Part shown: positions 1 through 64,000 of the stretch, in pieces
Layout of the letters: each line of letters starts with the position of its first letter
Numbering within the stretch: the first letter of the stretch is position 1
DNA from: Clostridiales bacterium
GTDB taxonomy: Bacteria; Bacillota; Clostridia; Oscillospirales; Oscillospiraceae
Direction of reading: 5' to 3'
DNA length: 64,000 nucleotides
Assembly: GCA_012719035.1 (NCBI GenBank)
Contig: JAAYBD010000042.1
Span: 1-64,000 of the forward strand
The notes under the pieces: model-generated
The model's database searches: none
Told to the model about the DNA's origin: nothing
Seen by the model: only the letters and a program-made list of their open reading frames with translations
Translations under genes and position numbers: made by a program

Positions 1-270
1 CTTTTTGATATTCAAGACCTTACCACCTTTCACAAGCGCCCGCACTCAGGAAAGCGGACTGCTCATGCATTGTACGTACCATTCTATGTGCTTTGAAACC
101 GGCTGTGAAAACCTCGCAAATGCAGGGTGCAGGGCGTTTTTTAGTATTCTGCCGCCTTGATGCAAAAACATGATTTACATTTCAAAATAATACATTTTTT
201 TACTCAGAGAGTCGGATATACTTTCATTGCGGCGGGCAAGCCGCGGAAATAAATTCTTGAAGGGATATCC

Positions 271-1470
271 ATGAGCGATAGAAAAGCGATGCAAGTTTCA
301 ATGCTCGGAGGCTGCAGCCTTGCATATGGCGGCAGCACGCTTGACGGCAAAAGCGTCCGTTCAAGGCAGATATGGACGCTTCTCGAATACCTGATCACCT
401 ATCGTTTCAGGTGCGTTGCGCAGGAAGAACTGATAGACCTTTTGTATATGGAGGAAAAAATCAAAACTCCTTTAAGTGCGCTGAAAACGCTTATTCACCG
501 CGCACGTGCTGAGCTAAGCAGTCTCGGAATTATGGACGGCAAGGAAATGATTCAAAAATGTACGGGCGGTTACAGATGGAATCCCGACATTCCTCTGGAA
601 ATCGACACAGAGCGTTTTGAGGAACTTGTGAAAAAGGCGTCTTTATACGAATTTGACGGTGAAAACCAGCTTAGGCTTCGCTTGGAAGCCATAGACCTCT
701 ACAAGGGCGACTTTCTTCCGGATGCGGCAGGGGATATCTGGGCAATGTCAATTACGGCATACTATCGTTTCCTATATATGGACCTTGTCCATTCCGTTTT
801 GGCGGCGCTTATCGAGCGGGATATGTATGAGGATGTAATCTCTGTTGCCGGAAAGGCGCTTTCTATTGATCCGTATGACGAATCACTGTATGTAAACCTT
901 ATTTTAGCGCTTATAAACACGAATCAGGCACAGGCTGCCCGTACCCGGTATGAAAAAATGATGAAGCTTTTTTACAGTGAGCTTGGAGTCACTCCCTCAA
1001 AAGAGCTTCAAGCCTTGTATAAGAAGCTTTTGGAATCCGATAACGGCGTCGAGACAGATCTTGATGTTATAAAATCTCAGATGAAAGAGATGGATGGCGC
1101 AAAAGGTGCATTTTTCTGTGAATATGCTTTTTTCAAGGATGTTTACAGACTGGAAGCGCGTTCCGCGGCAAGAGAGGGCGGCTGCGTCCATATCTGCCTG
1201 ATAAGCATCAGCGGAAAGGACGGAAGACCCCCTGCCCAAAAAGTTCGGAATGAGGCGATGCGGAAACTTTCCGAGTGCATCAGGAAGTCCCTGCGCCGCG
1301 GAGATGTTTACTCCCGATACAGCATATCCCAGTTTGTCATCCTGCTCCCTCTGACAAGTTATGAAAACGGCAAAGCGGTACTTGAAAGAATCAAACACCG
1401 GTTTCGGCGTGATTATCCGCGTTTGCCGGTCTCGGTTACATATTCTCTGCAGGAGGTTGAAGCTATATAG
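271..1470 (+). CDS. BTAD/SARP-type transcriptional regulator with degenerate GGDEF-like C-terminal domain
   Basis: 399-aa ORF. N-terminal winged-helix/BTAD features (LIHRARAELSSLG...GGYRWN; DPYDESLYVNLILAL...YEKMMKLFYSELGVTPSKELQALYKKL). C-terminus RRGDVYSRYSISQFVILLPLTSYENGKAVLERI resembles a GGDEF fold without the GGDEF motif. Confidence 0.8.
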   Translation: MSDRKAMQVSMLGGCSLAYGGSTLDGKSVRSRQIWTLLEYLITYRFRCVAQEELIDLLYMEEKIKTPLSALKTLIHRARAELSSLGIMDGKEMIQKCTGGYRWNPDIPLEIDTERFEELVKKASLYEFDGENQLRLRLEAIDLYKGDFLPDAAGDIWAMSITAYYRFLYMDLVHSVLAALIERDMYEDVISVAGKALSIDPYDESLYVNLILALINTNQAQAARTRYEKMMKLFYSELGVTPSKELQALYKKLLESDNGVETDLDVIKSQMKEMDGAKGAFFCEYAFFKDVYRLEARSAAREGGCVHICLISISGKDGRPPAQKVRNEAMRKLSECIRKSLRRGDVYSRYSISQFVILLPLTSYENGKAVLERIKHRFRRDYPRLPVSVTYSLQEVEAI

Positions 1471-1865
1471 AGGGCGGATAAAGTAAGACAGACAGGATAT
1501 GGGGCTTTTTATATCTGTCAGCGCAATTAAAAAATGAGCTTTCCCCATATAGACGTATTTTGCAATGCCCTGCCTGAAAAAGCAAAGCATCCTTTTTCCG
1601 GTTATTCGCATAAACTTCTCAGTTTTGACCAGACTATTGTACGGAAAGCTGAGCTTCCGAATAAAGAGCATGACACTGGGTCGACCAGATACCATTGCGG
1701 GAATCGGAATTAAGTTGCTGAAAAAGGTATGGAATTGTCAAATAATTAATTAATTTGCACCATATTGACATGGTATTAATTGTGTGATATCGTACAAACA
1801 GAATCTGGAGAGTCCAGTTTTCGAGATAATCTGTGGGCTATTTGAGCATGAAAGGGGCACACATT

Positions 1866-2642
1866 ATGAGCAGCATTTTTGATTTGACAGGAAAAGTTGC
1901 GGTTGTGACCGGAGCTTCATCGGGACTTGGCGCGGATGCAGCAATGGCATATGCTGAGGCAGGGGCGGACGTTGCATTACTTGCCCGTAGGATAGAGAAA
2001 CTTGAGTCCGTAAAAAGCGATATAGAAAAACTGGGACGCAGGGCAATAGCCGTGCAGTGCGATGTAACGAACGAAGAAAGCGTAAAAAACGCTATGCAGT
2101 CCGTTATGGATGCTTTCGGAAAAATAGATATACTTCTGAACAATGCGGGAGTAGCTGTGCGCGGCGGAGTGGATGACATGACAGAGGAGGATTGGGATAA
2201 ATCCTTCGACACCAATGTAAAGGGCATATTTTTTGCCTGCAAGTATGTTGTTCCTCATATGAAAGAAAAAGGTTACGGAAAAATTGTCAATATTTCATCG
2301 GTAAACGCAATAGTTGCGGATAAGAACGATATGTTCATCCGCCACTCATACAACTCCTCAAAGGCGGCGGTTATCGGACTTACCAGAGGCATGGCAGCCT
2401 CATACGCTCAATATGGCATTACTGTCAACGCTATAGGTCCGGCACTGTTTGAAACAGAGATGACAGTTGATAAGCTTTTCAAATCAGAGGAATTCCTTAG
2501 TTTTTATTCCTACATGAATCCCGCCGGACGCCCCGGAAAAAAGGGCGAGCTCAACGGCACCGTTCTGTATCTCTCCAGCGATGCATCAAGCTATGTGCAG
2601 GGACAGTTTATAACTGTTGACGGCGGAGGATCGATCGTCTAA
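1866..2642 (+). CDS. SDR family NAD(P)-dependent oxidoreductase (gluconate 5-dehydrogenase-like)
   Basis: TGxxxGxG motif (VVTGASSGLG), NNAG, YNSSKAA catalytic YxxxK, C-terminal VDGGG. Internal ATG at 1866 preferred over 1833. Confidence 0.9.
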   Translation: MSSIFDLTGKVAVVTGASSGLGADAAMAYAEAGADVALLARRIEKLESVKSDIEKLGRRAIAVQCDVTNEESVKNAMQSVMDAFGKIDILLNNAGVAVRGGVDDMTEEDWDKSFDTNVKGIFFACKYVVPHMKEKGYGKIVNISSVNAIVADKNDMFIRHSYNSSKAAVIGLTRGMAASYAQYGITVNAIGPALFETEMTVDKLFKSEEFLSFYSYMNPAGRPGKKGELNGTVLYLSSDASSYVQGQFITVDGGGSIV

Positions 2643-2681
2643 TATTGTTTTCCTTATAATTTCCAATACTAATGTTCTTCT

Positions 2682-2718
2682 GGAGGGTGCAGCCTTGCTG
2701 TCACCCTCCGCCACTTTT
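2682..2718 (+). terminator. Rho-independent terminator after SDR gene
   Basis: GGAGGGTG...CACCCTCC stem followed by cgccacttttta. Confidence 0.6.
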
Positions 2719-2995
2719 TAGACAGCATTTTACAGAAAATAATGATATAGAAAATACAGGGGATTTTTGCGCTTAGGCATAGCCCTGTATTTTGCTTTTT
2801 CTAAACTGTCACCAAATGCGGACCGAGATTCGAGCAAATTATTATTGATTTCTACAATTTTGATATGTTAATATGTATATATGAATGAGTATGATTTGAT
2901 GCCGGGCACATTATTATTACTTGATGAGTGGGTGTTTTGAAACAATCTGAATAAACCTATACACAGTTCACGTTAGCTGTTGCGAAAGGTGGCTT

Positions 2996-3571
2996 ATGGT
3001 TTTGGCGAGTTTTACAAAGAAGGAAATCATATCAACATTTTTTCGGCTGCTTGAACAAAAGCCATTGTCAAAAATTACAGTGAAGAATATTGTTGAGGAG
3101 TGCGGAATAAATAGGAATACTTTCTATTATTATTACAGAGACATTTATGATCTTGTAGACGATATCTTCAACATCGAAACGGAAAAGGTGACCTCGCAAA
3201 ACCCTGTCCATGGATATTGGCAGGAAGGCTGCCTCCAGTCTATGCACTATCTTGTAGAACATTCTATGATAATACATAATGTTTTCAATTCGATCAGTCT
3301 TGAAACAATAAAGGCTTATCTCTTCAAGGTAGCTCACAGACTTCTTATGACTTTTTCTAATAAAGTTACAGAGGGAAAATATGTGCCGGAGGAGGACAAA
3401 CGCTTCATTGCGGACTTTTATTCCCATGCGTTTGTTGGAACTTTCCTTGATTGGATACGTGGGGGGATGAAGCAGCAGCCGGAAAAACTCATCGAAATGA
3501 TGGGAAGGCTTCTTAACGGCAGCATATACGATGTGCTTCGCAGAAGTTCTAAAGATATAAAGTTTGGCTAA
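2996..3571 (+). CDS. TetR/AcrR family transcriptional regulator (DhaS-like)
   Basis: N-terminal HTH FTKKEIISTFFRLLEQKPLSKITVKNIVEECGINRNTFYYYYRDIYDLVDDI. Confidence 0.85.
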   Translation: MVLASFTKKEIISTFFRLLEQKPLSKITVKNIVEECGINRNTFYYYYRDIYDLVDDIFNIETEKVTSQNPVHGYWQEGCLQSMHYLVEHSMIIHNVFNSISLETIKAYLFKVAHRLLMTFSNKVTEGKYVPEEDKRFIADFYSHAFVGTFLDWIRGGMKQQPEKLIEMMGRLLNGSIYDVLRRSSKDIKFG

Positions 3572-3807
3572 TAAAATTCAATGTTTTCGATTGCAGTGCC
3601 CAAAAGTCTAACATCATACTAAATGAGCGCACCAAAATGAGTTTTCTCAAAGTATAGAAGCAGAGCGGGGAGCGGCAGCAATAATGCCGCCCCCGCTGTT
3701 TTGTCTGATTTTCTACAGACAGCCGCTGTTCTGTTAAGACTCCGCACAGGATTTAAAAAATTTAAACATGTTAGACAAATTTGGAAAGATAATGTATTAT
3801 TATAATG

Positions 3808-3860
3808 TTGACATATCAAAATCGTGATGATAAAATATACACAATATACGGTATACGATG
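3808..3860 (+). promoter_or_regulatory. SigmaA-type promoter with overlapping GTATAC-core operator for the RbsABC-like operon
   Basis: TTGACA (3808-3813), 17 bp, TAAAAT (3831-3836); operator-like ATACGGTATACGATG at 3846-3860, just downstream of the -10, related to the palindrome at 13779-13794. Confidence 0.65.
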
Positions 3861-3932
3861 TGTATTGATTAGTGGAAATTGCTATAAATCACTTTATAAG
3901 TCTTGTCGATTTCTTAGGTTAGCGAGGGAATT

Positions 3933-5423
3933 ATGGAAAAGATGGCTTTAGAGATGCGCGGCATCGTGAAGCGCTTCGCTCACAATACCGTTCTCGATCA
4001 CGTAGATCTGTCAATAAAAGCGGGCGAAATCCATGCTTTGATGGGAGAAAATGGCGCCGGCAAGTCCACATTGATGAAAATTTTGATGGGTATATATACC
4101 AAGGATTGCGGAGAAATACTGGTGGAGGGCAAACCTCTTCAGGCAGCCAATCCCAAGCAGGCTCTTGAAAACGGCATTGCGATGATACATCAGGAACTGA
4201 ATCCCGTCCTTGATATGAGCATTGCGGAAAACATATTTATCGGAAGAGAGCTGCACAAAGGTCCGATGAAGATTGTTGATAAAGAGAGCATGCTGAAAGA
4301 AGCAGGCAAGCTTATCAAAGACGTCGGTCTCAACATATCGCCCAAAAAGACGATGAGGGGTCTCAGTGTTGCGCAAATGCAGCTTGTTGAGATAGTCAAG
4401 GCAACCTCCCAGAATGCAAAGGTAATAATCATGGACGAGCCTACTTCGGCACTGACGGAAAAAGAGGTCAAGGTGCTGTTCAAAGTTATTGAAAGGCTCA
4501 AGTCCGATGGAGTAGCTATCATATTTATATCCCACAAAATAGAAGAGGTTTTTGCAGTTTCCGATAGGATAACCGTTCTTCGCGACGGCAAGCATATCGG
4601 CGTGCTTGAAACCAAAAATGCTACCCATGACCAGCTTATTTCCATGATGGTCGGGCGCGAAATTAAAGAAATATTCCCAAAGGTAGAGGTTCCGATTGGA
4701 GATGTTGCCCTTGAAGTCAGAGATCTTTGTTATTGCGACAAGGTCTGCAATGTAAGCTTTTCTGTCAGAAAAGGCGAGATTCTCGGCATCGCGGGGCTTG
4801 TCGGATCAGGACGAAGCGAAACGGCGAGCGCCGTATTCGGCGTCCTCCCCAAAAAATGCGGAGAGATATATGTTAACGGCAAAAAGGTCGAAATAAAAAG
4901 TCCCAGAGATGCCGTTAAGAAAAAAATAGCCTACGTTACGGAGGACAGAAAGGTTACAGGGCTGAACCTTATCGCCTCCGTCAGAGAAAATATAACAATT
5001 GTTTCTATCAAGAATCTCACAAAGCGTTTTCTGCTGAACAAAGAAAACGAGAAAAAAGCGGCTGACGAATATATAGCAAAAATGAAGGTGAAAACAGATA
5101 GCTGCGAAAAACAGGTGCTGTTCCTGTCAGGCGGAAATCAGCAGAAGGTAGCAATCTCAAAATGGCTTTTAGGCGATCCCGAAATCATTATTCTGGACGA
5201 GCCGACACGCGGAATCGACGTTGGTGCCAAAAGAGATATATACCTGCTTATGGGTGAGCTCGTCAAGCAGGGAAAAGCGATCATTATGATTTCTTCGGAA
5301 ATGCCCGAGATAATGGGAATGAGCGACAGGATCGTTGTTTTGTCAGACGGTAAGGTAAGCGGCGAAATCGAAAGAAAAGATTTTGACCAGGAGCGCATAA
5401 TGCACATGCAGTTTGCGCAATAA
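3933..5423 (+). CDS. Sugar ABC transporter, duplicated ATP-binding protein (RbsA/MglA/XylG family)
   Basis: Two ABC domains: Walker A GENGAGKST, signature region LSVAQMQLVEI, second half LSGGNQQKVAISKWL, Walker B IIILDEPT. Confidence 0.95.
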   Translation: MEKMALEMRGIVKRFAHNTVLDHVDLSIKAGEIHALMGENGAGKSTLMKILMGIYTKDCGEILVEGKPLQAANPKQALENGIAMIHQELNPVLDMSIAENIFIGRELHKGPMKIVDKESMLKEAGKLIKDVGLNISPKKTMRGLSVAQMQLVEIVKATSQNAKVIIMDEPTSALTEKEVKVLFKVIERLKSDGVAIIFISHKIEEVFAVSDRITVLRDGKHIGVLETKNATHDQLISMMVGREIKEIFPKVEVPIGDVALEVRDLCYCDKVCNVSFSVRKGEILGIAGLVGSGRSETASAVFGVLPKKCGEIYVNGKKVEIKSPRDAVKKKIAYVTEDRKVTGLNLIASVRENITIVSIKNLTKRFLLNKENEKKAADEYIAKMKVKTDSCEKQVLFLSGGNQQKVAISKWLLGDPEIIILDEPTRGIDVGAKRDIYLLMGELVKQGKAIIMISSEMPEIMGMSDRIVVLSDGKVSGEIERKDFDQERIMHMQFAQ

Positions 5424-5440
5424 TGTGGGAGGGGTAGGCT

Positions 5441-6415
5441 TTGAATAACAGAGGCAGGATTTTAAAAGACGCAAGGCAAAGGAGCGGTGTGATACGTGAA
5501 TTTGCGATGCTCATCATATTGTTGGTGATAGTAGGAGTTTTGAGCATCCTTTCCCCGAAATTTGCCCAGTTTGATAACTTTATCAACATTTTCAAGCAGA
5601 CCGCCATCAATGGAATACTTGCCACCGGCATGGCAATGGTTATCTTAACCGGCGGGTTTGATTTGTCGGTCGGTTCGATTGTCGGACTTTCGGGAGTTGT
5701 GGCGGCACTTTTAGCGCAGGGAAATTATCCTATTTACGTACCCGTTCTGGCTGCAATACTTATAGGCACTATAGCAGGTCTTTTTAACGGAACATTGGTA
5801 TCATATTTTGGCATTCCGGCTTTCGTGGTAACACTCGGATCGCAGTCGATAATACGCGGACTTGCCTATGTAGTAAGCGGCGGGCGCCCTGTGTTCGGTG
5901 TCTGTAAGGCTTATGAAAACATTGCAGGCGGAAAGCTGTTCGGAGTTATACCCTATCTGGTAATATATCTTTTTATAATTGTGTTGGTAGTCGGATTTGT
6001 TCTGACAAAGACTATCTACGGCAGAAGATTATATGCGGTCGGCGGAAATGAAGAGGCTGCCAAAGTGTCGGGCATCAACGTAAAGGCGATGAAGATGTCT
6101 GCTTTCATGATTGCGGGGCTCCTCTCCGGCGTTGCAGGTATGCTGCTTACCTCGAGAGCTATATCCGGCTCACCGCAGACCGGCGAGGGCTATGAGCTTG
6201 ACGCTATCGCAGCGGTCGTAATCGGCGGCTTCAGCCTTAGCGGCGGGTCGGGGAAATGGTACGGCATCATAATTGGTGCGCTCATTTTGTCCGTACTCGG
6301 AAACGGACTTGATATTTTGGGTATAAAATCATTTTACCAGTTAATCCTTAAAGGAACGATAGTGATTTTGGCGGTTTATCTTGACGTAAGAAGCCGCAGA
6401 AAAATAAGCGCATGA
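5441..6415 (+). CDS. Sugar ABC transporter permease (RbsC family)
   Basis: Hydrophobic multi-TM ORF with NIFKQTAINGILATGMAMVILTGGFDLSVGSIVGLSG, typical of RbsC. Confidence 0.95.
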   Translation: MNNRGRILKDARQRSGVIREFAMLIILLVIVGVLSILSPKFAQFDNFINIFKQTAINGILATGMAMVILTGGFDLSVGSIVGLSGVVAALLAQGNYPIYVPVLAAILIGTIAGLFNGTLVSYFGIPAFVVTLGSQSIIRGLAYVVSGGRPVFGVCKAYENIAGGKLFGVIPYLVIYLFIIVLVVGFVLTKTIYGRRLYAVGGNEEAAKVSGINVKAMKMSAFMIAGLLSGVAGMLLTSRAISGSPQTGEGYELDAIAAVVIGGFSLSGGSGKWYGIIIGALILSVLGNGLDILGIKSFYQLILKGTIVILAVYLDVRSRRKISA

Positions 6416-6473
6416 TTTCCTTTATCTTATGAGCTATGTCATTGACATAAAAAATACTGAAAAGGAGACAATT

Positions 6474-7430
6474 ATGAAAAAGACTTTAACAATTATCCTT
6501 GCACTTGTTCTCGTTTTCGCGCTCGCAGCTTGTGGACAGACAAAGCCGGCGGAAAGCCCCGCGGGAACAGAAACGGCAGGCGAGACCCCTAATTTCGTTT
6601 TCTGCATCAGCCATATGTCAAATGACTGGGCAATCACAGCATCCGATTCAATGGAAGCTGCGGCAGAAGCGGCGGGAGCTAAGCTTACCGTCAATGAGGC
6701 TGGAAAGGACATCAGTACACAAATCAGCCAGATCGAATCTGCAATCAATCAGAAAGCAGACTGCATCATCATCGAGCCTGTATCCGCAGACGGTGTTATA
6801 CCCGCAGTTGAGCAGGCAGTAGCAGCAGGCATCCCCGTAATCATCTATAACCAGAACATTTCCGATCCTTCCAAGGCAACCTGCTTTGTCGGCGTTTCCA
6901 ACGAAGATCTCGGATATATGGAGATGAAGAGAGCCTGCGAGGACATCGGAGGCAAAGGCAATGTCGCTATCCTGACCGGACCTGTCGGCTCTGAAGGCGA
7001 GATCGGACGTTCCGCGGGCTATAAAAAGGCTCTTCAGGAGTATCCCGATGTAAAGGTCGTTTATGAGGATGACGGACAGTGGACAACCGAAAACGGCTTG
7101 AAGTTTGCTGAAAACTGGCTCCAGACCGGCACAGAGATCAACGCATTTGTCTGCCAGAACGATGGTATGGCAATGGGCTGTGTAAAGGCTGTGGAAGACA
7201 AGAACCTTCAGGATTCCATCAAGATTTATGGTCTTGACGCTGTAAAAGACGCTTTGCAGGCTGTAAAGGACGGACGTCTTGCAATCACTGTTTCGCAGGC
7301 GACCGAGGATCAGTCAAAGGCTGCCATCGAAACAGCCATGAAGCTTTTTAAGGGCGAGAGCGTTGAATCCGAAATTCTTGCACAAGGCATTATCATTGAC
7401 GCTTCTAATGTTGACCAGTATCTCAAATAA
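6474..7430 (+). CDS. Sugar ABC transporter substrate-binding lipoprotein (RbsB-like)
   Basis: Lipobox LAAC, SBP_bac_4-type fold (AEAAGAKLTVNEAGKDISTQISQIESAINQKADCIIIEPVS). Start set at the ATG at 6474 after an aaaggag RBS. Confidence 0.93.
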   Translation: MKKTLTIILALVLVFALAACGQTKPAESPAGTETAGETPNFVFCISHMSNDWAITASDSMEAAAEAAGAKLTVNEAGKDISTQISQIESAINQKADCIIIEPVSADGVIPAVEQAVAAGIPVIIYNQNISDPSKATCFVGVSNEDLGYMEMKRACEDIGGKGNVAILTGPVGSEGEIGRSAGYKKALQEYPDVKVVYEDDGQWTTENGLKFAENWLQTGTEINAFVCQNDGMAMGCVKAVEDKNLQDSIKIYGLDAVKDALQAVKDGRLAITVSQATEDQSKAAIETAMKLFKGESVESEILAQGIIIDASNVDQYLK

Positions 7431-7481
7431 ATAGAATTATTGAGGCATGACATAGCTTCATGGTTAGACCAGCATTATTTT

Positions 7482-7512
7482 GCAGCCGTCCTTCTGGACG
7501 GCTGCTTTTTTA
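7482..7512 (+). terminator. Rho-independent terminator after RbsABC-like operon
   Basis: GCAGCCGTCC-ttct-GGACGGCTGC then TTTTTT. Confidence 0.9.
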
Positions 7513-7582
7513 AAATATACAGACAAGGAAAGACAGCCTCCGTTTCCGGAGACTGCCTTCCGCATGGATAACTATTTTTCAA

Positions 7583-8644
7583 TCAGTCGAAGTTTATCAT
7601 GATTTTAACGATGTTCGCCTTGTCGTGGCAAGCCCTGTCCACTGCTTTTTGAAGATCGTTGAAGCTGTAGTAATCTGTAGTCAGCTTCTTAAAGTCGAAT
7701 TTTTTACGGACTTGGCTCATAAAGCGTATCGTTCTGGGCATGAAGTGGTCTGTTCCGCCGGAGCCTTTTATACGGAGCGTCTTCCAGTTTGTCCAGCCGA
7801 TCTCAACGGGAATATCGCGTCCGAGAGTGTGACCCGTAAGGCTGACGCGGCAGTTATGACCGGCTATTTGGAACAGTTCCGATATAGCAGCATCAGAGCC
7901 GGAGCATTCGCAGATAAGCGAAGGACCGCCAAGGCTTTTTGGGCAGATGTTTTTGACTTGTTCACGGAAGTCGGGGGCTGTGGGATCAAGGGCGTAGTCG
8001 GCTCCGTATTCAAGCGCAAGCTTACGGCGGCTTTCGAGCGGGTCGACCATAATTGTAACGGCGTTTGCCATTTTGCAGGTCATAAGGGCGCATAAACCGA
8101 CAGGACCGCAGCCGAAAATCATCGCATAGTCGGAAGCGTCAACATAGCCGCCGTTGCCCCAAACGGAGAAATAGCCGATTGAGAAAGGTTCCACCCATGC
8201 GCCGTCCACATAATCCCAGTCATCGGGGAATTTGTGGAGGTTGCCTTCGGTGCAGATGAGATATTCGCCCCATCCTCCGGGCGTGTCGGGACCGAAACCA
8301 ATTTCCTTGAAGTTCTGGCATGCGGAGGGCATAAGTCCGCTTTTGCAGCTTTCGCATACGCCGCAGGCAACAACACAGTCGCTTGTGACCCTGTCGCCGG
8401 GTTTGAGCGTCTTTATATCGGCACCTGCAGTAACGACATCGCCCGCCCATTCATGACCGGGGACAAAGGGCTGTATGTCGTAGCGGCCCTCCTTGGACTT
8501 TCCTTCGTATATTTCCACATCGGAACCGCAGATACCGCAGGCTCTTACCTTGACGAGAACTTCGTTCGGTTTGATTTCGGGAAGCTCTACCTCTGTCATG
8601 CGCAGGTCAAAGGGACCGTGAAGAAAAGCTTGTGTGCACTTCAT
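7583..8644 (-). CDS. Zinc-dependent alcohol/polyol dehydrogenase (MDR family; IolM-like candidate)
   Basis: GHEWAGDVV zinc-site motif, CGVCESCKSGLMPSACQN structural zinc cysteines, MIFGCGPVGL nucleotide-binding motif. Confidence 0.9.
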   Translation of the reverse strand: MKCTQAFLHGPFDLRMTEVELPEIKPNEVLVKVRACGICGSDVEIYEGKSKEGRYDIQPFVPGHEWAGDVVTAGADIKTLKPGDRVTSDCVVACGVCESCKSGLMPSACQNFKEIGFGPDTPGGWGEYLICTEGNLHKFPDDWDYVDGAWVEPFSIGYFSVWGNGGYVDASDYAMIFGCGPVGLCALMTCKMANAVTIMVDPLESRRKLALEYGADYALDPTAPDFREQVKNICPKSLGGPSLICECSGSDAAISELFQIAGHNCRVSLTGHTLGRDIPVEIGWTNWKTLRIKGSGGTDHFMPRTIRFMSQVRKKFDFKKLTTDYYSFNDLQKAVDRACHDKANIVKIMINFD

Positions 8645-8658
8645 GGTGCATTTCCTCC

Positions 8659-9786
8659 TTATAGTTTTTCAAAAATTCCGATTCTGGGAAGCTGGTCTAC
8701 AGACTTCCAACCCTCGCTCAGCGGCTCCTTGAGGAAAGGTGCAAGCTCCTCCTTGGTGCGCAGCGTGATCATATCAACTGGGGGAAGCTTGCCGGCGGGA
8801 TATTTCTCAAGAATCTCATCGTGTACGAGAGTCAGATATTTCAAGATAGCGGCAATTGGTCTTTTTGCCTTTTCGGGTGTTGCAAGCTTGGGATTTCCAA
8901 CAACGCCCTGCGGAGTGCCGGTTCTCTCGATTGCGGCGTGTCCCTCACCCTCGCTCCATGTGTGCGGACGTCCGTATGAATCGATAGAGTTGTCATAGTG
9001 ACCGTTAAAAAGATAGCTTGTCGGCCATGCCTCTTCGGCGGAGTCCATGTCTATCATATCGGGGAACAGAAGCTGGGCAACTGCCGTTTCCGCTTCGTCG
9101 GCGTGGATAAACGGAGTATCCATACTGTTTGCGTGTGTTGTTTCCGGAGTAAAAAACTCGCGGACGGCGCGGTGCCATTCGACAGCCATGACGATTGCGG
9201 GAAGCTGGAAACGCTTAAAGAACTCATGGACGGCGGTTTCGATCATCCACTTATGACCGTGGTTGTTTACAAGTATCATCTTGCGGTATCCGTCGTTCCA
9301 AAGCCCCACCATGGTGTATATAAGCGTTTCGACTACGACTTCCTGCGGCATGATTATAGTTCCGGGCATACCCATGTGGTGATAGGGATGTCCGCCGTAA
9401 TTGAGTGGAGGGAAGGTGAGGGAGCATTCACAGCCGCGCTTTGCCGTATACCGTCTTACACCTTCTATTATCTGCGTAACCATGAAAGTGTCAAGACCTG
9501 TATTTGCGTGCATTCCATGATTTTCGGTGCATCCGATGGGAATAAAGACGATGTCGTTTTTATTCCGTTTTTCTACCTGCTTGGATCTGGGGGTAGTCTG
9601 TATATATGAACCCGCCTTGCCAAGCTCTGAGGGTGCTCCCATTCCATACTCCTCAAGTATTTTATCTATCTCTTCGTCAGAAGCCTCCCAAAGCTGTTTT
9701 TTCATTTCACCGACACTTGTTCCGGTTTCAAAACTGATTCTTGGGTTATCTGTGGTGTACCATTTTTTCTCTTTATAGTTCTCCAT
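8659..9786 (-). CDS. Creatininase-family hydrolase (IolN-like, 3-dehydro-scyllo-inosose hydrolase candidate)
   Basis: Creatininase motifs VFIPIGCTENHGMHANTGLDTFMV, GGHPYHHMGMPGTI, VNNHGHKWMIE, HADEAETA. Start MENYKEKKW at 9786 after a gaggaga RBS. Confidence 0.85.
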   Translation of the reverse strand: MENYKEKKWYTTDNPRISFETGTSVGEMKKQLWEASDEEIDKILEEYGMGAPSELGKAGSYIQTTPRSKQVEKRNKNDIVFIPIGCTENHGMHANTGLDTFMVTQIIEGVRRYTAKRGCECSLTFPPLNYGGHPYHHMGMPGTIIMPQEVVVETLIYTMVGLWNDGYRKMILVNNHGHKWMIETAVHEFFKRFQLPAIVMAVEWHRAVREFFTPETTHANSMDTPFIHADEAETAVAQLLFPDMIDMDSAEEAWPTSYLFNGHYDNSIDSYGRPHTWSEGEGHAAIERTGTPQGVVGNPKLATPEKAKRPIAAILKYLTLVHDEILEKYPAGKLPPVDMITLRTKEELAPFLKEPLSEGWKSVDQLPRIGIFEKL

Positions 9787-9811
9787 GACAATCTCCTCTA
9801 TTATCTGTTTT

Positions 9812-10843
9812 TTATCTCTGCACTCTTCCCGAACCGTCGCCGCCCGCAAGGTTCTCAACTTCTGCAACGCTTACGCGGTTAAAATCACCGAGGATAGAGT
9901 GTTTCAGGCAGGATGCGGCGACCGCAAATTCAAGTGCCCTCTGTTTGTCGGTATAAGAATTTAGCCCGTAGATCAGCCCGCCCGCAAAGCTGTCTCCTCC
10001 GCCGACGCGGTCAACAATGTCGTTTATCATATATTTACGGCTTAAATAGAATTTTTCTCTGTCGTTAAGGCAGGCTGCCCAGCCGTTTGTATCCGCGCTT
10101 TTGCTCTCTCTCAGGGTAATGGCGACCATCTTCATGTTCGGATACTTTGCGAGAACCGCGTTTGACAATTCCTCATATTTCTTTACGTCAAGCTCGCCGC
10201 TTTCGACCTTGACATCAACGGTGATGCCAAGCGACTTCTGGCAGTCCTCCTCGTTTGCTATGGCTACATCTACATATTTTGCGATTTCGCCCATTACCTC
10301 GGGAGCGGTCTTGCCGTATTTCCAAAGCTTTTTTCTGAAGTTCAGGTCACAGGACACTGTGATGCCGCGCTTTTTAGCTTCCTTGACGCTTTCGAGCGAA
10401 AGCTCCATTGCGCTTTCAGAAATCGCCGGAGTTATTCCCGTAATATGGAACCATTCAACGCCCTCAAAGGACTTGTTCCAATCTATATCTCCCGGTTTTG
10501 CGAGGGAGATTGAGGAGTATTCGCGGTCATATACGACCTTTGACGGACGTTGGTTCGCGCCCGCTTCCAAATAGTAGATGCCCATTCGTCCCTTGCCTCT
10601 GAGGATGCGGCTTGTATCGACACCATGCCGGCGTAGCTCCTTAACGCACTCATCTCCGATGGCGTTGTCCGGCAGAACAGTCAGAAATCCCGCATCAAGA
10701 CCATAGTTTGCAAGTGACACCGCGACATTGGCTTCACCGCCGCCGAAAGTGGCTTCAAAAGCAGGGCTTTGAAAAAATCTCTCAAAACCGGGTGACTTTA
10801 AGCGAAGCATTATTTCTCCGAATGTTAAAAACTTCATTTTCAA
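9812..10843 (-). CDS. kdgK: PfkB-family sugar kinase, 2-keto-3-deoxygluconate kinase-like
   Basis: [38 protein letters not shown]-terminal signature; C-terminal [14 protein letters not shown] anion-hole motif. Confidence 0.85.
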
Positions 10844-10855
10844 TACCTCCCTTAG

Positions 10856-11812
10856 CTATTTCTGCAAAAGGTGTATGGCAAAACCGCCTATTTCACCTTT
10901 CAGATATACAGCTATCATCTTTTCGCCCTTATACTTTGCCGTTTCCATATCTGCGTAAAAGCCCTTCTTTTCAAGATAGGCTATAGCGCGCTTTACATTG
11001 TTTGTTCGGATAGCGATATGTCCGTTTGTGCCGAGATACATAGATTTCATTACTTCAATGCCGCTTCCCGCAAAGACGGAGCTGTTGCCGTCCTTTACGG
11101 CGAATCCGAAAGCTTTGCCGAATTCTTCTGCCGCAGCTTTTGCTGCATCGCCGCTTTCTGTATTGATTCCCACATGGGCAAGCTCAAAGCCCATGGCGTT
11201 TTTGACAGCTTCTTTGCAGAGCTGAGTAATTTTTTCGAAGTTGCCAGCAGCGATATCCGCCTTTGTGCAGACCCAGCTTCCACCTACCGTATGGACATAG
11301 GGCGCCGCCGCATATTCAGCGATGTTCTGCCCGTCAACTCCGCCCGTCGGTATGAACTTGACATTGCCGAAAGGAGCAGAAAGTCCCTTCATGGCACTAA
11401 GACCGCCGTAGACATTTGCAGGGAAAAACTTGATGACGTCCACTCCGAGTTTAAGAGCCGACATGATTTCGCTTGGAGTGACACAGCCCGGGGTCACCGT
11501 TAAGTCATTATCCATGCACCATTTTACAAGTTCGGGGTCAAATCCGGGAGATACGATAAATTTTCCGCCTGCTGCCGCGACTCCCTTTGCCTGCTCAAGA
11601 TTGAGGACGGTTCCGGCACCCACCAGCATTTCCGGTACTTCATTTGAAACGGCTCTGATAGCATCGAGCCCCGCTGATGTTCTAAGGGTTATCTCCATTA
11701 CATCGATCCCGCCTGCGAGCAAAGCCTTCGCGGTAGGGACGGCGTTATTCGCATCCTCTATCACCACTACGGGAACAACAGCGTTATTTCCAAGCCTTTC
11801 CGAATACTTCAT
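10856..11812 (-). CDS. eda: KDPG/KHG aldolase (Eda) fused to a C-terminal VOC/glyoxalase-like domain
   Basis: GGIDVMEITLRT, GAGTVLN, FIVSPGFD, KFFPA, FIPTGGV are classic Eda motifs. The C-terminal ~115 aa (AHVGINTESGDAAKAAAEEFGKAFGF...IAIRTNNVKRAIAYLEKKGF) resembles VOC. Confidence 0.88.
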   Translation of the reverse strand: MKYSERLGNNAVVPVVVIEDANNAVPTAKALLAGGIDVMEITLRTSAGLDAIRAVSNEVPEMLVGAGTVLNLEQAKGVAAAGGKFIVSPGFDPELVKWCMDNDLTVTPGCVTPSEIMSALKLGVDVIKFFPANVYGGLSAMKGLSAPFGNVKFIPTGGVDGQNIAEYAAAPYVHTVGGSWVCTKADIAAGNFEKITQLCKEAVKNAMGFELAHVGINTESGDAAKAAAEEFGKAFGFAVKDGNSSVFAGSGIEVMKSMYLGTNGHIAIRTNNVKRAIAYLEKKGFYADMETAKYKGEKMIAVYLKGEIGGFAIHLLQK

Positions 11813-11825
11813 GGTATTTTCCTCC

Positions 11826-12881
11826 TTAATTCTCAAAATTCAGGGCAATCCCAAGATCAGAGCTCATTTCCCTAAGCGAATCAGCTACCGCATCGGGAAG
11901 CTCTACGACATCATTCCACTTTTTATGCTTTTCCCATTCAATTTCACCGGGCATATAGATACGGTCATGACCTTTTGCCTTTGGTGCGTTTCGCAGTGCA
12001 TCCGCAAGCGCCTTTGAGCGTGACAGATATGTGTCTGCGCCGCAGAATTTATCGACATCCACAGCGATGAATGTATGGCAGACATTATTGGGAGTTTCCG
12101 GATCAAAGCACCAGCTTTTTATCTCGCCGGTGCTGCCGATAGCGCCTCCGGAGAGAACGCCTGTAAGAAGCTCCGTCATAACGGCAAGTCCGTAACCCTT
12201 ATGTGCTCCGAAAGGCTGCATAGCGCCTTCTTCGGGGTAGTGGCTCGGGTCGGTCGTGGGAACGCCGTCCTTATCCACTATCCACGTATCGGGAATCTTT
12301 ACTCCGTCCTTTCTTGCCTGAACGACTTTTAATGAGGCAACATTGCTCATGGCTATGTCAAGGAAAATACTTTCATTGCCAAGAGGAGAGGAATAAGACA
12401 TTGGGTTATTGCCTAAAATCATTCCGCGTGCTCCCGGAACTGTCATATTGGGGTCAACGTTTGACAAAGCAAGACCGAACATTCCCGCACTTGCCGCCAT
12501 ATTGGCGTAATAGCCCGCCGCACCGAAGTGTGTGCTGTTTTTTACCGTTACAAGGGCGACGCCTGTTTCCTTGGCTTTGGATATTGCCAGCGCCATTGCT
12601 TTATACCCTGCGACCATTCCCATGCCCGCGTGAGCATCAAGCAAAGCAAAAGATGCTCCCTCCCTGATGATTTCCGGCTCGGCTTTGAAATCCATACCGC
12701 CTGCCCGCTGTTTCTTGATATAACCGTAAAGATTCTTTGTGCCGTGAGAATTGGTTCCGAATAAGTCGGTTTCGCACAGAACTTCCGCCGTTATTGCCGC
12801 GTTGTCCTTGCTCATGCCCTCTTTTTCACAGCAGGCGGCACAAAATTGCTTAAAACTCTCGACCTTTATTTTGTTAGCCAT
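11826..12881 (-). CDS. Ldh family (malate/L-lactate dehydrogenase type 2) oxidoreductase
   Basis: NSTHFGAAGYYANMAASAGMFGLALSN, GNNPMSYSSP, FGAHKGYGLAVMTELLTGVLSG motifs of the Ldh_2 family. Confidence 0.9.
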   Translation of the reverse strand: MANKIKVESFKQFCAACCEKEGMSKDNAAITAEVLCETDLFGTNSHGTKNLYGYIKKQRAGGMDFKAEPEIIREGASFALLDAHAGMGMVAGYKAMALAISKAKETGVALVTVKNSTHFGAAGYYANMAASAGMFGLALSNVDPNMTVPGARGMILGNNPMSYSSPLGNESIFLDIAMSNVASLKVVQARKDGVKIPDTWIVDKDGVPTTDPSHYPEEGAMQPFGAHKGYGLAVMTELLTGVLSGGAIGSTGEIKSWCFDPETPNNVCHTFIAVDVDKFCGADTYLSRSKALADALRNAPKAKGHDRIYMPGEIEWEKHKKWNDVVELPDAVADSLREMSSDLGIALNFEN

Positions 12882-12937
12882 TTCGATCTCCTTTTCTCAT
12901 AAAAAATCATTCAGCCGTAATAAAGTGCTTTTTATTT

Positions 12938-13762
12938 CTATTTGAATATGGCGCCCATGCGGCGCTTCATGTTTTTCTGCACATGTTCAGCATCGGGAAT
13001 ACTGAGCATTTCGAGGGATATCCAGTTGCTGTAGCCGATGCTTTCAAGCGCTTCCTTTATCTCGGAAAAGTTTAGGTGACCTTCTCCCGGGAGCCTGCGG
13101 TTGCTGTCCGCAAAATGCACATGGCTGATTTTATCGCCGAATCTCTTTATAGTTTGCACCTGTCCGCAGTCTTCTATGTTTACATGGAAAGTATCATATA
13201 AAATTCCTATATTCGGCGGATTTCCCATCTCGTCCAGAAAGGCGGCTGTGTCCTCAACGGAATTGAGAAGAGTAACCTCATACCTGTTTATCGGTTCAAG
13301 GTTAAGCTTTACATTTCGGTTTGCCGCGTATTCGGCAACTTTATAAAGTTCGCGCTTTAAAAGTTCCCGTTCATCGGCTGAGTTTTTGGGATTTCCCCGT
13401 CCTCTGATAAGTCCAATCGTCACATTCGGCCGGTTTCCGAGAGAAACGGAAAAGTCGATGTCTTCAAAACAGCGCTTGACCGCAAGCCCACGTTCCGCTT
13501 CGCTGTATGACGTGAGGCAAAACCCCTCAAGCGCGGCGGCCTGACCTGTGGCTATAGTAGCAACTGAAAGCCCAAGCCTGTCCAGCTCGGATATAACGGA
13601 TTTAACGTCAATGAGCTTGGGATCGCTCAGTATCAGCTCTACCCCGTCAAGCCCCGCGTCTTTCGCCCATTGAAAGCCTGTTTTCCAGTCTTTTGCGGGG
13701 AAGGGGGAAAAAGGGTTGTTGTACTGAATTGAAATCGACGCTGCGGTTTTCATAGCATGCAT
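12938..13762 (-). CDS. Xylose-isomerase-like TIM-barrel epimerase (IolO-like, 5-keto-L-gluconate epimerase candidate)
   Basis: TIGLIRGRGN, LNLEPINRYEVTLLNS, IGILYDTFHVNIED, SHVHFADSNRRLPGEGHLNF. From memory these motifs closely match Thermotoga TM0416 (IolO). Confidence 0.85.
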   Translation of the reverse strand: MHAMKTAASISIQYNNPFSPFPAKDWKTGFQWAKDAGLDGVELILSDPKLIDVKSVISELDRLGLSVATIATGQAAALEGFCLTSYSEAERGLAVKRCFEDIDFSVSLGNRPNVTIGLIRGRGNPKNSADERELLKRELYKVAEYAANRNVKLNLEPINRYEVTLLNSVEDTAAFLDEMGNPPNIGILYDTFHVNIEDCGQVQTIKRFGDKISHVHFADSNRRLPGEGHLNFSEIKEALESIGYSNWISLEMLSIPDAEHVQKNMKRRMGAIFK

Positions 13763-13778
13763 CTCCTGTCAACATTGT

Positions 13779-13832
13779 ATACCGTATACGGTATCTTGTA
13801 TTAATTCTATAATTATTTTTATTGTTTGTCAA
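13779..13832 (-). promoter_or_regulatory. Minus-strand promoter with 16-bp perfect palindromic operator (ATACCGTATACGGTAT, 13779-13794)
   Basis: On the minus strand TTGACA (13832-13827), 17 bp, TAGAAT (13809-13804); the palindrome lies at the expected start site. Confidence 0.75.
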
Positions 13833-13847
13833 ATTATTTTTGTATTA

Positions 13848-13904
13848 TTGACATGAATTCGTATCAATAGTATAATAAACCATACCGTATGCCGTATACG
13901 ATAA
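13848..13904 (+). promoter_or_regulatory. Consensus SigmaA promoter of the GntR gene with operator copy
   Basis: TTGACA (13848-13853), exactly 17 bp, TATAAT (13871-13876); ATACCGTATGCCGTATACGATAA at 13882-13904 overlaps the expected start site. Confidence 0.8.
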
Positions 13905-13932
13905 ACACGATTTTATTTGGAGAGGAAAAGAG

Positions 13933-14583
13933 ATGGAAATCAAATTACAGGTCGACAGCCTAACAGACCAGGCTTATGATATTTTGAAACAAAAAATTAT
14001 AAGCAAGCAGTTTCCGCCCGGAATGAGACTCGTTGACTCCCAGCTCGCTAAGGAATATGGAATAAGCCGCACCCCACTTCGGGACGCTATCAGAAAGCTG
14101 CACGAGGACGGGCTTGTAACCAACTATTCCGGCAGGGGATACTGCGTTTTCCAGCCGACGGAGGACGACATAAACGAGATATTTGAGATCCGCCGGATGA
14201 TCGATGTTGCAGCGGCAACAAAGCTTATAAACGAGATACTTCCGAATGACAAGGAAGCATATGCAACTATTGAGAGCTTTTACAATGAATTCAGCGCGGA
14301 TGTGGAGCGCGAGGGATTTATCAAAGCCGATGAAGATTTTCACGACAAAATGGTGCTGATGATGGGAAATGCGCGCATTTACAATTTTTATGTGGAAATC
14401 CGAAACCAGACCCGCACTTTCAGGCGCAGAACTTCCAGTGATAAGGAAAGAATGGCGAGAGCCTACAATCATCATGAGAAAATATGCAGAGGACTTCTTG
14501 ACCTTGATTTGAACGCGGCCACAGAGGCGCTTACAGATCACATTGAGCTGAGCAGAAGAAATGCCCTTGAGGATCTTGAGTAG
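13933..14583 (+). CDS. GntR family transcriptional regulator (FadR/FCD subfamily)
   Basis: N-terminal wHTH (SLTDQAYDILKQKIISKQFPPGMRLVDSQLAKEYGISRTPLRDAIRKLHEDGLV) plus helical FCD-type C-terminal domain (EIFEIRRMIDVAAATKL...HDKMVLMMGNARI...HHEKICRGLLDLD). Confidence 0.93.
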   Translation: MEIKLQVDSLTDQAYDILKQKIISKQFPPGMRLVDSQLAKEYGISRTPLRDAIRKLHEDGLVTNYSGRGYCVFQPTEDDINEIFEIRRMIDVAAATKLINEILPNDKEAYATIESFYNEFSADVEREGFIKADEDFHDKMVLMMGNARIYNFYVEIRNQTRTFRRRTSSDKERMARAYNHHEKICRGLLDLDLNAATEALTDHIELSRRNALEDLE

Positions 14584-14644
14584 AGCTCAAGTCCTTGATT
14601 TTCGCAGAAAACGTGCATACTAAAGGCAAAGGAGTGAATTTTTA

Positions 14645-16630
14645 ATGGATACTGAACACAGAATGCTCGGAGAGCCTTGCAGAATAGGCAATATGCTTGT
14701 AAAGAACCGAATGGTAATGCCCCCGATGAATACAAACTTTTCGGACGAGTACGGCTGTCTTACCCCGCAGATGGAAAGCTATTACATCAGGCGTGCAAAA
14801 GGGGGTGCGGGGCTTATCGTGATAGAGGCGGTATCTGTTTCGCCGGACTCCAGAAACCATGGAGTTCAGCCGATGCTCTATGACGAGAAGTTTGTTCCGC
14901 GCTGGAGCAATCTGATAGAGGAGCTGCATAGCTACGGGGCAAAGGTGTCCATTGAAATCGCTCACTTTGGCTCGGAGGCAACGCTTGAACCGCGTATTTC
15001 CGCATCGAATGTGACCCGCTTTGACCCGGATTCAGTAACTCCGATGACACAGGAAGATATTTGGGACATTGAAAAGAAGTTCGCGAAAACGATTGCCAAC
15101 GCAAAAATGGCGGGAGCGGATGCCGTTACGCTCCACGGCGCACACGGCTATCTCATAGCGGAGTTTATGTCGCCGCTTTACAACAAGCGCAGGGATAATT
15201 ACGGGGGTTCGCTTGAAAACCGTATGCGTTTCGTTGTCGAGATAATGAAGGAAAGCAGAAAGCTGGTCGGCGAGAGCTTTCCGATTATGGTGCGCTATTC
15301 AGTCAGCGAATTTGCGGTCGGAGGAAGAATTCCAGAGGAATCGGTCGAGATAGCTAAAATCTTGGAGAGGGAGGGTGCTGCAGCCATTGACCTCTCGGCG
15401 GGAATTCCCAATGCGTATATCTTTACAAATCCGCCCAACGGTCTTGGAGACACCTCCTGCATGCTCGCCCCTTATGCGGAAATGGTCAAGAAGGCTGTAA
15501 AAATCCCGGTTATCGTATCAAATACGATAAGAACGCCTAAAGAGGCTGAAAATATCCTAAAAAGCGGACAGGCAGATTTTGTGGGGCTTGCCAGACCCAT
15601 GCTTGCCGATGCGGATTACTGCATAAAGGCGCTGGAGGGAAGAGATGACGATATAAGACACTGTCTCTCCTGCCAGCACTGCTTCCGCACGCTCGATTCG
15701 GGATGCTCTCTGAGATGTGCCGTAAATCCTGAAACCGGGCGTGAGTATATCTACGGCGATATTGAAAAAGCACCCGTAAGGAAGAAAATCGCCGTTGTCG
15801 GAGGAGGCCCGGCGGGTATGGAAAGTGCGAGAACGGCGGCGCTGATGGGACATGAGGTCACTCTGTTTGAAGCGGGGAGCAGGCTCGGCGGTTCGCTTAT
15901 CGCCGCGGCGATTCCTCCAAACAAGGAAAAAATCGGCTGGCTCATAGAATGGTACGAGCGCCAGTTAAAACACTTGGGCGTAAATATCCGGCTCGATACC
16001 GAAGCAGATGCGGAGCTTTTGAAGAAAGAGGGCTTTGATGCCGTTATGCTTGCCGCCGGAGCGGAATATATCCGCAGGATAAAGGGCGGCGAGCGGGATA
16101 CTGTGGTCACCGCGGTGGAGGTCCTTACGGGCAAGGTTCTCGTGGGCAAAAATGCGGTAATAATAGGTGGCGGGGCAACTGGCTGCGAAACCGCGGATTA
16201 CCTCCTTGGAGATTCCGTTAAGCTTCATTTTACAAAGGTCGACGGAGTGGACGGCGAGCTTTTGTTTGAAATGGAAATCTACGGCGAAGCGGAGCACACC
16301 GTTACAATCATCGAAATGCTTCCCGAAATTGCATCCGATATGGACGAATTCAACAAGCATATAATGCATATCCTGCTTCCCGAAAAGGGCGCAAAGATAT
16401 TGACGGATACAATGGTCGAAGAAATCGGAGATGACGGTGTCCGCGTAAAAAACCGCATAACAGGAGAAATCAGCCATATAGAGGCAGATACGGTAATACT
16501 TGCGGGGGGATTGAAGCCGAGGACTATGGAACTTTCCGGGTTTAAGCATGACCTTTCCGGTGACAGCGAAAAGCCGGGAAGGATTGCCGACGCGGTATTT
16601 TCCGCATATGCGCGTACAAGAAGGCTTTGA
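14645..16630 (+). CDS. Old-yellow-enzyme/2,4-dienoyl-CoA-reductase-type NADH:flavin oxidoreductase with FAD/NAD domain
   Basis: OYE barrel (GADAVTLHGAHGYLIAEFMSPLYNKRRDNYGGSLENRMRF), 4Fe-4S cysteine motif (CLSCQHCFRTLDSGCSLRCAVNP), Rossmann GGGPAGMESARTAALMGH. Confidence 0.92.
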   Translation: MDTEHRMLGEPCRIGNMLVKNRMVMPPMNTNFSDEYGCLTPQMESYYIRRAKGGAGLIVIEAVSVSPDSRNHGVQPMLYDEKFVPRWSNLIEELHSYGAKVSIEIAHFGSEATLEPRISASNVTRFDPDSVTPMTQEDIWDIEKKFAKTIANAKMAGADAVTLHGAHGYLIAEFMSPLYNKRRDNYGGSLENRMRFVVEIMKESRKLVGESFPIMVRYSVSEFAVGGRIPEESVEIAKILEREGAAAIDLSAGIPNAYIFTNPPNGLGDTSCMLAPYAEMVKKAVKIPVIVSNTIRTPKEAENILKSGQADFVGLARPMLADADYCIKALEGRDDDIRHCLSCQHCFRTLDSGCSLRCAVNPETGREYIYGDIEKAPVRKKIAVVGGGPAGMESARTAALMGHEVTLFEAGSRLGGSLIAAAIPPNKEKIGWLIEWYERQLKHLGVNIRLDTEADAELLKKEGFDAVMLAAGAEYIRRIKGGERDTVVTAVEVLTGKVLVGKNAVIIGGGATGCETADYLLGDSVKLHFTKVDGVDGELLFEMEIYGEAEHTVTIIEMLPEIASDMDEFNKHIMHILLPEKGAKILTDTMVEEIGDDGVRVKNRITGEISHIEADTVILAGGLKPRTMELSGFKHDLSGDSEKPGRIADAVFSAYARTRRL

Positions 16631-16664
16631 TAAGTTTTGAGAAAGAAAAGATCTGAACCGGTAA

Positions 16665-18284
16665 ATGGAGAAGCTTATGAAACTGCTTGAAAAAAATTTA
16701 AGTTCACCTTTTTGGAAAGAAAACGGATATGTGCTGCCTAAGTTCGACAGAAAAAAGGTGACTGAAAATACGCTTGAAAACCCTGTGTGGCTGCATCTTG
16801 GAGCCGGCAATATCTTCAGAGCTTTTATTGCGAAAGTACAGCAGGAAATGCTGAACGAGGGAAAAACCGACAAAGGCATAATCGTTGCCGAGGGCTTTGA
16901 CTATGAGATAATCGACAAGGCATACAGGGCTTTCGACAACCTGTCTGTTTCCGTCTCCCTGAAATCAAACGGAGAGATGGAAAAGACCCTTGTCGGCAGC
17001 GTGGTGGAATCTCTTGTAATCGACACCGAAAGTCCCGACTGGGATACGATAAAGGAGATATTCAGAGCGCCCGACCTCCAGCTTGTCAGCTTTACGATAA
17101 CCGAAAAGGGCTATAATCTCAGGGATGTGAACATGAATTACTTTCCCGCCGTTCTTGAGGACTTCAAAGCAGGTCCCGGAAAGCCCGTCACCTATATCGG
17201 AAAAGTGACGGCGCTCTGTTATGAGCGCTATCTGGCGGGAAGGCTTCCCGTTGCGCTTGTAAGCATGGACAACTGCTCTCACAACGGCGACCGCCTGTTT
17301 TCCGCAGTGAGCGATTACGCTAAAAACTGGGCAGAGCGCGGTCTTGCGGAAAAAGACTTCCTGACATATATCACAGACGGGGAAAAGGTGACATTTCCAT
17401 GGAGCGCAATCGATAAAATCACTCCGCGTCCCGATGAAACGGTCAAAAAGTCTCTTGAATCCGATGGCTTAGAGGACATAGAGCCTGTTGTCACATCGAA
17501 GAAAACCTTTGTTGCACCCTTTGTGAATGCGGAGGAAACCCAGTACCTTGTGATAGAGGATGCTTTTCCCAACGGGCGCCCTGTTTTCGAGGGCGAGGGA
17601 GTATATTTCGCGGACAGGGAGACTGTTGATAAATTTGAGAAGATGAAGGTTTGTACCTGTCTAAATCCGCTCCACACCTGCCTTGCTGTGTTCGGCTGCC
17701 TGCTTGGATATAAGCTCATCAGCGAAGAAATGAAGGACGAACAGCTCAGAACGCTTGTTACAAGGATTGCCTATGACGAGTCTATGCCCGTCGTTATTGA
17801 TCCAGGCATAGTAAGTCCGAAAGATTTTGCCGATAAGGTCCTGAACGTGAGGTTTCCAAATCCCTATAATCCCGATACCCCTCAGAGGATAGCGACTGAC
17901 ACAAGCCAAAAACTTCCTATCCGCTTCGGTGAGACTATAAAAGCTTATATGGCAAGCGAAAAGCTCGATACTGCTGATTTAAAGTATATCCCCCTTGTTC
18001 TTGCAGGATGGTGCCGCTATCTGATGGCGATGGACGACATGGGCGAAGCATTTGAGCCGAGCTATGACCCGATGCTGGACGAAGTGAAGAACTATGTGAA
18101 AGATATAAAACTCGGGGAGGACAGGGATTTTCACGCGGAGCTTGAACCTATCCTGTCAAATGAAAAGATATTCGGCGTAAATCTATATAAAGCGGGGCTG
18201 GGAGACTTGACGGAAAAGTACTTTAGGCTTATGGTACGCGGCAAGGGCGCAGTCAGAAGAACGCTTGCGGAGCACCTTGCTTGA
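16665..18284 (+). CDS. Mannitol-dehydrogenase family protein (fructuronate/tagaturonate reductase-like)
   Basis: N-terminal HLGAGNIFRAFIAKVQQ; VSMDNCSHNGDRL; NPLHTCLAVFGCLLGY; size and motifs of UxuB/UxaB-type reductases. Confidence 0.85.
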   Translation: MEKLMKLLEKNLSSPFWKENGYVLPKFDRKKVTENTLENPVWLHLGAGNIFRAFIAKVQQEMLNEGKTDKGIIVAEGFDYEIIDKAYRAFDNLSVSVSLKSNGEMEKTLVGSVVESLVIDTESPDWDTIKEIFRAPDLQLVSFTITEKGYNLRDVNMNYFPAVLEDFKAGPGKPVTYIGKVTALCYERYLAGRLPVALVSMDNCSHNGDRLFSAVSDYAKNWAERGLAEKDFLTYITDGEKVTFPWSAIDKITPRPDETVKKSLESDGLEDIEPVVTSKKTFVAPFVNAEETQYLVIEDAFPNGRPVFEGEGVYFADRETVDKFEKMKVCTCLNPLHTCLAVFGCLLGYKLISEEMKDEQLRTLVTRIAYDESMPVVIDPGIVSPKDFADKVLNVRFPNPYNPDTPQRIATDTSQKLPIRFGETIKAYMASEKLDTADLKYIPLVLAGWCRYLMAMDDMGEAFEPSYDPMLDEVKNYVKDIKLGEDRDFHAELEPILSNEKIFGVNLYKAGLGDLTEKYFRLMVRGKGAVRRTLAEHLA

Positions 18285-18437
18285 GCAGAAATCCTTGCAT
18301 AAAGTACTATCCTGCACACATTTTTGTTTTTGCTTGAGAAAATAACCCCTATGGAGGCTTGTGCGTTAGGAGAAACAGCCTTATACTCAAATACGATGAA
18401 TAGCCTTCATTTTTTGTTCTCCTTACCTAAACCTAAA

Positions 18438-18472
18438 GAACCGCCTGCGTTATGGGGAAACGCAGGCGGTTC
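18438..18472. repeat. 12-14 bp perfect stem-loop within a larger potential RNA fold
   Basis: GAACCGCCTGCGTT...AACGCAGGCGGTTC with no U-tract; nested inside CTTACC (18422-18427)/GGTAAG (18477-18482). Confidence 0.6.
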
Positions 18473-18917
18473 GGCTTGGTAAGCGGGGTTTGATTACCAA
18501 AAAAACCGACATTTTTATTGACAGGGCAATTCCTATATGTTATCTTCAATACGGTTCGATCTATATTGATAAGGACTACTTGACCGCTCTATTTTTATTA
18601 AGAGCTGAGGCCATACGGACAGCCGGGTCAACTGCCGATTGCGGTGAAAGCCGCATTATTGATTGCGTTTGAAGCGCAAATTTTATGAGTTGGTTACTTC
18701 ATAACCGAAATGTGTACCAAATGCACAGCTTGTGAAAGGTCAATAAGAGTAGTAAAAGTAGTTCATGCTATATAGACTCTGAAAATCCAAATGTGAATAA
18801 ATAAAAGCAGGGCAGTCCTGTAATAAATAATACACCGTGATTATATTGACTTTTATAAGATGTGTTGTGGTACGCCATGACACATCTTGTTTTTTTAGGG
18901 GTAATCAGGAGGTAAAT

Positions 18918-19682
18918 ATGGAAAACAAAATGCAGCTTTACGGGTTCAATAACCTTACAAAATCGCTTAGTTTTAATATTTATGACGTATGCTATGCAAG
19001 AACGGAAAGAGAGCAGAAGGACTATATAGCCTATATTGACGAACAATACAACTCGGAGCGCCTTACCAATATTCTCTACAAGCTTACAGAGATGATCGGC
19101 GCAACGGTTTTAAACGTATCTAAGCAGGATTATGAGCCGCAAGGAGCGAGCGTTACTTTTCTAATCGCCGAAGAGAGCATGATACAAAGCAGAAGCGGCG
19201 ATACCGTTGTTGCCCACCTTGATAAAAGCCATGTAACAGTCCATACCTATCCTGAATACCATCCTGATACTTCCATTGCCACCTTCCGTGTTGATATCGA
19301 TGTGTCAACCTGCGGGGAGATAACGCCGCTTTCTACCCTTGACTTTCTTCTCGGCAGCTTTGATTCGGATATCATAACTCTCGATTACAAGGTCAGAGGA
19401 TTTACAAGGGATATGTATGGTAAAAAACTGTTTATAGACCACAAGATAACGTCGATTCAGGATTATATCGACCCTAAAACACTCGAAAGATATGACGCTA
19501 TAGATGTGAATATGTACCAGTCGAATATTTTCCACACCAAAATGCTCATAAAGGAAGTCGATTTGAAGAACTATCTCTTTAATGCCGATGTATATGAGCT
19601 TGCACCAAGAACGCGGCTCAGCATCACTGATAATCTAAGGCAGGAAATGATAGAAATTTTCAGCGGCATGAATGTTTATTGA
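18918..19682 (+). CDS. speD: S-adenosylmethionine decarboxylase proenzyme (E. coli-type)
   Basis: MQLYGFNNLTKSLSFNIYDVCYA, cleavage-site region KSHVTVHTYPE; gene context with speE/speA/speB. Confidence 0.92.
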   Translation: MENKMQLYGFNNLTKSLSFNIYDVCYARTEREQKDYIAYIDEQYNSERLTNILYKLTEMIGATVLNVSKQDYEPQGASVTFLIAEESMIQSRSGDTVVAHLDKSHVTVHTYPEYHPDTSIATFRVDIDVSTCGEITPLSTLDFLLGSFDSDIITLDYKVRGFTRDMYGKKLFIDHKITSIQDYIDPKTLERYDAIDVNMYQSNIFHTKMLIKEVDLKNYLFNADVYELAPRTRLSITDNLRQEMIEIFSGMNVY

Positions 19683-21150
19683 GAGGGAAGGGCTGTTTTT
19701 GAAAAACCAGGACAGAGCACCGATTTTTGAGGCGCTTGAAGAGATGAAGATGACACGTACCGTTCCCTTTGATGTGCCCGGTCATAAGCGCGGAAAAGGA
19801 AATAAGGAGCTTACAGATTTTCTTGGTGAGAAATGTCTTATGGTCGATGTGAACTCGATGAAGCTGCTCGATAACCTTTGCCACCCTACGGGCGTGATAA
19901 AGGAGGCAGAGGAGCTTGCCGCCGATGCCTTTGGGGCTTCCCATGCTTTTTTTATGGTCGGGGGGACGACATCATCGGTTCAGGCTATGGTCTTGTCCGC
20001 CGTAAAAAAGGACGAAAAAATAATACTGCCGAGAAATGTTCACAGAAGTGTTATAAACTCTCTGATACTCTGCGGGGCAATTCCCGTTTATATCAATCCG
20101 CAGATGAACGAAAGACTTGGCATTTCACTCGGAATGACCGTGTCAGACGTAAAGAAAGCAATAATGCAGAACAAAGATGCAAAGGCGATACTCATAAACA
20201 ACCCTACTTATTACGGGATATGCTCGAATCTTGCCGAAATAACAAAGCTTGCGCATGAAAACAACATGCTTGTTCTGGTCGACGAGGCGCACGGAACACA
20301 TTTTTATTTCGGGGAAAATATGCCTGCAACGGCAATGTCGGCGGGAGCGGATTTTTCATCCGTGAGCATGCACAAATCCGGCGGCTCCTTGACTCAAAGC
20401 TCTTTTCTTCTCTGCGGGGAGAATGTGAATGAGAATTATGTCAGACAAATAATAAATCTTACGCAGACGACAAGCGGCTCTTACCTCCTTATTTCAAGCC
20501 TTGACATCTCAAGACGCAATCTTGCAAGAAACGGCAAGGAGATTTTTGCAAAAGTTTACGAGCTTTCGGAATACGCTCGCGAAGAAATAAACCAGATTGG
20601 AGATTATTACGCATATTCAAAGGAACTTGTAAACGGCGACAGCATCTATGATTTTGATACCACGAAGCTCTCTGTCAACACGCTTGATTTGGGGCTTGCG
20701 GGCATAGAGGTGTATGACCTCCTGCGGGACGAATATGATATCCAAATCGAATTCGGAGATATCGGGAACATACTTGCCTATATTTCTGTAGGCGATAACC
20801 GAAAGAACATAGAGCGTCTTATCGGCGCGCTTTCGGAGATAAGGCGCATTTATAAAAAAGACAAGGGCGCGATGATAAAGCACGAATATATAAATCCTAT
20901 TGTGGCATTGCCCCCTCAGCAGGCATTTTACGCGGAAAAGAAGAGCACTGAAATTGAAAACTCTGTCGGCGAAATATGCTGCGAGTTTGTGATGTGCTAT
21001 CCCCCGGGGATTCCTATCCTCGCCCCCGGGGAGAGAGTCACAAAGGAAATCGTAGATTATATCTTTTACGCGAAAGAAAAGGGCTGCTCTCTGACAGGAC
21101 CCGAGAATATGGACATAGTGAAACTCAATGTGCTGAAGGGAGGAACATAA
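19672..21150 (+). CDS. speA: PLP-dependent Orn/Lys/Arg decarboxylase (arginine decarboxylase by context)
   Basis: PFDVPGHKRGKGN, LVDEAHGTHFYFG, SVSMHKSGGSLTQSSFLL (PLP lysine), C-terminal YPPGIPILAPGE. Confidence 0.9.
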   Translation: MFIEREGLFLKNQDRAPIFEALEEMKMTRTVPFDVPGHKRGKGNKELTDFLGEKCLMVDVNSMKLLDNLCHPTGVIKEAEELAADAFGASHAFFMVGGTTSSVQAMVLSAVKKDEKIILPRNVHRSVINSLILCGAIPVYINPQMNERLGISLGMTVSDVKKAIMQNKDAKAILINNPTYYGICSNLAEITKLAHENNMLVLVDEAHGTHFYFGENMPATAMSAGADFSSVSMHKSGGSLTQSSFLLCGENVNENYVRQIINLTQTTSGSYLLISSLDISRRNLARNGKEIFAKVYELSEYAREEINQIGDYYAYSKELVNGDSIYDFDTTKLSVNTLDLGLAGIEVYDLLRDEYDIQIEFGDIGNILAYISVGDNRKNIERLIGALSEIRRIYKKDKGAMIKHEYINPIVALPPQQAFYAEKKSTEIENSVGEICCEFVMCYPPGIPILAPGERVTKEIVDYIFYAKEKGCSLTGPENMDIVKLNVLKGGT

Positions 21151-22010
21151 TGGAGTTTTGGTTCAGTGAAAACCACACAGAAAACGTCAAACTTTCAATA
21201 AAGGTAGATAAACAGCTGTTCAGCGCGGAAAGCGAGTTTCAGCGGATAGATGTGTTCGACTCTCCGGAGTTCGGAAGATTTCTAACGCTGGACGGATTTA
21301 TAATGCTGACGGAAAAGGATGAGTTCATTTACCATGAAATGATAACTCATGTGCCAATGGCAGTTCATCCAAATCCAAAAAGCGTTCTTGTGATAGGCGC
21401 GGGCGACGGAGGGGCGATACGGGAGCTTGCAAAATATGACTGTATTGAGAGCATCGAGCTTGTTGAGATAGATAAGATGGTCATAGATACGAGCAAAGAG
21501 TATCTGCCGAATACCGCCTGCTGCTTTGACGACCCCCGCCTCAGTATTTATTATCAGGACGGGCTTAAATATATCCGAAAGCATGAAAATAAATACGACA
21601 TCATAATCGTTGATTCCACAGATCCTTTTGGTCCCGGCGAGGGACTTTTTACAAAAGAGTTTTACGGTAACTGCTACAAGGCTTTAAAAGACGACGGCAT
21701 CATGGTAAACCAGCATGAAAGCCCGTTTTACAGCGCTGATGCCATGGCGATGAAGCGCGCGCATAAACGAATTGTCGAATCATTCCCGATAAGCCGCGTT
21801 TATCAGGCGCATATACCCACATACCCTTCGGGACATTGGCTTTTTGGATTCGCATCAAAAAAATATCACCCTGTTAAAAATCTCAACTCGGCGGCATGGA
21901 ACAAACTTGGAATAGAAACCCGATATTACAACACAAATCTTCACAAAGGCTCGTTTTATCTGCCGAACTACGTAGAAAAAATGCTTGGAGAGTGTGAAAA
22001 TGTTGAATAA
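21150..22010 (+). CDS. speE: Spermidine synthase
   Basis: MEFWFSENHTENVKLSIKVDKQLFS, LVIGAGDGGAIRELAKYDCIESIELVEID, IIVDSTDPFGPGEGLFTKEFY. Confidence 0.95.
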   Translation: MEFWFSENHTENVKLSIKVDKQLFSAESEFQRIDVFDSPEFGRFLTLDGFIMLTEKDEFIYHEMITHVPMAVHPNPKSVLVIGAGDGGAIRELAKYDCIESIELVEIDKMVIDTSKEYLPNTACCFDDPRLSIYYQDGLKYIRKHENKYDIIIVDSTDPFGPGEGLFTKEFYGNCYKALKDDGIMVNQHESPFYSADAMAMKRAHKRIVESFPISRVYQAHIPTYPSGHWLFGFASKKYHPVKNLNSAAWNKLGIETRYYNTNLHKGSFYLPNYVEKMLGECENVE

Positions 22011-22854
22011 AAACGTCCACACTTTCATCGGCTGCGATGCTGATTTTCAAGACGCGGAAATCGTTTTGTTCGGCGCCCCCTTTGACGGTACGACCTCCTT
22101 CAGACCCGGGACACGCTTCGGACCCTCAGCGATAAGAAACGAGTCTTTCGGAATAGAGACTTATTCGCCGTATCAGGATAAGGATTTATCGGAGATAAGG
22201 GTCTGCGATGCCGGAGATGTTGACCTGCCTTTCGGAAATACGGAAAAAGTGCTTAAGATTATCGAAAAGACGGCAGATGAAATATTAAGCGCGCGTAAGA
22301 TACCTGTCATGCTTGGCGGAGAACATCTCATCACCCTCGCCTCCGTATCTGCTGCTCTGAAAAAGTATCCTGATCTGCATATCATCCACTTTGACGCCCA
22401 CACCGACCTGCGCGATGAATATATCGGCGAAAGGCTTTCGCATTCAACGGTCATGCGGCGTATATGGGAAAAAGTCGGGGACGGAAGGATCTATCAATTC
22501 GGCATAAGAAGCGGTGAAAGGCACGAATTCGAGTTCGCAAAGGAGCACACCGTTCTGCATAGATTCAGCCTGAACGGCTTTGATGAGGCAGTTGAAAAGC
22601 TTAAAGGCAAGCCTGTGTATTTTTCGCTTGACCTTGATATACTTGACCCAAGCATTTTCTGCGGAACCGGAACGCCGGAGGCGGGGGGCATTACGTTTTC
22701 AGAACTCCTTGACGCTGTGCTGTGCTTAAATAAACTGGATATCGTTGCCTGTGACATAAACGAGCTTAGCCCCGTCTATGACCAGAGCGGAGTTTCAACG
22801 GCGGCCGCCTGCAAAATCGTAAGAGAGATACTACTGACGTTAAAAGGAGAATAG
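22000..22854 (+). CDS. speB: Agmatinase
   Basis: GAPFDGTTSFRPGTRFGPSAIR, LGGEHLITL, HFDAHTDLRDEY, SLDLDILDPSIFCGTGTPEAGG. Confidence 0.95.
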   Translation: MLNKNVHTFIGCDADFQDAEIVLFGAPFDGTTSFRPGTRFGPSAIRNESFGIETYSPYQDKDLSEIRVCDAGDVDLPFGNTEKVLKIIEKTADEILSARKIPVMLGGEHLITLASVSAALKKYPDLHIIHFDAHTDLRDEYIGERLSHSTVMRRIWEKVGDGRIYQFGIRSGERHEFEFAKEHTVLHRFSLNGFDEAVEKLKGKPVYFSLDLDILDPSIFCGTGTPEAGGITFSELLDAVLCLNKLDIVACDINELSPVYDQSGVSTAAACKIVREILLTLKGE

Positions 22855-22856
22855 AA

Positions 22857-24056
22857 ATGGGAAAGGCTTTAATTATCGGCTGCGGCGGTGTTGCAAGCGT
22901 TACAATTCACAAATGCTGCCAGAACAGCGATGTTTTTGAGGAAATCATGATTGCCAGCCGCACAAAGTCAAAATGCGATGCCCTTAAAGCAAAGCTTGAC
23001 GGCGGCAAAACAAAAATACACACCGCCAAGGTCGATGCCGACAATGTGGACGAGCTTGTGGAGCTTATTGAAAGCTTTAAGCCGGATGTTGTCATAAACC
23101 TTGCGCTTCCCTATCAGGACCTGACTATAATGGATGCCTGCCTTGCAACAAAAACACACTATGTCGATACTGCCAATTATGAGCCTTTGGACACTGCGAA
23201 GTTTGAGTATAAATGGCAGTGGGCATACCGCGAGAAATTCAAAGAAGCCGGCATCTGCGCGCTGCTTGGAAGCGGCTTTGACCCCGGCGTGACGGGTGTT
23301 TTTTCGGCATATGCGCAAAAACACTACTTTGATGAGATACATTATCTCGATATACTTGACGCCAACGCCGGAGATCACGGCTATCCTTTTGCAACCAACT
23401 TCAACCCCGAAATAAACATCAGGGAAGTTACGGCAAACGGGAGCTACTGGGAAAACGGCAGATGGGTTGAGACAAAGCCGATGGAGATAAAAAGAGTTTA
23501 CGATTTCCCGCAGATAGGCGATAAAGATATGTATCTTCTCCACCATGAGGAGATAGAAAGCCTTGCCCTTAATCTCAAAGGGATAAAGAGAATACGCTTT
23601 TTCATGACCTTTGGGCAAAGTTATCTTACCCACCTCAAATGCCTTGAAAATGTGGGCATGACCTCTATCGAACCTATAGAGTTCAACGGTCAGCAAATTG
23701 TTCCGCTTCAGTTTTTAAAAGCTGTGCTTCCCGACCCTGCAACGCTCGGTCCGCGCACAAAGGGCAAAACAAACATCGGCTGCATTTTCCACGGCGTCAA
23801 GGACGGAAAAGAGAGAAGCTACTATATATATAATGTATGCGATCACGAAGAATGTTATAAGGAAGTGGGAAGTCAGGCGATTTCCTATACGACGGGAGTT
23901 CCGGCAATGATTGGGGCAATGCTCATTATGAACGGGACGTGGACGAAACCCGGGGTTTATAACATTGAAGAGTTCGATCCCGATCCGTTTATGGATGCCT
24001 TGAACAAGTGGGGGCTGCCTTGGGTCGAGGACTTTAATCCCGTACCGGTAGACTGA
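22857..24056 (+). CDS. Saccharopine-dehydrogenase family; carboxynorspermidine/carboxyspermidine dehydrogenase
   Basis: MGKALIIGCGGVASVTIHKCCQNSDVF, GSGFDPGVTGVFSAYAQKHYFDEI, FNPEINIREVTANGSYWENG; paired with an NspC homolog. Confidence 0.93.
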   Translation: MGKALIIGCGGVASVTIHKCCQNSDVFEEIMIASRTKSKCDALKAKLDGGKTKIHTAKVDADNVDELVELIESFKPDVVINLALPYQDLTIMDACLATKTHYVDTANYEPLDTAKFEYKWQWAYREKFKEAGICALLGSGFDPGVTGVFSAYAQKHYFDEIHYLDILDANAGDHGYPFATNFNPEINIREVTANGSYWENGRWVETKPMEIKRVYDFPQIGDKDMYLLHHEEIESLALNLKGIKRIRFFMTFGQSYLTHLKCLENVGMTSIEPIEFNGQQIVPLQFLKAVLPDPATLGPRTKGKTNIGCIFHGVKDGKERSYYIYNVCDHEECYKEVGSQAISYTTGVPAMIGAMLIMNGTWTKPGVYNIEEFDPDPFMDALNKWGLPWVEDFNPVPVD

Positions 24057-24057
24057 T

Positions 24058-25188
24058 ATGAACTTTGATATTGATTTGATCGAAACGCCTTATTATATCG
24101 TTGATGAGACTCTGCTGATAAAAAATCTTGAAATACTGAAAGATGTTTCCGACAGAGCGGGATGCAAAATCCTCCTTGCCCAAAAAGCATTTTCAATGTT
24201 TTCCCTCTATCCGCTCATTGGAGAATATCTCAGCGGGACTGCCGCAAGCGGACTTTATGAGGCGAGGCTCGGCCATGAGGAGATGGGCGGGGAAACGCAT
24301 ATTTTTTCGACGGCGTACAGGGAAGAAGAGTTCGATGAGATTTTATCTATATGTGACCATATAGTTTTCAATTCCTTTTCGCAGTGGGAAAAATACAAAA
24401 ACCGAGCGCTTGCATCAGGCAGGGAATTTGGCATAAGGATAAATCCCGAACATTCCACGCAGGAGCATGGGATTTACGACCCATGCGCAAAAGGCTCAAG
24501 ACTTGGCGTTACGGCGGGAAATTTCAAAGAAGATTTGCTCGGAGGCATCAGCGGATTTCATTTCCATACCCTCTGCGAGCAGAACAGCGATGACCTTGTT
24601 TCAACGCTTTCGGCGGTTGAGGAAAAGTTCTGGAAATATCTGAGCCGGATGAAATGGGTGAATTTCGGCGGAGGACACCATATTACGAGAGCTGATTATG
24701 ACATTGATGCGCTTGTCGAATGTATCGTTAGGTTTAAAGAAAAATATGGAACCGAAGTATATTTAGAGCCGGGCGAGGCTGTTGCACTCAACACAGGATT
24801 TTTGGTAAGCGAAGTTCTTGACATTGTCGAAAACGATATCAGCACAGCCATTCTGGATGCTTCAGCCGCCTGCCATATGCCCGATGTCCTTGAGATGCCT
24901 TACAGACCGGATATCGTCGGCTCCGGCAAGCCAAATGAAAAAGCTTTCACATACCGCTTGGGCGGCCCCACCTGCCTTGCGGGTGATATCATAGGGGACT
25001 ATTCGTTCGATGCTCCTCTGAAAGTTGGGGATAAGCTGATTTTCTGTGATATGGCAATATATTCCATGGTTAAGAACAACACGTTCAACGGCATGAAGCT
25101 TCCGTCGATTGCGGCAGCAAAAAAGGACGATACTGTGAAGCTTATAAAATCATTCGGGTATGATGATTTTAAAAATCGTCTATCCTGA
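24058..25188 (+). CDS. nspC: Carboxynorspermidine/carboxyspermidine decarboxylase
   Basis: ETPYYIVDETLLIKNLEIL, ILLAQKAFSMFSLYPLI, FHTLCEQNSDDLVSTL, WVNFGGGHHITR, YLEPGEAVALNTG. Confidence 0.95.
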   Translation: MNFDIDLIETPYYIVDETLLIKNLEILKDVSDRAGCKILLAQKAFSMFSLYPLIGEYLSGTAASGLYEARLGHEEMGGETHIFSTAYREEEFDEILSICDHIVFNSFSQWEKYKNRALASGREFGIRINPEHSTQEHGIYDPCAKGSRLGVTAGNFKEDLLGGISGFHFHTLCEQNSDDLVSTLSAVEEKFWKYLSRMKWVNFGGGHHITRADYDIDALVECIVRFKEKYGTEVYLEPGEAVALNTGFLVSEVLDIVENDISTAILDASAACHMPDVLEMPYRPDIVGSGKPNEKAFTYRLGGPTCLAGDIIGDYSFDAPLKVGDKLIFCDMAIYSMVKNNTFNGMKLPSIAAAKKDDTVKLIKSFGYDDFKNRLS

Positions 25189-25220
25189 CCCAGTTTTCAG
25201 AGACAGTCCGCAATGAAATA

Positions 25221-25260
25221 AGGCAGTGCGCGGGTTTTTAAAACCTGCGCACTGCCTTTG
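25221..25260. terminator. Bidirectional-type terminator between nspC and the CoA-transferase gene
   Basis: AGGCAGTGCGC (25221-25231) pairs with GCGCACTGCCT (25247-25257), with T/A-rich loop and flanks. Confidence 0.75.
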
Positions 25261-25411
25261 AACTTTTTGCGGGGGCAGATGTGCTTTTGCCGTCCCGCGT
25301 TTTGCAGGGCGAAAGCGCGGAGGGGCACGCTTCCGCCTTGCCGGCAGCCAGATATATATTGAAGCAAACACTTTGGGATGGGGCAAGCATTAAACGTGCG
25401 TCTTAATAAAT

Positions 25412-26728
25412 CTAAAAATCGTCTTCGCCTATCAGACCGAGTTCAATAGCCTGCTGCTTGAGCTGATCTCTGAAATCAGGATGAGCGATGGGAATAAGCG
25501 CCTTTATGCGCTCTTTGTTGGAACGGAGATAAATGTCCGCAACGCCGTATTCGGTGACGATATACTGGGGGAGGTAACGCGGCGTTGTAACTATAGAGCC
25601 TTCGGGAAGTGCGGCAACGATGTTGGAGCGCGTTTGACCGGCTTTGTCCGTGTAGGTGGAACGCAGACAGAGGAAGCTGCGTCCGTTCTTTGCCCTTGGC
25701 GCGCCCGAAAGGAACGCAAAGGAACCTCCGACTGCGCTGTATTGTCTTATCCCCTGAGCTTCGGAGCAGGCCTGACCGGTGATGTCAATCATAAATGTGG
25801 AGTTTATTGCAACGATATTATCCACCTTTGCAACGGCTTCGGGAGTGATAACGTCGTTGACATCAAGAAGCGTTACTATATCACCATGTTCACCCAGCCA
25901 TTTGTAAAGCTCCTTGCTTCCGAAGGCACCAGCCATTTTTATATCCTTAACAATGCCCGCTTCTGCCAAATCTATCATGGCGTCAGTTCCTATTTCGGTG
26001 AAAACATGAAGGTCCTTTTTGTTCATCAGATCGTAAGCGATTTGGTTTCCGAGTCCTCCCATGCCTATCTGAATGGTGTCTCCGTCATTGATATATGGCA
26101 TGATCTGTTCCGCAATCACTTTGTCAAACTCTGTGGGAGGCGCAACGGGGAGAGAGGGAATATCATGATGGTTTTCAACAATATAGTCAAACATTGAAAG
26201 AGGAAGCTTTGTGAGCTCGGCGTTTCCATGTGCAACGGGCTGATAGCTGTTGACGACTGCGATCCTTGTTTTCACACAGTCGTTTCTTATGATGTTCGGG
26301 GTAAAGTTTGTTCCCAAAACGCCTACATTGCAGTAGCCGTCCTCATCGGGAGGGCAGACCTCTATAGCGACGACATTTGCCTTATATACTTTAGTAACGG
26401 CATCAATCAAAGTGCCATAGGGAGCGGAATGAAAGTCAATATTGTTCATCTGCGCCGCCATGCGCTCAAGGACATTTGCAAAGAAAGAAATTGTGTGGAA
26501 GGATTTTTTATAGCTGGGGTCCATCAGGATTTTGTTTGGAGCAAGGTACATGTTGCCTAAAAGCGTAACATTGCTAAGTTCATCGGATCTGTCCGCCAAT
26601 GAATCCATAAAGTCATAAGGTATGCAAAGTGTGCTGCCCATCCAAATGGTGTCGCCGGACTTGATTTTGCCCGCAGCTTCCTGCATAGTGACAAGATGGT
26701 CTTCATAATATTTCTTCCAGTTTTCCAT
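25412..26728 (-). CDS. Acetyl-CoA hydrolase/transferase family protein (4-hydroxybutyrate/butyryl-CoA:acetate CoA-transferase-like)
   Basis: GDTIWMGSTLCIPYDFMDSL, VCPPDEDGYCNVGV, IQIGMGGLGNQIAYDL, VFTEIGTDAMIDL, QYIVTEYGVADIYLRS. Start at 26728 (MENWKKYYEDHL). Confidence 0.92.
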   Translation of the reverse strand: MENWKKYYEDHLVTMQEAAGKIKSGDTIWMGSTLCIPYDFMDSLADRSDELSNVTLLGNMYLAPNKILMDPSYKKSFHTISFFANVLERMAAQMNNIDFHSAPYGTLIDAVTKVYKANVVAIEVCPPDEDGYCNVGVLGTNFTPNIIRNDCVKTRIAVVNSYQPVAHGNAELTKLPLSMFDYIVENHHDIPSLPVAPPTEFDKVIAEQIMPYINDGDTIQIGMGGLGNQIAYDLMNKKDLHVFTEIGTDAMIDLAEAGIVKDIKMAGAFGSKELYKWLGEHGDIVTLLDVNDVITPEAVAKVDNIVAINSTFMIDITGQACSEAQGIRQYSAVGGSFAFLSGAPRAKNGRSFLCLRSTYTDKAGQTRSNIVAALPEGSIVTTPRYLPQYIVTEYGVADIYLRSNKERIKALIPIAHPDFRDQLKQQAIELGLIGEDDF

Positions 26729-26858
26729 AATGATTCTCCTTTTCGCTGTGCTATACTTAGATATTATGTGTTTTTCACGACACTTTACACAATCTGTCGT
26801 ATTTTCACTATCTGTGGTTATTTTAGCAAGCAGATGTAAAAATGTATAATAATTTATT

Positions 26859-26882
26859 AGTTTCAAGTAGATACTTGAAACT
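26859..26882. promoter_or_regulatory. Perfect 11-bp inverted repeat in the divergent CoA-transferase/LysR promoter region
   Basis: AGTTTCAAGTA-ga-TACTTGAAACT. Confidence 0.7.
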
Positions 26883-26954
26883 TTTATACTTCTATATACC
26901 CCGAGTGTATGTTATAATAACTCAATGATTATAGATATATCTCTGGAGGTAATT

Positions 26955-27881
26955 ATGGAGCTTAGGGACTTACGTTATTTTTGTCTGACCGCTGAAATGG
27001 AGCATGTCACAAAAGCTGCTGACAGGCTGGGAATCGCCCAGCCCTTTCTGACCAGAGTTATAAGGCAGATCGAAGAGGAGATCGGCGGAGAGCTGTTTGA
27101 AAAAATAGGACGGCGAATTAAGCTGAATTCCAATGGCGAAGTGTTTTACAGATACGCGAAAATGGTTCTGGCAGATATGGATCGGCTTTATTCTGAGATG
27201 GACTATGTTTTTGACCGAAAGGAACAGACAATAACGCTTTTGTGCAACACAGAGTCTTTTGCAACGCGGCTGATAGTCGCATTCAAAGAGGAAAACCCCG
27301 ACTATGCACTTTCAGTTCTGCACGTTTCACAGCAGGAGATGATAGAGGCATTGACGACAGGAGAGGCCCATTTTGCCTTGTGCTGCCCTTCGATAAGCGA
27401 AAAGGAAGGCATAAATCTTGTAACTAAGGAAGCTTTTAGCGTCAGGGGCTGTGTATTACTGCCTCCGGGGCATCCACTTTTAGCAAAAAACATTTTAGTT
27501 TTGGATGATCTGCGCGGAGAGCGGCTTGTTACAATGCCTAAAAACAGCGCTATGCGTAATAAGCTCCAGCCTATTTTTGACCGATATGATTTCCATCCGC
27601 AGATAGTGTTTGAGTCAAACAACCTGAATATGATTACACAGGCAGTCGGCAGCGGATTCGGATATGCTTTTGTCACACAGCTGATTATGGAGGATTATCC
27701 CGAGCTGCGCCGATACTGTGTGGATATCGATCACCCGGACGTAGTCGGAAGCTACGGACTTACATATAACAAGCTGACGGTTGAAAACAGGAATGCCCGG
27801 CATTTCAGAGATTTTGCATTAGGTTTTCTTGAAAATCTCCAGCAATACTTTGAAAAATGGGAAATACGAAGCGGGGTTTGA
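26955..27881 (+). CDS. LysR family transcriptional regulator
   Basis: MELRDLRYFCLTAEMEHVTKAADRLGIAQPFLTRVIRQIEEEIGGELFEKIGRRIKLN. Confidence 0.95.
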   Translation: MELRDLRYFCLTAEMEHVTKAADRLGIAQPFLTRVIRQIEEEIGGELFEKIGRRIKLNSNGEVFYRYAKMVLADMDRLYSEMDYVFDRKEQTITLLCNTESFATRLIVAFKEENPDYALSVLHVSQQEMIEALTTGEAHFALCCPSISEKEGINLVTKEAFSVRGCVLLPPGHPLLAKNILVLDDLRGERLVTMPKNSAMRNKLQPIFDRYDFHPQIVFESNNLNMITQAVGSGFGYAFVTQLIMEDYPELRRYCVDIDHPDVVGSYGLTYNKLTVENRNARHFRDFALGFLENLQQYFEKWEIRSGV

Positions 27882-28018
27882 TAAATCCGGCTTTGTCCAC
27901 ATCATGCTCTTTGGTCGTTGATATTGTAAAAAAGCCGTGTTAGAATAATTTGAAGCTGGAATTGCCTTACAGACAGCGTTGGGCAAGGGCTTTTTAATTT
28001 TTATTAAGTGGTGAAAAA

Positions 28019-28576
28019 ATGTCTGAAATTACAAAACAAGCGCTTGCGGCATCTCTAAAAAAACTGCTTGAGCAGAAGCCGATAGACAAAATTACGGTAA
28101 AAGATATAGTTGAGGACTGCGGAGTTAACCGCCATACCTTTTATTATCATTTTCAGGATATATACGAGCTGATTGAGTGGCTTTGCATCAATGAGGCGAA
28201 TGAGGTGCTCGGAACTCATAAAACCTATGACACATGGAAAGAGGGATTTCTTGATCTTTATGGATATCTTCATGACAATAAAGCCATTGTAATGAATGCG
28301 TATCACTCAAAGTACAGAAACTATCTTGAGAATTATATAAGGAGTCTCGTTCGCCCTTATATCATTGATTTTCTGGAAATCCAGAGTGAAGGCATGAAGA
28401 TTTCGGAGGAGAAGTTTGAATTCATAGCCGATACATATACATATGGAATCGTAAGTCTTGCTATGGACTGGATAGCAGACGATATGATGACGCGCTATAA
28501 CAATTCTATGAAGTTTTTTTTGCGGCTTTTGGATGGGAGTATGAAATACACACTTCAAAAGTTTGCCGAACAATAG
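28019..28576 (+). CDS. TetR/AcrR family transcriptional regulator (DhaS-like)
   Basis: TKQALAASLKKLLEQKPIDKITVKDIVEDCGVNRHTFYYHFQDIYELIEWL. Confidence 0.87.
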   Translation: MSEITKQALAASLKKLLEQKPIDKITVKDIVEDCGVNRHTFYYHFQDIYELIEWLCINEANEVLGTHKTYDTWKEGFLDLYGYLHDNKAIVMNAYHSKYRNYLENYIRSLVRPYIIDFLEIQSEGMKISEEKFEFIADTYTYGIVSLAMDWIADDMMTRYNNSMKFFLRLLDGSMKYTLQKFAEQ

Positions 28577-28617
28577 ACACATATTTTGGTTTTTGGCTAA
28601 TTTTGCATCAAATAATG

Positions 28618-28652
28618 CACCGTGGCGGAATTTTTGCCACGGTGATTTTTTT
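28618..28652 (+). terminator. Rho-independent terminator after TetR gene
   Basis: CACCGTGGC-ggaattttt-GCCACGGTG then ATTTTTTT. Confidence 0.85.
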
Positions 28653-28732
28653 GTCCCTTTATTTTTAGGTATTTAAGAGCTATCCTTAGTGCACTGCGAA
28701 AAATCAAATGCACGGGTTAGCACCCGGCAAAA

Positions 28733-30859
28733 ATGGGGGAAAAGATAATGGAAAAGTTTGGCCGTGCGGTTGTGAAGTATCGGGTCCTGATACTTGTGGT
28801 CGCTGTGCTCCTCATGATACCATCGGTTTTTGGTATGCAGAGAACCAGAATAAACTACGATATGCTGGACTATCTGCCGGAGGATATGGATACGGTCATC
28901 GGACAGAATATCCTGCTTGATGAGTTTGGAAAAGGAGCGTTTTCATTCGTAATAGTCGAGGGAATGGACTGCGCAGAGGTTAGCTCACTGAAATCACGCA
29001 TAGAACAAGTCGATCATGTTTCACAGGTCGTTTGGTATGACGATATTTTTAGTCCTGATGTCCCTATGGAAATGCTTCCCGAGAAATATTATGAAGCTTT
29101 CAACTCGGGCGATGCAAAACTTTTGGCGGTATTCTTCGATACATCTACATCTGATGACGAAACAATGCAGGCGGTTTCGGACATACGCAGCGTCGCAGGA
29201 AAACAGTGTTATGTTTCAGGACTGTCGGCTCTGGTAACAGACCTTAAAGCGCTTTGCGAACGTGAAGAACCGATTTATGTGGGCATTGCGGTTACCTGCG
29301 CCCTTGTGGCAATGATAATCCTTTTGGATTCATGGCTTTCACCTTTTATTTTCCTTATGAGCATCGGAATGTCCATACTGCTGAATATGGGCACAAATTA
29401 CTTCTTAGGCGAAATATCATACATAACCAAAGCGCTTGCCGCAGTTCTTCAGCTTGCCGTTACAATGGACTATTCCATATTCTTGTGGCACAGCTATTAT
29501 GATAAAAAAACAGCCCGTATGGATAGGCTGGAGGCGATGAGTCAAGCGGTTGCAGACACCGTCGTCGCTGTAATTGGCAGCTCTGCAACTACGATTGCCG
29601 GTTTTGCCGCCCTATGCTTCATGAGTTATACGATGGGCAGGGACCTTGGAATAGTCATGGCGAAAGGCGTACTTCTTGGGGTTGTAGGAAGCATAACGAC
29701 TTTGCCGGCACTTATTCTTCTTTTCGATAAGCCACTTGAGAAAACAAGACATAAATCAATAATCCCGAACATGGACGGGTTTGCAAAATTCATCGTCAAA
29801 TATCACTTAGTCTTTCTCATAATTTTTGTTATTGTTGCGATTCCGGCAACAATAGGATACACGAACATTCCTGTTTATTATGACTTCACCAACATACTTA
29901 CAGGCGATGATATTTCAAGTATCTCAGAGGACGATGTACAGTTTTTGATTGCAAACACGAAGCTTGAAGAGGATTTTGATATTTGCTCTACACACATGAT
30001 TTTGATGGATGCCAATGTCCCTGCAAAGGACGTTAAAAAAATGTGTAAAGAGATAGATGCCGTTGATGGGGTCAAGTATACGCTCGGTCTTAACTCCCTG
30101 ATCGGAAGCACGATTCCTCAGGAAATGGTGCCCGACTCAATAGGTGATGCGCTTAGAAGTGACAAATATCAGCTTCTGCTTATAAATTCATCGTACAAAG
30201 TCTCTGCTGATGAATGCAACGAACAGATAGAAAAAATATCTTCCATACTGAAAAGCTATGATAAAAATGGAATGCTTATCGGTGAAGCGCCATGTACTAA
30301 GGATTTGATAGAGGTCACAGACAAAGACTTCAGTGTCGTTAACACTATATCGCTGGCGGCGATATTCATTATAATTGCACTTACGCTGAAGAGCATATCG
30401 CTTCCCGTAATACTTGTTGCCGTCATCGAATTTGCAATTTTTATAAATCTCGGCATACCTTACTTCGTTGATTACTCGATGCCGTTTATCGCACCGATAT
30501 GCATAAGTACGATACAGCTTGGCGCAACAGTCGATTATGCAATACTTATGACTACACGCTACAAGAAGGAACGTATTGAAGGCAGTCCCAAGAATACAGC
30601 GATAACAAATGCGCTTTCCTTCTCTATACCGTCGATACTGGTCAGCGCGCTCGGCTTCTTTGCCGCTACCTTCAGCGTGGGAGCATATTCTGATGTCAGC
30701 TTGATAAGCTCTATGTGCAATCTCATTTCAAGAGGAGCAATTGCAAGTATGTTTTCAGTTATCATTGTTCTCCCGTCATTCCTTGTTCTGCTTGACAAGG
30801 TCGTATGTAAATCTACGGCAGGTATGAAGTCTGTCGATAAAATAACGGAGGGTATATAA
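28733..30859 (+). CDS. MMPL/RND-superfamily membrane transporter
   Basis: 708 aa with two RND-like halves: repeated multi-TM blocks (LAAVLQLAVTMDYSIFLWHSYYDKK; ISTIQLGATVDYAILMTTRYKKER). Confidence 0.9.
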   Translation: MGEKIMEKFGRAVVKYRVLILVVAVLLMIPSVFGMQRTRINYDMLDYLPEDMDTVIGQNILLDEFGKGAFSFVIVEGMDCAEVSSLKSRIEQVDHVSQVVWYDDIFSPDVPMEMLPEKYYEAFNSGDAKLLAVFFDTSTSDDETMQAVSDIRSVAGKQCYVSGLSALVTDLKALCEREEPIYVGIAVTCALVAMIILLDSWLSPFIFLMSIGMSILLNMGTNYFLGEISYITKALAAVLQLAVTMDYSIFLWHSYYDKKTARMDRLEAMSQAVADTVVAVIGSSATTIAGFAALCFMSYTMGRDLGIVMAKGVLLGVVGSITTLPALILLFDKPLEKTRHKSIIPNMDGFAKFIVKYHLVFLIIFVIVAIPATIGYTNIPVYYDFTNILTGDDISSISEDDVQFLIANTKLEEDFDICSTHMILMDANVPAKDVKKMCKEIDAVDGVKYTLGLNSLIGSTIPQEMVPDSIGDALRSDKYQLLLINSSYKVSADECNEQIEKISSILKSYDKNGMLIGEAPCTKDLIEVTDKDFSVVNTISLAAIFIIIALTLKSISLPVILVAVIEFAIFINLGIPYFVDYSMPFIAPICISTIQLGATVDYAILMTTRYKKERIEGSPKNTAITNALSFSIPSILVSALGFFAATFSVGAYSDVSLISSMCNLISRGAIASMFSVIIVLPSFLVLLDKVVCKSTAGMKSVDKITEGI

Positions 30860-30860
30860 A

Positions 30861-32804
30861 ATGAAGCTTTTTACAAATAAAATAACAAAAACAGTTTCAA
30901 TAGTGCTTTCTGCGTGCCTTGTGTGCGGGATAGCGGGCGGCGTTGCACTTTCTGCCGGCGGCGAAATCGAAAAAACCTGCGGAGATGCGCTTAAAGCGGC
31001 GAATGAAGCAAATGCCGCGGCAGACAATGCTGTACGGACGCTTGGGGGAGATTCGGCTCAAAACCCGGTACATAAGAACGAGACGGTATATGTGATGGCA
31101 AATGCGCAGGGCGGAGTTCAGAAAGTAATAGTCAGCAGCGAACTGAAAAACAGCTCTGGCGCGAAAGAACTTGTAGATAACTCATGCCTTAAAGACATTA
31201 AAAATGTAAAGGGAATGGAAAACTATAATAAGAACTCCGACGGTACTATAACGTGGGATGCCGAGGGAAATGATATTTATTATCAGGGTACGACGGATAA
31301 AACTCTGCCCGTTAAGGTTTCGGTTCGTTATATGCTTGACGGAAGAGAAATCAGTGCTGACGAAATTGCCGGAAAGAGCGGCGATGTAACGATAAGGTTC
31401 GATTATAGCGTCGATAAAAGCGTGGTTTCAGGCTCGGAAGATACTGCGGTGCCGTTTCTTGCTATGACCGGAATGGTGCTTGACAACGATATCTTCTCCG
31501 ATATCGAAGCATCGAACGGCAAAATCATAAATGACGGGGATCGCAATGTGGTAATTGGATTTGCGCTTCCGGGTATAAGGGAAACCCTTGATTTAAGCAA
31601 GGACAAAGAGGCGGACATTCCCGATTATTTTGAGGTTAAAGCCCGCGCGGAGAATTTTGCACTTGAATCTACGATGACCTTTGCATCATGCGACTTTGTC
31701 AATGAAGTGGATACGGCGAAAATAGAAAGCGCTGATGACCTTACGGATGCTCTTGATAAGGTTTCATCTTCTGTAACACAGCTTCTCGACGGCTCATCCG
31801 CCCTGTATGACGGACTTAGCACTCTTCTTGAAAAGTCCGGGGAAATGACAAGCGGGATTGAAACCCTGTACAGCGGTGCGACAGAGCTTTCAACAGGACT
31901 GTCAACTTTGAATTCAAACAGTGCGTCGCTTAAATCGGGTGCATATCAGGTGTTCTCAACACTGACTTCAACGGCACAGACGCAGCTTAATGCCGCACTT
32001 ACAGAAAACGGCTATAATGCGGTTACTCTGACTCCGGAGAACTATGCCTCAGTACTCGGCGGTCTTCTTGACAGCTTTTCAGGAGGCGCATATACACAGG
32101 CAAAAGCCGCGGTGGAGGCTAAGGTAAGACCTGCGGTTGAGGCTGCGGTGCGCGAACAGGTTACTGCGGGTGTTAAGGAAACCGTTAAGGCATCCATGAT
32201 AGAAAAGGGGTATACGGCGGAACAGGCGGAAATGTACCTCCAAGGCAGCGAGGGCGCTGCGCTTGTAAACCAATATACCGCTGAAAAAATGGCGTCCGAT
32301 GAGATAAAAGGAACAATCGAATCCAATATCGAAAAAAAGCTGGCATCGGACGAGATACAGTCACAGATTACCGCAGCTGTCAGCAACGGTCTTGAGGGCA
32401 ACGCATCATATGCCGCAATCAAATCGCTGAAGGCTTCACTTGATAATTACGCCGCATTCTATAGCGGATTGAATGCATATACATCGGGAGTTTCCTCAGC
32501 AGCAGCAGGCGCGGCAAAGGTTTCGGGCGGAATAGGACAGCTGAAAGCGGGAGGCACAAATCTTGTAAGCGGCGTAACACAGCTTCGCGACGGTGCAATG
32601 AAACTCTCCAACGGTATGCGCGAGTTTTCAAATCAGCTCAGCTCTAAGCTCGACAATCTCTCAGATTCCGAACTTTCAGAGCTTATACCGAAAATCGGTT
32701 CCATGATAGATGCTGCAAAGAGCTATAATAACTACTCCGGCATTGCAGACGGAGCAGAAGGCAGTGTTAAATTTATTATTAAGACTGCTTCAATCGGAGA
32801 CTAA
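30861..32804 (+). CDS. Exported/membrane-anchored heptad-repeat protein (YhgE/Pip-like), partner of MMPL transporter
   Basis: N-terminal signal/TM, long helical repeats of LxxG type (LLDGSSALYDGLSTLLEKSGEMTSGIETLYSGATELSTGLSTLNS...IGQLKAGGTNLVSGVTQLRDGAMKLSNGMREF); translationally close to the MMPL gene. Confidence 0.75.
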   Translation: MKLFTNKITKTVSIVLSACLVCGIAGGVALSAGGEIEKTCGDALKAANEANAAADNAVRTLGGDSAQNPVHKNETVYVMANAQGGVQKVIVSSELKNSSGAKELVDNSCLKDIKNVKGMENYNKNSDGTITWDAEGNDIYYQGTTDKTLPVKVSVRYMLDGREISADEIAGKSGDVTIRFDYSVDKSVVSGSEDTAVPFLAMTGMVLDNDIFSDIEASNGKIINDGDRNVVIGFALPGIRETLDLSKDKEADIPDYFEVKARAENFALESTMTFASCDFVNEVDTAKIESADDLTDALDKVSSSVTQLLDGSSALYDGLSTLLEKSGEMTSGIETLYSGATELSTGLSTLNSNSASLKSGAYQVFSTLTSTAQTQLNAALTENGYNAVTLTPENYASVLGGLLDSFSGGAYTQAKAAVEAKVRPAVEAAVREQVTAGVKETVKASMIEKGYTAEQAEMYLQGSEGAALVNQYTAEKMASDEIKGTIESNIEKKLASDEIQSQITAAVSNGLEGNASYAAIKSLKASLDNYAAFYSGLNAYTSGVSSAAAGAAKVSGGIGQLKAGGTNLVSGVTQLRDGAMKLSNGMREFSNQLSSKLDNLSDSELSELIPKIGSMIDAAKSYNNYSGIADGAEGSVKFIIKTASIGD

Positions 32805-32860
32805 GCTGCAATCTCTGCTTCGATTGCGGTTTAATCTATACATTTCCAATTCTCCCAAAG

Positions 32861-32897
32861 AAAGACCGCGGGGTTATCTCCGCGGTCTTTCGCTTTT
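32861..32897 (+). terminator. Rho-independent terminator
   Basis: AAAGACCGCGG-ggttatct-CCGCGGTCTTT then cgcttttt. Confidence 0.85.
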
Positions 32898-32958
32898 TAT
32901 TTACAGCTATTTAGAAAAATCGGTACGGCACTAAAATTTATAGTCGCGCCCTTCAACA

Positions 32959-34692
32959 TTAGAGTGTTGCGGCCTTATACAAGGAGGCGTATATTCCGTC
33001 ATTCTGCAAAAGCTCGCTGTGGGTGCCTTCCTCCGCTATGCCGCTTTGCGTAAGGACAAGAATCCGCTTTGCGTTATGGATAGTTGAAAGCCTGTGTGCG
33101 ATTACAAAAGTTGTGCGGTTTTTCGCAAGCTTTTCAAGTGATTCCTGAACCACACGCTCGCTTTCGTTGTCGAGAGCACTTGTTGCCTCGTCAAAAATCA
33201 GTATGGGCGGATTTTTAAGAAATACCCTTGCGATGGAAAGGCGCTGCTTCTGTCCGCCGGAGAGCTTCAGTCCGCGCTGACCGATGTTTGTGTCATAGCC
33301 TTGAGGCAGAGCCATGATAAATTCGTGGGCATCGGCTTTTTTAGCGGCTTCGACGACCTCTTCGTCCGTAGCTTCCGGACGTCCATACCGGATATTGTCC
33401 ATGACTGTATCCGCAAAAAGATAGACATCCTGCTGGACAATTCCTATTTGGTCGCGAAGGCTCTTGAGCGTGAGACTGCGGATATCCTTGCCGTCTATCG
33501 ATATGCTTCCGTCTGTCACCTCATAAAACCGCGGGATAAGACTGCACAGTGTGGTTTTTCCGACGCCGGACGAACCGACAAGTGCAACGTAATCCCCTGC
33601 CGGAACGGAGAGATTCAGGTGCTCGAAAACCGCACCGCCCTCATCATAGCAGAACGAAACATCATCGAATTGGATGTCGCCCCTGACATTGCGAAGCTCC
33701 TGCGCATCGGGGGCATCCTCTATATCCGGCTCTATGTTCATCATTTCGGTGAAACGTTCATAGCCTGACATGCCGTTTTGGAATTGCTCTGTAATAAACA
33801 CGAGCTTTCTGATCGGCTCTGTGAAGTTGTTTATATAGAGTAAAAATACGAGCAGGTCGGATAAATCTACAAGCTTTACGATGGACATTGCTGTGCCCGC
33901 GCCCGCAACGGCGATGGTGATGAAAGTCGTCATGGCGTTAAGTATGGTGTAATAGGTTGCCATAAAGCGATAACTTCTCTTTTTGCTCTGAACAAAGCGG
34001 CTGTTGCCGGCTTTGAATTTCTCAATTTCCACTTCCTCGTTGGCAAAGGATTTTACGACCCTTATACCCGAAAGGCTGTCTTCCATGGTAGCGTTTATTT
34101 CGCCTATTCTTGCCCTGTTCGCCACGAATGCCGATTTCATTTTTTTGTTGAGCTTTATTGCAAACCAAATCATAAACGGTATCGGTACAAAGGCTATAAG
34201 AGCCAGACGCCAGTTGATGGCAAGAAGCACAGACAGGGAACCTATAAGCTTGATGGAGGATATCACGATTTCCTCGGGACCGTGATGTAGAAGTTCGCTT
34301 ATTTCAAAAAGGTCGTTGGTGACGCGGGACATAAGCTGACCGACCTTTTGGTTGTCGAAAAAGCTGAAAGACAGCTTCTGATAGTGCATAAAAATCTGAT
34401 TTCTCATTTGATATTCGATTTTCGCACCCATAATATGCCCGTAGTAAGCTATGAAATAGTTGCAGTACATTTCTACAAGGAGCAAAAATAGCAGGAGCCC
34501 GACGATGATAAGTATAGTGCGGAGTGCCTCCGCACTTTCCCAATGCACAACGTCGTTTGAGAGATAGCGGATAAAAAGTGGTATCAGGATAGAAATTACG
34601 GCGCCAAGAACTGCAAAAAACATATCGGCGCTAAAAAGCTTTATATGTGGCTTGTAGTAGGAGACAAGCTTTTTAAATTTCGACTGCTGCAT
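32959..34692 (-). CDS. ABC exporter, fused permease/ATP-binding protein
   Basis: MQQSKFKKLVSYYKPHIKLF; Walker A GSSGVGKTTLC, signature LSGGQKQRLSIARV, Walker B ILIFDEATSALD. Confidence 0.95.
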   Translation of the reverse strand: MQQSKFKKLVSYYKPHIKLFSADMFFAVLGAVISILIPLFIRYLSNDVVHWESAEALRTILIIVGLLLFLLLVEMYCNYFIAYYGHIMGAKIEYQMRNQIFMHYQKLSFSFFDNQKVGQLMSRVTNDLFEISELLHHGPEEIVISSIKLIGSLSVLLAINWRLALIAFVPIPFMIWFAIKLNKKMKSAFVANRARIGEINATMEDSLSGIRVVKSFANEEVEIEKFKAGNSRFVQSKKRSYRFMATYYTILNAMTTFITIAVAGAGTAMSIVKLVDLSDLLVFLLYINNFTEPIRKLVFITEQFQNGMSGYERFTEMMNIEPDIEDAPDAQELRNVRGDIQFDDVSFCYDEGGAVFEHLNLSVPAGDYVALVGSSGVGKTTLCSLIPRFYEVTDGSISIDGKDIRSLTLKSLRDQIGIVQQDVYLFADTVMDNIRYGRPEATDEEVVEAAKKADAHEFIMALPQGYDTNIGQRGLKLSGGQKQRLSIARVFLKNPPILIFDEATSALDNESERVVQESLEKLAKNRTTFVIAHRLSTIHNAKRILVLTQSGIAEEGTHSELLQNDGIYASLYKAATL

Positions 34693-34869
34693 TTTGACCT
34701 CCATGTTTTATTTTTTAGAAATCCCAATCAGATTAATGTGGATTTCGCAATATTTTATATCATTAAACGAAAATGTCAAGCCCGGGGACCGGTGGCAAAG
34801 GGCAGTATATAATTTATAATGAACGTAGATGCCCGTATGTATCTATTGTTTGCGGAGGACGAGTTTGCG

Positions 34870-34903
34870 GCAGCAGGTACAATTAAGCAGCAGGTACAAT
34901 TAA
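34870..34903. repeat. Tandem 17-bp perfect direct duplication
   Basis: GCAGCAGGTACAATTAA at 34870-34886 and again at 34887-34903. Confidence 0.9.
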
Positions 34904-35069
34904 ATAGAAAACCGCAGGGATAAAACTATGCCTATAAGGAAAAATGGGGACCCATTAAAGGGATAAAAAATAAAATGGAAAAAATTATTTAATTTTATGC
35001 AATAAAAACCTGCCTTGCCGCGTTAATGTAGTGACTGTATTGTCAATACTAAATTTAAGGAGAGTTTCA

Positions 35070-35390
35070 ATGAACAAAAAAATCGGGAAAATCATAGCGG
35101 TATCCACACTTGCCCTCGCAATCACATCCACCTGCACTGCGGCACCAATGGCCTTGGGATTCGGCAGTAAGCTTGCAGCTAAAAGCGCCGCAAAAGACTA
35201 TGCACAGAACATCGAGGACCTTGTTGAGGCAACAGGAGACGCATATGAAGAAAATGCGGAGTCATATCCCGACAATGCCAAGAACAACCCCAACGCTCCG
35301 TTTGAATACGTTGATACTTCTGTAGAGCTTGGAAACAACTTCCTCTCAGGAATATTCGGTTTGACTCGAAATTACGTTAACGGGAAATAA
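35070..35390 (+). CDS. Small secreted protein of unknown function
   Basis: 106 aa with good signal peptide (MNKKIGKIIAVSTLALAITSTCTAAPMA), RBS aaggaga, own terminator downstream; no family recognised. Confidence 0.7.
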   Translation: MNKKIGKIIAVSTLALAITSTCTAAPMALGFGSKLAAKSAAKDYAQNIEDLVEATGDAYEENAESYPDNAKNNPNAPFEYVDTSVELGNNFLSGIFGLTRNYVNGK

Positions 35391-35475
35391 ACTCCCATAA
35401 GAGATATTGGGAAAGTTAAGAGTGTCATTTGAAATCTTAATAATAGAAAATCCTTAGAAAATTCCTTCCAAAAAT

Positions 35476-35520
35476 AATCCGAACCCTATGCCGGCAGGCA
35501 TGGGGTTCGGATTTTGTTTG
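35476..35520 (+). terminator. Rho-independent terminator after small secreted protein gene
   Basis: AATCCGAACCC-t-ATGCC-ggca-GGCAT-g-GGGTTCGGATT then TTGTTTG. Confidence 0.85.
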
Positions 35521-35641
35521 TCTGGGAAAAGCTTTTAAATTTGCTTTTTGAAAAACCTTGACATTAAAATTTTATTGTGCCAAACTTATCGCAAAGGCTT
35601 ACGCTGCTTGGAGCTGATTGGCAAAGAAAGGTCGTTGCTCT

Positions 35642-36280
35642 ATGGAAAAACTGGATTATAAAAAGGCGTTTAAAGAGCTGTACAGCCCGAAAACCATACC
35701 TTCGGCAATTGAGGTGCCGGAGATGAAGTTTATCCAAGTTGACGGCAGAGGAGATCCGAATGAACCTGACGGTGATTATCAGAAAGCCATAGAACTTTTA
35801 TACGCGCTGACTTTTACTATAAAAATGTCACCTAAGAGCGGTGTCGCTCTTGACGGCTATTTTGAATATGTTGTCCCGCCTTTAGAGGGTTTGTGGTGGC
35901 TTGCGGATGATTCCGAACCGGATTTTGCAGATAAAAGCAAGTATTTCTGGACTTCTATGATACGCCAGCCGGAATTTGTTACGGATGAGATTTTTGAATA
36001 CGCTGTCCAAACAATTCGCGCGAAAAAACCGCATATCGATGTTTCAAAAGCAAGATTTGTGACCTTTACCGAGGGGCTTTGCGTTCAGTGTATGCATATC
36101 GGAAGTTATGATGACGAGCCTGCTACGATTGCTCAAATGAAAGATTATATGGAAAAAAACGGCTTTGCCTCCGACCTGTCCGCCGCAAGGCGGCACCACG
36201 AAATATATCTAAGTGATCCCCGCCGAGTAGAAGCTTCAAGAAGAAAAACCGTGCTGCGTTATCCTGTGAAAAAATTATAG
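35642..36280 (+). CDS. GyrI-like small-molecule-binding domain protein
   Basis: IEVPEMKFIQVDGRGDPNEPDGDYQKAIELLYALTFTIKM and PPLEGLWW are characteristic of this family. Confidence 0.8.
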   Translation: MEKLDYKKAFKELYSPKTIPSAIEVPEMKFIQVDGRGDPNEPDGDYQKAIELLYALTFTIKMSPKSGVALDGYFEYVVPPLEGLWWLADDSEPDFADKSKYFWTSMIRQPEFVTDEIFEYAVQTIRAKKPHIDVSKARFVTFTEGLCVQCMHIGSYDDEPATIAQMKDYMEKNGFASDLSAARRHHEIYLSDPRRVEASRRKTVLRYPVKKL

Positions 36281-36381
36281 ACTGCGCTAAAAATTTAAAG
36301 AGCCGTATGCAATGCAGCCATACTTAAAAAAGGAAGACACAGCTATAAAGCAACCCGCTTATGCGAAGAAGGAGAAAATTA

Positions 36382-36927
36382 ATGTCCATTAAACTTGAAA
36401 CCCCGAGGCTTATCCTTCGCCCTATTGAGCAGAGCGATGATAAGGCTATTTATGAGTACGCAAAAAACCCGAATGTGGGACCGGATGCAGGTTGGAAGCC
36501 GCACGAAAGCATCGAGGAAACACGCGAAATAATGAATACGGTTTTCTTTAAAAAAGAAAACACTTTCGGAATCGTTATAAAGGAATCCGGCAAGTTTATC
36601 GGCTCCATAGGTTTAGATAAAGAGCCAAAGCGCGAAAACGACAAGGCTCTGATGCTGGGTTATGCGATCGGGGAGGACTATTGGGGGTGCGGATATACCT
36701 CGGAGGCCGCTCTTGCCCTTATAGAATACGGCTTTAAAACGCTCGGAATGGAACTTATTTCAGCATACTGCTATCCTTTTAATGAGCGCTCAAAGAGCGT
36801 GATAAAGAAGCTGGGATTCAAATATGAAGGAAAACTGTCCATGTGCCAGAAACGTTTTGATGGGCTTGTGCTGGATGAAGAATGTTATGCGCTTAGTGCG
36901 GAGGATTACTTTAGACCGCGGAACTGA
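36382..36927 (+). CDS. GNAT family N-acetyltransferase (RimJ/RimL-like)
   Basis: LETPRLILRPIEQSDDKAIYEYAKNPNVGP...GYAIGEDYWGCGYTSEAALALIEYGF...NERSKSVIKKLGFKYEG. Confidence 0.93.
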   Translation: MSIKLETPRLILRPIEQSDDKAIYEYAKNPNVGPDAGWKPHESIEETREIMNTVFFKKENTFGIVIKESGKFIGSIGLDKEPKRENDKALMLGYAIGEDYWGCGYTSEAALALIEYGFKTLGMELISAYCYPFNERSKSVIKKLGFKYEGKLSMCQKRFDGLVLDEECYALSAEDYFRPRN

Positions 36928-37035
36928 GGATTTTGCGGAACTATAAAAATATAACCGAAAGGACTTTTCCGCCTGTGTACGGGATAGGAAGATATTAAAG
37001 CTATATAGATAGCTGTATTAGAAATGGGAGTTTAA

Positions 37036-38331
37036 ATGAATAATACCAACTGGAAGAAAAATGTGATATTATTTCTTGTCAGTCAGGCGATTACGCTCTT
37101 CGGCTCGTCGATTGTACAGTTTGCCATTGTTTGGTACGTTACTAAGCAGACACAATCAGGCGTTATGATGATGCTTATGATCCTTTGCAGCTTTTTGCCG
37201 CAGATACTCGTTTCGCTTTTTGCGGGAGTATGGGCGGACAGGTACAGCCGAAAACTGATGATTGCTTTAGCCGATGGCTGCATTGCAGTGGCTACCCTTG
37301 TGCTTGCCTTCATTATAATGAGAAGCGACGACTTTATTTGGGCGCTGCTTATAATATCGGCGATCCGCTCAGTCGGAGCCGGTATACAGATGCCGGCTGT
37401 GAATGCGGCGATACCGCAGATAGTTCCGCAGGAAAAGCTGATGAAGATAAGCGGCATAAACAGCAGCATGCAGTCGATAATAAACCTTGTCACGCCCGCA
37501 GTAGCCGCCGCAGTGCTTAAATGGGGCGCCTTTGAGCATATCATGTTTATTGATGTGCTGACAGCGGCGATAGGAATTTCTGTTTTGACGATATTCGTGC
37601 CTATTCCGAGGCTTGAAAAGACGGAAAAGCTTGAAAAAACTGGATACTTCGATGACCTGAAGGCGGGAGTCAGCTACACCATGAGCGATAGCTTTTTGCG
37701 AAAAGTGCTTGTTATAAGCGGAGTGTTCTGCTTCCTTATCGTTCCTGCGGCGTTTCTGAATGTTCTTATGGTCACACGTATATTTGGCGCTGATTTTGCA
37801 GTTGACGATTATACGTATCTGACCTTGAATGAGATGGCGTTCTTTATCGGTGCTTTGTTAGGAGGTCTTGCCATCGGGGCATGGGGCGGTTTCCCAAACC
37901 GGCTGAAAACGCTTGGCTACGGCGGTCTGGTGTTTGGAATTACAACGATAGCAATCGGCGTTGTCGATGTTTTCTGGGTATACCTTGTGATCATGCTTAT
38001 TACGGGTTTTGCAATGCCTTTCAATAATGTTCCGTTTATGGTGCTTTTACAGGAAAAGGTAGACCCCGACAAGCAAGGAAGGGTATTTTCGCTCATGCAG
38101 ATTATTAGTTCTTTCGTTATGCTGCTCGGAATCAGTGTTTTCGGTCCGCTTGCAGATGTCATGCCTATTCAGTGGCTTATGATAGGCTCCGGAATAGGAC
38201 TTATATTGATGACGATTGCAGTATTTAGCTGGAAGAGTTTTTACCGCGAAGGGGTTATGGTGAAACCAAGTCCTGAGAACGTTGGTGATGACTCCGCTCT
38301 CCGCGAACCCGGCGATTTTGGCAACCTATAA
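37036..38331 (+). CDS. MFS transporter (MefA-like multidrug/macrolide type)
   Basis: 12-TM-type ORF; SQAITLFGSSIVQFAIVWYVT...LFAGVWADRYSRKLMIALADG. Confidence 0.92.
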   Translation: MNNTNWKKNVILFLVSQAITLFGSSIVQFAIVWYVTKQTQSGVMMMLMILCSFLPQILVSLFAGVWADRYSRKLMIALADGCIAVATLVLAFIIMRSDDFIWALLIISAIRSVGAGIQMPAVNAAIPQIVPQEKLMKISGINSSMQSIINLVTPAVAAAVLKWGAFEHIMFIDVLTAAIGISVLTIFVPIPRLEKTEKLEKTGYFDDLKAGVSYTMSDSFLRKVLVISGVFCFLIVPAAFLNVLMVTRIFGADFAVDDYTYLTLNEMAFFIGALLGGLAIGAWGGFPNRLKTLGYGGLVFGITTIAIGVVDVFWVYLVIMLITGFAMPFNNVPFMVLLQEKVDPDKQGRVFSLMQIISSFVMLLGISVFGPLADVMPIQWLMIGSGIGLILMTIAVFSWKSFYREGVMVKPSPENVGDDSALREPGDFGNL

Positions 38332-38337
38332 AAATAT

Positions 38338-38369
38338 AAAGACCTTGCAGTGTACACTGCAAGGTCTTT
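38338..38369. repeat. 32-bp perfect palindrome, possible bidirectional terminator
   Basis: AAAGACCTTGCAGTGTACACTGCAAGGTCTTT is self-complementary over all 32 bp. Confidence 0.8.
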
Positions 38370-38610
38370 ATGCTTATGCAGAACAGTTTTTTATGGAAAG
38401 AGGGCGATTATTTCTAAAAAAACTCTCCTTGTGTGATGAAGTTACGGAAAAAGCCGATATGAAAATATAGACTAAAAATATAAATACTTTGGTATCTATA
38501 GAGACAGTGCTTCGGATATAGGAACTTCTTGAAGCTGTACGGTCAAAAAACGATAGGTTTTTATAAACCGAGTTGCCATAATATTAACGAATTATCGGGA
38601 GGGAAACATT

Positions 38611-41064
38611 ATGAGCAAGGTTCTCATTATAGGAGGTGTCGCAGGCGGAGCGAGCTGCGCCGCCCGGCTTCGAAGACTGGACGAGGAAGCGGAAATTATT
38701 TTGTTTGAACGCGGAGAGTATATTTCCTATGCCAACTGCGGTCTTCCTTACCATGTGGGCGATGTTATAAAGTCCCGCGATGCGCTGCTTCTGCAGACGC
38801 CTGCCGCCATGCGGGCAAAGTTCAATGTGGATGTGCGCGTAAAAAGCGAGGTCATTTCCATCGACCGGGAAAATAAAAACATTACTGTAAGGCGCGCGGA
38901 GTCAGGCGAAACTTATACCGAAAGCTATGATACGCTTGTAATATCAACAGGGTCGTCGCCTCTGCGCCCGCCAATTCCGGGAATCGATTCACCGCGCATA
39001 CAGACCCTCTGGACGGTTCCAGATACAGACCGCATACGCCAATTTGTAAATGAAAACGGTGTGAAATCCGCGGCAGTCATCGGCGGCGGATTTATAGGAC
39101 TGGAGATGGCGGAAAACCTCCGTCATATCGGGCTTTCGGTATCTATCATCGAAATGCTGGATCAGGTAATGGCACCGCTGGATTACGAGATGGCTCAGCT
39201 TCTGCATGAGAACATTGCCCAGAACGGTGTTCACCTGCATCTGGGCGACGGAGTGTCATCTTTCGCTGATTCGGGCGATAAAGTCGATATTACGCTGAAA
39301 AGCGGGAAAACCGTTTCGGCAGAGCTTGTTATACTGGCTATTGGCGTTCGTCCAAACGGGGAGCTTGCCCGTGACGCAGGACTTGATATGAACACGCGCG
39401 GCGGCATCATCGTGGACGAATACCTCCGTACTTCTGACCCGAATATATATGCCGTGGGCGATGTTATAGAGGTTGAGGACTTTATTGATAAGAGCCGAAC
39501 TATGATCCCCCTTGCCGGACCTGCCAACAAGCAGGGGCGTATTGCGGCGGATAATATCGCGGGCGGCAATGAGAAATACGAAGGTACGCAGGGCACTTCT
39601 GTCGCAAAGGTGTTCGACTTGACTGCTGCAAGCACAGGTGCCAATGAAAAAACGCTTATTAAACGCGGACTCAAAAAAGGCGAAGATTACGAGAGCGTCA
39701 TTATCACTCAAAACTCACATGCCGGCTATTATCCCGGAGCGGTTCCTATCACCTTAAAACTTCTGTTCTCCAAGGACGGGAAACGCATTTTCGGTGCTCA
39801 GGCTGTAGGTGGTGATGGGGTGGATAAGCGCATAGACACCTTGGCTGTGACCATTCGCTTGGGCGGAAGCATCAGTGATTTGAAGTCTCTTGAGCTTGCC
39901 TACGCACCGCCGTATTCTTCGGCAAAAGACCCCGTCAACATGGCAGGCTTCACCGCGGAGAATGTCCTTAGCGGCAAAATTGCCTTTGCCCCTTGGGATG
40001 CTGTTGAGAAAAACAAGGACGCTGTTCTGCTTGATGTGCGTGAAGACGCGGAACTGATGGCATATTCGGTCCCCGGCATAAAGCACATTCCGCTTGGACA
40101 GCTTCGCTCACGTCTTGGCGAGCTTGATAAGACAAAGGAAATAATAACTCTTTGTGCAATAGGCGTCCGCGCCTACAATGCCGCACGCATATTGAAAAAT
40201 AACGGCTTTGAGAATGTTAAGATATATCCCGGCGGAACGCGCTTCTATCAGTCAACGCATTATGACGAAGGGAAATCTGCGGCATTTGATGCACCGGTTT
40301 CAGACAGCGGACATGTGGATGTGAAAAATGTGCCGGTCGCTGCTATGCGGCTCGACTGCAGCGGTATGCAGTGCCCCGGTCCGATCATGAAAGTTTTTGA
40401 GACTATGAAGGACATGAAAGATGGCGGTGTTATGGAAGTCTCCGCTTCTGACCCGGGCTTTGTAAAGGACATCGGCGCATGGTGCAGACGTACGGGAAAT
40501 ACGCTGATAAGCAGCGAAAAACGCGGAAGCGACTATGTTGCATTAGTCAAAAAAGGCGGTGAGGCTTCTCCTGTCCAGACGGTGCAAAGCTCCGCTGACG
40601 GAAAGACTATCATTGTTTTTTCGGGCGATCTTGACAAGGTGCTCGCGAGCTTCATTATCGCAAACGGAGCGGCGGCTATGGGCAGACCTGTCACCATGTT
40701 CTTTACTTTCTGGGGGCTCAACGTGCTGCGCAAGCCCGAAAAGCAGAAGGTGAAAAAGACCTTTATGGAAAACATGTTCGGCTCCATGATGCCAAGGGGC
40801 AGCGGCAAGCTGAAGCTGTCAAAAATGAATATGGGCGGCATGGGGACAGCTATGATGAAGAAAATAATGCAGGACAAAAACGTGGATTCTCTTGAGACTC
40901 TCATCCGCAAAGCCATGCAGGCGGGCGTAAAAATCGTTGCCTGCACCATGAGCATGGATGTTATGGGAATCAAGGAAGAGGAACTCATCGAAGGTGTTGA
41001 GCTTGGCGGAGTCGGGGCATATCTCGGAGACGCCGAGGAGTCCAATGTCAATCTCTTCATCTGA
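38611..41064 (+). CDS. CoA-disulfide reductase-like FAD oxidoreductase fused to rhodanese, TusA and DsrE/DsrF-like domains
   Basis: FAD: VLIIGGVAGGASCAARLRRL; active-site cysteine YANCGLPYHVG; rhodanese loop LCAIGVRAY; TusA LDCSGMQCPGPIMKV; DsrE2-like ACTMSMDVMGIKEEELIEGVELGGVGAYL. Confidence 0.93.
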   Translation: MSKVLIIGGVAGGASCAARLRRLDEEAEIILFERGEYISYANCGLPYHVGDVIKSRDALLLQTPAAMRAKFNVDVRVKSEVISIDRENKNITVRRAESGETYTESYDTLVISTGSSPLRPPIPGIDSPRIQTLWTVPDTDRIRQFVNENGVKSAAVIGGGFIGLEMAENLRHIGLSVSIIEMLDQVMAPLDYEMAQLLHENIAQNGVHLHLGDGVSSFADSGDKVDITLKSGKTVSAELVILAIGVRPNGELARDAGLDMNTRGGIIVDEYLRTSDPNIYAVGDVIEVEDFIDKSRTMIPLAGPANKQGRIAADNIAGGNEKYEGTQGTSVAKVFDLTAASTGANEKTLIKRGLKKGEDYESVIITQNSHAGYYPGAVPITLKLLFSKDGKRIFGAQAVGGDGVDKRIDTLAVTIRLGGSISDLKSLELAYAPPYSSAKDPVNMAGFTAENVLSGKIAFAPWDAVEKNKDAVLLDVREDAELMAYSVPGIKHIPLGQLRSRLGELDKTKEIITLCAIGVRAYNAARILKNNGFENVKIYPGGTRFYQSTHYDEGKSAAFDAPVSDSGHVDVKNVPVAAMRLDCSGMQCPGPIMKVFETMKDMKDGGVMEVSASDPGFVKDIGAWCRRTGNTLISSEKRGSDYVALVKKGGEASPVQTVQSSADGKTIIVFSGDLDKVLASFIIANGAAAMGRPVTMFFTFWGLNVLRKPEKQKVKKTFMENMFGSMMPRGSGKLKLSKMNMGGMGTAMMKKIMQDKNVDSLETLIRKAMQAGVKIVACTMSMDVMGIKEEELIEGVELGGVGAYLGDAEESNVNLFI

Positions 41065-41135
41065 TATCGCGTAAAAATAGCGCAAAGCTATTTTGCCATA
41101 ATACATCCCTTCTCTCCTCCAAAAGGTCAAAAGCC

Positions 41136-41159
41136 TGCAGCGCCGTATAACGGCGCTGC
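41136..41159. terminator. GC-rich hairpin downstream of the CoADR-like gene
   Basis: GCAGCGCCGT-ata-ACGGCGCTGC; weak downstream U-tract. Confidence 0.5.
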
Positions 41160-41345
41160 GGGTGACCTGTTTTCGCACTGCAAAAAAACACTCTCCGAAG
41201 CCGCAGATGCAGCGGGACGCCTGTATCGAAATTTATTGCTCTTTTTTCTACAATGTGGTATATTATTGATGTAATTTACAAACCGTACTGACATCGAAGA
41301 TGTATTTCTGAAATGGAAGGCAGTTGAGAATGGCAATTATGCTGT

Positions 41346-41371
41346 TTGCGCCTGCCCGGGCGCAATTTTTT
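41346..41371 (+). terminator. Intrinsic terminator-like hairpin in the leader of the TM1266-type gene
   Basis: TTGCGCC-tgcccg-GGCGCAA followed by TTTTTT, ending about 10 nt before the aaggagg RBS. Confidence 0.65.
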
Positions 41372-41395
41372 ATTGTGAAAGGAGGGTTTGAGGCT

Positions 41396-41680
41396 ATGTG
41401 TGCCGCAGAATCTCAGGAGAATAGACTTGCCATGATAGCTATCGTAGTGGAAAACTACGACTCCGTTGAAAAGCTGAATAAGCTGCTGCACGACAACGGA
41501 AGATATATCATAGGACGCACCGGGATACCCTGCAGGAACAGGGAAGTATCCCTTATCAGCGTAGCCATGGACGCTCCCGGTGACGTAATAAGCTCCCTGT
41601 CCGGAAAGCTCGGGATGCTCCCCGGTGTCAACGCAAAGACTGTTTATGCAAAGACTTCGCATCAGGGGGAACGGATTTAG
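41396..41680 (+). CDS. TM1266-type iron-only hydrogenase system putative regulator
   Basis: ACT/NikR-C-like short protein: MIAIVVENYDSVEKLNKLLHDNGRYIIGRTGIPCRNREVSLISVAMDAPGDVISSLSGKLGMLPGVNAKTVYAK. Confidence 0.88.
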   Translation: MCAAESQENRLAMIAIVVENYDSVEKLNKLLHDNGRYIIGRTGIPCRNREVSLISVAMDAPGDVISSLSGKLGMLPGVNAKTVYAKTSHQGERI

Positions 41681-41742
41681 CGGAGTTTAACGCAAATAGG
41701 TCTTATGTACGGCTTGATTTTGATTTTGAAAGGGAGAAGCAT

Positions 41743-42780
41743 ATGAAAAAGAACAAACTGACCATTGCACTGTGCCTTGTATTGGCACTGGCTCTGTTGG
41801 GCGGCTGCGCTCAGAAAGCCGCATCGCCTACAGATATTTCCGGAGACACAGTCTCCTCCGCGATTCCGTCGCCTGAGCAGGTTAAGGTGGCAGTAGCCGG
41901 TTTAGCAGGTCCCACCTCTATAGGAATGATAAAAATGATTTCCGAAAAGGCGATGAACAGCGAAGAGTATGCGGTAAACTATGAAGTTGCTAACGCACCC
42001 GATGTCCTTACGGGAAAGCTGATAAGCGGCGAAATCCAGATAGCGGCGCTGCCTACTAATGCCGCATCGGTGCTTTACAACAAAACAGAAGGACAGGTTC
42101 AGTTCCTTGCACAGAACACGCTCAGCGTCCTCTACCTTGTCGGAAAAGATGCGGCAGGTGTTTCCTCAATTAAGGACTTGGAGGGAAAAAACCTTGCTTT
42201 GAGCGGCAGCGGCAGTGTTCCCGAGTATGCCGTACAATACATTCTTGACAAAGCGGGAATCAAGGATTCCGTAACTCTCAATTTTTTGACAGACCACGCT
42301 TCCGTTGCGCAGACGCTGCTTGCAGGCGATGCGGAGCTTGCGATACTTCCACAGCCCTTTGTTACACAGGTTCTCTCAAAGAATGCGGATATGAAGATCC
42401 TGCTTGAAATCAACAAAGAGTGGGATAAGGCATCTGAGGGAAACAGCGTTCTCTCTATGGGCTGCCTTGCTGTACGCAAGGATTTTGCAGATGCAAACCC
42501 CGAATTTATAGCCGAGTTCTTAAAACAATATGAAGCTTCCGTAAAATTTGTTAACGAAAATCCGAAGGAAGCAGCTCAAATGGTGGCTGATGCAGGTATT
42601 ATCGCCTCTGCCGAAGTCGTTGAAAAGGCGATACCTTATTGCAACATAGTTTACAAAAATGCACAGGATGCAAAGACGGAGATAAACGGATTTTTGCAAG
42701 TGCTTTATGATTTTAGTCCGGCGTCTGTAGGAGGAAAGCTGCCTGATGACGGCTTCTACTACGAATCGGTCAAACAGTAA
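41743..42780 (+). CDS. ABC transporter substrate-binding lipoprotein (NMT1/SsuA-like)
   Basis: Lipobox LLGGC; IKDLEGKNLALSGSGSVPEYAVQYILDKAGI...LPQPFVTQVL typical of SsuA/TauA/THI5-like SBPs. Confidence 0.88.
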   Translation: MKKNKLTIALCLVLALALLGGCAQKAASPTDISGDTVSSAIPSPEQVKVAVAGLAGPTSIGMIKMISEKAMNSEEYAVNYEVANAPDVLTGKLISGEIQIAALPTNAASVLYNKTEGQVQFLAQNTLSVLYLVGKDAAGVSSIKDLEGKNLALSGSGSVPEYAVQYILDKAGIKDSVTLNFLTDHASVAQTLLAGDAELAILPQPFVTQVLSKNADMKILLEINKEWDKASEGNSVLSMGCLAVRKDFADANPEFIAEFLKQYEASVKFVNENPKEAAQMVADAGIIASAEVVEKAIPYCNIVYKNAQDAKTEINGFLQVLYDFSPASVGGKLPDDGFYYESVKQ

Positions 42781-42781
42781 G

Positions 42782-43561
42782 ATGAAGGGCGAGAAAGCCA
42801 ATTTGTCCCGACCCGCCTTCGCCATATGGCGAAGGCGGGTATTGGTAGTTATTTTGTGGACAGCAGTCTGGGAAATAATGTACCATATTATTGGCAGGGA
42901 CATCTACTTTCCATCGCCCCTGTCCACAGTACAGACCTTTTTCGCCCTGATAACGGAAAAGGCAACATGGTCGACTATTGCGTACAGTGCATACAGGACG
43001 CTTTTTGCTCTTTGCGCTTCTGTGCTTTTGGGGATACTGTTCGGCATTGTCTGCGGACTGAGCCGCACGATGTATAACATTTTCAATCCCCTTGTCGTGG
43101 TTCTGAAATCCACACCCGTCGTATCTGTTATCATAATTGCTATAATATGGTTCCACTCTACCTATGTGCCTGTTTTTTCGGGGTTTTTGATGTGCTTTCC
43201 AATCGTATTCACAGGAACCGTAGCCGGAATCCGAAACACAGACCCAAAGCTTATAGAGATGTGCAGGTTTTACAAAGTCGGGCGTTTCGATACTTTGCGT
43301 TCCCTGTATCTGCGTTCCTCTGTGCCGTACATTAACGCTTCAGTCGTTTCCGCTATCGGTATCTGCTGGAAAGCTGTTGCGGCGGCAGAGGTTTTAAGCA
43401 TGCCTGTGTTTTCGATTGGTGCGAAGCTTTATTTTGCAAAAACCTATCTTGATCCGGCTTCGCTTTTTGCGTGGACATTCATCATAATACTTCTGAGCTA
43501 CTTTTTCGAAACAATTTACGCTAAGGTGTCGGGATATGATAAAACTGGAAAATATCAGTAA
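42782..43561 (+). CDS. ABC transporter permease (SsuC/TauC-like)
   Basis: Multi-TM, STIAYSAYRTLFALCASVLLGILFGIVCGLS...AAAEVLSMPVFSIGAKLYFAKTYLD. Confidence 0.88.
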   Translation: MKGEKANLSRPAFAIWRRRVLVVILWTAVWEIMYHIIGRDIYFPSPLSTVQTFFALITEKATWSTIAYSAYRTLFALCASVLLGILFGIVCGLSRTMYNIFNPLVVVLKSTPVVSVIIIAIIWFHSTYVPVFSGFLMCFPIVFTGTVAGIRNTDPKLIEMCRFYKVGRFDTLRSLYLRSSVPYINASVVSAIGICWKAVAAAEVLSMPVFSIGAKLYFAKTYLDPASLFAWTFIIILLSYFFETIYAKVSGYDKTGKYQ

Positions 43562-44261
43562 AGAATACGGCGGCAAGAATCTGTTTTCAAATTTTTCAGC
43601 CGAGTTTGAGGAGCACAGGGTTTCCTGCATCCTTGGAGCTTCCGGCGTGGGGAAAACAACGCTCATAAATTTTCTTGCAGGGCTGGTCACACCCGACAGC
43701 GGCAGGATAAATTTTTCGTCTGATACACCGCTGCGTGCTTCCTATGTTTTTCAGGAGCCGAGGCTTTTGCCTTGGTATAATGTTCATGACAACCTTGACC
43801 TTATTCTGAGGAATGCGCGTCCTCTAAGCAATGGGAAAAAAGTGAACAGACAAAAACTATACACAAAAGAAGAGCGTGCAAAACTTATAAAGCAGCAGCT
43901 TCGCCTCGTGGGTCTTGAAGATTACGAGTTCTCTGCGATCTCCGAGCTTTCGGGCGGCATGATCCAGAGAGTGGCTCTTTGCAGGGCGTTTTTGTATCCC
44001 GCTGATATCCTCTTGCTGGACGAACCTTTCAAAGGACAGGACACGAGACTCAAGGAAGAACTGTACGAGACATTTTTCCGCTCATATGAAAATGACAGCA
44101 TGCGCCGAACGGTGCTTTTTGTAACGCATGATATATCCGAAGCTCTGCGCCTTTCTGATGCTATCTATGTCCTTTCGGGAAGACCTGCGGGAATTGCTGG
44201 GAAATTTGAGCGCAGGGAATTCGATGAGGACACTGAGAACAAAATAAAAGCATTAATCTAA
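43536..44261 (+). CDS. ABC transporter ATP-binding protein (SsuB/TauB-like)
   Basis: Walker A GASGVGKTTL, signature LSGGMIQRVALCRAFL, Walker B ILLLDEPFKGQD. Confidence 0.93.
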   Translation: MIKLENISKEYGGKNLFSNFSAEFEEHRVSCILGASGVGKTTLINFLAGLVTPDSGRINFSSDTPLRASYVFQEPRLLPWYNVHDNLDLILRNARPLSNGKKVNRQKLYTKEERAKLIKQQLRLVGLEDYEFSAISELSGGMIQRVALCRAFLYPADILLLDEPFKGQDTRLKEELYETFFRSYENDSMRRTVLFVTHDISEALRLSDAIYVLSGRPAGIAGKFERREFDEDTENKIKALI

Positions 44262-44273
44262 TAATCAAATAGA

Positions 44274-44312
44274 ACATCCCCGTCCGATATTATCAGACGG
44301 GGATGTTTTTCT
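44274..44312. terminator. Bidirectional terminator between ABC operon and hydA
   Basis: ACATCCCCGTC-cgatattatca-GACGGGGATGT then TTTTC. Confidence 0.85.
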
Positions 44313-44358
44313 TTATTAATTTATGTTTCCATATAGGAAAACACTTCTCGCAAATCCC

Positions 44359-46116
44359 TTATTCGCCGGAAAAGCGGGATTTTTGGGTGTAGTGGGTGTG
44401 GAGAAGCTCGTGAGCCTTGTGGCTGCCCGGCTTTTCCAGATAGGAGTCGTAAATTTCCTTGAGAATGGGGTTATCGTGGGACTTGCGCATGGCCATATCG
44501 GAATCCTGCGAATAGAGCGCCTTTGCACGCATCGCCTTGAGGTCCACATTGTTGCGAACGCTTGCGGGCTGGAGGGGCTGACCGCCGCCGTTGACACAGC
44601 CGCCGGGGCAGGCCATGACTTCGATGAAGTGGTAGTTCTTTTCACCGCGCTTGATGGATTCAAGAACTTCCTTGGCATTTTTCAGGCCGGAGGTAACAGC
44701 GACGTTGAGCGTTAGGTCGCCGACTTTATAAGTCCTCTCCTTGACAGCGTCCGTGCCGCGGACGTCCGTAAACTCAACGGGAGCATTGGGGTCGCCCGTA
44801 ATCCACTCCGCAGCGGTGCGGAGTGCTGCTTCCATAACGCCGCCGGTTGCGCCGAAGATGACGGCGGCGCCGGTGGAGATGCCGAGAGGATCGTCAAACT
44901 TCTCATCGGGCAGGTTTGCAAAGTCGATGCCCGCGCGCTCGATCATTCTGCCAAGCTCGCGTGTGGTCAGTGCAACATCGACATCGGGAACGCCGTTTAC
45001 AGACTGCTCCTCGCGCTTGCACTCGTACTTTTTCGCGGTGCAGGGCATAATGCTGACCATGAAAATATTCTTCGGGTCAATGCCCAGCTTTTCGGCATAC
45101 CAGCTCTTGGTGAGCGCACCGAACATCTGCTGAGGAGATTTGCATGTAGAGAGATTGTCGATGAACTCTGGATAATAGTGCTCGCAATAGTTTATCCAGC
45201 CGGGTGAGCAGGATGTGATGAGGGGAAGCGTCCCGCCGGTCTTAATGCGCTCAACCAGCTCGTTTGCCTCCTCAACTATGGTGAGGTCTGCGGAAAGGTC
45301 AGTGTCGAACACATCGTCAAAGCCGAGGCGGCGGAGCGCCGCGACCATCTTGCCCTCGACATTCGTGCCGATGGGCATATTGAAGCACTCGCCGAGCGTT
45401 GCGCGGATAGAGGGCGCCGTCTGAACGACAACGCGCTTTTCGGGGTCAGAAAGAGCCGCCCATACCTTGTCCGTATCGTCTTTTTCCTGAAGCGCGCCTG
45501 TGGGACAGGCAACGATGCACTGACCGCAGGAGACGCAGGCGACGGTGCTTAAAGGAGCATCGAAAGCGCTGCCGATGTGTGTGTCGAAACCGCGCTTGTT
45601 GACGCCGATGACCGCAGCGTCCTGAATGTGGTCGCAGACGGCAGTGCAGCGGCGGCAGAGGATACACTTTGAGTTGTCGCGTATCATATGCGTAGCCGAA
45701 TCGTCTATGCTGCTCGGAGTTTTCAAGCCGTCGAATATGGACTCGTCGTCAACGCCGTAGTCCCGGCAGAGTTTCTGAAGTTCGCAGCTGCCGGAGCGTA
45801 CACAGCTCAGACATTCGCGGCGGTGGTTGGAAAGCAGAAGCTGAAGATTTATCTTGCGCGCATCAAAAACGCGTCTGCTGTTTGTGATGACCTCCATGCC
45901 CTCGGCAACGGGGAAAACACAGGCCGCGTTCAGTTTGGGAGAACCCTTGATCTCGACGACGCACATGCGGCAGGCGCCGATCTCGTTGATGTCTTTAAGA
46001 TAACAGAGAGTGGGGATGTCTATATTTGCTTCGCGGGCTGCCTGCAGGATGGTTGAACCTTCGGGTACGGTCACTTTCATCCCGTTTATAGTGAGATTTA
46101 CCATTTTCATTTCCAT
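44359..46116 (-). CDS. hydA: NADH-dependent [FeFe] hydrogenase large subunit (HydA type, group A3-like)
   Basis: 2Fe-2S ferredoxin N-terminus (LCYLKDINEIGACRMCVVEIKG), His-Cys cluster, 2x[4Fe-4S], H-cluster motifs TSCSPGW, MPCTAKKYE, EVMACPGGCVNGGGQ, C-terminal small-subunit-like region. Confidence 0.96.
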   Translation of the reverse strand: MEMKMVNLTINGMKVTVPEGSTILQAAREANIDIPTLCYLKDINEIGACRMCVVEIKGSPKLNAACVFPVAEGMEVITNSRRVFDARKINLQLLLSNHRRECLSCVRSGSCELQKLCRDYGVDDESIFDGLKTPSSIDDSATHMIRDNSKCILCRRCTAVCDHIQDAAVIGVNKRGFDTHIGSAFDAPLSTVACVSCGQCIVACPTGALQEKDDTDKVWAALSDPEKRVVVQTAPSIRATLGECFNMPIGTNVEGKMVAALRRLGFDDVFDTDLSADLTIVEEANELVERIKTGGTLPLITSCSPGWINYCEHYYPEFIDNLSTCKSPQQMFGALTKSWYAEKLGIDPKNIFMVSIMPCTAKKYECKREEQSVNGVPDVDVALTTRELGRMIERAGIDFANLPDEKFDDPLGISTGAAVIFGATGGVMEAALRTAAEWITGDPNAPVEFTDVRGTDAVKERTYKVGDLTLNVAVTSGLKNAKEVLESIKRGEKNYHFIEVMACPGGCVNGGGQPLQPASVRNNVDLKAMRAKALYSQDSDMAMRKSHDNPILKEIYDSYLEKPGSHKAHELLHTHYTQKSRFSGE

Positions 46117-46128
46117 ATCCTCCTCTCC

Positions 46129-47916
46129 TTATCTTTTTGAGACTGCGGCAAATTTGCAGCTGTCGATGCAGGCGCCGCACTTTATGCACTTTTCAGTGTC
46201 GATTACATGTGCCTTCTTGACCTCGCCTGTGATGGCGGATGTCGGGCAGTTGCGTGCGCAGAGCGTGCAGCCCTTGCACTTGTCGGGGTCGATGTAGAAG
46301 CTGAGCAGCTTCTTGCAGACGCCGGCGGGACAGCGCTTGTCGACCACATGTGCCTCGTATTCATCGCGGAAGAAGCGCAGTGTTGACAAAACGGGGTTCG
46401 GAGCAGTCTGTCCGAGACCACAGAGGGCGTTTTCCTTGATGTAGTAGCAGAGACTTTCCAGCCTGTCCAAATCTTCAAGCTCCGCCTGCCCGGAGATGAT
46501 GTTGTCGAGCATTTCGAGCATGCGGCGTATGCCGATGCGGCAGGGAGTGCACTTTCCGCAGCTTTCGTCAACGGTGAATTCGAGGAAGAACTTTGCGATG
46601 TCGACCATGCAGTTGTCCTCGTCCATGACGATCATTCCGCCGGAACCCATGATGGAGCCGATGGCAATCAGGTTGTCATAGTCGACTGGCACGTCCATGT
46701 GCGCCGCAGGGATGCAGCCGCCGGAGGGACCGCCGGTCTGTACTGCCTTGAACTTCTTGCCGTTGGGTATGCCGCCGCCGATCTCCTCAACGATTTCACG
46801 CAGGGTGGTGCCCATGGGGACTTCGACAAGACCCGTGTGGTTTATCTTTCCGCCAAGCGCAAACACCTTGGTACCCTTGGATTTCTCCGTTCCCATGGAT
46901 GCAAACCAATCTGCACCGTTTAGGATTATGCAGGGAATATTGGCATATGTTTCGACGTTGTTGATGATGGTGGGCTTGCCGAAAAGTCCCTTGACCGCGG
47001 GGAAGGGAGGACGGGGACGGGGGTCGCCGCGTTTGCCTTCGATGGAGTTCAAAAGGGCTGTTTCCTCGCCGCAGACGAAGGCGCCTGCGCCCAAGCGTAT
47101 ATCTACATCGAAGCTGAAATCTGTTCCGAGAATGTTTTTGCCAAGGAGTCCCGCTTCTCTTGCCTGCTCGATGGCGATTTTAAGGCGCTTGACGGCGATG
47201 GGGTACTCCGCGCGGACATAAACATAACCGTAGGATGCACCTATCGCGTAACCTGCAATCGCCATAGCTTCGAGAACGCTGTGCGGGTCGCCTTCAAGAA
47301 CGCTGCGGTCCATAAAGGCGCCTGGGTCGCCCTCGTCGGCGTTGCAGCAGACGTATTTCTCGTCTCCGGACTGAGCCGCGGCAAAACTCCACTTTTTTCC
47401 GGTGGGGAAGCCGCCGCCGCCGCGGCCGCGCAGTCCGCTGTCGGTGATCGTCTTTATAACATCTTCCGGCTTCATCTCGGTAAGAGCCTTGGCAAGTGCC
47501 ATGTAGCCGTCATATGCTATGTATTCTTTGATGTTTTCTGGGTCTATTATTCCGCAGTTGCGCAGGGCAACGCGTTTTTGTTTGCGGTAGAAGTCTGTCT
47601 TATCCAAACTGAGGATGGTGTCTTCGGCGACCGTTTCGCTGTAAAGGAGACGCTTTACAAGCCTGCCCTTGAGCAGATGCTCCTCAACGATTTCTTTTAT
47701 ATCCTCAAGCTTTACCTGAGAATAAAAAGCTCCTTCGGGGTATACGACAACAACGGGACCCAGCGCGCACAGACCGAAGCAGCCTGTCTGTATGACCTTT
47801 ACTTCTTCGCTGAGGCCGGCGGAAGCCAGTTCGGCTTCAAAACGATCGAAAAGTTTGTCGCTTCCGGAGGAATGACAGCCGGTACCGCCGCAAACGAGGA
47901 CATGTGAGCGAACCAT
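46129..47916 (-). CDS. hydB: NuoF-like NADH-binding hydrogenase subunit (HydB)
   Basis: 2Fe-2S thioredoxin-like N-terminus, GLRGRGGGGFPTGKKW, GAGAYVCGEETAL-type motif (GAGAFVCGEETALLNSIEGKRGDPRPRPPFP), ESCGKCTPCRIG, C-terminal 2x[4Fe-4S]. Confidence 0.96.
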   Translation of the reverse strand: MVRSHVLVCGGTGCHSSGSDKLFDRFEAELASAGLSEEVKVIQTGCFGLCALGPVVVVYPEGAFYSQVKLEDIKEIVEEHLLKGRLVKRLLYSETVAEDTILSLDKTDFYRKQKRVALRNCGIIDPENIKEYIAYDGYMALAKALTEMKPEDVIKTITDSGLRGRGGGGFPTGKKWSFAAAQSGDEKYVCCNADEGDPGAFMDRSVLEGDPHSVLEAMAIAGYAIGASYGYVYVRAEYPIAVKRLKIAIEQAREAGLLGKNILGTDFSFDVDIRLGAGAFVCGEETALLNSIEGKRGDPRPRPPFPAVKGLFGKPTIINNVETYANIPCIILNGADWFASMGTEKSKGTKVFALGGKINHTGLVEVPMGTTLREIVEEIGGGIPNGKKFKAVQTGGPSGGCIPAAHMDVPVDYDNLIAIGSIMGSGGMIVMDEDNCMVDIAKFFLEFTVDESCGKCTPCRIGIRRMLEMLDNIISGQAELEDLDRLESLCYYIKENALCGLGQTAPNPVLSTLRFFRDEYEAHVVDKRCPAGVCKKLLSFYIDPDKCKGCTLCARNCPTSAITGEVKKAHVIDTEKCIKCGACIDSCKFAAVSKR

Positions 47917-47928
47917 AATACTACCTCC

Positions 47929-48300
47929 TTAATTCGCGTTGGCGCCGATGGTATATTCAACCACAGGATTGCCGTTTACTACGTGCTGTGCAACGATCTT
48001 GGGAACTTTTTCGGGCGTGACGTATACATAGGTGGTCTTTGTTCCGTCGGCATCATAAATCTCGACCACCGGCTCAAACTGACAGATGCCGATGCAGCCG
48101 GTTTGAGAGACAACGATATCGGTAAGCTTGCGGGTTTCGAGCTCTTTGACAAAAGCGGTAAGTACGGGGCGGGCGCCTGCCGCGATGCCGCAGGTTGCCA
48201 TGCCGACGAGGATTCTCATGCGGTATTCGCCGTCTTTGCGTACGCCGATTTTTGTCTTCATCTCGTCGCGCAAAGCCTGAAGTTCTGCTAAAGTCTTCAT
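47929..48300 (-). CDS. Stand-alone [2Fe-2S] thioredoxin-like ferredoxin of the hydrogenase operon
   Basis: ATCGIAAGARPVLTAFVKEL and SQTGCIGICQFEPVVEIY cysteine pattern. Confidence 0.88.
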   Translation of the reverse strand: MKTLAELQALRDEMKTKIGVRKDGEYRMRILVGMATCGIAAGARPVLTAFVKELETRKLTDIVVSQTGCIGICQFEPVVEIYDADGTKTTYVYVTPEKVPKIVAQHVVNGNPVVEYTIGANAN

Positions 48301-48365
48301 CTTTGGACTACCTCCTGAATTGTTGGGACCGCCCGAAGGCGCTCCTGATTGTTTTGTTGGACCGG

Positions 48366-48917
48366 TCAGCGACCGGTGAAAAGATCACTTGTGTTTTCCG
48401 CCAGAAAGTCGCGGATGAATTTAGAAACCTTGGGATCGTTCAATTCGATCCCCTCAAGTATACGGCGGAATTCGCGCGTATCCAGAATCATCTCGGAGTC
48501 TTCAAAGCGGCGCCTGTATATAAAGTCTATCTGCGGATTGCAGTGGATGAGCGTACAGATAGTCTCGTTGATGTCTCCAAGCGGCATCAGGTCTATGCTT
48601 GAACGAACGAAATAAGCTGTGATGACTGTGCCTTTTCCGATGCTGCTCCGGATATCCATTTTGCCGCCGGCAAGCTCCGCTGCCATTTTGAAAAACGGAA
48701 GACCTAAACCGACTTTTCTGGTGTTTCGCGTAGTGAAAAACGGATCGGCTGCATTTTTAAGCTGCTCGGGGCTCATCCCGCAGCCGTTGTCGGAAATCTC
48801 TATGGTCAGCAGGTCTTCTGCGGGCTGCTCGTCGATAGTGATTTCGACAAGGCTCGCCCCTGCGCGAACGGAGTTTTCCGCCACATCCAATATATTCATG
48901 GAAAGCTCCTGCATCAT
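48366..48917 (-). CDS. Stand-alone GHKL/HATPase_c ATP-binding protein
   Basis: NILDVAENSVRAGA (N box), IEISDNGCGM (G1), GLGLPFFKMAAELAGGKMDIRSSIGKGT (G2/G3); no DHp phospho-acceptor helix. Confidence 0.85.
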   Translation of the reverse strand: MMQELSMNILDVAENSVRAGASLVEITIDEQPAEDLLTIEISDNGCGMSPEQLKNAADPFFTTRNTRKVGLGLPFFKMAAELAGGKMDIRSSIGKGTVITAYFVRSSIDLMPLGDINETICTLIHCNPQIDFIYRRRFEDSEMILDTREFRRILEGIELNDPKVSKFIRDFLAENTSDLFTGR

Positions 48918-48939
48918 AGACTTGCCTCCGAGGCTTCGC

Positions 48940-49431
48940 CTATTCGCATTTTTCGAGGATTCCGTCTATCTGGTCCGGGGTGACCTTTCCGTATACATTG
49001 TCATTGATGCTGAAAACAGGAGCGAGTCCGCAGGCGCCCACGCAGCGGCAGGCGTCAAGTGAAAACTTGCCGTCGGGCGTGCAGCCGCCGTCTTCGACGC
49101 CGAGCTTTTCCTTGATCTTATCATAGATTTCTCCCGCACCCTTGACGTAGCAGGCTGTTCCGAGACAAACCGAGATCGCATATTTGCCTTTGGGATTGAA
49201 AGAAAACTGGGAATAAAAGGTTGCAACACTGTAAACTTTTTCTGCAGAGACATGGAGTTCAGAGGCTATTACGTTAATGACCTCTTGGGGCAGATAGCCG
49301 TAGATTTCCTGTGCGGCCTGCAGTATCTGGACTAGCGAATGATCTCCCTGCAAGGCCGCGATGCTCTCGCGCAGCTTTTTGTCCTGCTCCGCTGTTCCGA
49401 TCACTGCAGTTTCGCATGTTTTGCATGACAT
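48940..49431 (-). CDS. hydC: NuoE-like [2Fe-2S] hydrogenase subunit (HydC)
   Basis: LVQILQAAQEIYGYLPQEVINVIASELHVSAEKVYSVATFYSQFSF...CLGTACYVKGAGEI...CRCVGACGLAPVF. Confidence 0.95.
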   Translation of the reverse strand: MSCKTCETAVIGTAEQDKKLRESIAALQGDHSLVQILQAAQEIYGYLPQEVINVIASELHVSAEKVYSVATFYSQFSFNPKGKYAISVCLGTACYVKGAGEIYDKIKEKLGVEDGGCTPDGKFSLDACRCVGACGLAPVFSINDNVYGKVTPDQIDGILEKCE

Positions 49432-49505
49432 TTGCGTTTCCTCCTGTTTTATTTGTTATTGATTACCTGCTGCCGGGAAAAATAATAGCAGCGGCTTCTT
49501 TCTAA

Positions 49506-49539
49506 TATTGTAATTGTGCCATTATTGTAATTGTACCAT
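49506..49539. repeat. Tandem 17-bp repeat upstream of the hydrogenase operon
   Basis: TATTGTAATTGTGCCAT (49506-49522) then TATTGTAATTGTACCAT (49523-49539), 16/17 identical; ATTGTACC recurs at 49599-49606. Confidence 0.8.
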
Positions 49540-49823
49540 CTGAAGATACGTTTTACCATAGTAAATTCTTGCTTTTTCAACATACCTTGCTTTGTATGAT
49601 TGTACCGTAAAACAAAGTATGATATAATATCTCAAATAAAAACTATATTTTATCTGGCCTATGTGCCATAAAGCTGCCTTGCAGCTGTGACATAATGTCC
49701 GCAAGTGATCACTATATTTGACCTTGATCCGTAAGTGTATGTTAGCTGCGGGTTTTGGCAGGGAACATTCAAATACAGCTTTTAAAATCCTGCAATCACA
49801 TTTTGAATTACGGGGGAACAAAT

Positions 49824-50177
49824 ATGCTTATAAAGGAAATCCGGGATACACTGGATGCAGAACTCCTTGTGGGTGAAGATCTGCTGGAAACAGAAGTTCA
49901 CACCGCCTGCGGAAGCGACATGATGAGCGACGTTCTTGCCTTTGTCAAAGATCAGGCTGTCCTCATTACGGGACTTTTGAACCAACAGGCAATAAGGACG
50001 GCGGCGATGATGGACATGGTCTGTGTTGTTTTTGTGCGGGGAAAGAGACCCGGCGAAGACATTCTTCAGGTAGCCAGAGAAAACGGAATTGCAGTCATGG
50101 CGACAACCCATAGAATGTTTACTGCCTGCGGTCTGCTTTACGAGGCGGGACTTAACGGAGGGTGTAAGACGATATGA
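49824..50177 (+). CDS. DRTGG-domain protein
   Basis: LDAELLVGEDLLETEVHTACGSDMMSDVLAFVKDQAVLITGLLNQQAIRTAAMMDMVCVVFVRGKRP; typical of DRTGG proteins near hydrogenase genes. Confidence 0.75.
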   Translation: MLIKEIRDTLDAELLVGEDLLETEVHTACGSDMMSDVLAFVKDQAVLITGLLNQQAIRTAAMMDMVCVVFVRGKRPGEDILQVARENGIAVMATTHRMFTACGLLYEAGLNGGCKTI

Positions 50178-50614
50178 GCGATATGAGCGGTAACAGCCTG
50201 CATTATCACTATATAGTGCCCGGAGATGATTTTACTCAGGCGGGCGCGGCTTCAAGTGCTGTGAAGCAAATATTGAAACAGCTGGGTTTAAATCCGCAGA
50301 CTATAAGAAAAATGTCGATCTCCTTATATGAGGGGGAAATAAACATGGTCATACATGCCGGCGGCGGGGAGATTGACGTCGATATTGACGACAAAAAAAT
50401 CGTTGCTGTACTTACAGATTACGGTCCCGGAATCGAGGATGTCGATCTTGCCATGCAGGCCGGCTGGTCAACTGCTTCCGAACAGGTTCGGGGTTTGGGA
50501 TTTGGAGCAGGTATGGGTCTGCCGAATATGAAAAAGTATTCCGATGAGCTAATAATAAACACAACAGTCGGTGCAGGTACTAAAGTTACCATTGTGGTGA
50601 ATATAGAAAACTGA
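50174..50614 (+). CDS. RsbW/RsbT-like ATP-binding (anti-sigma/serine kinase-like) protein
   Basis: SLYEGEINMVIHAGGGEIDVDIDDKKIVAVLTDYGPGIEDVDLAMQAGWSTASEQVRGLGFGAGMGLPNMKKYSD. Confidence 0.85.
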   Translation: MSDMSGNSLHYHYIVPGDDFTQAGAASSAVKQILKQLGLNPQTIRKMSISLYEGEINMVIHAGGGEIDVDIDDKKIVAVLTDYGPGIEDVDLAMQAGWSTASEQVRGLGFGAGMGLPNMKKYSDELIINTTVGAGTKVTIVVNIEN

Positions 50615-50635
50615 CGTAACATATGGAGGTTAGAA

Positions 50636-51958
50636 ATGTCCGAATATTTTCACTCCGTAACGCTGGATAAGGATGCCTGCCGCGGATGTATCACCTGCGT
50701 AAAACGATGTCCGACGGAGGCTATACGTGTGCGCAACGGAAAGGCGCAGATCACCGGAGAGCGGTGTATAGATTGCGGCGAGTGTATCCGCGTCTGCCCG
50801 CATCATGCGAAACTTGCCGTTACGGATCCGCTTAGTTCGATAGAGCGCTTTAAATATAAGGTCGTGCTTCCTCCTCCGTCCCTTTTCGGGCAATATAAGC
50901 GGCAGGAGGACCTTGAGCTTATACGCGCTGCGCTGCGCAGACTCGGATTTGACGAGGTATATGAAGTGGCGGCAGCGGCAGAGCTTGTTTCGGATGCTAC
51001 CCGGCGCCTGATGGAACAGGGAACTCTGAATAAACCGGTGATTTCGTCCGCCTGCCCCGCCGTTCTGAGACTTATCCGTATTCGCTTTCCGCAGCTGCTG
51101 GAAAACGTGCTTCCTCTTTCCGCTCCTATGGAGGTTGCCGCCAGACTGGCGCGCGATCAGGCTGTTTCGGAAACGGGACTGAAGCCGGAGGAAATCGGAA
51201 TAGCCTTTATCACTCCCTGTCCTGCCAAGGTTACCGCTATAAAAAATCCGATGGGTACGGAAAAGAGCAGCGTGGACCTTGCGATTTCTGTCAGCGAAAT
51301 ATACCCGGCACTGTTGTCGGCAATGAATAAATGTGCCAAGGAGGGGACTGGACCGGATACCGCGCAGAGCGGACGGACAGGACTGAGCTGGGGCAACAGC
51401 GGCGGTGAGGCGGCGGCTACCTTCACAGTTCGTTATCTTGCGGCGGATGGCATCGAGAACGTGATAAATGTGCTGGAGGAAATGGAGGGCGACCGACTTT
51501 CCGATCAGGACTTTGTGGAGCTTAACGCCTGCCCCGCAGGCTGCGTGGGCGGAGTACTTAACATTGAAAACCCTTATGTTGCAGCTACAAGAATGAAGCA
51601 TCTCCGCAATTATCGTCCGGTGGCATGCAACAACATAGAGGGGAAAGCAATACCGGAGGAGATACTTTGGGATGCTGAGGTTAAGCCTATATCAGCCCTG
51701 CGCCTTGACCCTCTGCCCCAGCATTCTATGAAAATGATGCGTGAGATCGAGGAGATAGAGTCAAAACTTTACGGGCTGGACTGCGGCTCCTGCGGAGCGC
51801 CGTCCTGCCGTGCGCTTGCAGAGGATATAGTGCTTGGACACTCGACCGAGGATGCCTGCATCTACCTCCTGAAAGACAAAGTCGAGGCTGTTCGGGCAAG
51901 TATGCTGTCTCTGAAGCTTGACAGCCGGGATAAAAGCGGGGATAAACCATGCGTGTAA
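50636..51958 (+). CDS. HydS-like putative sensory [FeFe] hydrogenase: 2x[4Fe-4S], H-cluster domain, Fe-S (PF04060-type) domain
   Basis: CRGCITCVKRCPTEAI, CIDCGECIRVCPHHA; divergent H-cluster motifs SSACPAV, TPCPAKVTA, ELNACPAGCVGGVL; C-terminal LDCGSCGAPSCRALAEDIVLG...DAC. Confidence 0.88.
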   Translation: MSEYFHSVTLDKDACRGCITCVKRCPTEAIRVRNGKAQITGERCIDCGECIRVCPHHAKLAVTDPLSSIERFKYKVVLPPPSLFGQYKRQEDLELIRAALRRLGFDEVYEVAAAAELVSDATRRLMEQGTLNKPVISSACPAVLRLIRIRFPQLLENVLPLSAPMEVAARLARDQAVSETGLKPEEIGIAFITPCPAKVTAIKNPMGTEKSSVDLAISVSEIYPALLSAMNKCAKEGTGPDTAQSGRTGLSWGNSGGEAAATFTVRYLAADGIENVINVLEEMEGDRLSDQDFVELNACPAGCVGGVLNIENPYVAATRMKHLRNYRPVACNNIEGKAIPEEILWDAEVKPISALRLDPLPQHSMKMMREIEEIESKLYGLDCGSCGAPSCRALAEDIVLGHSTEDACIYLLKDKVEAVRASMLSLKLDSRDKSGDKPCV

Positions 51959-52284
51959 ATGATTTATGTGAAAAGCTTGGATGGGAGCTTGTCCACGGCG
52001 ACGGTGAACGGGAGATAACGGGCGGCATTTACTGCTGCGACCTGCTGTCTATCGTCATGGGAAGAGCACCCTCGGACAGCCTTTGGATAACGGTTATGGG
52101 CAATGTCAACGCCATGGCTGTGGCAGCCCTTGCCGATACCGCCTGCGTTGCTGTGGCAGAGAATATGCTGATTGACGACGAAGCGATTGCGGGAGCAAAA
52201 AAGGGGAACGTCACCGTAATTCGCACAGGTCTGCCGGTTTTTGAGTCTGCAATGGCTGCGGCAAGGCTTTTAGGGCTTAACTGA
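51949..52284 (+). CDS. DRTGG-domain protein
   Basis: LCEKLGWELVHGDGEREITGGIYCCDLLSIVMGRAPSDSLWITVMGNVNAMAVAALADTACVAVAEN. Confidence 0.8.
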   Translation: MRVNDLCEKLGWELVHGDGEREITGGIYCCDLLSIVMGRAPSDSLWITVMGNVNAMAVAALADTACVAVAENMLIDDEAIAGAKKGNVTVIRTGLPVFESAMAAARLLGLN

Positions 52285-52304
52285 TTATTGCAAAACAAGG
52301 GGGG

Positions 52305-53036
52305 ATGAGTGTGCCGCGATATGCGTATGATCTGCATATCCATAGCTGCCTTTCGCCGTGCGGCGATGAGCTTATGACCCCTCCGAACATAGTAAACATG
52401 GCCTGCATAAAGGGACTTGATATCATAGCTGTTACCGACCATAACAGTGCACTCAATGTTCGTGCGGTTATGCGTGCGGCGGAAGGGCTTCCTCTGACGG
52501 TGATCCCCGGAATTGAAGTGACAAGTGCCGAGGAAATACACGTGGTATGCCTGTTTCCCGATGCAGACAGCGCGGAGGAGGCAGGAGCGGAGCTGGAACG
52601 CCATATGATGCCGGTTCAAAATCGGCCTGAATTTTTTGGAGAACAGGTAATAATGGATGAAAACGAAGTGGTGACCGGTCATTTTCCGCTGCTGCTTCCA
52701 AACGCGCTGGATTTATCGATTGATAAGCTGCCCCAGTTTATTGAACGCTTCGGCGGGATTTGCTATCCCGCTCACATCGACAGGCAGTCGAACAGCATTT
52801 TGTCAGTGTTCGGATTCCTTCCCGATATGCCTAAATTTTCTGCGCTGGAGATCCATGATCCGGAACGATTCTTCATGGACAAGGCTAACGGCAATTACAG
52901 CAAAAACCATATTATCATTACTTCATCCGATGCACATCAGCTTACCGGCATTTCGGAACGCGAGCACTTTATTGAGCTTGACGCACCGACATTTTCCTCT
53001 TTGCGGAAAGCTCTGTGCTGCCGCATAGAGGGGTAA
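52305..53036 (+). CDS. PHP-domain metal-dependent phosphoesterase
   Basis: YDLHIHSCLSPCGDELMTPPNIV, DIIAVTDHNSALN, VIPGIEVTSAEEIHVVCLF, ITSSDAHQLTGI. Confidence 0.92.
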   Translation: MSVPRYAYDLHIHSCLSPCGDELMTPPNIVNMACIKGLDIIAVTDHNSALNVRAVMRAAEGLPLTVIPGIEVTSAEEIHVVCLFPDADSAEEAGAELERHMMPVQNRPEFFGEQVIMDENEVVTGHFPLLLPNALDLSIDKLPQFIERFGGICYPAHIDRQSNSILSVFGFLPDMPKFSALEIHDPERFFMDKANGNYSKNHIIITSSDAHQLTGISEREHFIELDAPTFSSLRKALCCRIEG

Positions 53037-53367
53037 CAGCCTGAATAGACGCGTACATTTAAAATGACCGCATGAGTCGAATTTTGAAGAGCTTTGGCTC
53101 TTTGTTATAATATTAACGTGCAAATCGTATTCTACAACAAAAAGACCCTATTGTCAAAGTAAGTTGAATAATGAAAAACTGAAGATTGTCAAATTTGTAA
53201 CAACGGATAAAAACAATAGGCATGTATTATATAAAAATAACATGTTGCATAAAAAAGACGGGCGGCATACATGCATTTTTGCATTTATAAATGGATAAGA
53301 CTTCCATGCTCTTGATAAGTATGAATTAACAGCACGCTGACATGAAAGATAAAAGCGGTGATATGAG

Positions 53368-54078
53368 GTGGGTAAAGTGAAAATTGCATTGATAAATGGA
53401 CAGGATCACAAGGGCTCAACATATCATATCGGCAGGATGCTGGCAGAAAAAATGACGGATACGGATAATATTACTGAAGTTTTTCTCCCCAGAGATATGC
53501 CGAAGTTTTGCTGCGGCTGCGCAAAATGCATAACGGAGAATGAAAAGCTTTGTCCGCACCGCTCTTATCTTGAACCCATAACGGAAACTATGGATTCTGC
53601 TGATGTGCTGATTTTTACAACGCCGGTATATGTGTTTCACGCGACAGGGTCCATGAAGGCTTTTCTGGATCACTATGCCTACCGCTGGATGGTTCACCGT
53701 CCGGAGGAAAAAATGTTCTCCAAACAGGCTGTGTGCATATCGACTGCTGCAGGTGCGGGAATGAAATCGGCCTGCAGGGATATAAAGGACAGCTTGTTTT
53801 TCTGGGGTGTAGCAAAAATCTATCGCTACGGTGTCGCCGTTGCGGCTGTTTCGTGGGACGAGGTATCAGAAAAGAAAAAGATAAAAATAGAAAAGAAGCT
53901 AAATAAACTTTCTAAAGCCATATTAAAAAGAGATGGAAATGTTAATACCCCGCTAAAAACGAAGCTTGTTTTTTATATTATGAGGATAGTATATCGGCAT
54001 CCATGGAATCCTGCGGACGGTGATTACTGGCAGGCGAAAGGCTGGATCGGCTCAGCAAGACCATGGAAAAGCCTATAA
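53368..54078 (+). CDS. Flavodoxin/NADPH-dependent FMN reductase family protein
   Basis: KIALINGQDHKGSTYHIGRMLAEKM...PKFCCGCAKCITENEKLCPHRSYLEPITETMDSADVLIFTTPVYVF. Confidence 0.9.
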   Translation: MGKVKIALINGQDHKGSTYHIGRMLAEKMTDTDNITEVFLPRDMPKFCCGCAKCITENEKLCPHRSYLEPITETMDSADVLIFTTPVYVFHATGSMKAFLDHYAYRWMVHRPEEKMFSKQAVCISTAAGAGMKSACRDIKDSLFFWGVAKIYRYGVAVAAVSWDEVSEKKKIKIEKKLNKLSKAILKRDGNVNTPLKTKLVFYIMRIVYRHPWNPADGDYWQAKGWIGSARPWKSL

Positions 54079-54087
54079 AACATATGC

Positions 54088-54128
54088 AAAGAGTCCGGTA
54101 AACCCTAAAGTTTACCGGACTCTTTGCC
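54088..54128. terminator. Strong 16-bp-stem terminator
   Basis: AAAGAGTCCGGTAAAC-cctaaa-GTTTACCGGACTCTTT. Confidence 0.85.
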
Positions 54129-54213
54129 TTAAGAAGAATAACATTGCCCCTTGTCGATCCTTCTTCTGTCTGATAGTTGGGAAGATGAGTTATATGTAAA
54201 ATGAGGAGACGAA

Positions 54214-55518
54214 TTATTTCTGGATCTGTGAACCAACCCAGTTCTTCAGACCTCCTGTTACGGAATCAAAGGAATAGGAATATTCTAAATCTCCCGATTT
54301 GAAGTTTACTTGAGATTCGGAATTTGCTTCATTCGTACCGAGATTGACGTTTACATCGCGTGCATAAGAGGCATCGGTTCCGGACATATCAATAGCCTTT
54401 TTTATTAAATCCTCAGCAGCAGCTTTTGCCGCCTCGGCACTTTGTCCATCGGGGGAAGGAACAGGAGTGTTTCCCACGGGGGAGTTATCTGTTCCTATAC
54501 CGTTCTCAACCGCCGATTTAAGCGTGTTTACCCCTCGCTTCAGTATCTCGCCGGTTTCGGCATCGACACCGTAATAAAACTCGGAATTTTCCGTGGTCAT
54601 TTTCACATTATAGACAAGCTTGCCGTTCTCATAATCCATCTGCGATTCCACTTTTGCCGCACCATCTATGGAGAGCTTGGCATGTGCCTCTGCATTGGAG
54701 GCAGCCATATCGGCCCCAATATATTTTTTGTCGCTGGGCGTTCCCATCATGGTGAGCCCTTCAAGCTGTCCTATCCACTTTTTAGCTATCAGGCTAAGAT
54801 CATTGACATTGAGCTTTGAAAGCTCTTCCAGAGAAAGCGAAGGATCCTTTTCGATGATGCTCTTTATAAGATTTGCCTTACCCTCGGAAATTCCAAGCTC
54901 CCCGGCAAGCTGCTTGAGCGTTTCATCGTTTTTACCTTTCATACCAAGGATAGCGCCGTCGATACCATTTTCGCTAAGAGCCTTGTTTACGGTTTCTGTC
55001 AGACGTTTTTCAAGATCCTCTGTTTTTTCAGAGTCGTCATTTATAACGGATACGAGTATGGAGTTTGCAAGCTCACTGACGTAGCCTTCTTCCACCAAGG
55101 AATTTGCAAGCTCACTTGCCGCATCCTCAAGCTTCATTCCTTTCAGGTCCATGCCTTCGAGGATTTTCTTTCCGTCTTCGTTCAGAGCTATGGCATCAAT
55201 TATCGATTCGGCCTTATTTGCGCTCAGCTCGATGCTGGGGTTGACATCCATCGTAACTACGGTGTCAACGGCATGGGCAAGATTGTATTGACCAATTCCA
55301 AAAGCTCCGCCGGCTACAAGAACCAGCGCCGCCGCAGTGGCGCATAAGGGTTTAATCCATTTTTTACTGTTTTCTGTCTTTCTTTTGCTTATCATTTCGT
55401 TCATCCCGATAATACTTCCTTTCCGTACTTCACAACGGGAGAGGATATTATCGAGGACGTCCGGTACCGAAGCTTCTACTGCATCTTTAAGTTTTCTTTC
55501 GATATCAAGATCAGTCAT
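54214..55518 (-). CDS. Putative anti-sigma factor with RsgI-like extracytoplasmic domain and PepSY-like repeats
   Basis: Single TM (PLCATAAALVLVAGGAFGI), then VDTVVTMDVNPSIELSANKAESIIDAIALNEDGKKIL (RsgI-like); C-terminal PepSY-like (YNVKMTTENSEFYYGVDAETGEILKRG). Downstream of the ECF sigma gene, 1-nt spacing. Confidence 0.78.
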   Translation of the reverse strand: MTDLDIERKLKDAVEASVPDVLDNILSRCEVRKGSIIGMNEMISKRKTENSKKWIKPLCATAAALVLVAGGAFGIGQYNLAHAVDTVVTMDVNPSIELSANKAESIIDAIALNEDGKKILEGMDLKGMKLEDAASELANSLVEEGYVSELANSILVSVINDDSEKTEDLEKRLTETVNKALSENGIDGAILGMKGKNDETLKQLAGELGISEGKANLIKSIIEKDPSLSLEELSKLNVNDLSLIAKKWIGQLEGLTMMGTPSDKKYIGADMAASNAEAHAKLSIDGAAKVESQMDYENGKLVYNVKMTTENSEFYYGVDAETGEILKRGVNTLKSAVENGIGTDNSPVGNTPVPSPDGQSAEAAKAAAEDLIKKAIDMSGTDASYARDVNVNLGTNEANSESQVNFKSGDLEYSYSFDSVTGGLKNWVGSQIQK

Positions 55519-55519
55519 A

Positions 55520-56086
55520 TCATTTCCCCTCCTTCAAGGTGTTTTTCAGCTTTTTGAGAGATCTGCTGTACTTGGAAAGAACGGTTGAAAGAGGCAGGGA
55601 CATCAAATCCGCGATTTCTTTATGCTTAAGACCGGATACGGCATAGAGCATTACTATCTGCCGTTCCTCTTCTGTCAGCGTTTTCATCGCCGCGCTGAGC
55701 ACGATTCTATCATCGGAACTAACAGACGGACTGTCTGCCTGAAAAAGCAGCCATTCATCCTCTGGAATATCCGCGGATTTGCCGCGTTCGCGCAGTCTGC
55801 TTGTCGCGAGGTTCTTAGTGATGGTCAGAATCCATGCCATTGGTTTTCCCATCGGACTGTAGCTTTCAGCCGATGACCAAAGCTTTAGATATGTATCCTG
55901 CAAAACGTCCTCTGCGTCACTCACGTTCTTTAAAATGGACAGGGCAAAGCCATAAACAGCCGTTTTCGTTTCACCGTAAAGCTCTGCCAGGGAGTTTTTA
56001 TCACCGGCGGCTATTTGGGCGATGTGTTTTTCAATCGGCAGCTTAGCAGTCTTGACATTTTGTTTGGTAGACGTCGTTCCAATCAT
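55520..56086 (-). CDS. RNA polymerase sigma factor, ECF/sigma-70 family
   Basis: YGFALSILKNVSDAEDVLQDTYLKLW (region 2), TEEERQIVMLYAVSGLKHKEIADLMSLPLSTVLSKYSRSLKKLK (region 4). Confidence 0.93.
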   Translation of the reverse strand: MIGTTSTKQNVKTAKLPIEKHIAQIAAGDKNSLAELYGETKTAVYGFALSILKNVSDAEDVLQDTYLKLWSSAESYSPMGKPMAWILTITKNLATSRLRERGKSADIPEDEWLLFQADSPSVSSDDRIVLSAAMKTLTEEERQIVMLYAVSGLKHKEIADLMSLPLSTVLSKYSRSLKKLKNTLKEGK

Positions 56087-56442
56087 ATTATCATTTGCCT
56101 CCTGTCATTGTATTAACGTGCGGGGATGTCATTTTATTGCAGCAAGGACGTAAAAAATACAAAAAAGTATTTATGTGGCATAATACCGCAAATCGGGTGC
56201 AATGAACGGGCTGAAGCTTAATATAAAGATAATAACCAATTTATTACAATAAATCAAGAAAGAAAAGCAGACAGCAAATAAAAATGTATAAGTATATGGC
56301 ACCGCTCAATGAAGCAAACTGCTTCGGTTTCGGGAAATGGTTTTCTTTCGTATATTTACTATTTATGTTACTTGACAATGTCTTTTTGTGTGATAAACTT
56401 AAATTAAGTGAATAAATTTTATTTTGGTTTTTGTCAAAAAAA

Positions 56443-56600
56443 TGATGGAGGCGCGAGGATCATCAGTAGTTGGCGGCATATAAACAGTGCCGCAGATGAA
56501 AGGGGTCATTGCCGAAGTATTGGACGCACCTTGTGCGAACGATGCTGGGCTGCGGGAGAATATGTCGCAGACTGTCACGAAAGTGGAGTGCTATCATTGG
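56443..56600 (+). promoter_or_regulatory. Lysine riboswitch (L box)
   Basis: Ordered conserved blocks: GATGGAGGCGCGAGGATCATCAGTAG ... GAAAGGGGTCATTGCCGAAG ... GCTGGGCTGCGGGAGAATA...CGCAGACTGTCACGAAAGTGGAGTGCTATC. Followed by an intrinsic terminator and an amino-acid ABC operon. Confidence 0.92.
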
Positions 56601-56651
56601 TTAAAAGCGGATAAGTCTGCTTTGTATACATTTATATATCTTTTATGTATG

Positions 56652-56692
56652 GCCATGAGTTCTTCATTTTGTGAAGCATTCATGGTTTTTTT
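56652..56692 (+). terminator. Riboswitch expression-platform terminator
   Basis: CCATGA-gtt-CTTC-attttgt-GAAG-cat-TCATGG then TTTTTTTG. Confidence 0.85.
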
Positions 56693-56731
56693 GTTTAAAA
56701 AAACACAACACTGATGAGGAAGGATTTTATT

Positions 56732-57619
56732 ATGAAGAAAATTACTGCACTGCTGTTTGCGCTGACTATGTTAGCCGCTCTTTGCGCGTGCTCATCCGGT
56801 ACACCGGATGCAAGTCCGTCAGCGGACGCATCTGCATCTCCCGTCAATCTGGGCTCGGGGGTTGAAGACGGAGTTCTTACCGTTGCTATGGAGTGTGCAT
56901 ATGCACCCTACAACTGGACTCAATCGGATGACTCCAACGGCGCTGTCCCTATCAAAGACTCTAACCAATATGCAAACGGTTACGATGTTATGATGGCAAA
57001 GAAGCTCTGTGAAGCCAACGGCTGGGAGCTTGAGATTGTCCGTCTTGAATGGGGCTCTCTCGTTCCTGCTGTCCAGACAGGACAGGTGGATGCCGTTATT
57101 GCCGGACAGTCTATGAAGCCCGAGCGGATGGAGGATGTTGACTTTGCCGGTCCTTATCTCTACGCGACCATTGTTTGCCTGACTTTAAAGGACAGTAAGT
57201 TCGCCAATGCTAAAGGACTCTCCGACCTCGTCGGAGGCACCTGCACCAGTCAGCTCGGCACTATTTGGTATGATGATTGCCTGCCTCAGATCAAAGGAGC
57301 AAAAATCCAGCCCGCTCAGGATGATGCGCCAGCTATGCTGATGGCTCTTGAGACTGGCACTGTAGATTTTATCTGTACCGACATACCTACCGCTAAGGGC
57401 GCGGTACTTGCCTATCCTGATATGGTCATGCTGGACTTTGCAAACAACGGAGATGATTTCAAGGTTTCAGATGGCTTAGTGAATATCGGTGTCTCTGTCC
57501 GAAAAGGCAACACCGAACTGAAGAATGCGCTGGATAAGGTGCTCAGTACTATGACAGAGGACGATTTCAACAAGATGTTGGATGAGGCGGTTGCCATCCA
57601 ACCCATGACCAAAGACTAA
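56732..57619 (+). CDS. Amino-acid (lysine by riboswitch context) ABC transporter substrate-binding lipoprotein
   Basis: Lipobox LCAC; SBP_bac_3 features (LTVAMECAYAPYNWTQ...NGYDVMMAKKLCEANGWELEIVRLEWGSLVPAVQTGQVDAVIAGQSMKPERM). Confidence 0.93.
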   Translation: MKKITALLFALTMLAALCACSSGTPDASPSADASASPVNLGSGVEDGVLTVAMECAYAPYNWTQSDDSNGAVPIKDSNQYANGYDVMMAKKLCEANGWELEIVRLEWGSLVPAVQTGQVDAVIAGQSMKPERMEDVDFAGPYLYATIVCLTLKDSKFANAKGLSDLVGGTCTSQLGTIWYDDCLPQIKGAKIQPAQDDAPAMLMALETGTVDFICTDIPTAKGAVLAYPDMVMLDFANNGDDFKVSDGLVNIGVSVRKGNTELKNALDKVLSTMTEDDFNKMLDEAVAIQPMTKD

Positions 57620-57677
57620 AAATAACGGGCGGGCATAAAGGCCCGCCTGAATAAATTTCCGAAGGGAGTGGAGCCAT

Positions 57678-58583
57678 ATGAATAAAATGGCCCAACTCGG
57701 TAGCGATATTGTCAAACTTTGGGGAGATTACGGCAACGCCTATCTCAGCGGTATTTGGAGCACAATATCTCTGGCCGTTATCTGTACCGCAGTGGGGTGT
57801 ATCATAGGTCTTCTATGCGGTATTCTCCAGACGATACCTTGTGCTAAAACTGATAATATCATTAAACGTTTTTTTCTCGGTCTGCTTCGAGTGATAATTA
57901 GAATTTATGTAGAAGTTTTCCGCGGTACTCCGATGATACTTCAGGCCGTGTTTATTTACTTTGCGCTGCCGTACTTTTCCGATAACACGCTACGCTTCGA
58001 CAGCGTATGGCTGGCAGCTTTCACGGTCGTGTCCATTAACACGGGTGCATACATGGCAGAGTCAGTGCGCGGCGGCATACTCTCCATTGATGTCGGACAG
58101 ACCGAGGGGGCCAAAGCTATAGGTATGACACATTTCAAGACCATGCTTTATGTCATACTGCCGCAGGCACTGAGAAATATTATGCCTCAGATCGGAAACA
58201 ATCTTATAATCAACATTAAGGACACTTCAGTCTTGTTTATTATCGGATACACGGAGTTCTTCGCCGTGCACAAGGCGGCTGTGGGCGCTACATTTAAGTA
58301 TTTCCCCTCCGCTACGATCGAGATGGCAGGATATCTTATACTGACTATTGTATGCTCTGTCATCCTGCGCTATATCGAACGACGCATGGATGGAACAGAC
58401 AGTTACAGCCTTGTTCAGGCAGACCAGCTCACTCTCGCAGCCGGAACATATACCTATCCCGCTAAGACAGGCGGACGCGATTATGAGGCAATCAAAAATG
58501 CTGAACAATTGGAGGCTGGTAAGCGGGCTGGAATCAGAGATGTTGGAAACCTTAACCTTGATAAAAACGAGAGGGGGCGTTAG
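57678..58583 (+). CDS. Amino-acid ABC transporter permease (HisM/GlnP family)
   Basis: [22 protein letters not shown]...[21 protein letters not shown]...[37 protein letters not shown]. Confidence 0.95.
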
Positions 58584-58584
58584 T

Positions 58585-59325
58585 ATGGATGAAACTATTT
58601 TACAGATCAGCCACCTTTCTAAGCTTTTTGGCAAAAACGTCGTACTTCGTGACATAGACTTCACTGTGAAAAAAGGCGATGTAACAAGCATCATCGGGTC
58701 CTCCGGCTCCGGAAAATCGACACTTCTGCGCTGCATCAATCTGTTGGAGCAGCCGACGTCAGGTCATATCCTGTACCACGGCAAGGACATAAGCTCTAAG
58801 GGATTCAACATACCTGCCTATCGAGCAAAGGTCGGCATGGTGTTCCAGAGCTTCAATCTGTTTTCAAATCACACCGTTCTGGACAACTGCATGATAGGTC
58901 AGAGGAAAGTTCTGAAGAAGGACCGTATTACCGCCGAAAAGACGGCGAAATACTATCTGGAAAAGGTCGGCATGCTTCCATATATCAACGCAAAGCCGCG
59001 CCAGATTTCGGGCGGACAGAAGCAGCGCGTTGCCATAGCAAGGGCGCTTGCTATGGAACCCGAAATTCTGCTTTTTGACGAGCCCACGAGCGCGCTTGAC
59101 CCCCAGATGGTAGGCGAGGTGCTTGATGTTATGAAAACACTGGTCAAAGAGGGGCTTACAATGATAGTCGTCACTCACGAAATGGCTTTTGCGCGGGACG
59201 TTTCGAGTCGTGCGGTGTTTATGAAGGATGGCATTATCTGCGAAGAGGGAACGCCGGAGCAAATTTTTGTAAATCCCAGCAAGCAGGATACTAAAGAGTT
59301 CCTGTCAAGGTTTTTTGACAGATAG
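58585..59325 (+). CDS. Amino-acid ABC transporter ATP-binding protein (GlnQ family)
   Basis: Walker [24 protein letters not shown], signature [40 protein letters not shown]. Confidence 0.96.
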
Positions 59326-59368
59326 AGAAGATATTCACGGTGTTTCTGACCTTGGAATATAAGAATTG

Positions 59369-59414
59369 AAAAGCGGGGCTTTAAGATGAATGTCTTAAAG
59401 CCCCGCTTTTTATT
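59369..59414 (+). terminator. Strong 18-bp-stem terminator after amino-acid ABC operon
   Basis: AAAAGCGGGGCTTTAAGA-tgaatg-TCTTAAAGCCCCGCTTTT. Confidence 0.9.
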
Positions 59415-59508
59415 ATATGAGGACACAGTGATTATGTATGGCAAAAAGCATGGAATTACAGCGTGATATATGAAATAGAGGTTTTAGCTCATCGGATGCT
59501 CACATAAC

Positions 59509-60321
59509 TTATTTGACCTGCCAGTACATGGCAACGATCGTGGTGTGCGTGGTTTCATGCACGATGCCGTCTTCGGCGATGCTTTCGAGATGCAGGCGTA
59601 TCGCGCTTTTATCTTTTTCGGACAGTTCGTGGGTAGAGGATATGCGCAGGGTGTATTCCTCCACAGCTTTTTCAAGAGGCATATCGCTTTTCCACACCTG
59701 ATTTTCATACTCGATCTTCGGGCAATAACCTTTAAGCCACAAAAGGTCAAAGGCATATGCCACTGCTTCGTCAAGAGACTTTGTGTCCCGATCGGCGCCG
59801 ACGAGTTTGTTCAGCTCGTCCAGAACGGAATTTGTCCGCCTTGTCGGCTTAACCATAAGCACCCAGTTGCGGCTTGCTTCGGAAAGCTTCAAAAAGGTTT
59901 CTGCGGAAACAACGGCGGGAGTCATATGCGCGAGTACAAGATCAAACTTTCCTTTCCAATCCTTTTCCTCAAGACTTATTGTATGCCAGTTATCTACGCT
60001 AAAATGTACTTTTGATCCGATTTTTTCCTGCTGTTTTTGGGCTTCTTCTATCATTCTTGGTGAAAAATCTGTTCCTGTGACATCTGCACCGGCGGCATCA
60101 AGCGCAAATGAAAATCTCCCCCCGCCGCAGCCGACATCAAGCACTTTGCAGCTCTCTCCGATCATTCCTTCCTGCTTTATCAGGCGCATACCCATGCTGC
60201 TCTCTGCTGTTGGCAGCTCTCTTGCCGAGTATTTCTCCGCGTTTCCGTTCCACCACTCGACCCCCGCTTTCGCGTTTCTCGTGTTCGGTTTCCACAGATC
60301 CATTATCATTTTAATATCCAT
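59509..60321 (-). CDS. Class I SAM-dependent methyltransferase
   Basis: CKVLDVGCGGGRFSFALDAAGADVTGTDFSPRMIEEAQKQ. Confidence 0.92.
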   Translation of the reverse strand: MDIKMIMDLWKPNTRNAKAGVEWWNGNAEKYSARELPTAESSMGMRLIKQEGMIGESCKVLDVGCGGGRFSFALDAAGADVTGTDFSPRMIEEAQKQQEKIGSKVHFSVDNWHTISLEEKDWKGKFDLVLAHMTPAVVSAETFLKLSEASRNWVLMVKPTRRTNSVLDELNKLVGADRDTKSLDEAVAYAFDLLWLKGYCPKIEYENQVWKSDMPLEKAVEEYTLRISSTHELSEKDKSAIRLHLESIAEDGIVHETTHTTIVAMYWQVK

Positions 60322-60636
60322 AGTAAGCTCCTTTTAAAAATTATCCCATTACTTCTCAGCTTAGCATTTGTATTGAGAGCCGGCAAGCCCGGCAGGGGGA
60401 TATACAGTGATTATAACAGGCTCCTTTTTACAATGAGTATCTTCATAGACTGTTAACACCTTTTTACGTATATCGGCGAGTTTTGTAGTATTTTTACAAA
60501 TTAAATACGATAAAAATAGAGGGTTTTTACGTCACTTCCTTACCCCCTGGGGGGCTTGCCGTTAATAGCGGCTATGATAAAATATTATTTAAGAGTTTTT
60601 GAGACCAATTGAACGGAAACAATTGGAGCAGGCATC

Positions 60637-60806
60637 ATGTGCGATTCTGAGAAACGGCAGAAAGCCGCTGCGTTTTACGTGCATAAATGCCCCGGACTTG
60701 CGATCGGGGTCAAGGCGTATTGGTGCTGACGGGGCATATACACGCAAACGCTTCGGCTGACGGGAAAATCATCTGCACCGGATGTTCTGATGACTATGAC
60801 CGGTAA
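60637..60806 (+). pseudogene. Collapsed FmdE-family gene remnant (N-terminal FHxHxCPGLAIG-like piece plus C-terminal zinc-ribbon-like piece, frameshifted)
   Basis: My manual translation: ATG 60637 (after ggag) gives MCDSEKRQKAAAFYVHKCPGLAIGVKAYWC* (stop 60727-60729). A second frame from 60738 gives IHANASADGKIICTGCSDDYDR* (stop 60804-60806). Too short for the supplied ORF track. Confidence 0.6.
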
Positions 60807-60830
60807 AAACAAATTTTTAGGAGAGAAATT

Positions 60831-61943
60831 ATGAAAAAGATTCTTGCATTGCTTTTGACTATGATGATGCTTTTTGCAGGATGTTCGCCTGCGGCGGACC
60901 AGTCCTCACCCGAGCCGGAAGCGGCATCGCCCGAGCAGGGAGAAGCGGCAACGCGCACAATAACCGATATGCTTGGACGTGAAGTTGAGATACCCTCGAA
61001 AATCGAAACCGCAGCAGTAGCGGGAAGCGCTGCGCGTATGCTTACCTATGCCGGATGTGCCGATAAACTGGTAGGCGTGACCGATATGGACAAATCAAAT
61101 GACCCCGGAATGCCGTATACTGTTGTCAATGCCGAGAATTTTGCAGATCTGACTCCGGTAGGGGCAGGCGGCAGCAAAGATGTTACATATGACGAAGCGC
61201 TTGTTACATTGAACCCCGACATCATTTTTGCATACAAGGATTTGGACACTGTTACCGAGCTGCAGCAAAAAACCAATATACCCGTTGTCGGACTGAAATA
61301 CGAAGGTATTTTCAGCGATGATGTTTACAGTGCGCTTGAGCTTGTCGGAGACATTATGGGAACTTCCGAGCACTGTACGAAAGTCATCGAGGGATTGAAA
61401 GCTTACCAAAAGGATTTGAATGACCGCACAAAAGACATTCCCGATGAAGACAAGCCGACCGTATATGCAGGAGCTGTCAGCTTCCGCGGAGGTCACGGTA
61501 TTGACGGTACATATGCCAAATATCCTCCCTTTGTTGCTATAAACGCAAAAAATGTGGTCGATGAAACGGGCGAGTCCGGAGCTTTGATGATTGATAAGGA
61601 GAAGATCGTGGTCTGGGATCCCGAAATTATCTTCCTTACCCCCGGCAATATGAACCTTGTCAATGAGGACTATGCGGTCAATAAGAGCTTTTATGACGGA
61701 CTTCAGGCAGTTAAAAACGGCAATATCTATGCACAGGTTTCCTATAATTACAATTCCACAAACATCGAAATTGCGGTAGTTGACGCTTATTATGCGGGAA
61801 TGATTATTTACCCCGACAAATTTGCCGACATCGATTTTGAAAAGAAGGCAGATGAGATTTTTACGCTCATGCTTGGAGAGCCCTATTTGCAGAAGCTTAA
61901 CGATTCCGGTCAAGGTTTCGGCAAGCTCGTGATCGGTGAGTGA
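60831..61943 (+). CDS. FecB/BtuF-type ABC transporter substrate-binding lipoprotein
   Basis: Lipobox FAGC; RTITDMLGREVEIPSKIETAAVAG, LVGVTDMDKSNDP, DIIFAYKDLDTVTELQQKTNIPVVGLKYEG. Confidence 0.92.
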   Translation: MKKILALLLTMMMLFAGCSPAADQSSPEPEAASPEQGEAATRTITDMLGREVEIPSKIETAAVAGSAARMLTYAGCADKLVGVTDMDKSNDPGMPYTVVNAENFADLTPVGAGGSKDVTYDEALVTLNPDIIFAYKDLDTVTELQQKTNIPVVGLKYEGIFSDDVYSALELVGDIMGTSEHCTKVIEGLKAYQKDLNDRTKDIPDEDKPTVYAGAVSFRGGHGIDGTYAKYPPFVAINAKNVVDETGESGALMIDKEKIVVWDPEIIFLTPGNMNLVNEDYAVNKSFYDGLQAVKNGNIYAQVSYNYNSTNIEIAVVDAYYAGMIIYPDKFADIDFEKKADEIFTLMLGEPYLQKLNDSGQGFGKLVIGE

Positions 61944-61951
61944 CTGCGCCG

Positions 61952-63016
61952 ATGCATAAGCTTGCAAAAAAGAACTTGACTTACAGCGCCTATATACGTT
62001 TTAAGATAAGTGTTATAATCCTGCTCGGAATAATCTGCATATTTGCCGCCTTTGTGGCGATTGCCGCCGGATCTGCCGGTCTTTCGCCCAAGGAAGTGGC
62101 ACTCACCTTGATAGGTCATGGAACAAAGCAGAGCGAAACGGTTATTTTCAACATTCGCCTGCCGCGCGTTGTAACGGCAATTGTAGCCGGAATCGGTCTT
62201 GCCACCACCGGCTGCGCTATGCAGAGCCTGCTCCGCAACCCTCTTGCTTCAGCATCGACACTCGGCGTTTCGCAGGGTGCGGCTTTCGGAGCGTCTTTTG
62301 CAATCGTTGTGCTTGGGGCAGGCGTTCAGAGCCAGACCTTGGACGGCGTGACTATTATGAATCCGTACCTTGTGTCGATTTGCGCTTTTGTGTGTTCCAT
62401 GCTTTCAACGCTTGTTGTTCTGGGATTGTCGCGCTTCAAGAAAATTACACCTGAAGCAATGGTGCTCTCGGGCGTTGCGCTCAGTGCGCTGTTTTCGGGC
62501 GGCACAACGCTGATGCAGTATTTTGCCGATGACGTCAAAGTTGCAGCCGTTGTTTTCTGGACCTTTGGGGATTTGGGACGTGCTTCATGGCGCGAAGTCA
62601 CTATTATGGCAATAGTAACTTTGATTTCCTTTGTGTATTTTATGTTCAACCGATGGAACTACAATGCTATGCAAAGCGGCGAAAATACCGCGAAAGGGCT
62701 CGGCGTCAACGTAGATTCCATGCGCATTGTCGGAATGGTAATCTGTTCGTTTACGGCGTCCGTAATTGTTTCCTTTGTAGGAATAATAAACTTTATCGGG
62801 CTTATTTCTCCTCACGTGATGCGGCGAATCATAGGAGGGGACCATCGGTACCTGCTTCCGGCATCTGCGCTTGCAGGGGCGCTCATGCTGCTTTTAAGCG
62901 ACACTTTGGCGCGCTTAGCCGTTGCGCCTGTAATTCTTCCGATCGGGGCGATCACGTCATTTTTAGGCGCTCCGCTGTTCCTGTATTTACTTTTTAAGGG
63001 GGTAGCAAGAAAATGA
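61952..63016 (+). CDS. FecCD/BtuC-type ABC transporter permease
   Basis: RLPRVVTAIVAGIGLATTGCAMQSLLRNPLASASTLGVSQGAAFGA; GLISPHVMRRIIGGDHRYLLP. Confidence 0.95.
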   Translation: MHKLAKKNLTYSAYIRFKISVIILLGIICIFAAFVAIAAGSAGLSPKEVALTLIGHGTKQSETVIFNIRLPRVVTAIVAGIGLATTGCAMQSLLRNPLASASTLGVSQGAAFGASFAIVVLGAGVQSQTLDGVTIMNPYLVSICAFVCSMLSTLVVLGLSRFKKITPEAMVLSGVALSALFSGGTTLMQYFADDVKVAAVVFWTFGDLGRASWREVTIMAIVTLISFVYFMFNRWNYNAMQSGENTAKGLGVNVDSMRIVGMVICSFTASVIVSFVGIINFIGLISPHVMRRIIGGDHRYLLPASALAGALMLLLSDTLARLAVAPVILPIGAITSFLGAPLFLYLLFKGVARK

Positions 63017-63771
63017 TAAATGTCAAGGATTTGAACTTTTCCTATGGCAAAAGCTGTCGGGTGCTCAGCCAAATCGCTTTTGAGGCAAATGAGGGGCAAT
63101 GCATTGCTGTCCTTGGCAACAACGGTGCAGGAAAGAGCACAATGATAAAATGCCTAAACCGGATTCTGCAGCCTCAGGAGGGAACCGTCGTAGTCAACGG
63201 GCGGGACATACAGAGGCTGAAACGCCAAAAAATAGCTCAGGACATGGCTTATGTCGCACAGCAAAACGAAAGCGCCCAGTTTACGGTTTATGACGCTGTT
63301 TTGCTCGGAAGAAAACCTTACATCAAGCTGAATCCAACTGAGGAAGACCATAAAATTACGAAAGATATCCTCAAGCGGATGGGACTCGAGTCGTTTTCTC
63401 TCCGCTACCTTGATGAGCTTTCGGGCGGTGAGCTTCAAAAGGTCATGCTTGCTCGTGCTCTTGCCCAGCAGCCCAAAGTGCTGATGCTTGATGAGCCTAC
63501 AAGCAATCTTGATTTAAAAAACCAGTATGAGGTTCTGAGAATCATACGCGATATCGCAATAGAAGACCGCATCTGCGTCATTATAGTGATACACGATTTG
63601 AATCTTGCCCTGCGCTACTGTGACCGCTTTATGTTCATTAAGGACAGTTCCGTATATTCTCTCGGCGATATAAATACGGTAAATTCCGAAACGATAAGTG
63701 AAGTTTATGGCATGAATGTGGCAATTGAGAACATAAGGGGATACCAAACAGTTGTACCTATATGCGGCTGA
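63013..63771 (+). CDS. FecE/BtuD-type ABC transporter ATP-binding protein
   Basis: Walker A GNNGAGKSTMIKCLN, LSGGELQKVMLARALAQQPKVLMLDEPTSNLDLKNQYEVL. Confidence 0.95.
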   Translation: MINVKDLNFSYGKSCRVLSQIAFEANEGQCIAVLGNNGAGKSTMIKCLNRILQPQEGTVVVNGRDIQRLKRQKIAQDMAYVAQQNESAQFTVYDAVLLGRKPYIKLNPTEEDHKITKDILKRMGLESFSLRYLDELSGGELQKVMLARALAQQPKVLMLDEPTSNLDLKNQYEVLRIIRDIAIEDRICVIIVIHDLNLALRYCDRFMFIKDSSVYSLGDINTVNSETISEVYGMNVAIENIRGYQTVVPICG

Positions 63772-63827
63772 TAGGGCAAAAGGAGAGCGCTGTACTGCGA
63801 TTTTAATGACCGTTTCATAAAAAGCAT

Positions 63828-63870
63828 AGGAATCGTCTCAAAAAGAAATTGCTGAGACGATTCCTTTGTT
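63828..63870 (+). terminator. Rho-independent terminator after FecBCD-type operon
   Basis: AGGAATCGTCTCA...TGAGACGATTCCT, 13-bp perfect stem, then TTGTTT. Confidence 0.88.
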
Positions 63871-64000
63871 TAGGTGAAAGATTGTGCGTATGAACTACGT
63901 AATAGGAGACAGAAAGAACCCGCACTTCAGCTGCCACGAAGCACTCACGACAGCTTGATGTACGGGTTCTTATTAGAGCGAATTAATTGAATTTAATTCG

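Follow-up and report, generated by a model that had tools for sequence, protein, structure and literature searches.

Five genes at positions 49824-53036 of the window, the whole 64,000-nt stretch analyzed from a Clostridiales bacterium (GCA_012719035.1, contig JAAYBD010000042.1, positions 1-64,000, forward strand), make up a cassette that is kept almost unchanged across Bacillota. This cassette is best read as a ferredoxin/NAD redox-signalling module whose sensor would be exchangeable, the version with the [FeFe] hydrogenase HydS being the one for H2; the kinase, phosphatase and output steps that we assign to it are predictions from sequence. In loci gathered mostly by HydS homology, the ATPase gene HATP lay directly upstream of HydS in all 124 that had enough flanking sequence (36 at order level, 54 named and 34 phylum-wide), so the adjacency of these two genes is beyond chance.

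The cassette and the divergent hydABC operon

The genes run in the order DRTGG1, HATP, HydS, DRT2 and PHP on the + strand, and all five open reading frames reported in a preliminary description of this DNA were recovered at their coordinates. DRTGG1 (49824..50177) encodes a single-domain DRTGG protein of 117 aa (Pfam PF07085, 2e-9), and its gene shares a 4-bp overlap with that of HATP (50174..50614), a SpoIIAB/RsbW-like HATPase of 146 aa and candidate Ser/Thr kinase (Pfam HATPase_c_2, 1.8e-10). HydS (50636..51958) is a putative H2 sensor of 440 aa (Pfam Fe_hyd_lg_C, 4e-34). It is overlapped by 10 bp by the gene for DRT2 (51949..52284), a second, divergent DRTGG protein of 111 aa recognized by profile and fold match, and is followed by PHP (52305..53036), a metal-dependent phosphoesterase of 243 aa (Pfam PHP, 4.6e-8).

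As the preliminary description had stated, these genes are divergent from a Hyd operon, which proved to be a complete group A6 hydABC on the - strand; co-transcription is therefore not implied in the window. HydA (44359..46116), an NADH-dependent bifurcating-type [FeFe] hydrogenase, matches the A6 model NF040763 at 911.6 bits (cut-off 765). The other subunits are HydB (46129..47916; NuoF-like flavin subunit, Pfam/NCBIfam profile search) and HydC (48940..49431; NuoE-like [2Fe-2S] subunit, Pfam 2Fe-2S_thioredx, 8.6e-50), and a small 2Fe-2S thioredoxin-like protein occupies the HydD position (47929..48300; Pfam, 1.4e-5), which is conserved. The same strand carries a stand-alone histidine-kinase-type HATPase, hkHATP (48366..48917; Pfam HATPase_c, 2e-17). 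Promoter and terminator scans of the 392-bp divergent intergenic region (49432..49823) stayed near shuffle level, and a tandem 17-nt repeat within it (49506-49539) was rejected as a conserved promoter or operator since it was not seen in the nearest relative, L078.

HydS and its putative signalling partners

Sequence features place HydS in group D (M2e, TamHydS type) of the [FeFe] hydrogenases and not in group C: Pfam detects no PAS domain, the protein stopping shortly after its C-terminal FeS domain; Ala139 replaces the group A cysteine before the first H-cluster ligand; the C terminus carries an exact C383-x2-C386-x4-C391-x16-C408 motif (Cx2Cx4Cx16C); the group D proton-path residues are present as E258, E295, D271 and S255 (E252, E289, D265 and S249 of TamHydS); and in a tree without TamHydS as a named sequence the HydS proteins form a clade (100/100) separate from the group A rows and from those resembling group C. 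The Ala substitution, the C-terminal Fe-S domain and four H-cluster-type cysteines had been proposed before and are borne out, the cysteines as C140, C195, C299 and C303, which are invariant in the alignment of relatives; the accompanying comparison with the Thermotoga HydS type does not hold for this PAS-less group D protein, which falls outside the group C-like clade. The domain plan is completed by two N-terminal [4Fe-4S] motifs and the H-domain (Pfam 4Fe-4S and FeS domains matched), and a hydroxyl residue, T193, occupies the M353 position. Among 47 HydS sequences the position of CpI C299 is Ala in 44 and Ser in 3, and E252, E289 and C379 occur in 47/47 and D265 in 46/47, in TamHydS numbering carried over through L189, whose residues match 10 of 11 published TamHydS positions. 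In-frame TGA codons in the HydS genes of L019 and L020 were considered as recoding and rejected; the two reading frames, of 421 and 420 aa, close at roughly the point where the alignment does, and each TGA is most likely a normal stop with alignment overrun.

TamHydS of Thermoanaerobacter mathranii, a putative sensory [FeFe] hydrogenase, belongs to group D (M2e) (PMC8163306, PMC10407848, PMC13104023). It shares with the window HydS its domain plan, the Ala where group A has a cysteine, a Ser/Thr at the M353 position, the C-terminal Cx2Cx4Cx16C and the E252/E289/D265/S249 path. Its H+/H2 catalysis is slow and reversible (PMC8163306), and H2 changes its secondary structure (PMC13104023). HydS of the window probably senses hydrogen.

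The two DRTGG proteins resemble the same structure. The DRTGG1 model (AF2, pLDDT 90.6) matches 2ioj in Foldseek with a TM of 0.79, and its D32, S35 and T49 are invariant or nearly so in cassettes with HydS as well as those without; a role as an Fe-S or metal protein was discarded because its cysteines are not always kept when more sequences are compared (C29 in 62/73, C67 in 44/73). DRT2, which had no match in Pfam and NCBIfam profile searches, had nevertheless been put forward as a second DRTGG protein, and it is a true, divergent one by its hhalign probability of 98.5% against the DRTGG1 family and by its AF2 model (pLDDT 97.9), whose best Foldseek match is the AF1212 DRTGG domain 2ioj (TM 0.81).

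HATP aligns to SpoIIAB (PDB 1til), with the Bergerat-fold catalytic Glu and Mg-ligand Asn as E53 and N57 (E46 and N50 of SpoIIAB), both invariant. Gene fusions in several relatives (L199, L200, L269 and L276) support a physical pairing of DRTGG1 with HATP, and the median spacing of the two genes is a 4-bp overlap (149 loci); an activity of the pair is a prediction. PHP is the candidate phosphatase of the module, and all nine of its metal-ligand residues (H11, H13, D45, H46, E71, H79, H157, D209 and H211) are invariant in 21 sequences. The hkHATP protein, whose C-terminal extension is conserved and recalls HydE of A. woodii, belongs to the module as well, as had been suggested, because its gene follows PHP even where the cassette lacks HydS and has no hydABC alongside (L260, L263, L264, L266 and L267).

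Conservation and putative sensor exchange across Bacillota

Across relatives the four partners of HydS mostly keep the same order. In 399 genomes of the phylum, HydS was present in 164, HATP in 171 and both in 163. HydS without HATP was seen in G297, a fragmented MAG; one copy there (L271) abuts a contig end (20166 of 20252), and for this copy the absence is probably an artefact. The parts are not all obligatory, as DRT2 or PHP is missing in some lineages (L204, L206-L208) and second HydS copies (L272-L274) have DRT2 and lack DRTGG1 and HATP.

In HydS-less versions of the module, a CBS-CBS-HATPase fusion takes the place of HydS, with DRT2, PHP and hkHATP still present; considered for a single origin, the CBS-fused HATPs fall in up to three tree positions, with weak support. 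In some genomes the neighbours of the cassette are, in place of hydABC, Rnf genes (L225, L261, L262 and L264) or NfnAB-like genes (L265), and Rex is directly adjacent on the same strand in nine loci (L188, L198, L199, L200, L265, L266, L267, L269 and L276). The preliminary description had envisaged an H2/redox cascade controlling the hydrogenase. A non-prototypical HydS-type protein packed with signalling proteins beside hydABC agrees with that idea, but the replacement of HydS by a CBS sensor and the Rnf, Rex and NfnAB-like neighbours indicate that the module is not about hydrogenase only.

Proposed working, alternatives and known systems

We consider the chances about even that a conserved cassette for redox signalling in the cytoplasm (DRTGG1, HATP, HydS, DRT2, PHP and hkHATP) is present here in its H2-sensing form and works as follows. 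H2 or reduced ferredoxin would set the state of HydS (an H2-induced structural change is reported for TamHydS), and HydS docked to DRT2 and HATP would alter an ATP-dependent activity of the DRTGG1-HATP pair. HATP may phosphorylate or otherwise switch a DRTGG partner, which PHP would reset, and hkHATP would pass the state on to the enzyme complex encoded next to the cassette, HydABC here and Rnf in relatives, so that ferredoxin/NADH oxidation is tuned to H2 pressure. Because the cassette contains no transcription factor, tuning by protein interaction or phosphorylation seems likelier than tuning by a dedicated transcription factor. The group D signature, the kept gene order, the co-occurrence of HydS and HATP, the fusions, the invariant ATPase and PHP sites, hkHATP in HydS-less cassettes, the Rnf, NfnAB-like and Rex neighbours and the H2 response of TamHydS argue for this working; the lack of a STAS or sigma substrate and of an output domain, the reversible though slow catalysis of TamHydS and the parts that are sometimes missing argue against it. 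More tentatively, the cassettes may represent a novel class of Bacillota cytoplasmic redox-signalling module, in which a SpoIIAB-like kinase, two DRTGG proteins, one of them paired with this kinase, a PHP phosphatase and a stand-alone ATPase of the histidine-kinase type serve exchangeable sensors ([FeFe] hydrogenase for H2, a CBS pair probably for adenine nucleotides) and act post-translationally on ferredoxin:NAD enzymes (HydABC, Rnf).

The CBS-CBS-HATP fusions of the HydS-less cassettes would also suit a module whose main task is to sense nucleotides or energy charge, with DRTGG (and CBS where HydS is lacking) reading adenylates or dinucleotides and HydS as an optional redox input, and the C. 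perfringens pyrophosphatase regulatory region (3l2b/3l31), among the top Foldseek matches, joins DRTGG with adenine-nucleotide-binding CBS domains. We regard this as rather unlikely, since HydS accompanies HATP in 163 of the 171 sampled genomes that bear the latter, which makes an H2/redox input the rule. More doubtful is a role of HydS in metabolism, as a slow hydrogenase or a redox valve, with the small ATPases and DRTGG proteins assembling, maturing or repairing HydS and HydABC. Reversible H+/H2 conversion by TamHydS (PMC8163306) would fit such a role, and both assembly and signalling were left open for HydE (PMC3315566), but these ATPases are also encoded, together with DRT2 and PHP, in HydS-less cassettes and beside Rnf or Rex, and apo-TamHydS from E. 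coli was activated by a synthetic cofactor without cassette partners (PMC8163306).

Two further explanations would place the output in transcription. SpoIIAB is the best curated relative of HATP, as expected of an anti-sigma factor acting through RNA polymerase on a sigma factor encoded elsewhere; however, HATP reaches 54 bits against the NCBIfam spIIAB equivalog cut-off of 135, no STAS or sigma-factor gene was seen in the cassettes examined, and HATP is instead tightly paired, even fused, with DRTGG1, so we think such a function improbable. Output through Rex, the NADH/NAD+-sensing repressor, has the nine adjacent loci in its favour and appears very improbable, as Rex is not adjacent in most loci, the window included, and one strict consensus for a Rex-type operator was unmatched in the intergenic region of the window and in 32 divergent loci.

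The core idea, HydS-type genes beside bifurcating hydrogenases and kinases, is not new, having been published in 2012 and 2020 (PMC3561251, PMC8163306). Group D sensory hydrogenases were described upstream of bifurcating hydrogenases, 'often separated by a histidine/serine kinase' (PMC3561251; e.g. Athe_1292 with Athe_1297-1299), as here, but the cassette as a unit, its DRTGG proteins and PHP, and HydS-less versions are not described there. TamHydS likewise neighbours a trimeric group A hydrogenase and an HK-like ATPase; unlike that locus, the window HydS is divergent from hydABC, and the flanking genes named for TamHydS are only the HK-like ATPase and an AraC regulator, with the DRTGG pair and PHP unmentioned. 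The HK-type ATPase HydE, encoded within the hyd operon of A. woodii (PMC3315566), is apparently the hkHATP gene, which in our loci is not confined to hyd operons but also appears as a member of the signalling cassette elsewhere. HATP shares the Bergerat fold and the E46/N50 equivalents with the SpoIIAB/RsbW partner-switching kinases and differs from them in its DRTGG partner. The literature searched contained neither the conserved cassette as a unit nor the DRTGG1-HATP fusions, the HydS-less CBS versions or the Rnf, NfnAB-like and Rex neighbours, and a search of DRTGG literature returned no paper on a link to the cassette.

How PAS-less group D sensory hydrogenases pass on their signal has been stated as an open question (PMC8163306), and the cassette names DRTGG1-HATP, DRT2, PHP and hkHATP as the likely partners of HydS. 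CBS in place of HydS offers a natural sensor-swapped control, and the links to Rnf and Rex are documented by the loci above. If the proposed module role holds, the way in which fermenting and acetogenic Bacillota control H2 production and their ferredoxin/NADH balance could be tested directly with five or six small soluble proteins.

Operons that join signalling genes to a sensory-type [FeFe] hydrogenase are also found at the HydS/HfsB loci of group C (Thermotoga TmHydS, T. saccharolyticum hfs and R. albus HydS), and other hydrogenases are expressed less when hfs genes are deleted (review, PMC8924675; also PMC11837493). These proteins differ from the window HydS in carrying a PAS domain, and hfs has a serine-phosphatase-like partner. 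The genome of the window also has a group C-type HydS/HfsB-like locus, on C45 (L037).

Gene content and conservation of the cassette

The five ORFs of the preliminary description lie exactly where it placed them: DRTGG1 (49824-50177), HATP, a SpoIIAB/RsbW-like HATPase (50174-50614), HydS (50636-51958), DRT2 (51949-52284) and PHP (52305-53036). In the opposite direction, starting at 49431, runs a complete hydC-hkHATP-2Fe2S-hydB-hydA operon, which encodes a small 2Fe-2S thioredoxin-like protein (2Fe2S), a group A6 HydA (911.6 bits against a cut-off of 765) and the second HATPase noted earlier (hkHATP, stand-alone and histidine-kinase-type, 48366-48917, minus strand). DRTGG1, HATP, HydS and PHP had Pfam matches, and a Pfam search of DRT2 gave none. 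The earlier count of two DRTGG proteins is right because the DRT2 family profile matches the DRTGG1 family (98.5%), the DRT2 AF2 model (pLDDT 97.9) resembles AF1212 (2ioj) and the CBS-DRTGG region of a C. perfringens pyrophosphatase, and the DRT2 profile gives 41-77 bits for most DRTGG1 proteins.

The DRTGG1-HATP-HydS-DRT2-PHP order recurs in all three locus sets compared (40 from the same order, 80 named, and 40 phylum-wide at about one per family). In the order-level and phylum-wide sets hydC-hkHATP-2Fe2S-hydB-hydA mostly follows on the same strand; near relatives often have the window's divergent arrangement, which is complete in 21 of the 80 named loci. Among loci flanked by 3 kb each way, in large part MAG contigs with mechanically called ORFs and mostly gathered through HydS, HATP lies directly upstream of HydS in 124 of 124, and all four HydS partners are present by a strict rule in 29/36 order-level, 50/54 named and 21/34 phylum-wide loci; several of the loci that fall short reflect gene starts misplaced by ORF calling or fused genes, and others reflect real losses. 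Independent searches of the same 399 phylum genomes found HATP in 171 and HydS in 164, and comparing the two lists by eye gave 163 genomes with both, eight with HATP only and one (G297) with HydS only. Over 149 loci the median overlap between DRTGG1 and HATP is 4 bp, and the two form a single fused ORF in four loci (L199, L200, L269 and L276).

Elsewhere in the window, the divergent intergenic region carries a head-to-tail 17-nt repeat, TATTGTAATTGTRCCAT (49506-49539, 16/17 identical); no such repeat was seen in L078, the nearest relative. By reading, two neighbouring minus-strand genes at 54214-56086 resemble those for an RsgI-like anti-sigma protein and an ECF sigma factor, and NitT/TauT-like ABC transporter genes (41743-44261) converge on the hyd operon.

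Classification of HydS

Pfam places two 4Fe-4S motifs in the N-terminal part of HydS, along with an H-domain and a C-terminal FeS domain, and detects no PAS domain; the HydS cysteines agree with the published Cx2Cx4Cx16C pattern. Compared with TamHydS, the group D putative sensory hydrogenase of Thermoanaerobacter mathranii, HydS has A139 (TamHydS A137), S255 (S249), E258 (E252), D271 (D265), E295 (E289) and C383 (C379), with T193 at the M353 position; the numbering was carried over via L189, whose HydS matches 10 of 11 published positions with no shift. Across 47 HydS sequences E252, E289 and C379 are invariant, D265 occurs in 46 and A137 in 44, and the weaker E122 and K126 positions lack conservation (TamHydS numbers). 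A 41-protein tree gathers the 25 HydS rows into a single clade (100/100); group A HydA falls outside it, and so does a group C-like clade, which is the closest to HydS in this tree. Judged by sequence, HydS therefore belongs to group D (M2e), which answers the proposed group C/D classification. The comparison with Thermotoga HydS holds for the Ala substitution, which is common to group C, the Thermotoga type, and group D (PMC10407848), but not for the group, given the residues, the missing PAS domain and the tree.

Parts of this arrangement have been recorded before. A 2012 tabulation shows group D genes lying upstream of those for bifurcating hydrogenases and "often separated by a histidine/serine kinase" (PMC3561251), the neighbours of TamHydS were noted in 2020 (PMC8163306), and an assembly or signalling role was considered possible for A. 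woodii HydE (PMC3315566). Within a set of papers that includes few subscription titles, neither the combination of DRTGG and hydrogenase nor that of hydrogenase with CBS, HATPase, PHP domain and Rnf led to anything on this module, and we claim no priority.

The window's own genome (G000) has further hydrogenase-like genes. An hfs-like locus (L037, contig C45, 6066-11371) combines a Rex-like gene with genes for a 563-aa group C-like hydrogenase that retains the Cys (ISSCCP), a SpoIIE/PP2C-like protein of 424 aa and a HydA-like protein of 474 aa; Rex, PP2C and PAS were assigned by sequence reading. Contig C21 (L036, 3435-8313) codes for one more [FeFe]-hydrogenase-like protein, the fifth (367 aa, TSCCCP); by reading, the genes near it include two apparent 2-hydroxyacyl-CoA dehydratase subunit genes and one for a LysR regulator. 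In other genomes, four group D cassette loci (L198, L204, L208 and L210) contain an additional HydS gene of group C-like type, with ORFs of 331-767 aa.

Association with redox systems and proposed mechanism

The preliminary description tied the module to the catalytic hydrogenase. It does lie beside hydABC, but tracing HATP-only genomes and second copies led to cassettes without HydS. Five loci (L260, L263, L264, L266 and L267) have DRTGG1-[CBS-CBS-HATP]-DRT2-PHP-hkHATP, and Pfam confirmed the CBS pairs of L260, L264 and L266 (1.5e-29 to 7.8e-32). In L261 and L262 an Rnf operon follows DRTGG1-[CBS-HATP]-2Fe2S; the CBS fusion may have had a single or a repeated origin. A full HydS cassette precedes Rnf in L225, in whose genome hydABC with its own hkHATP sits elsewhere (L277). 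DRTGG1-HATP adjoins Rex and NfnAB-like genes in L265, and Rex adjoins the cassette in nine loci (Pfam check on two of these and on a third, more distant one). The cassette therefore goes with ferredoxin/NAD redox systems, beyond hydrogenase alone, and hkHATP is a member of the unit.

HATP E53 and N57 align to SpoIIAB E46 and N50, with ATPase residues intact, and nine of nine PHP ligands are invariant. DRTGG1 S35, placed where a helix is predicted to begin, does not vary in types with or without HydS, and neither does the matching DRT2 residue, S34; S35 may serve as an acceptor site, or its role in DRTGG may be structural. TamHydS is reported to be slow and reversible and to alter its secondary structure in response to H2, which does not reduce its C-terminal cluster (PMC8163306, PMC13104023). 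We propose that HydS would pass its H2/redox state on to DRT2 and to the paired DRTGG1 and HATP, that HATP would phosphorylate or switch a DRTGG partner, that PHP would reset it, and that hkHATP would hand the state on to the enzyme complex. We prefer post-translational control because the cassette has no DNA-binding output.

Variant loci were also seen. Second HydS copies in family f50 (L272, L273 and L274) occur with DRT2, 2Fe2S, HydC, HydB and HydA and lack DRTGG1, HATP and PHP; they represent a reduced form of the module. In L196 and L197 HATP-HydS, joined in L197 by DRTGG1, has a CheW-like neighbour (by reading), and both DRT2 and PHP are missing. Stops or a shift interrupt the HydS frame in G230 (L275, C1:3082608-3083884), where the remaining cassette and hydABC are present, and in G147 (C79:14235-15535), which suggests recent loss or sequencing error.
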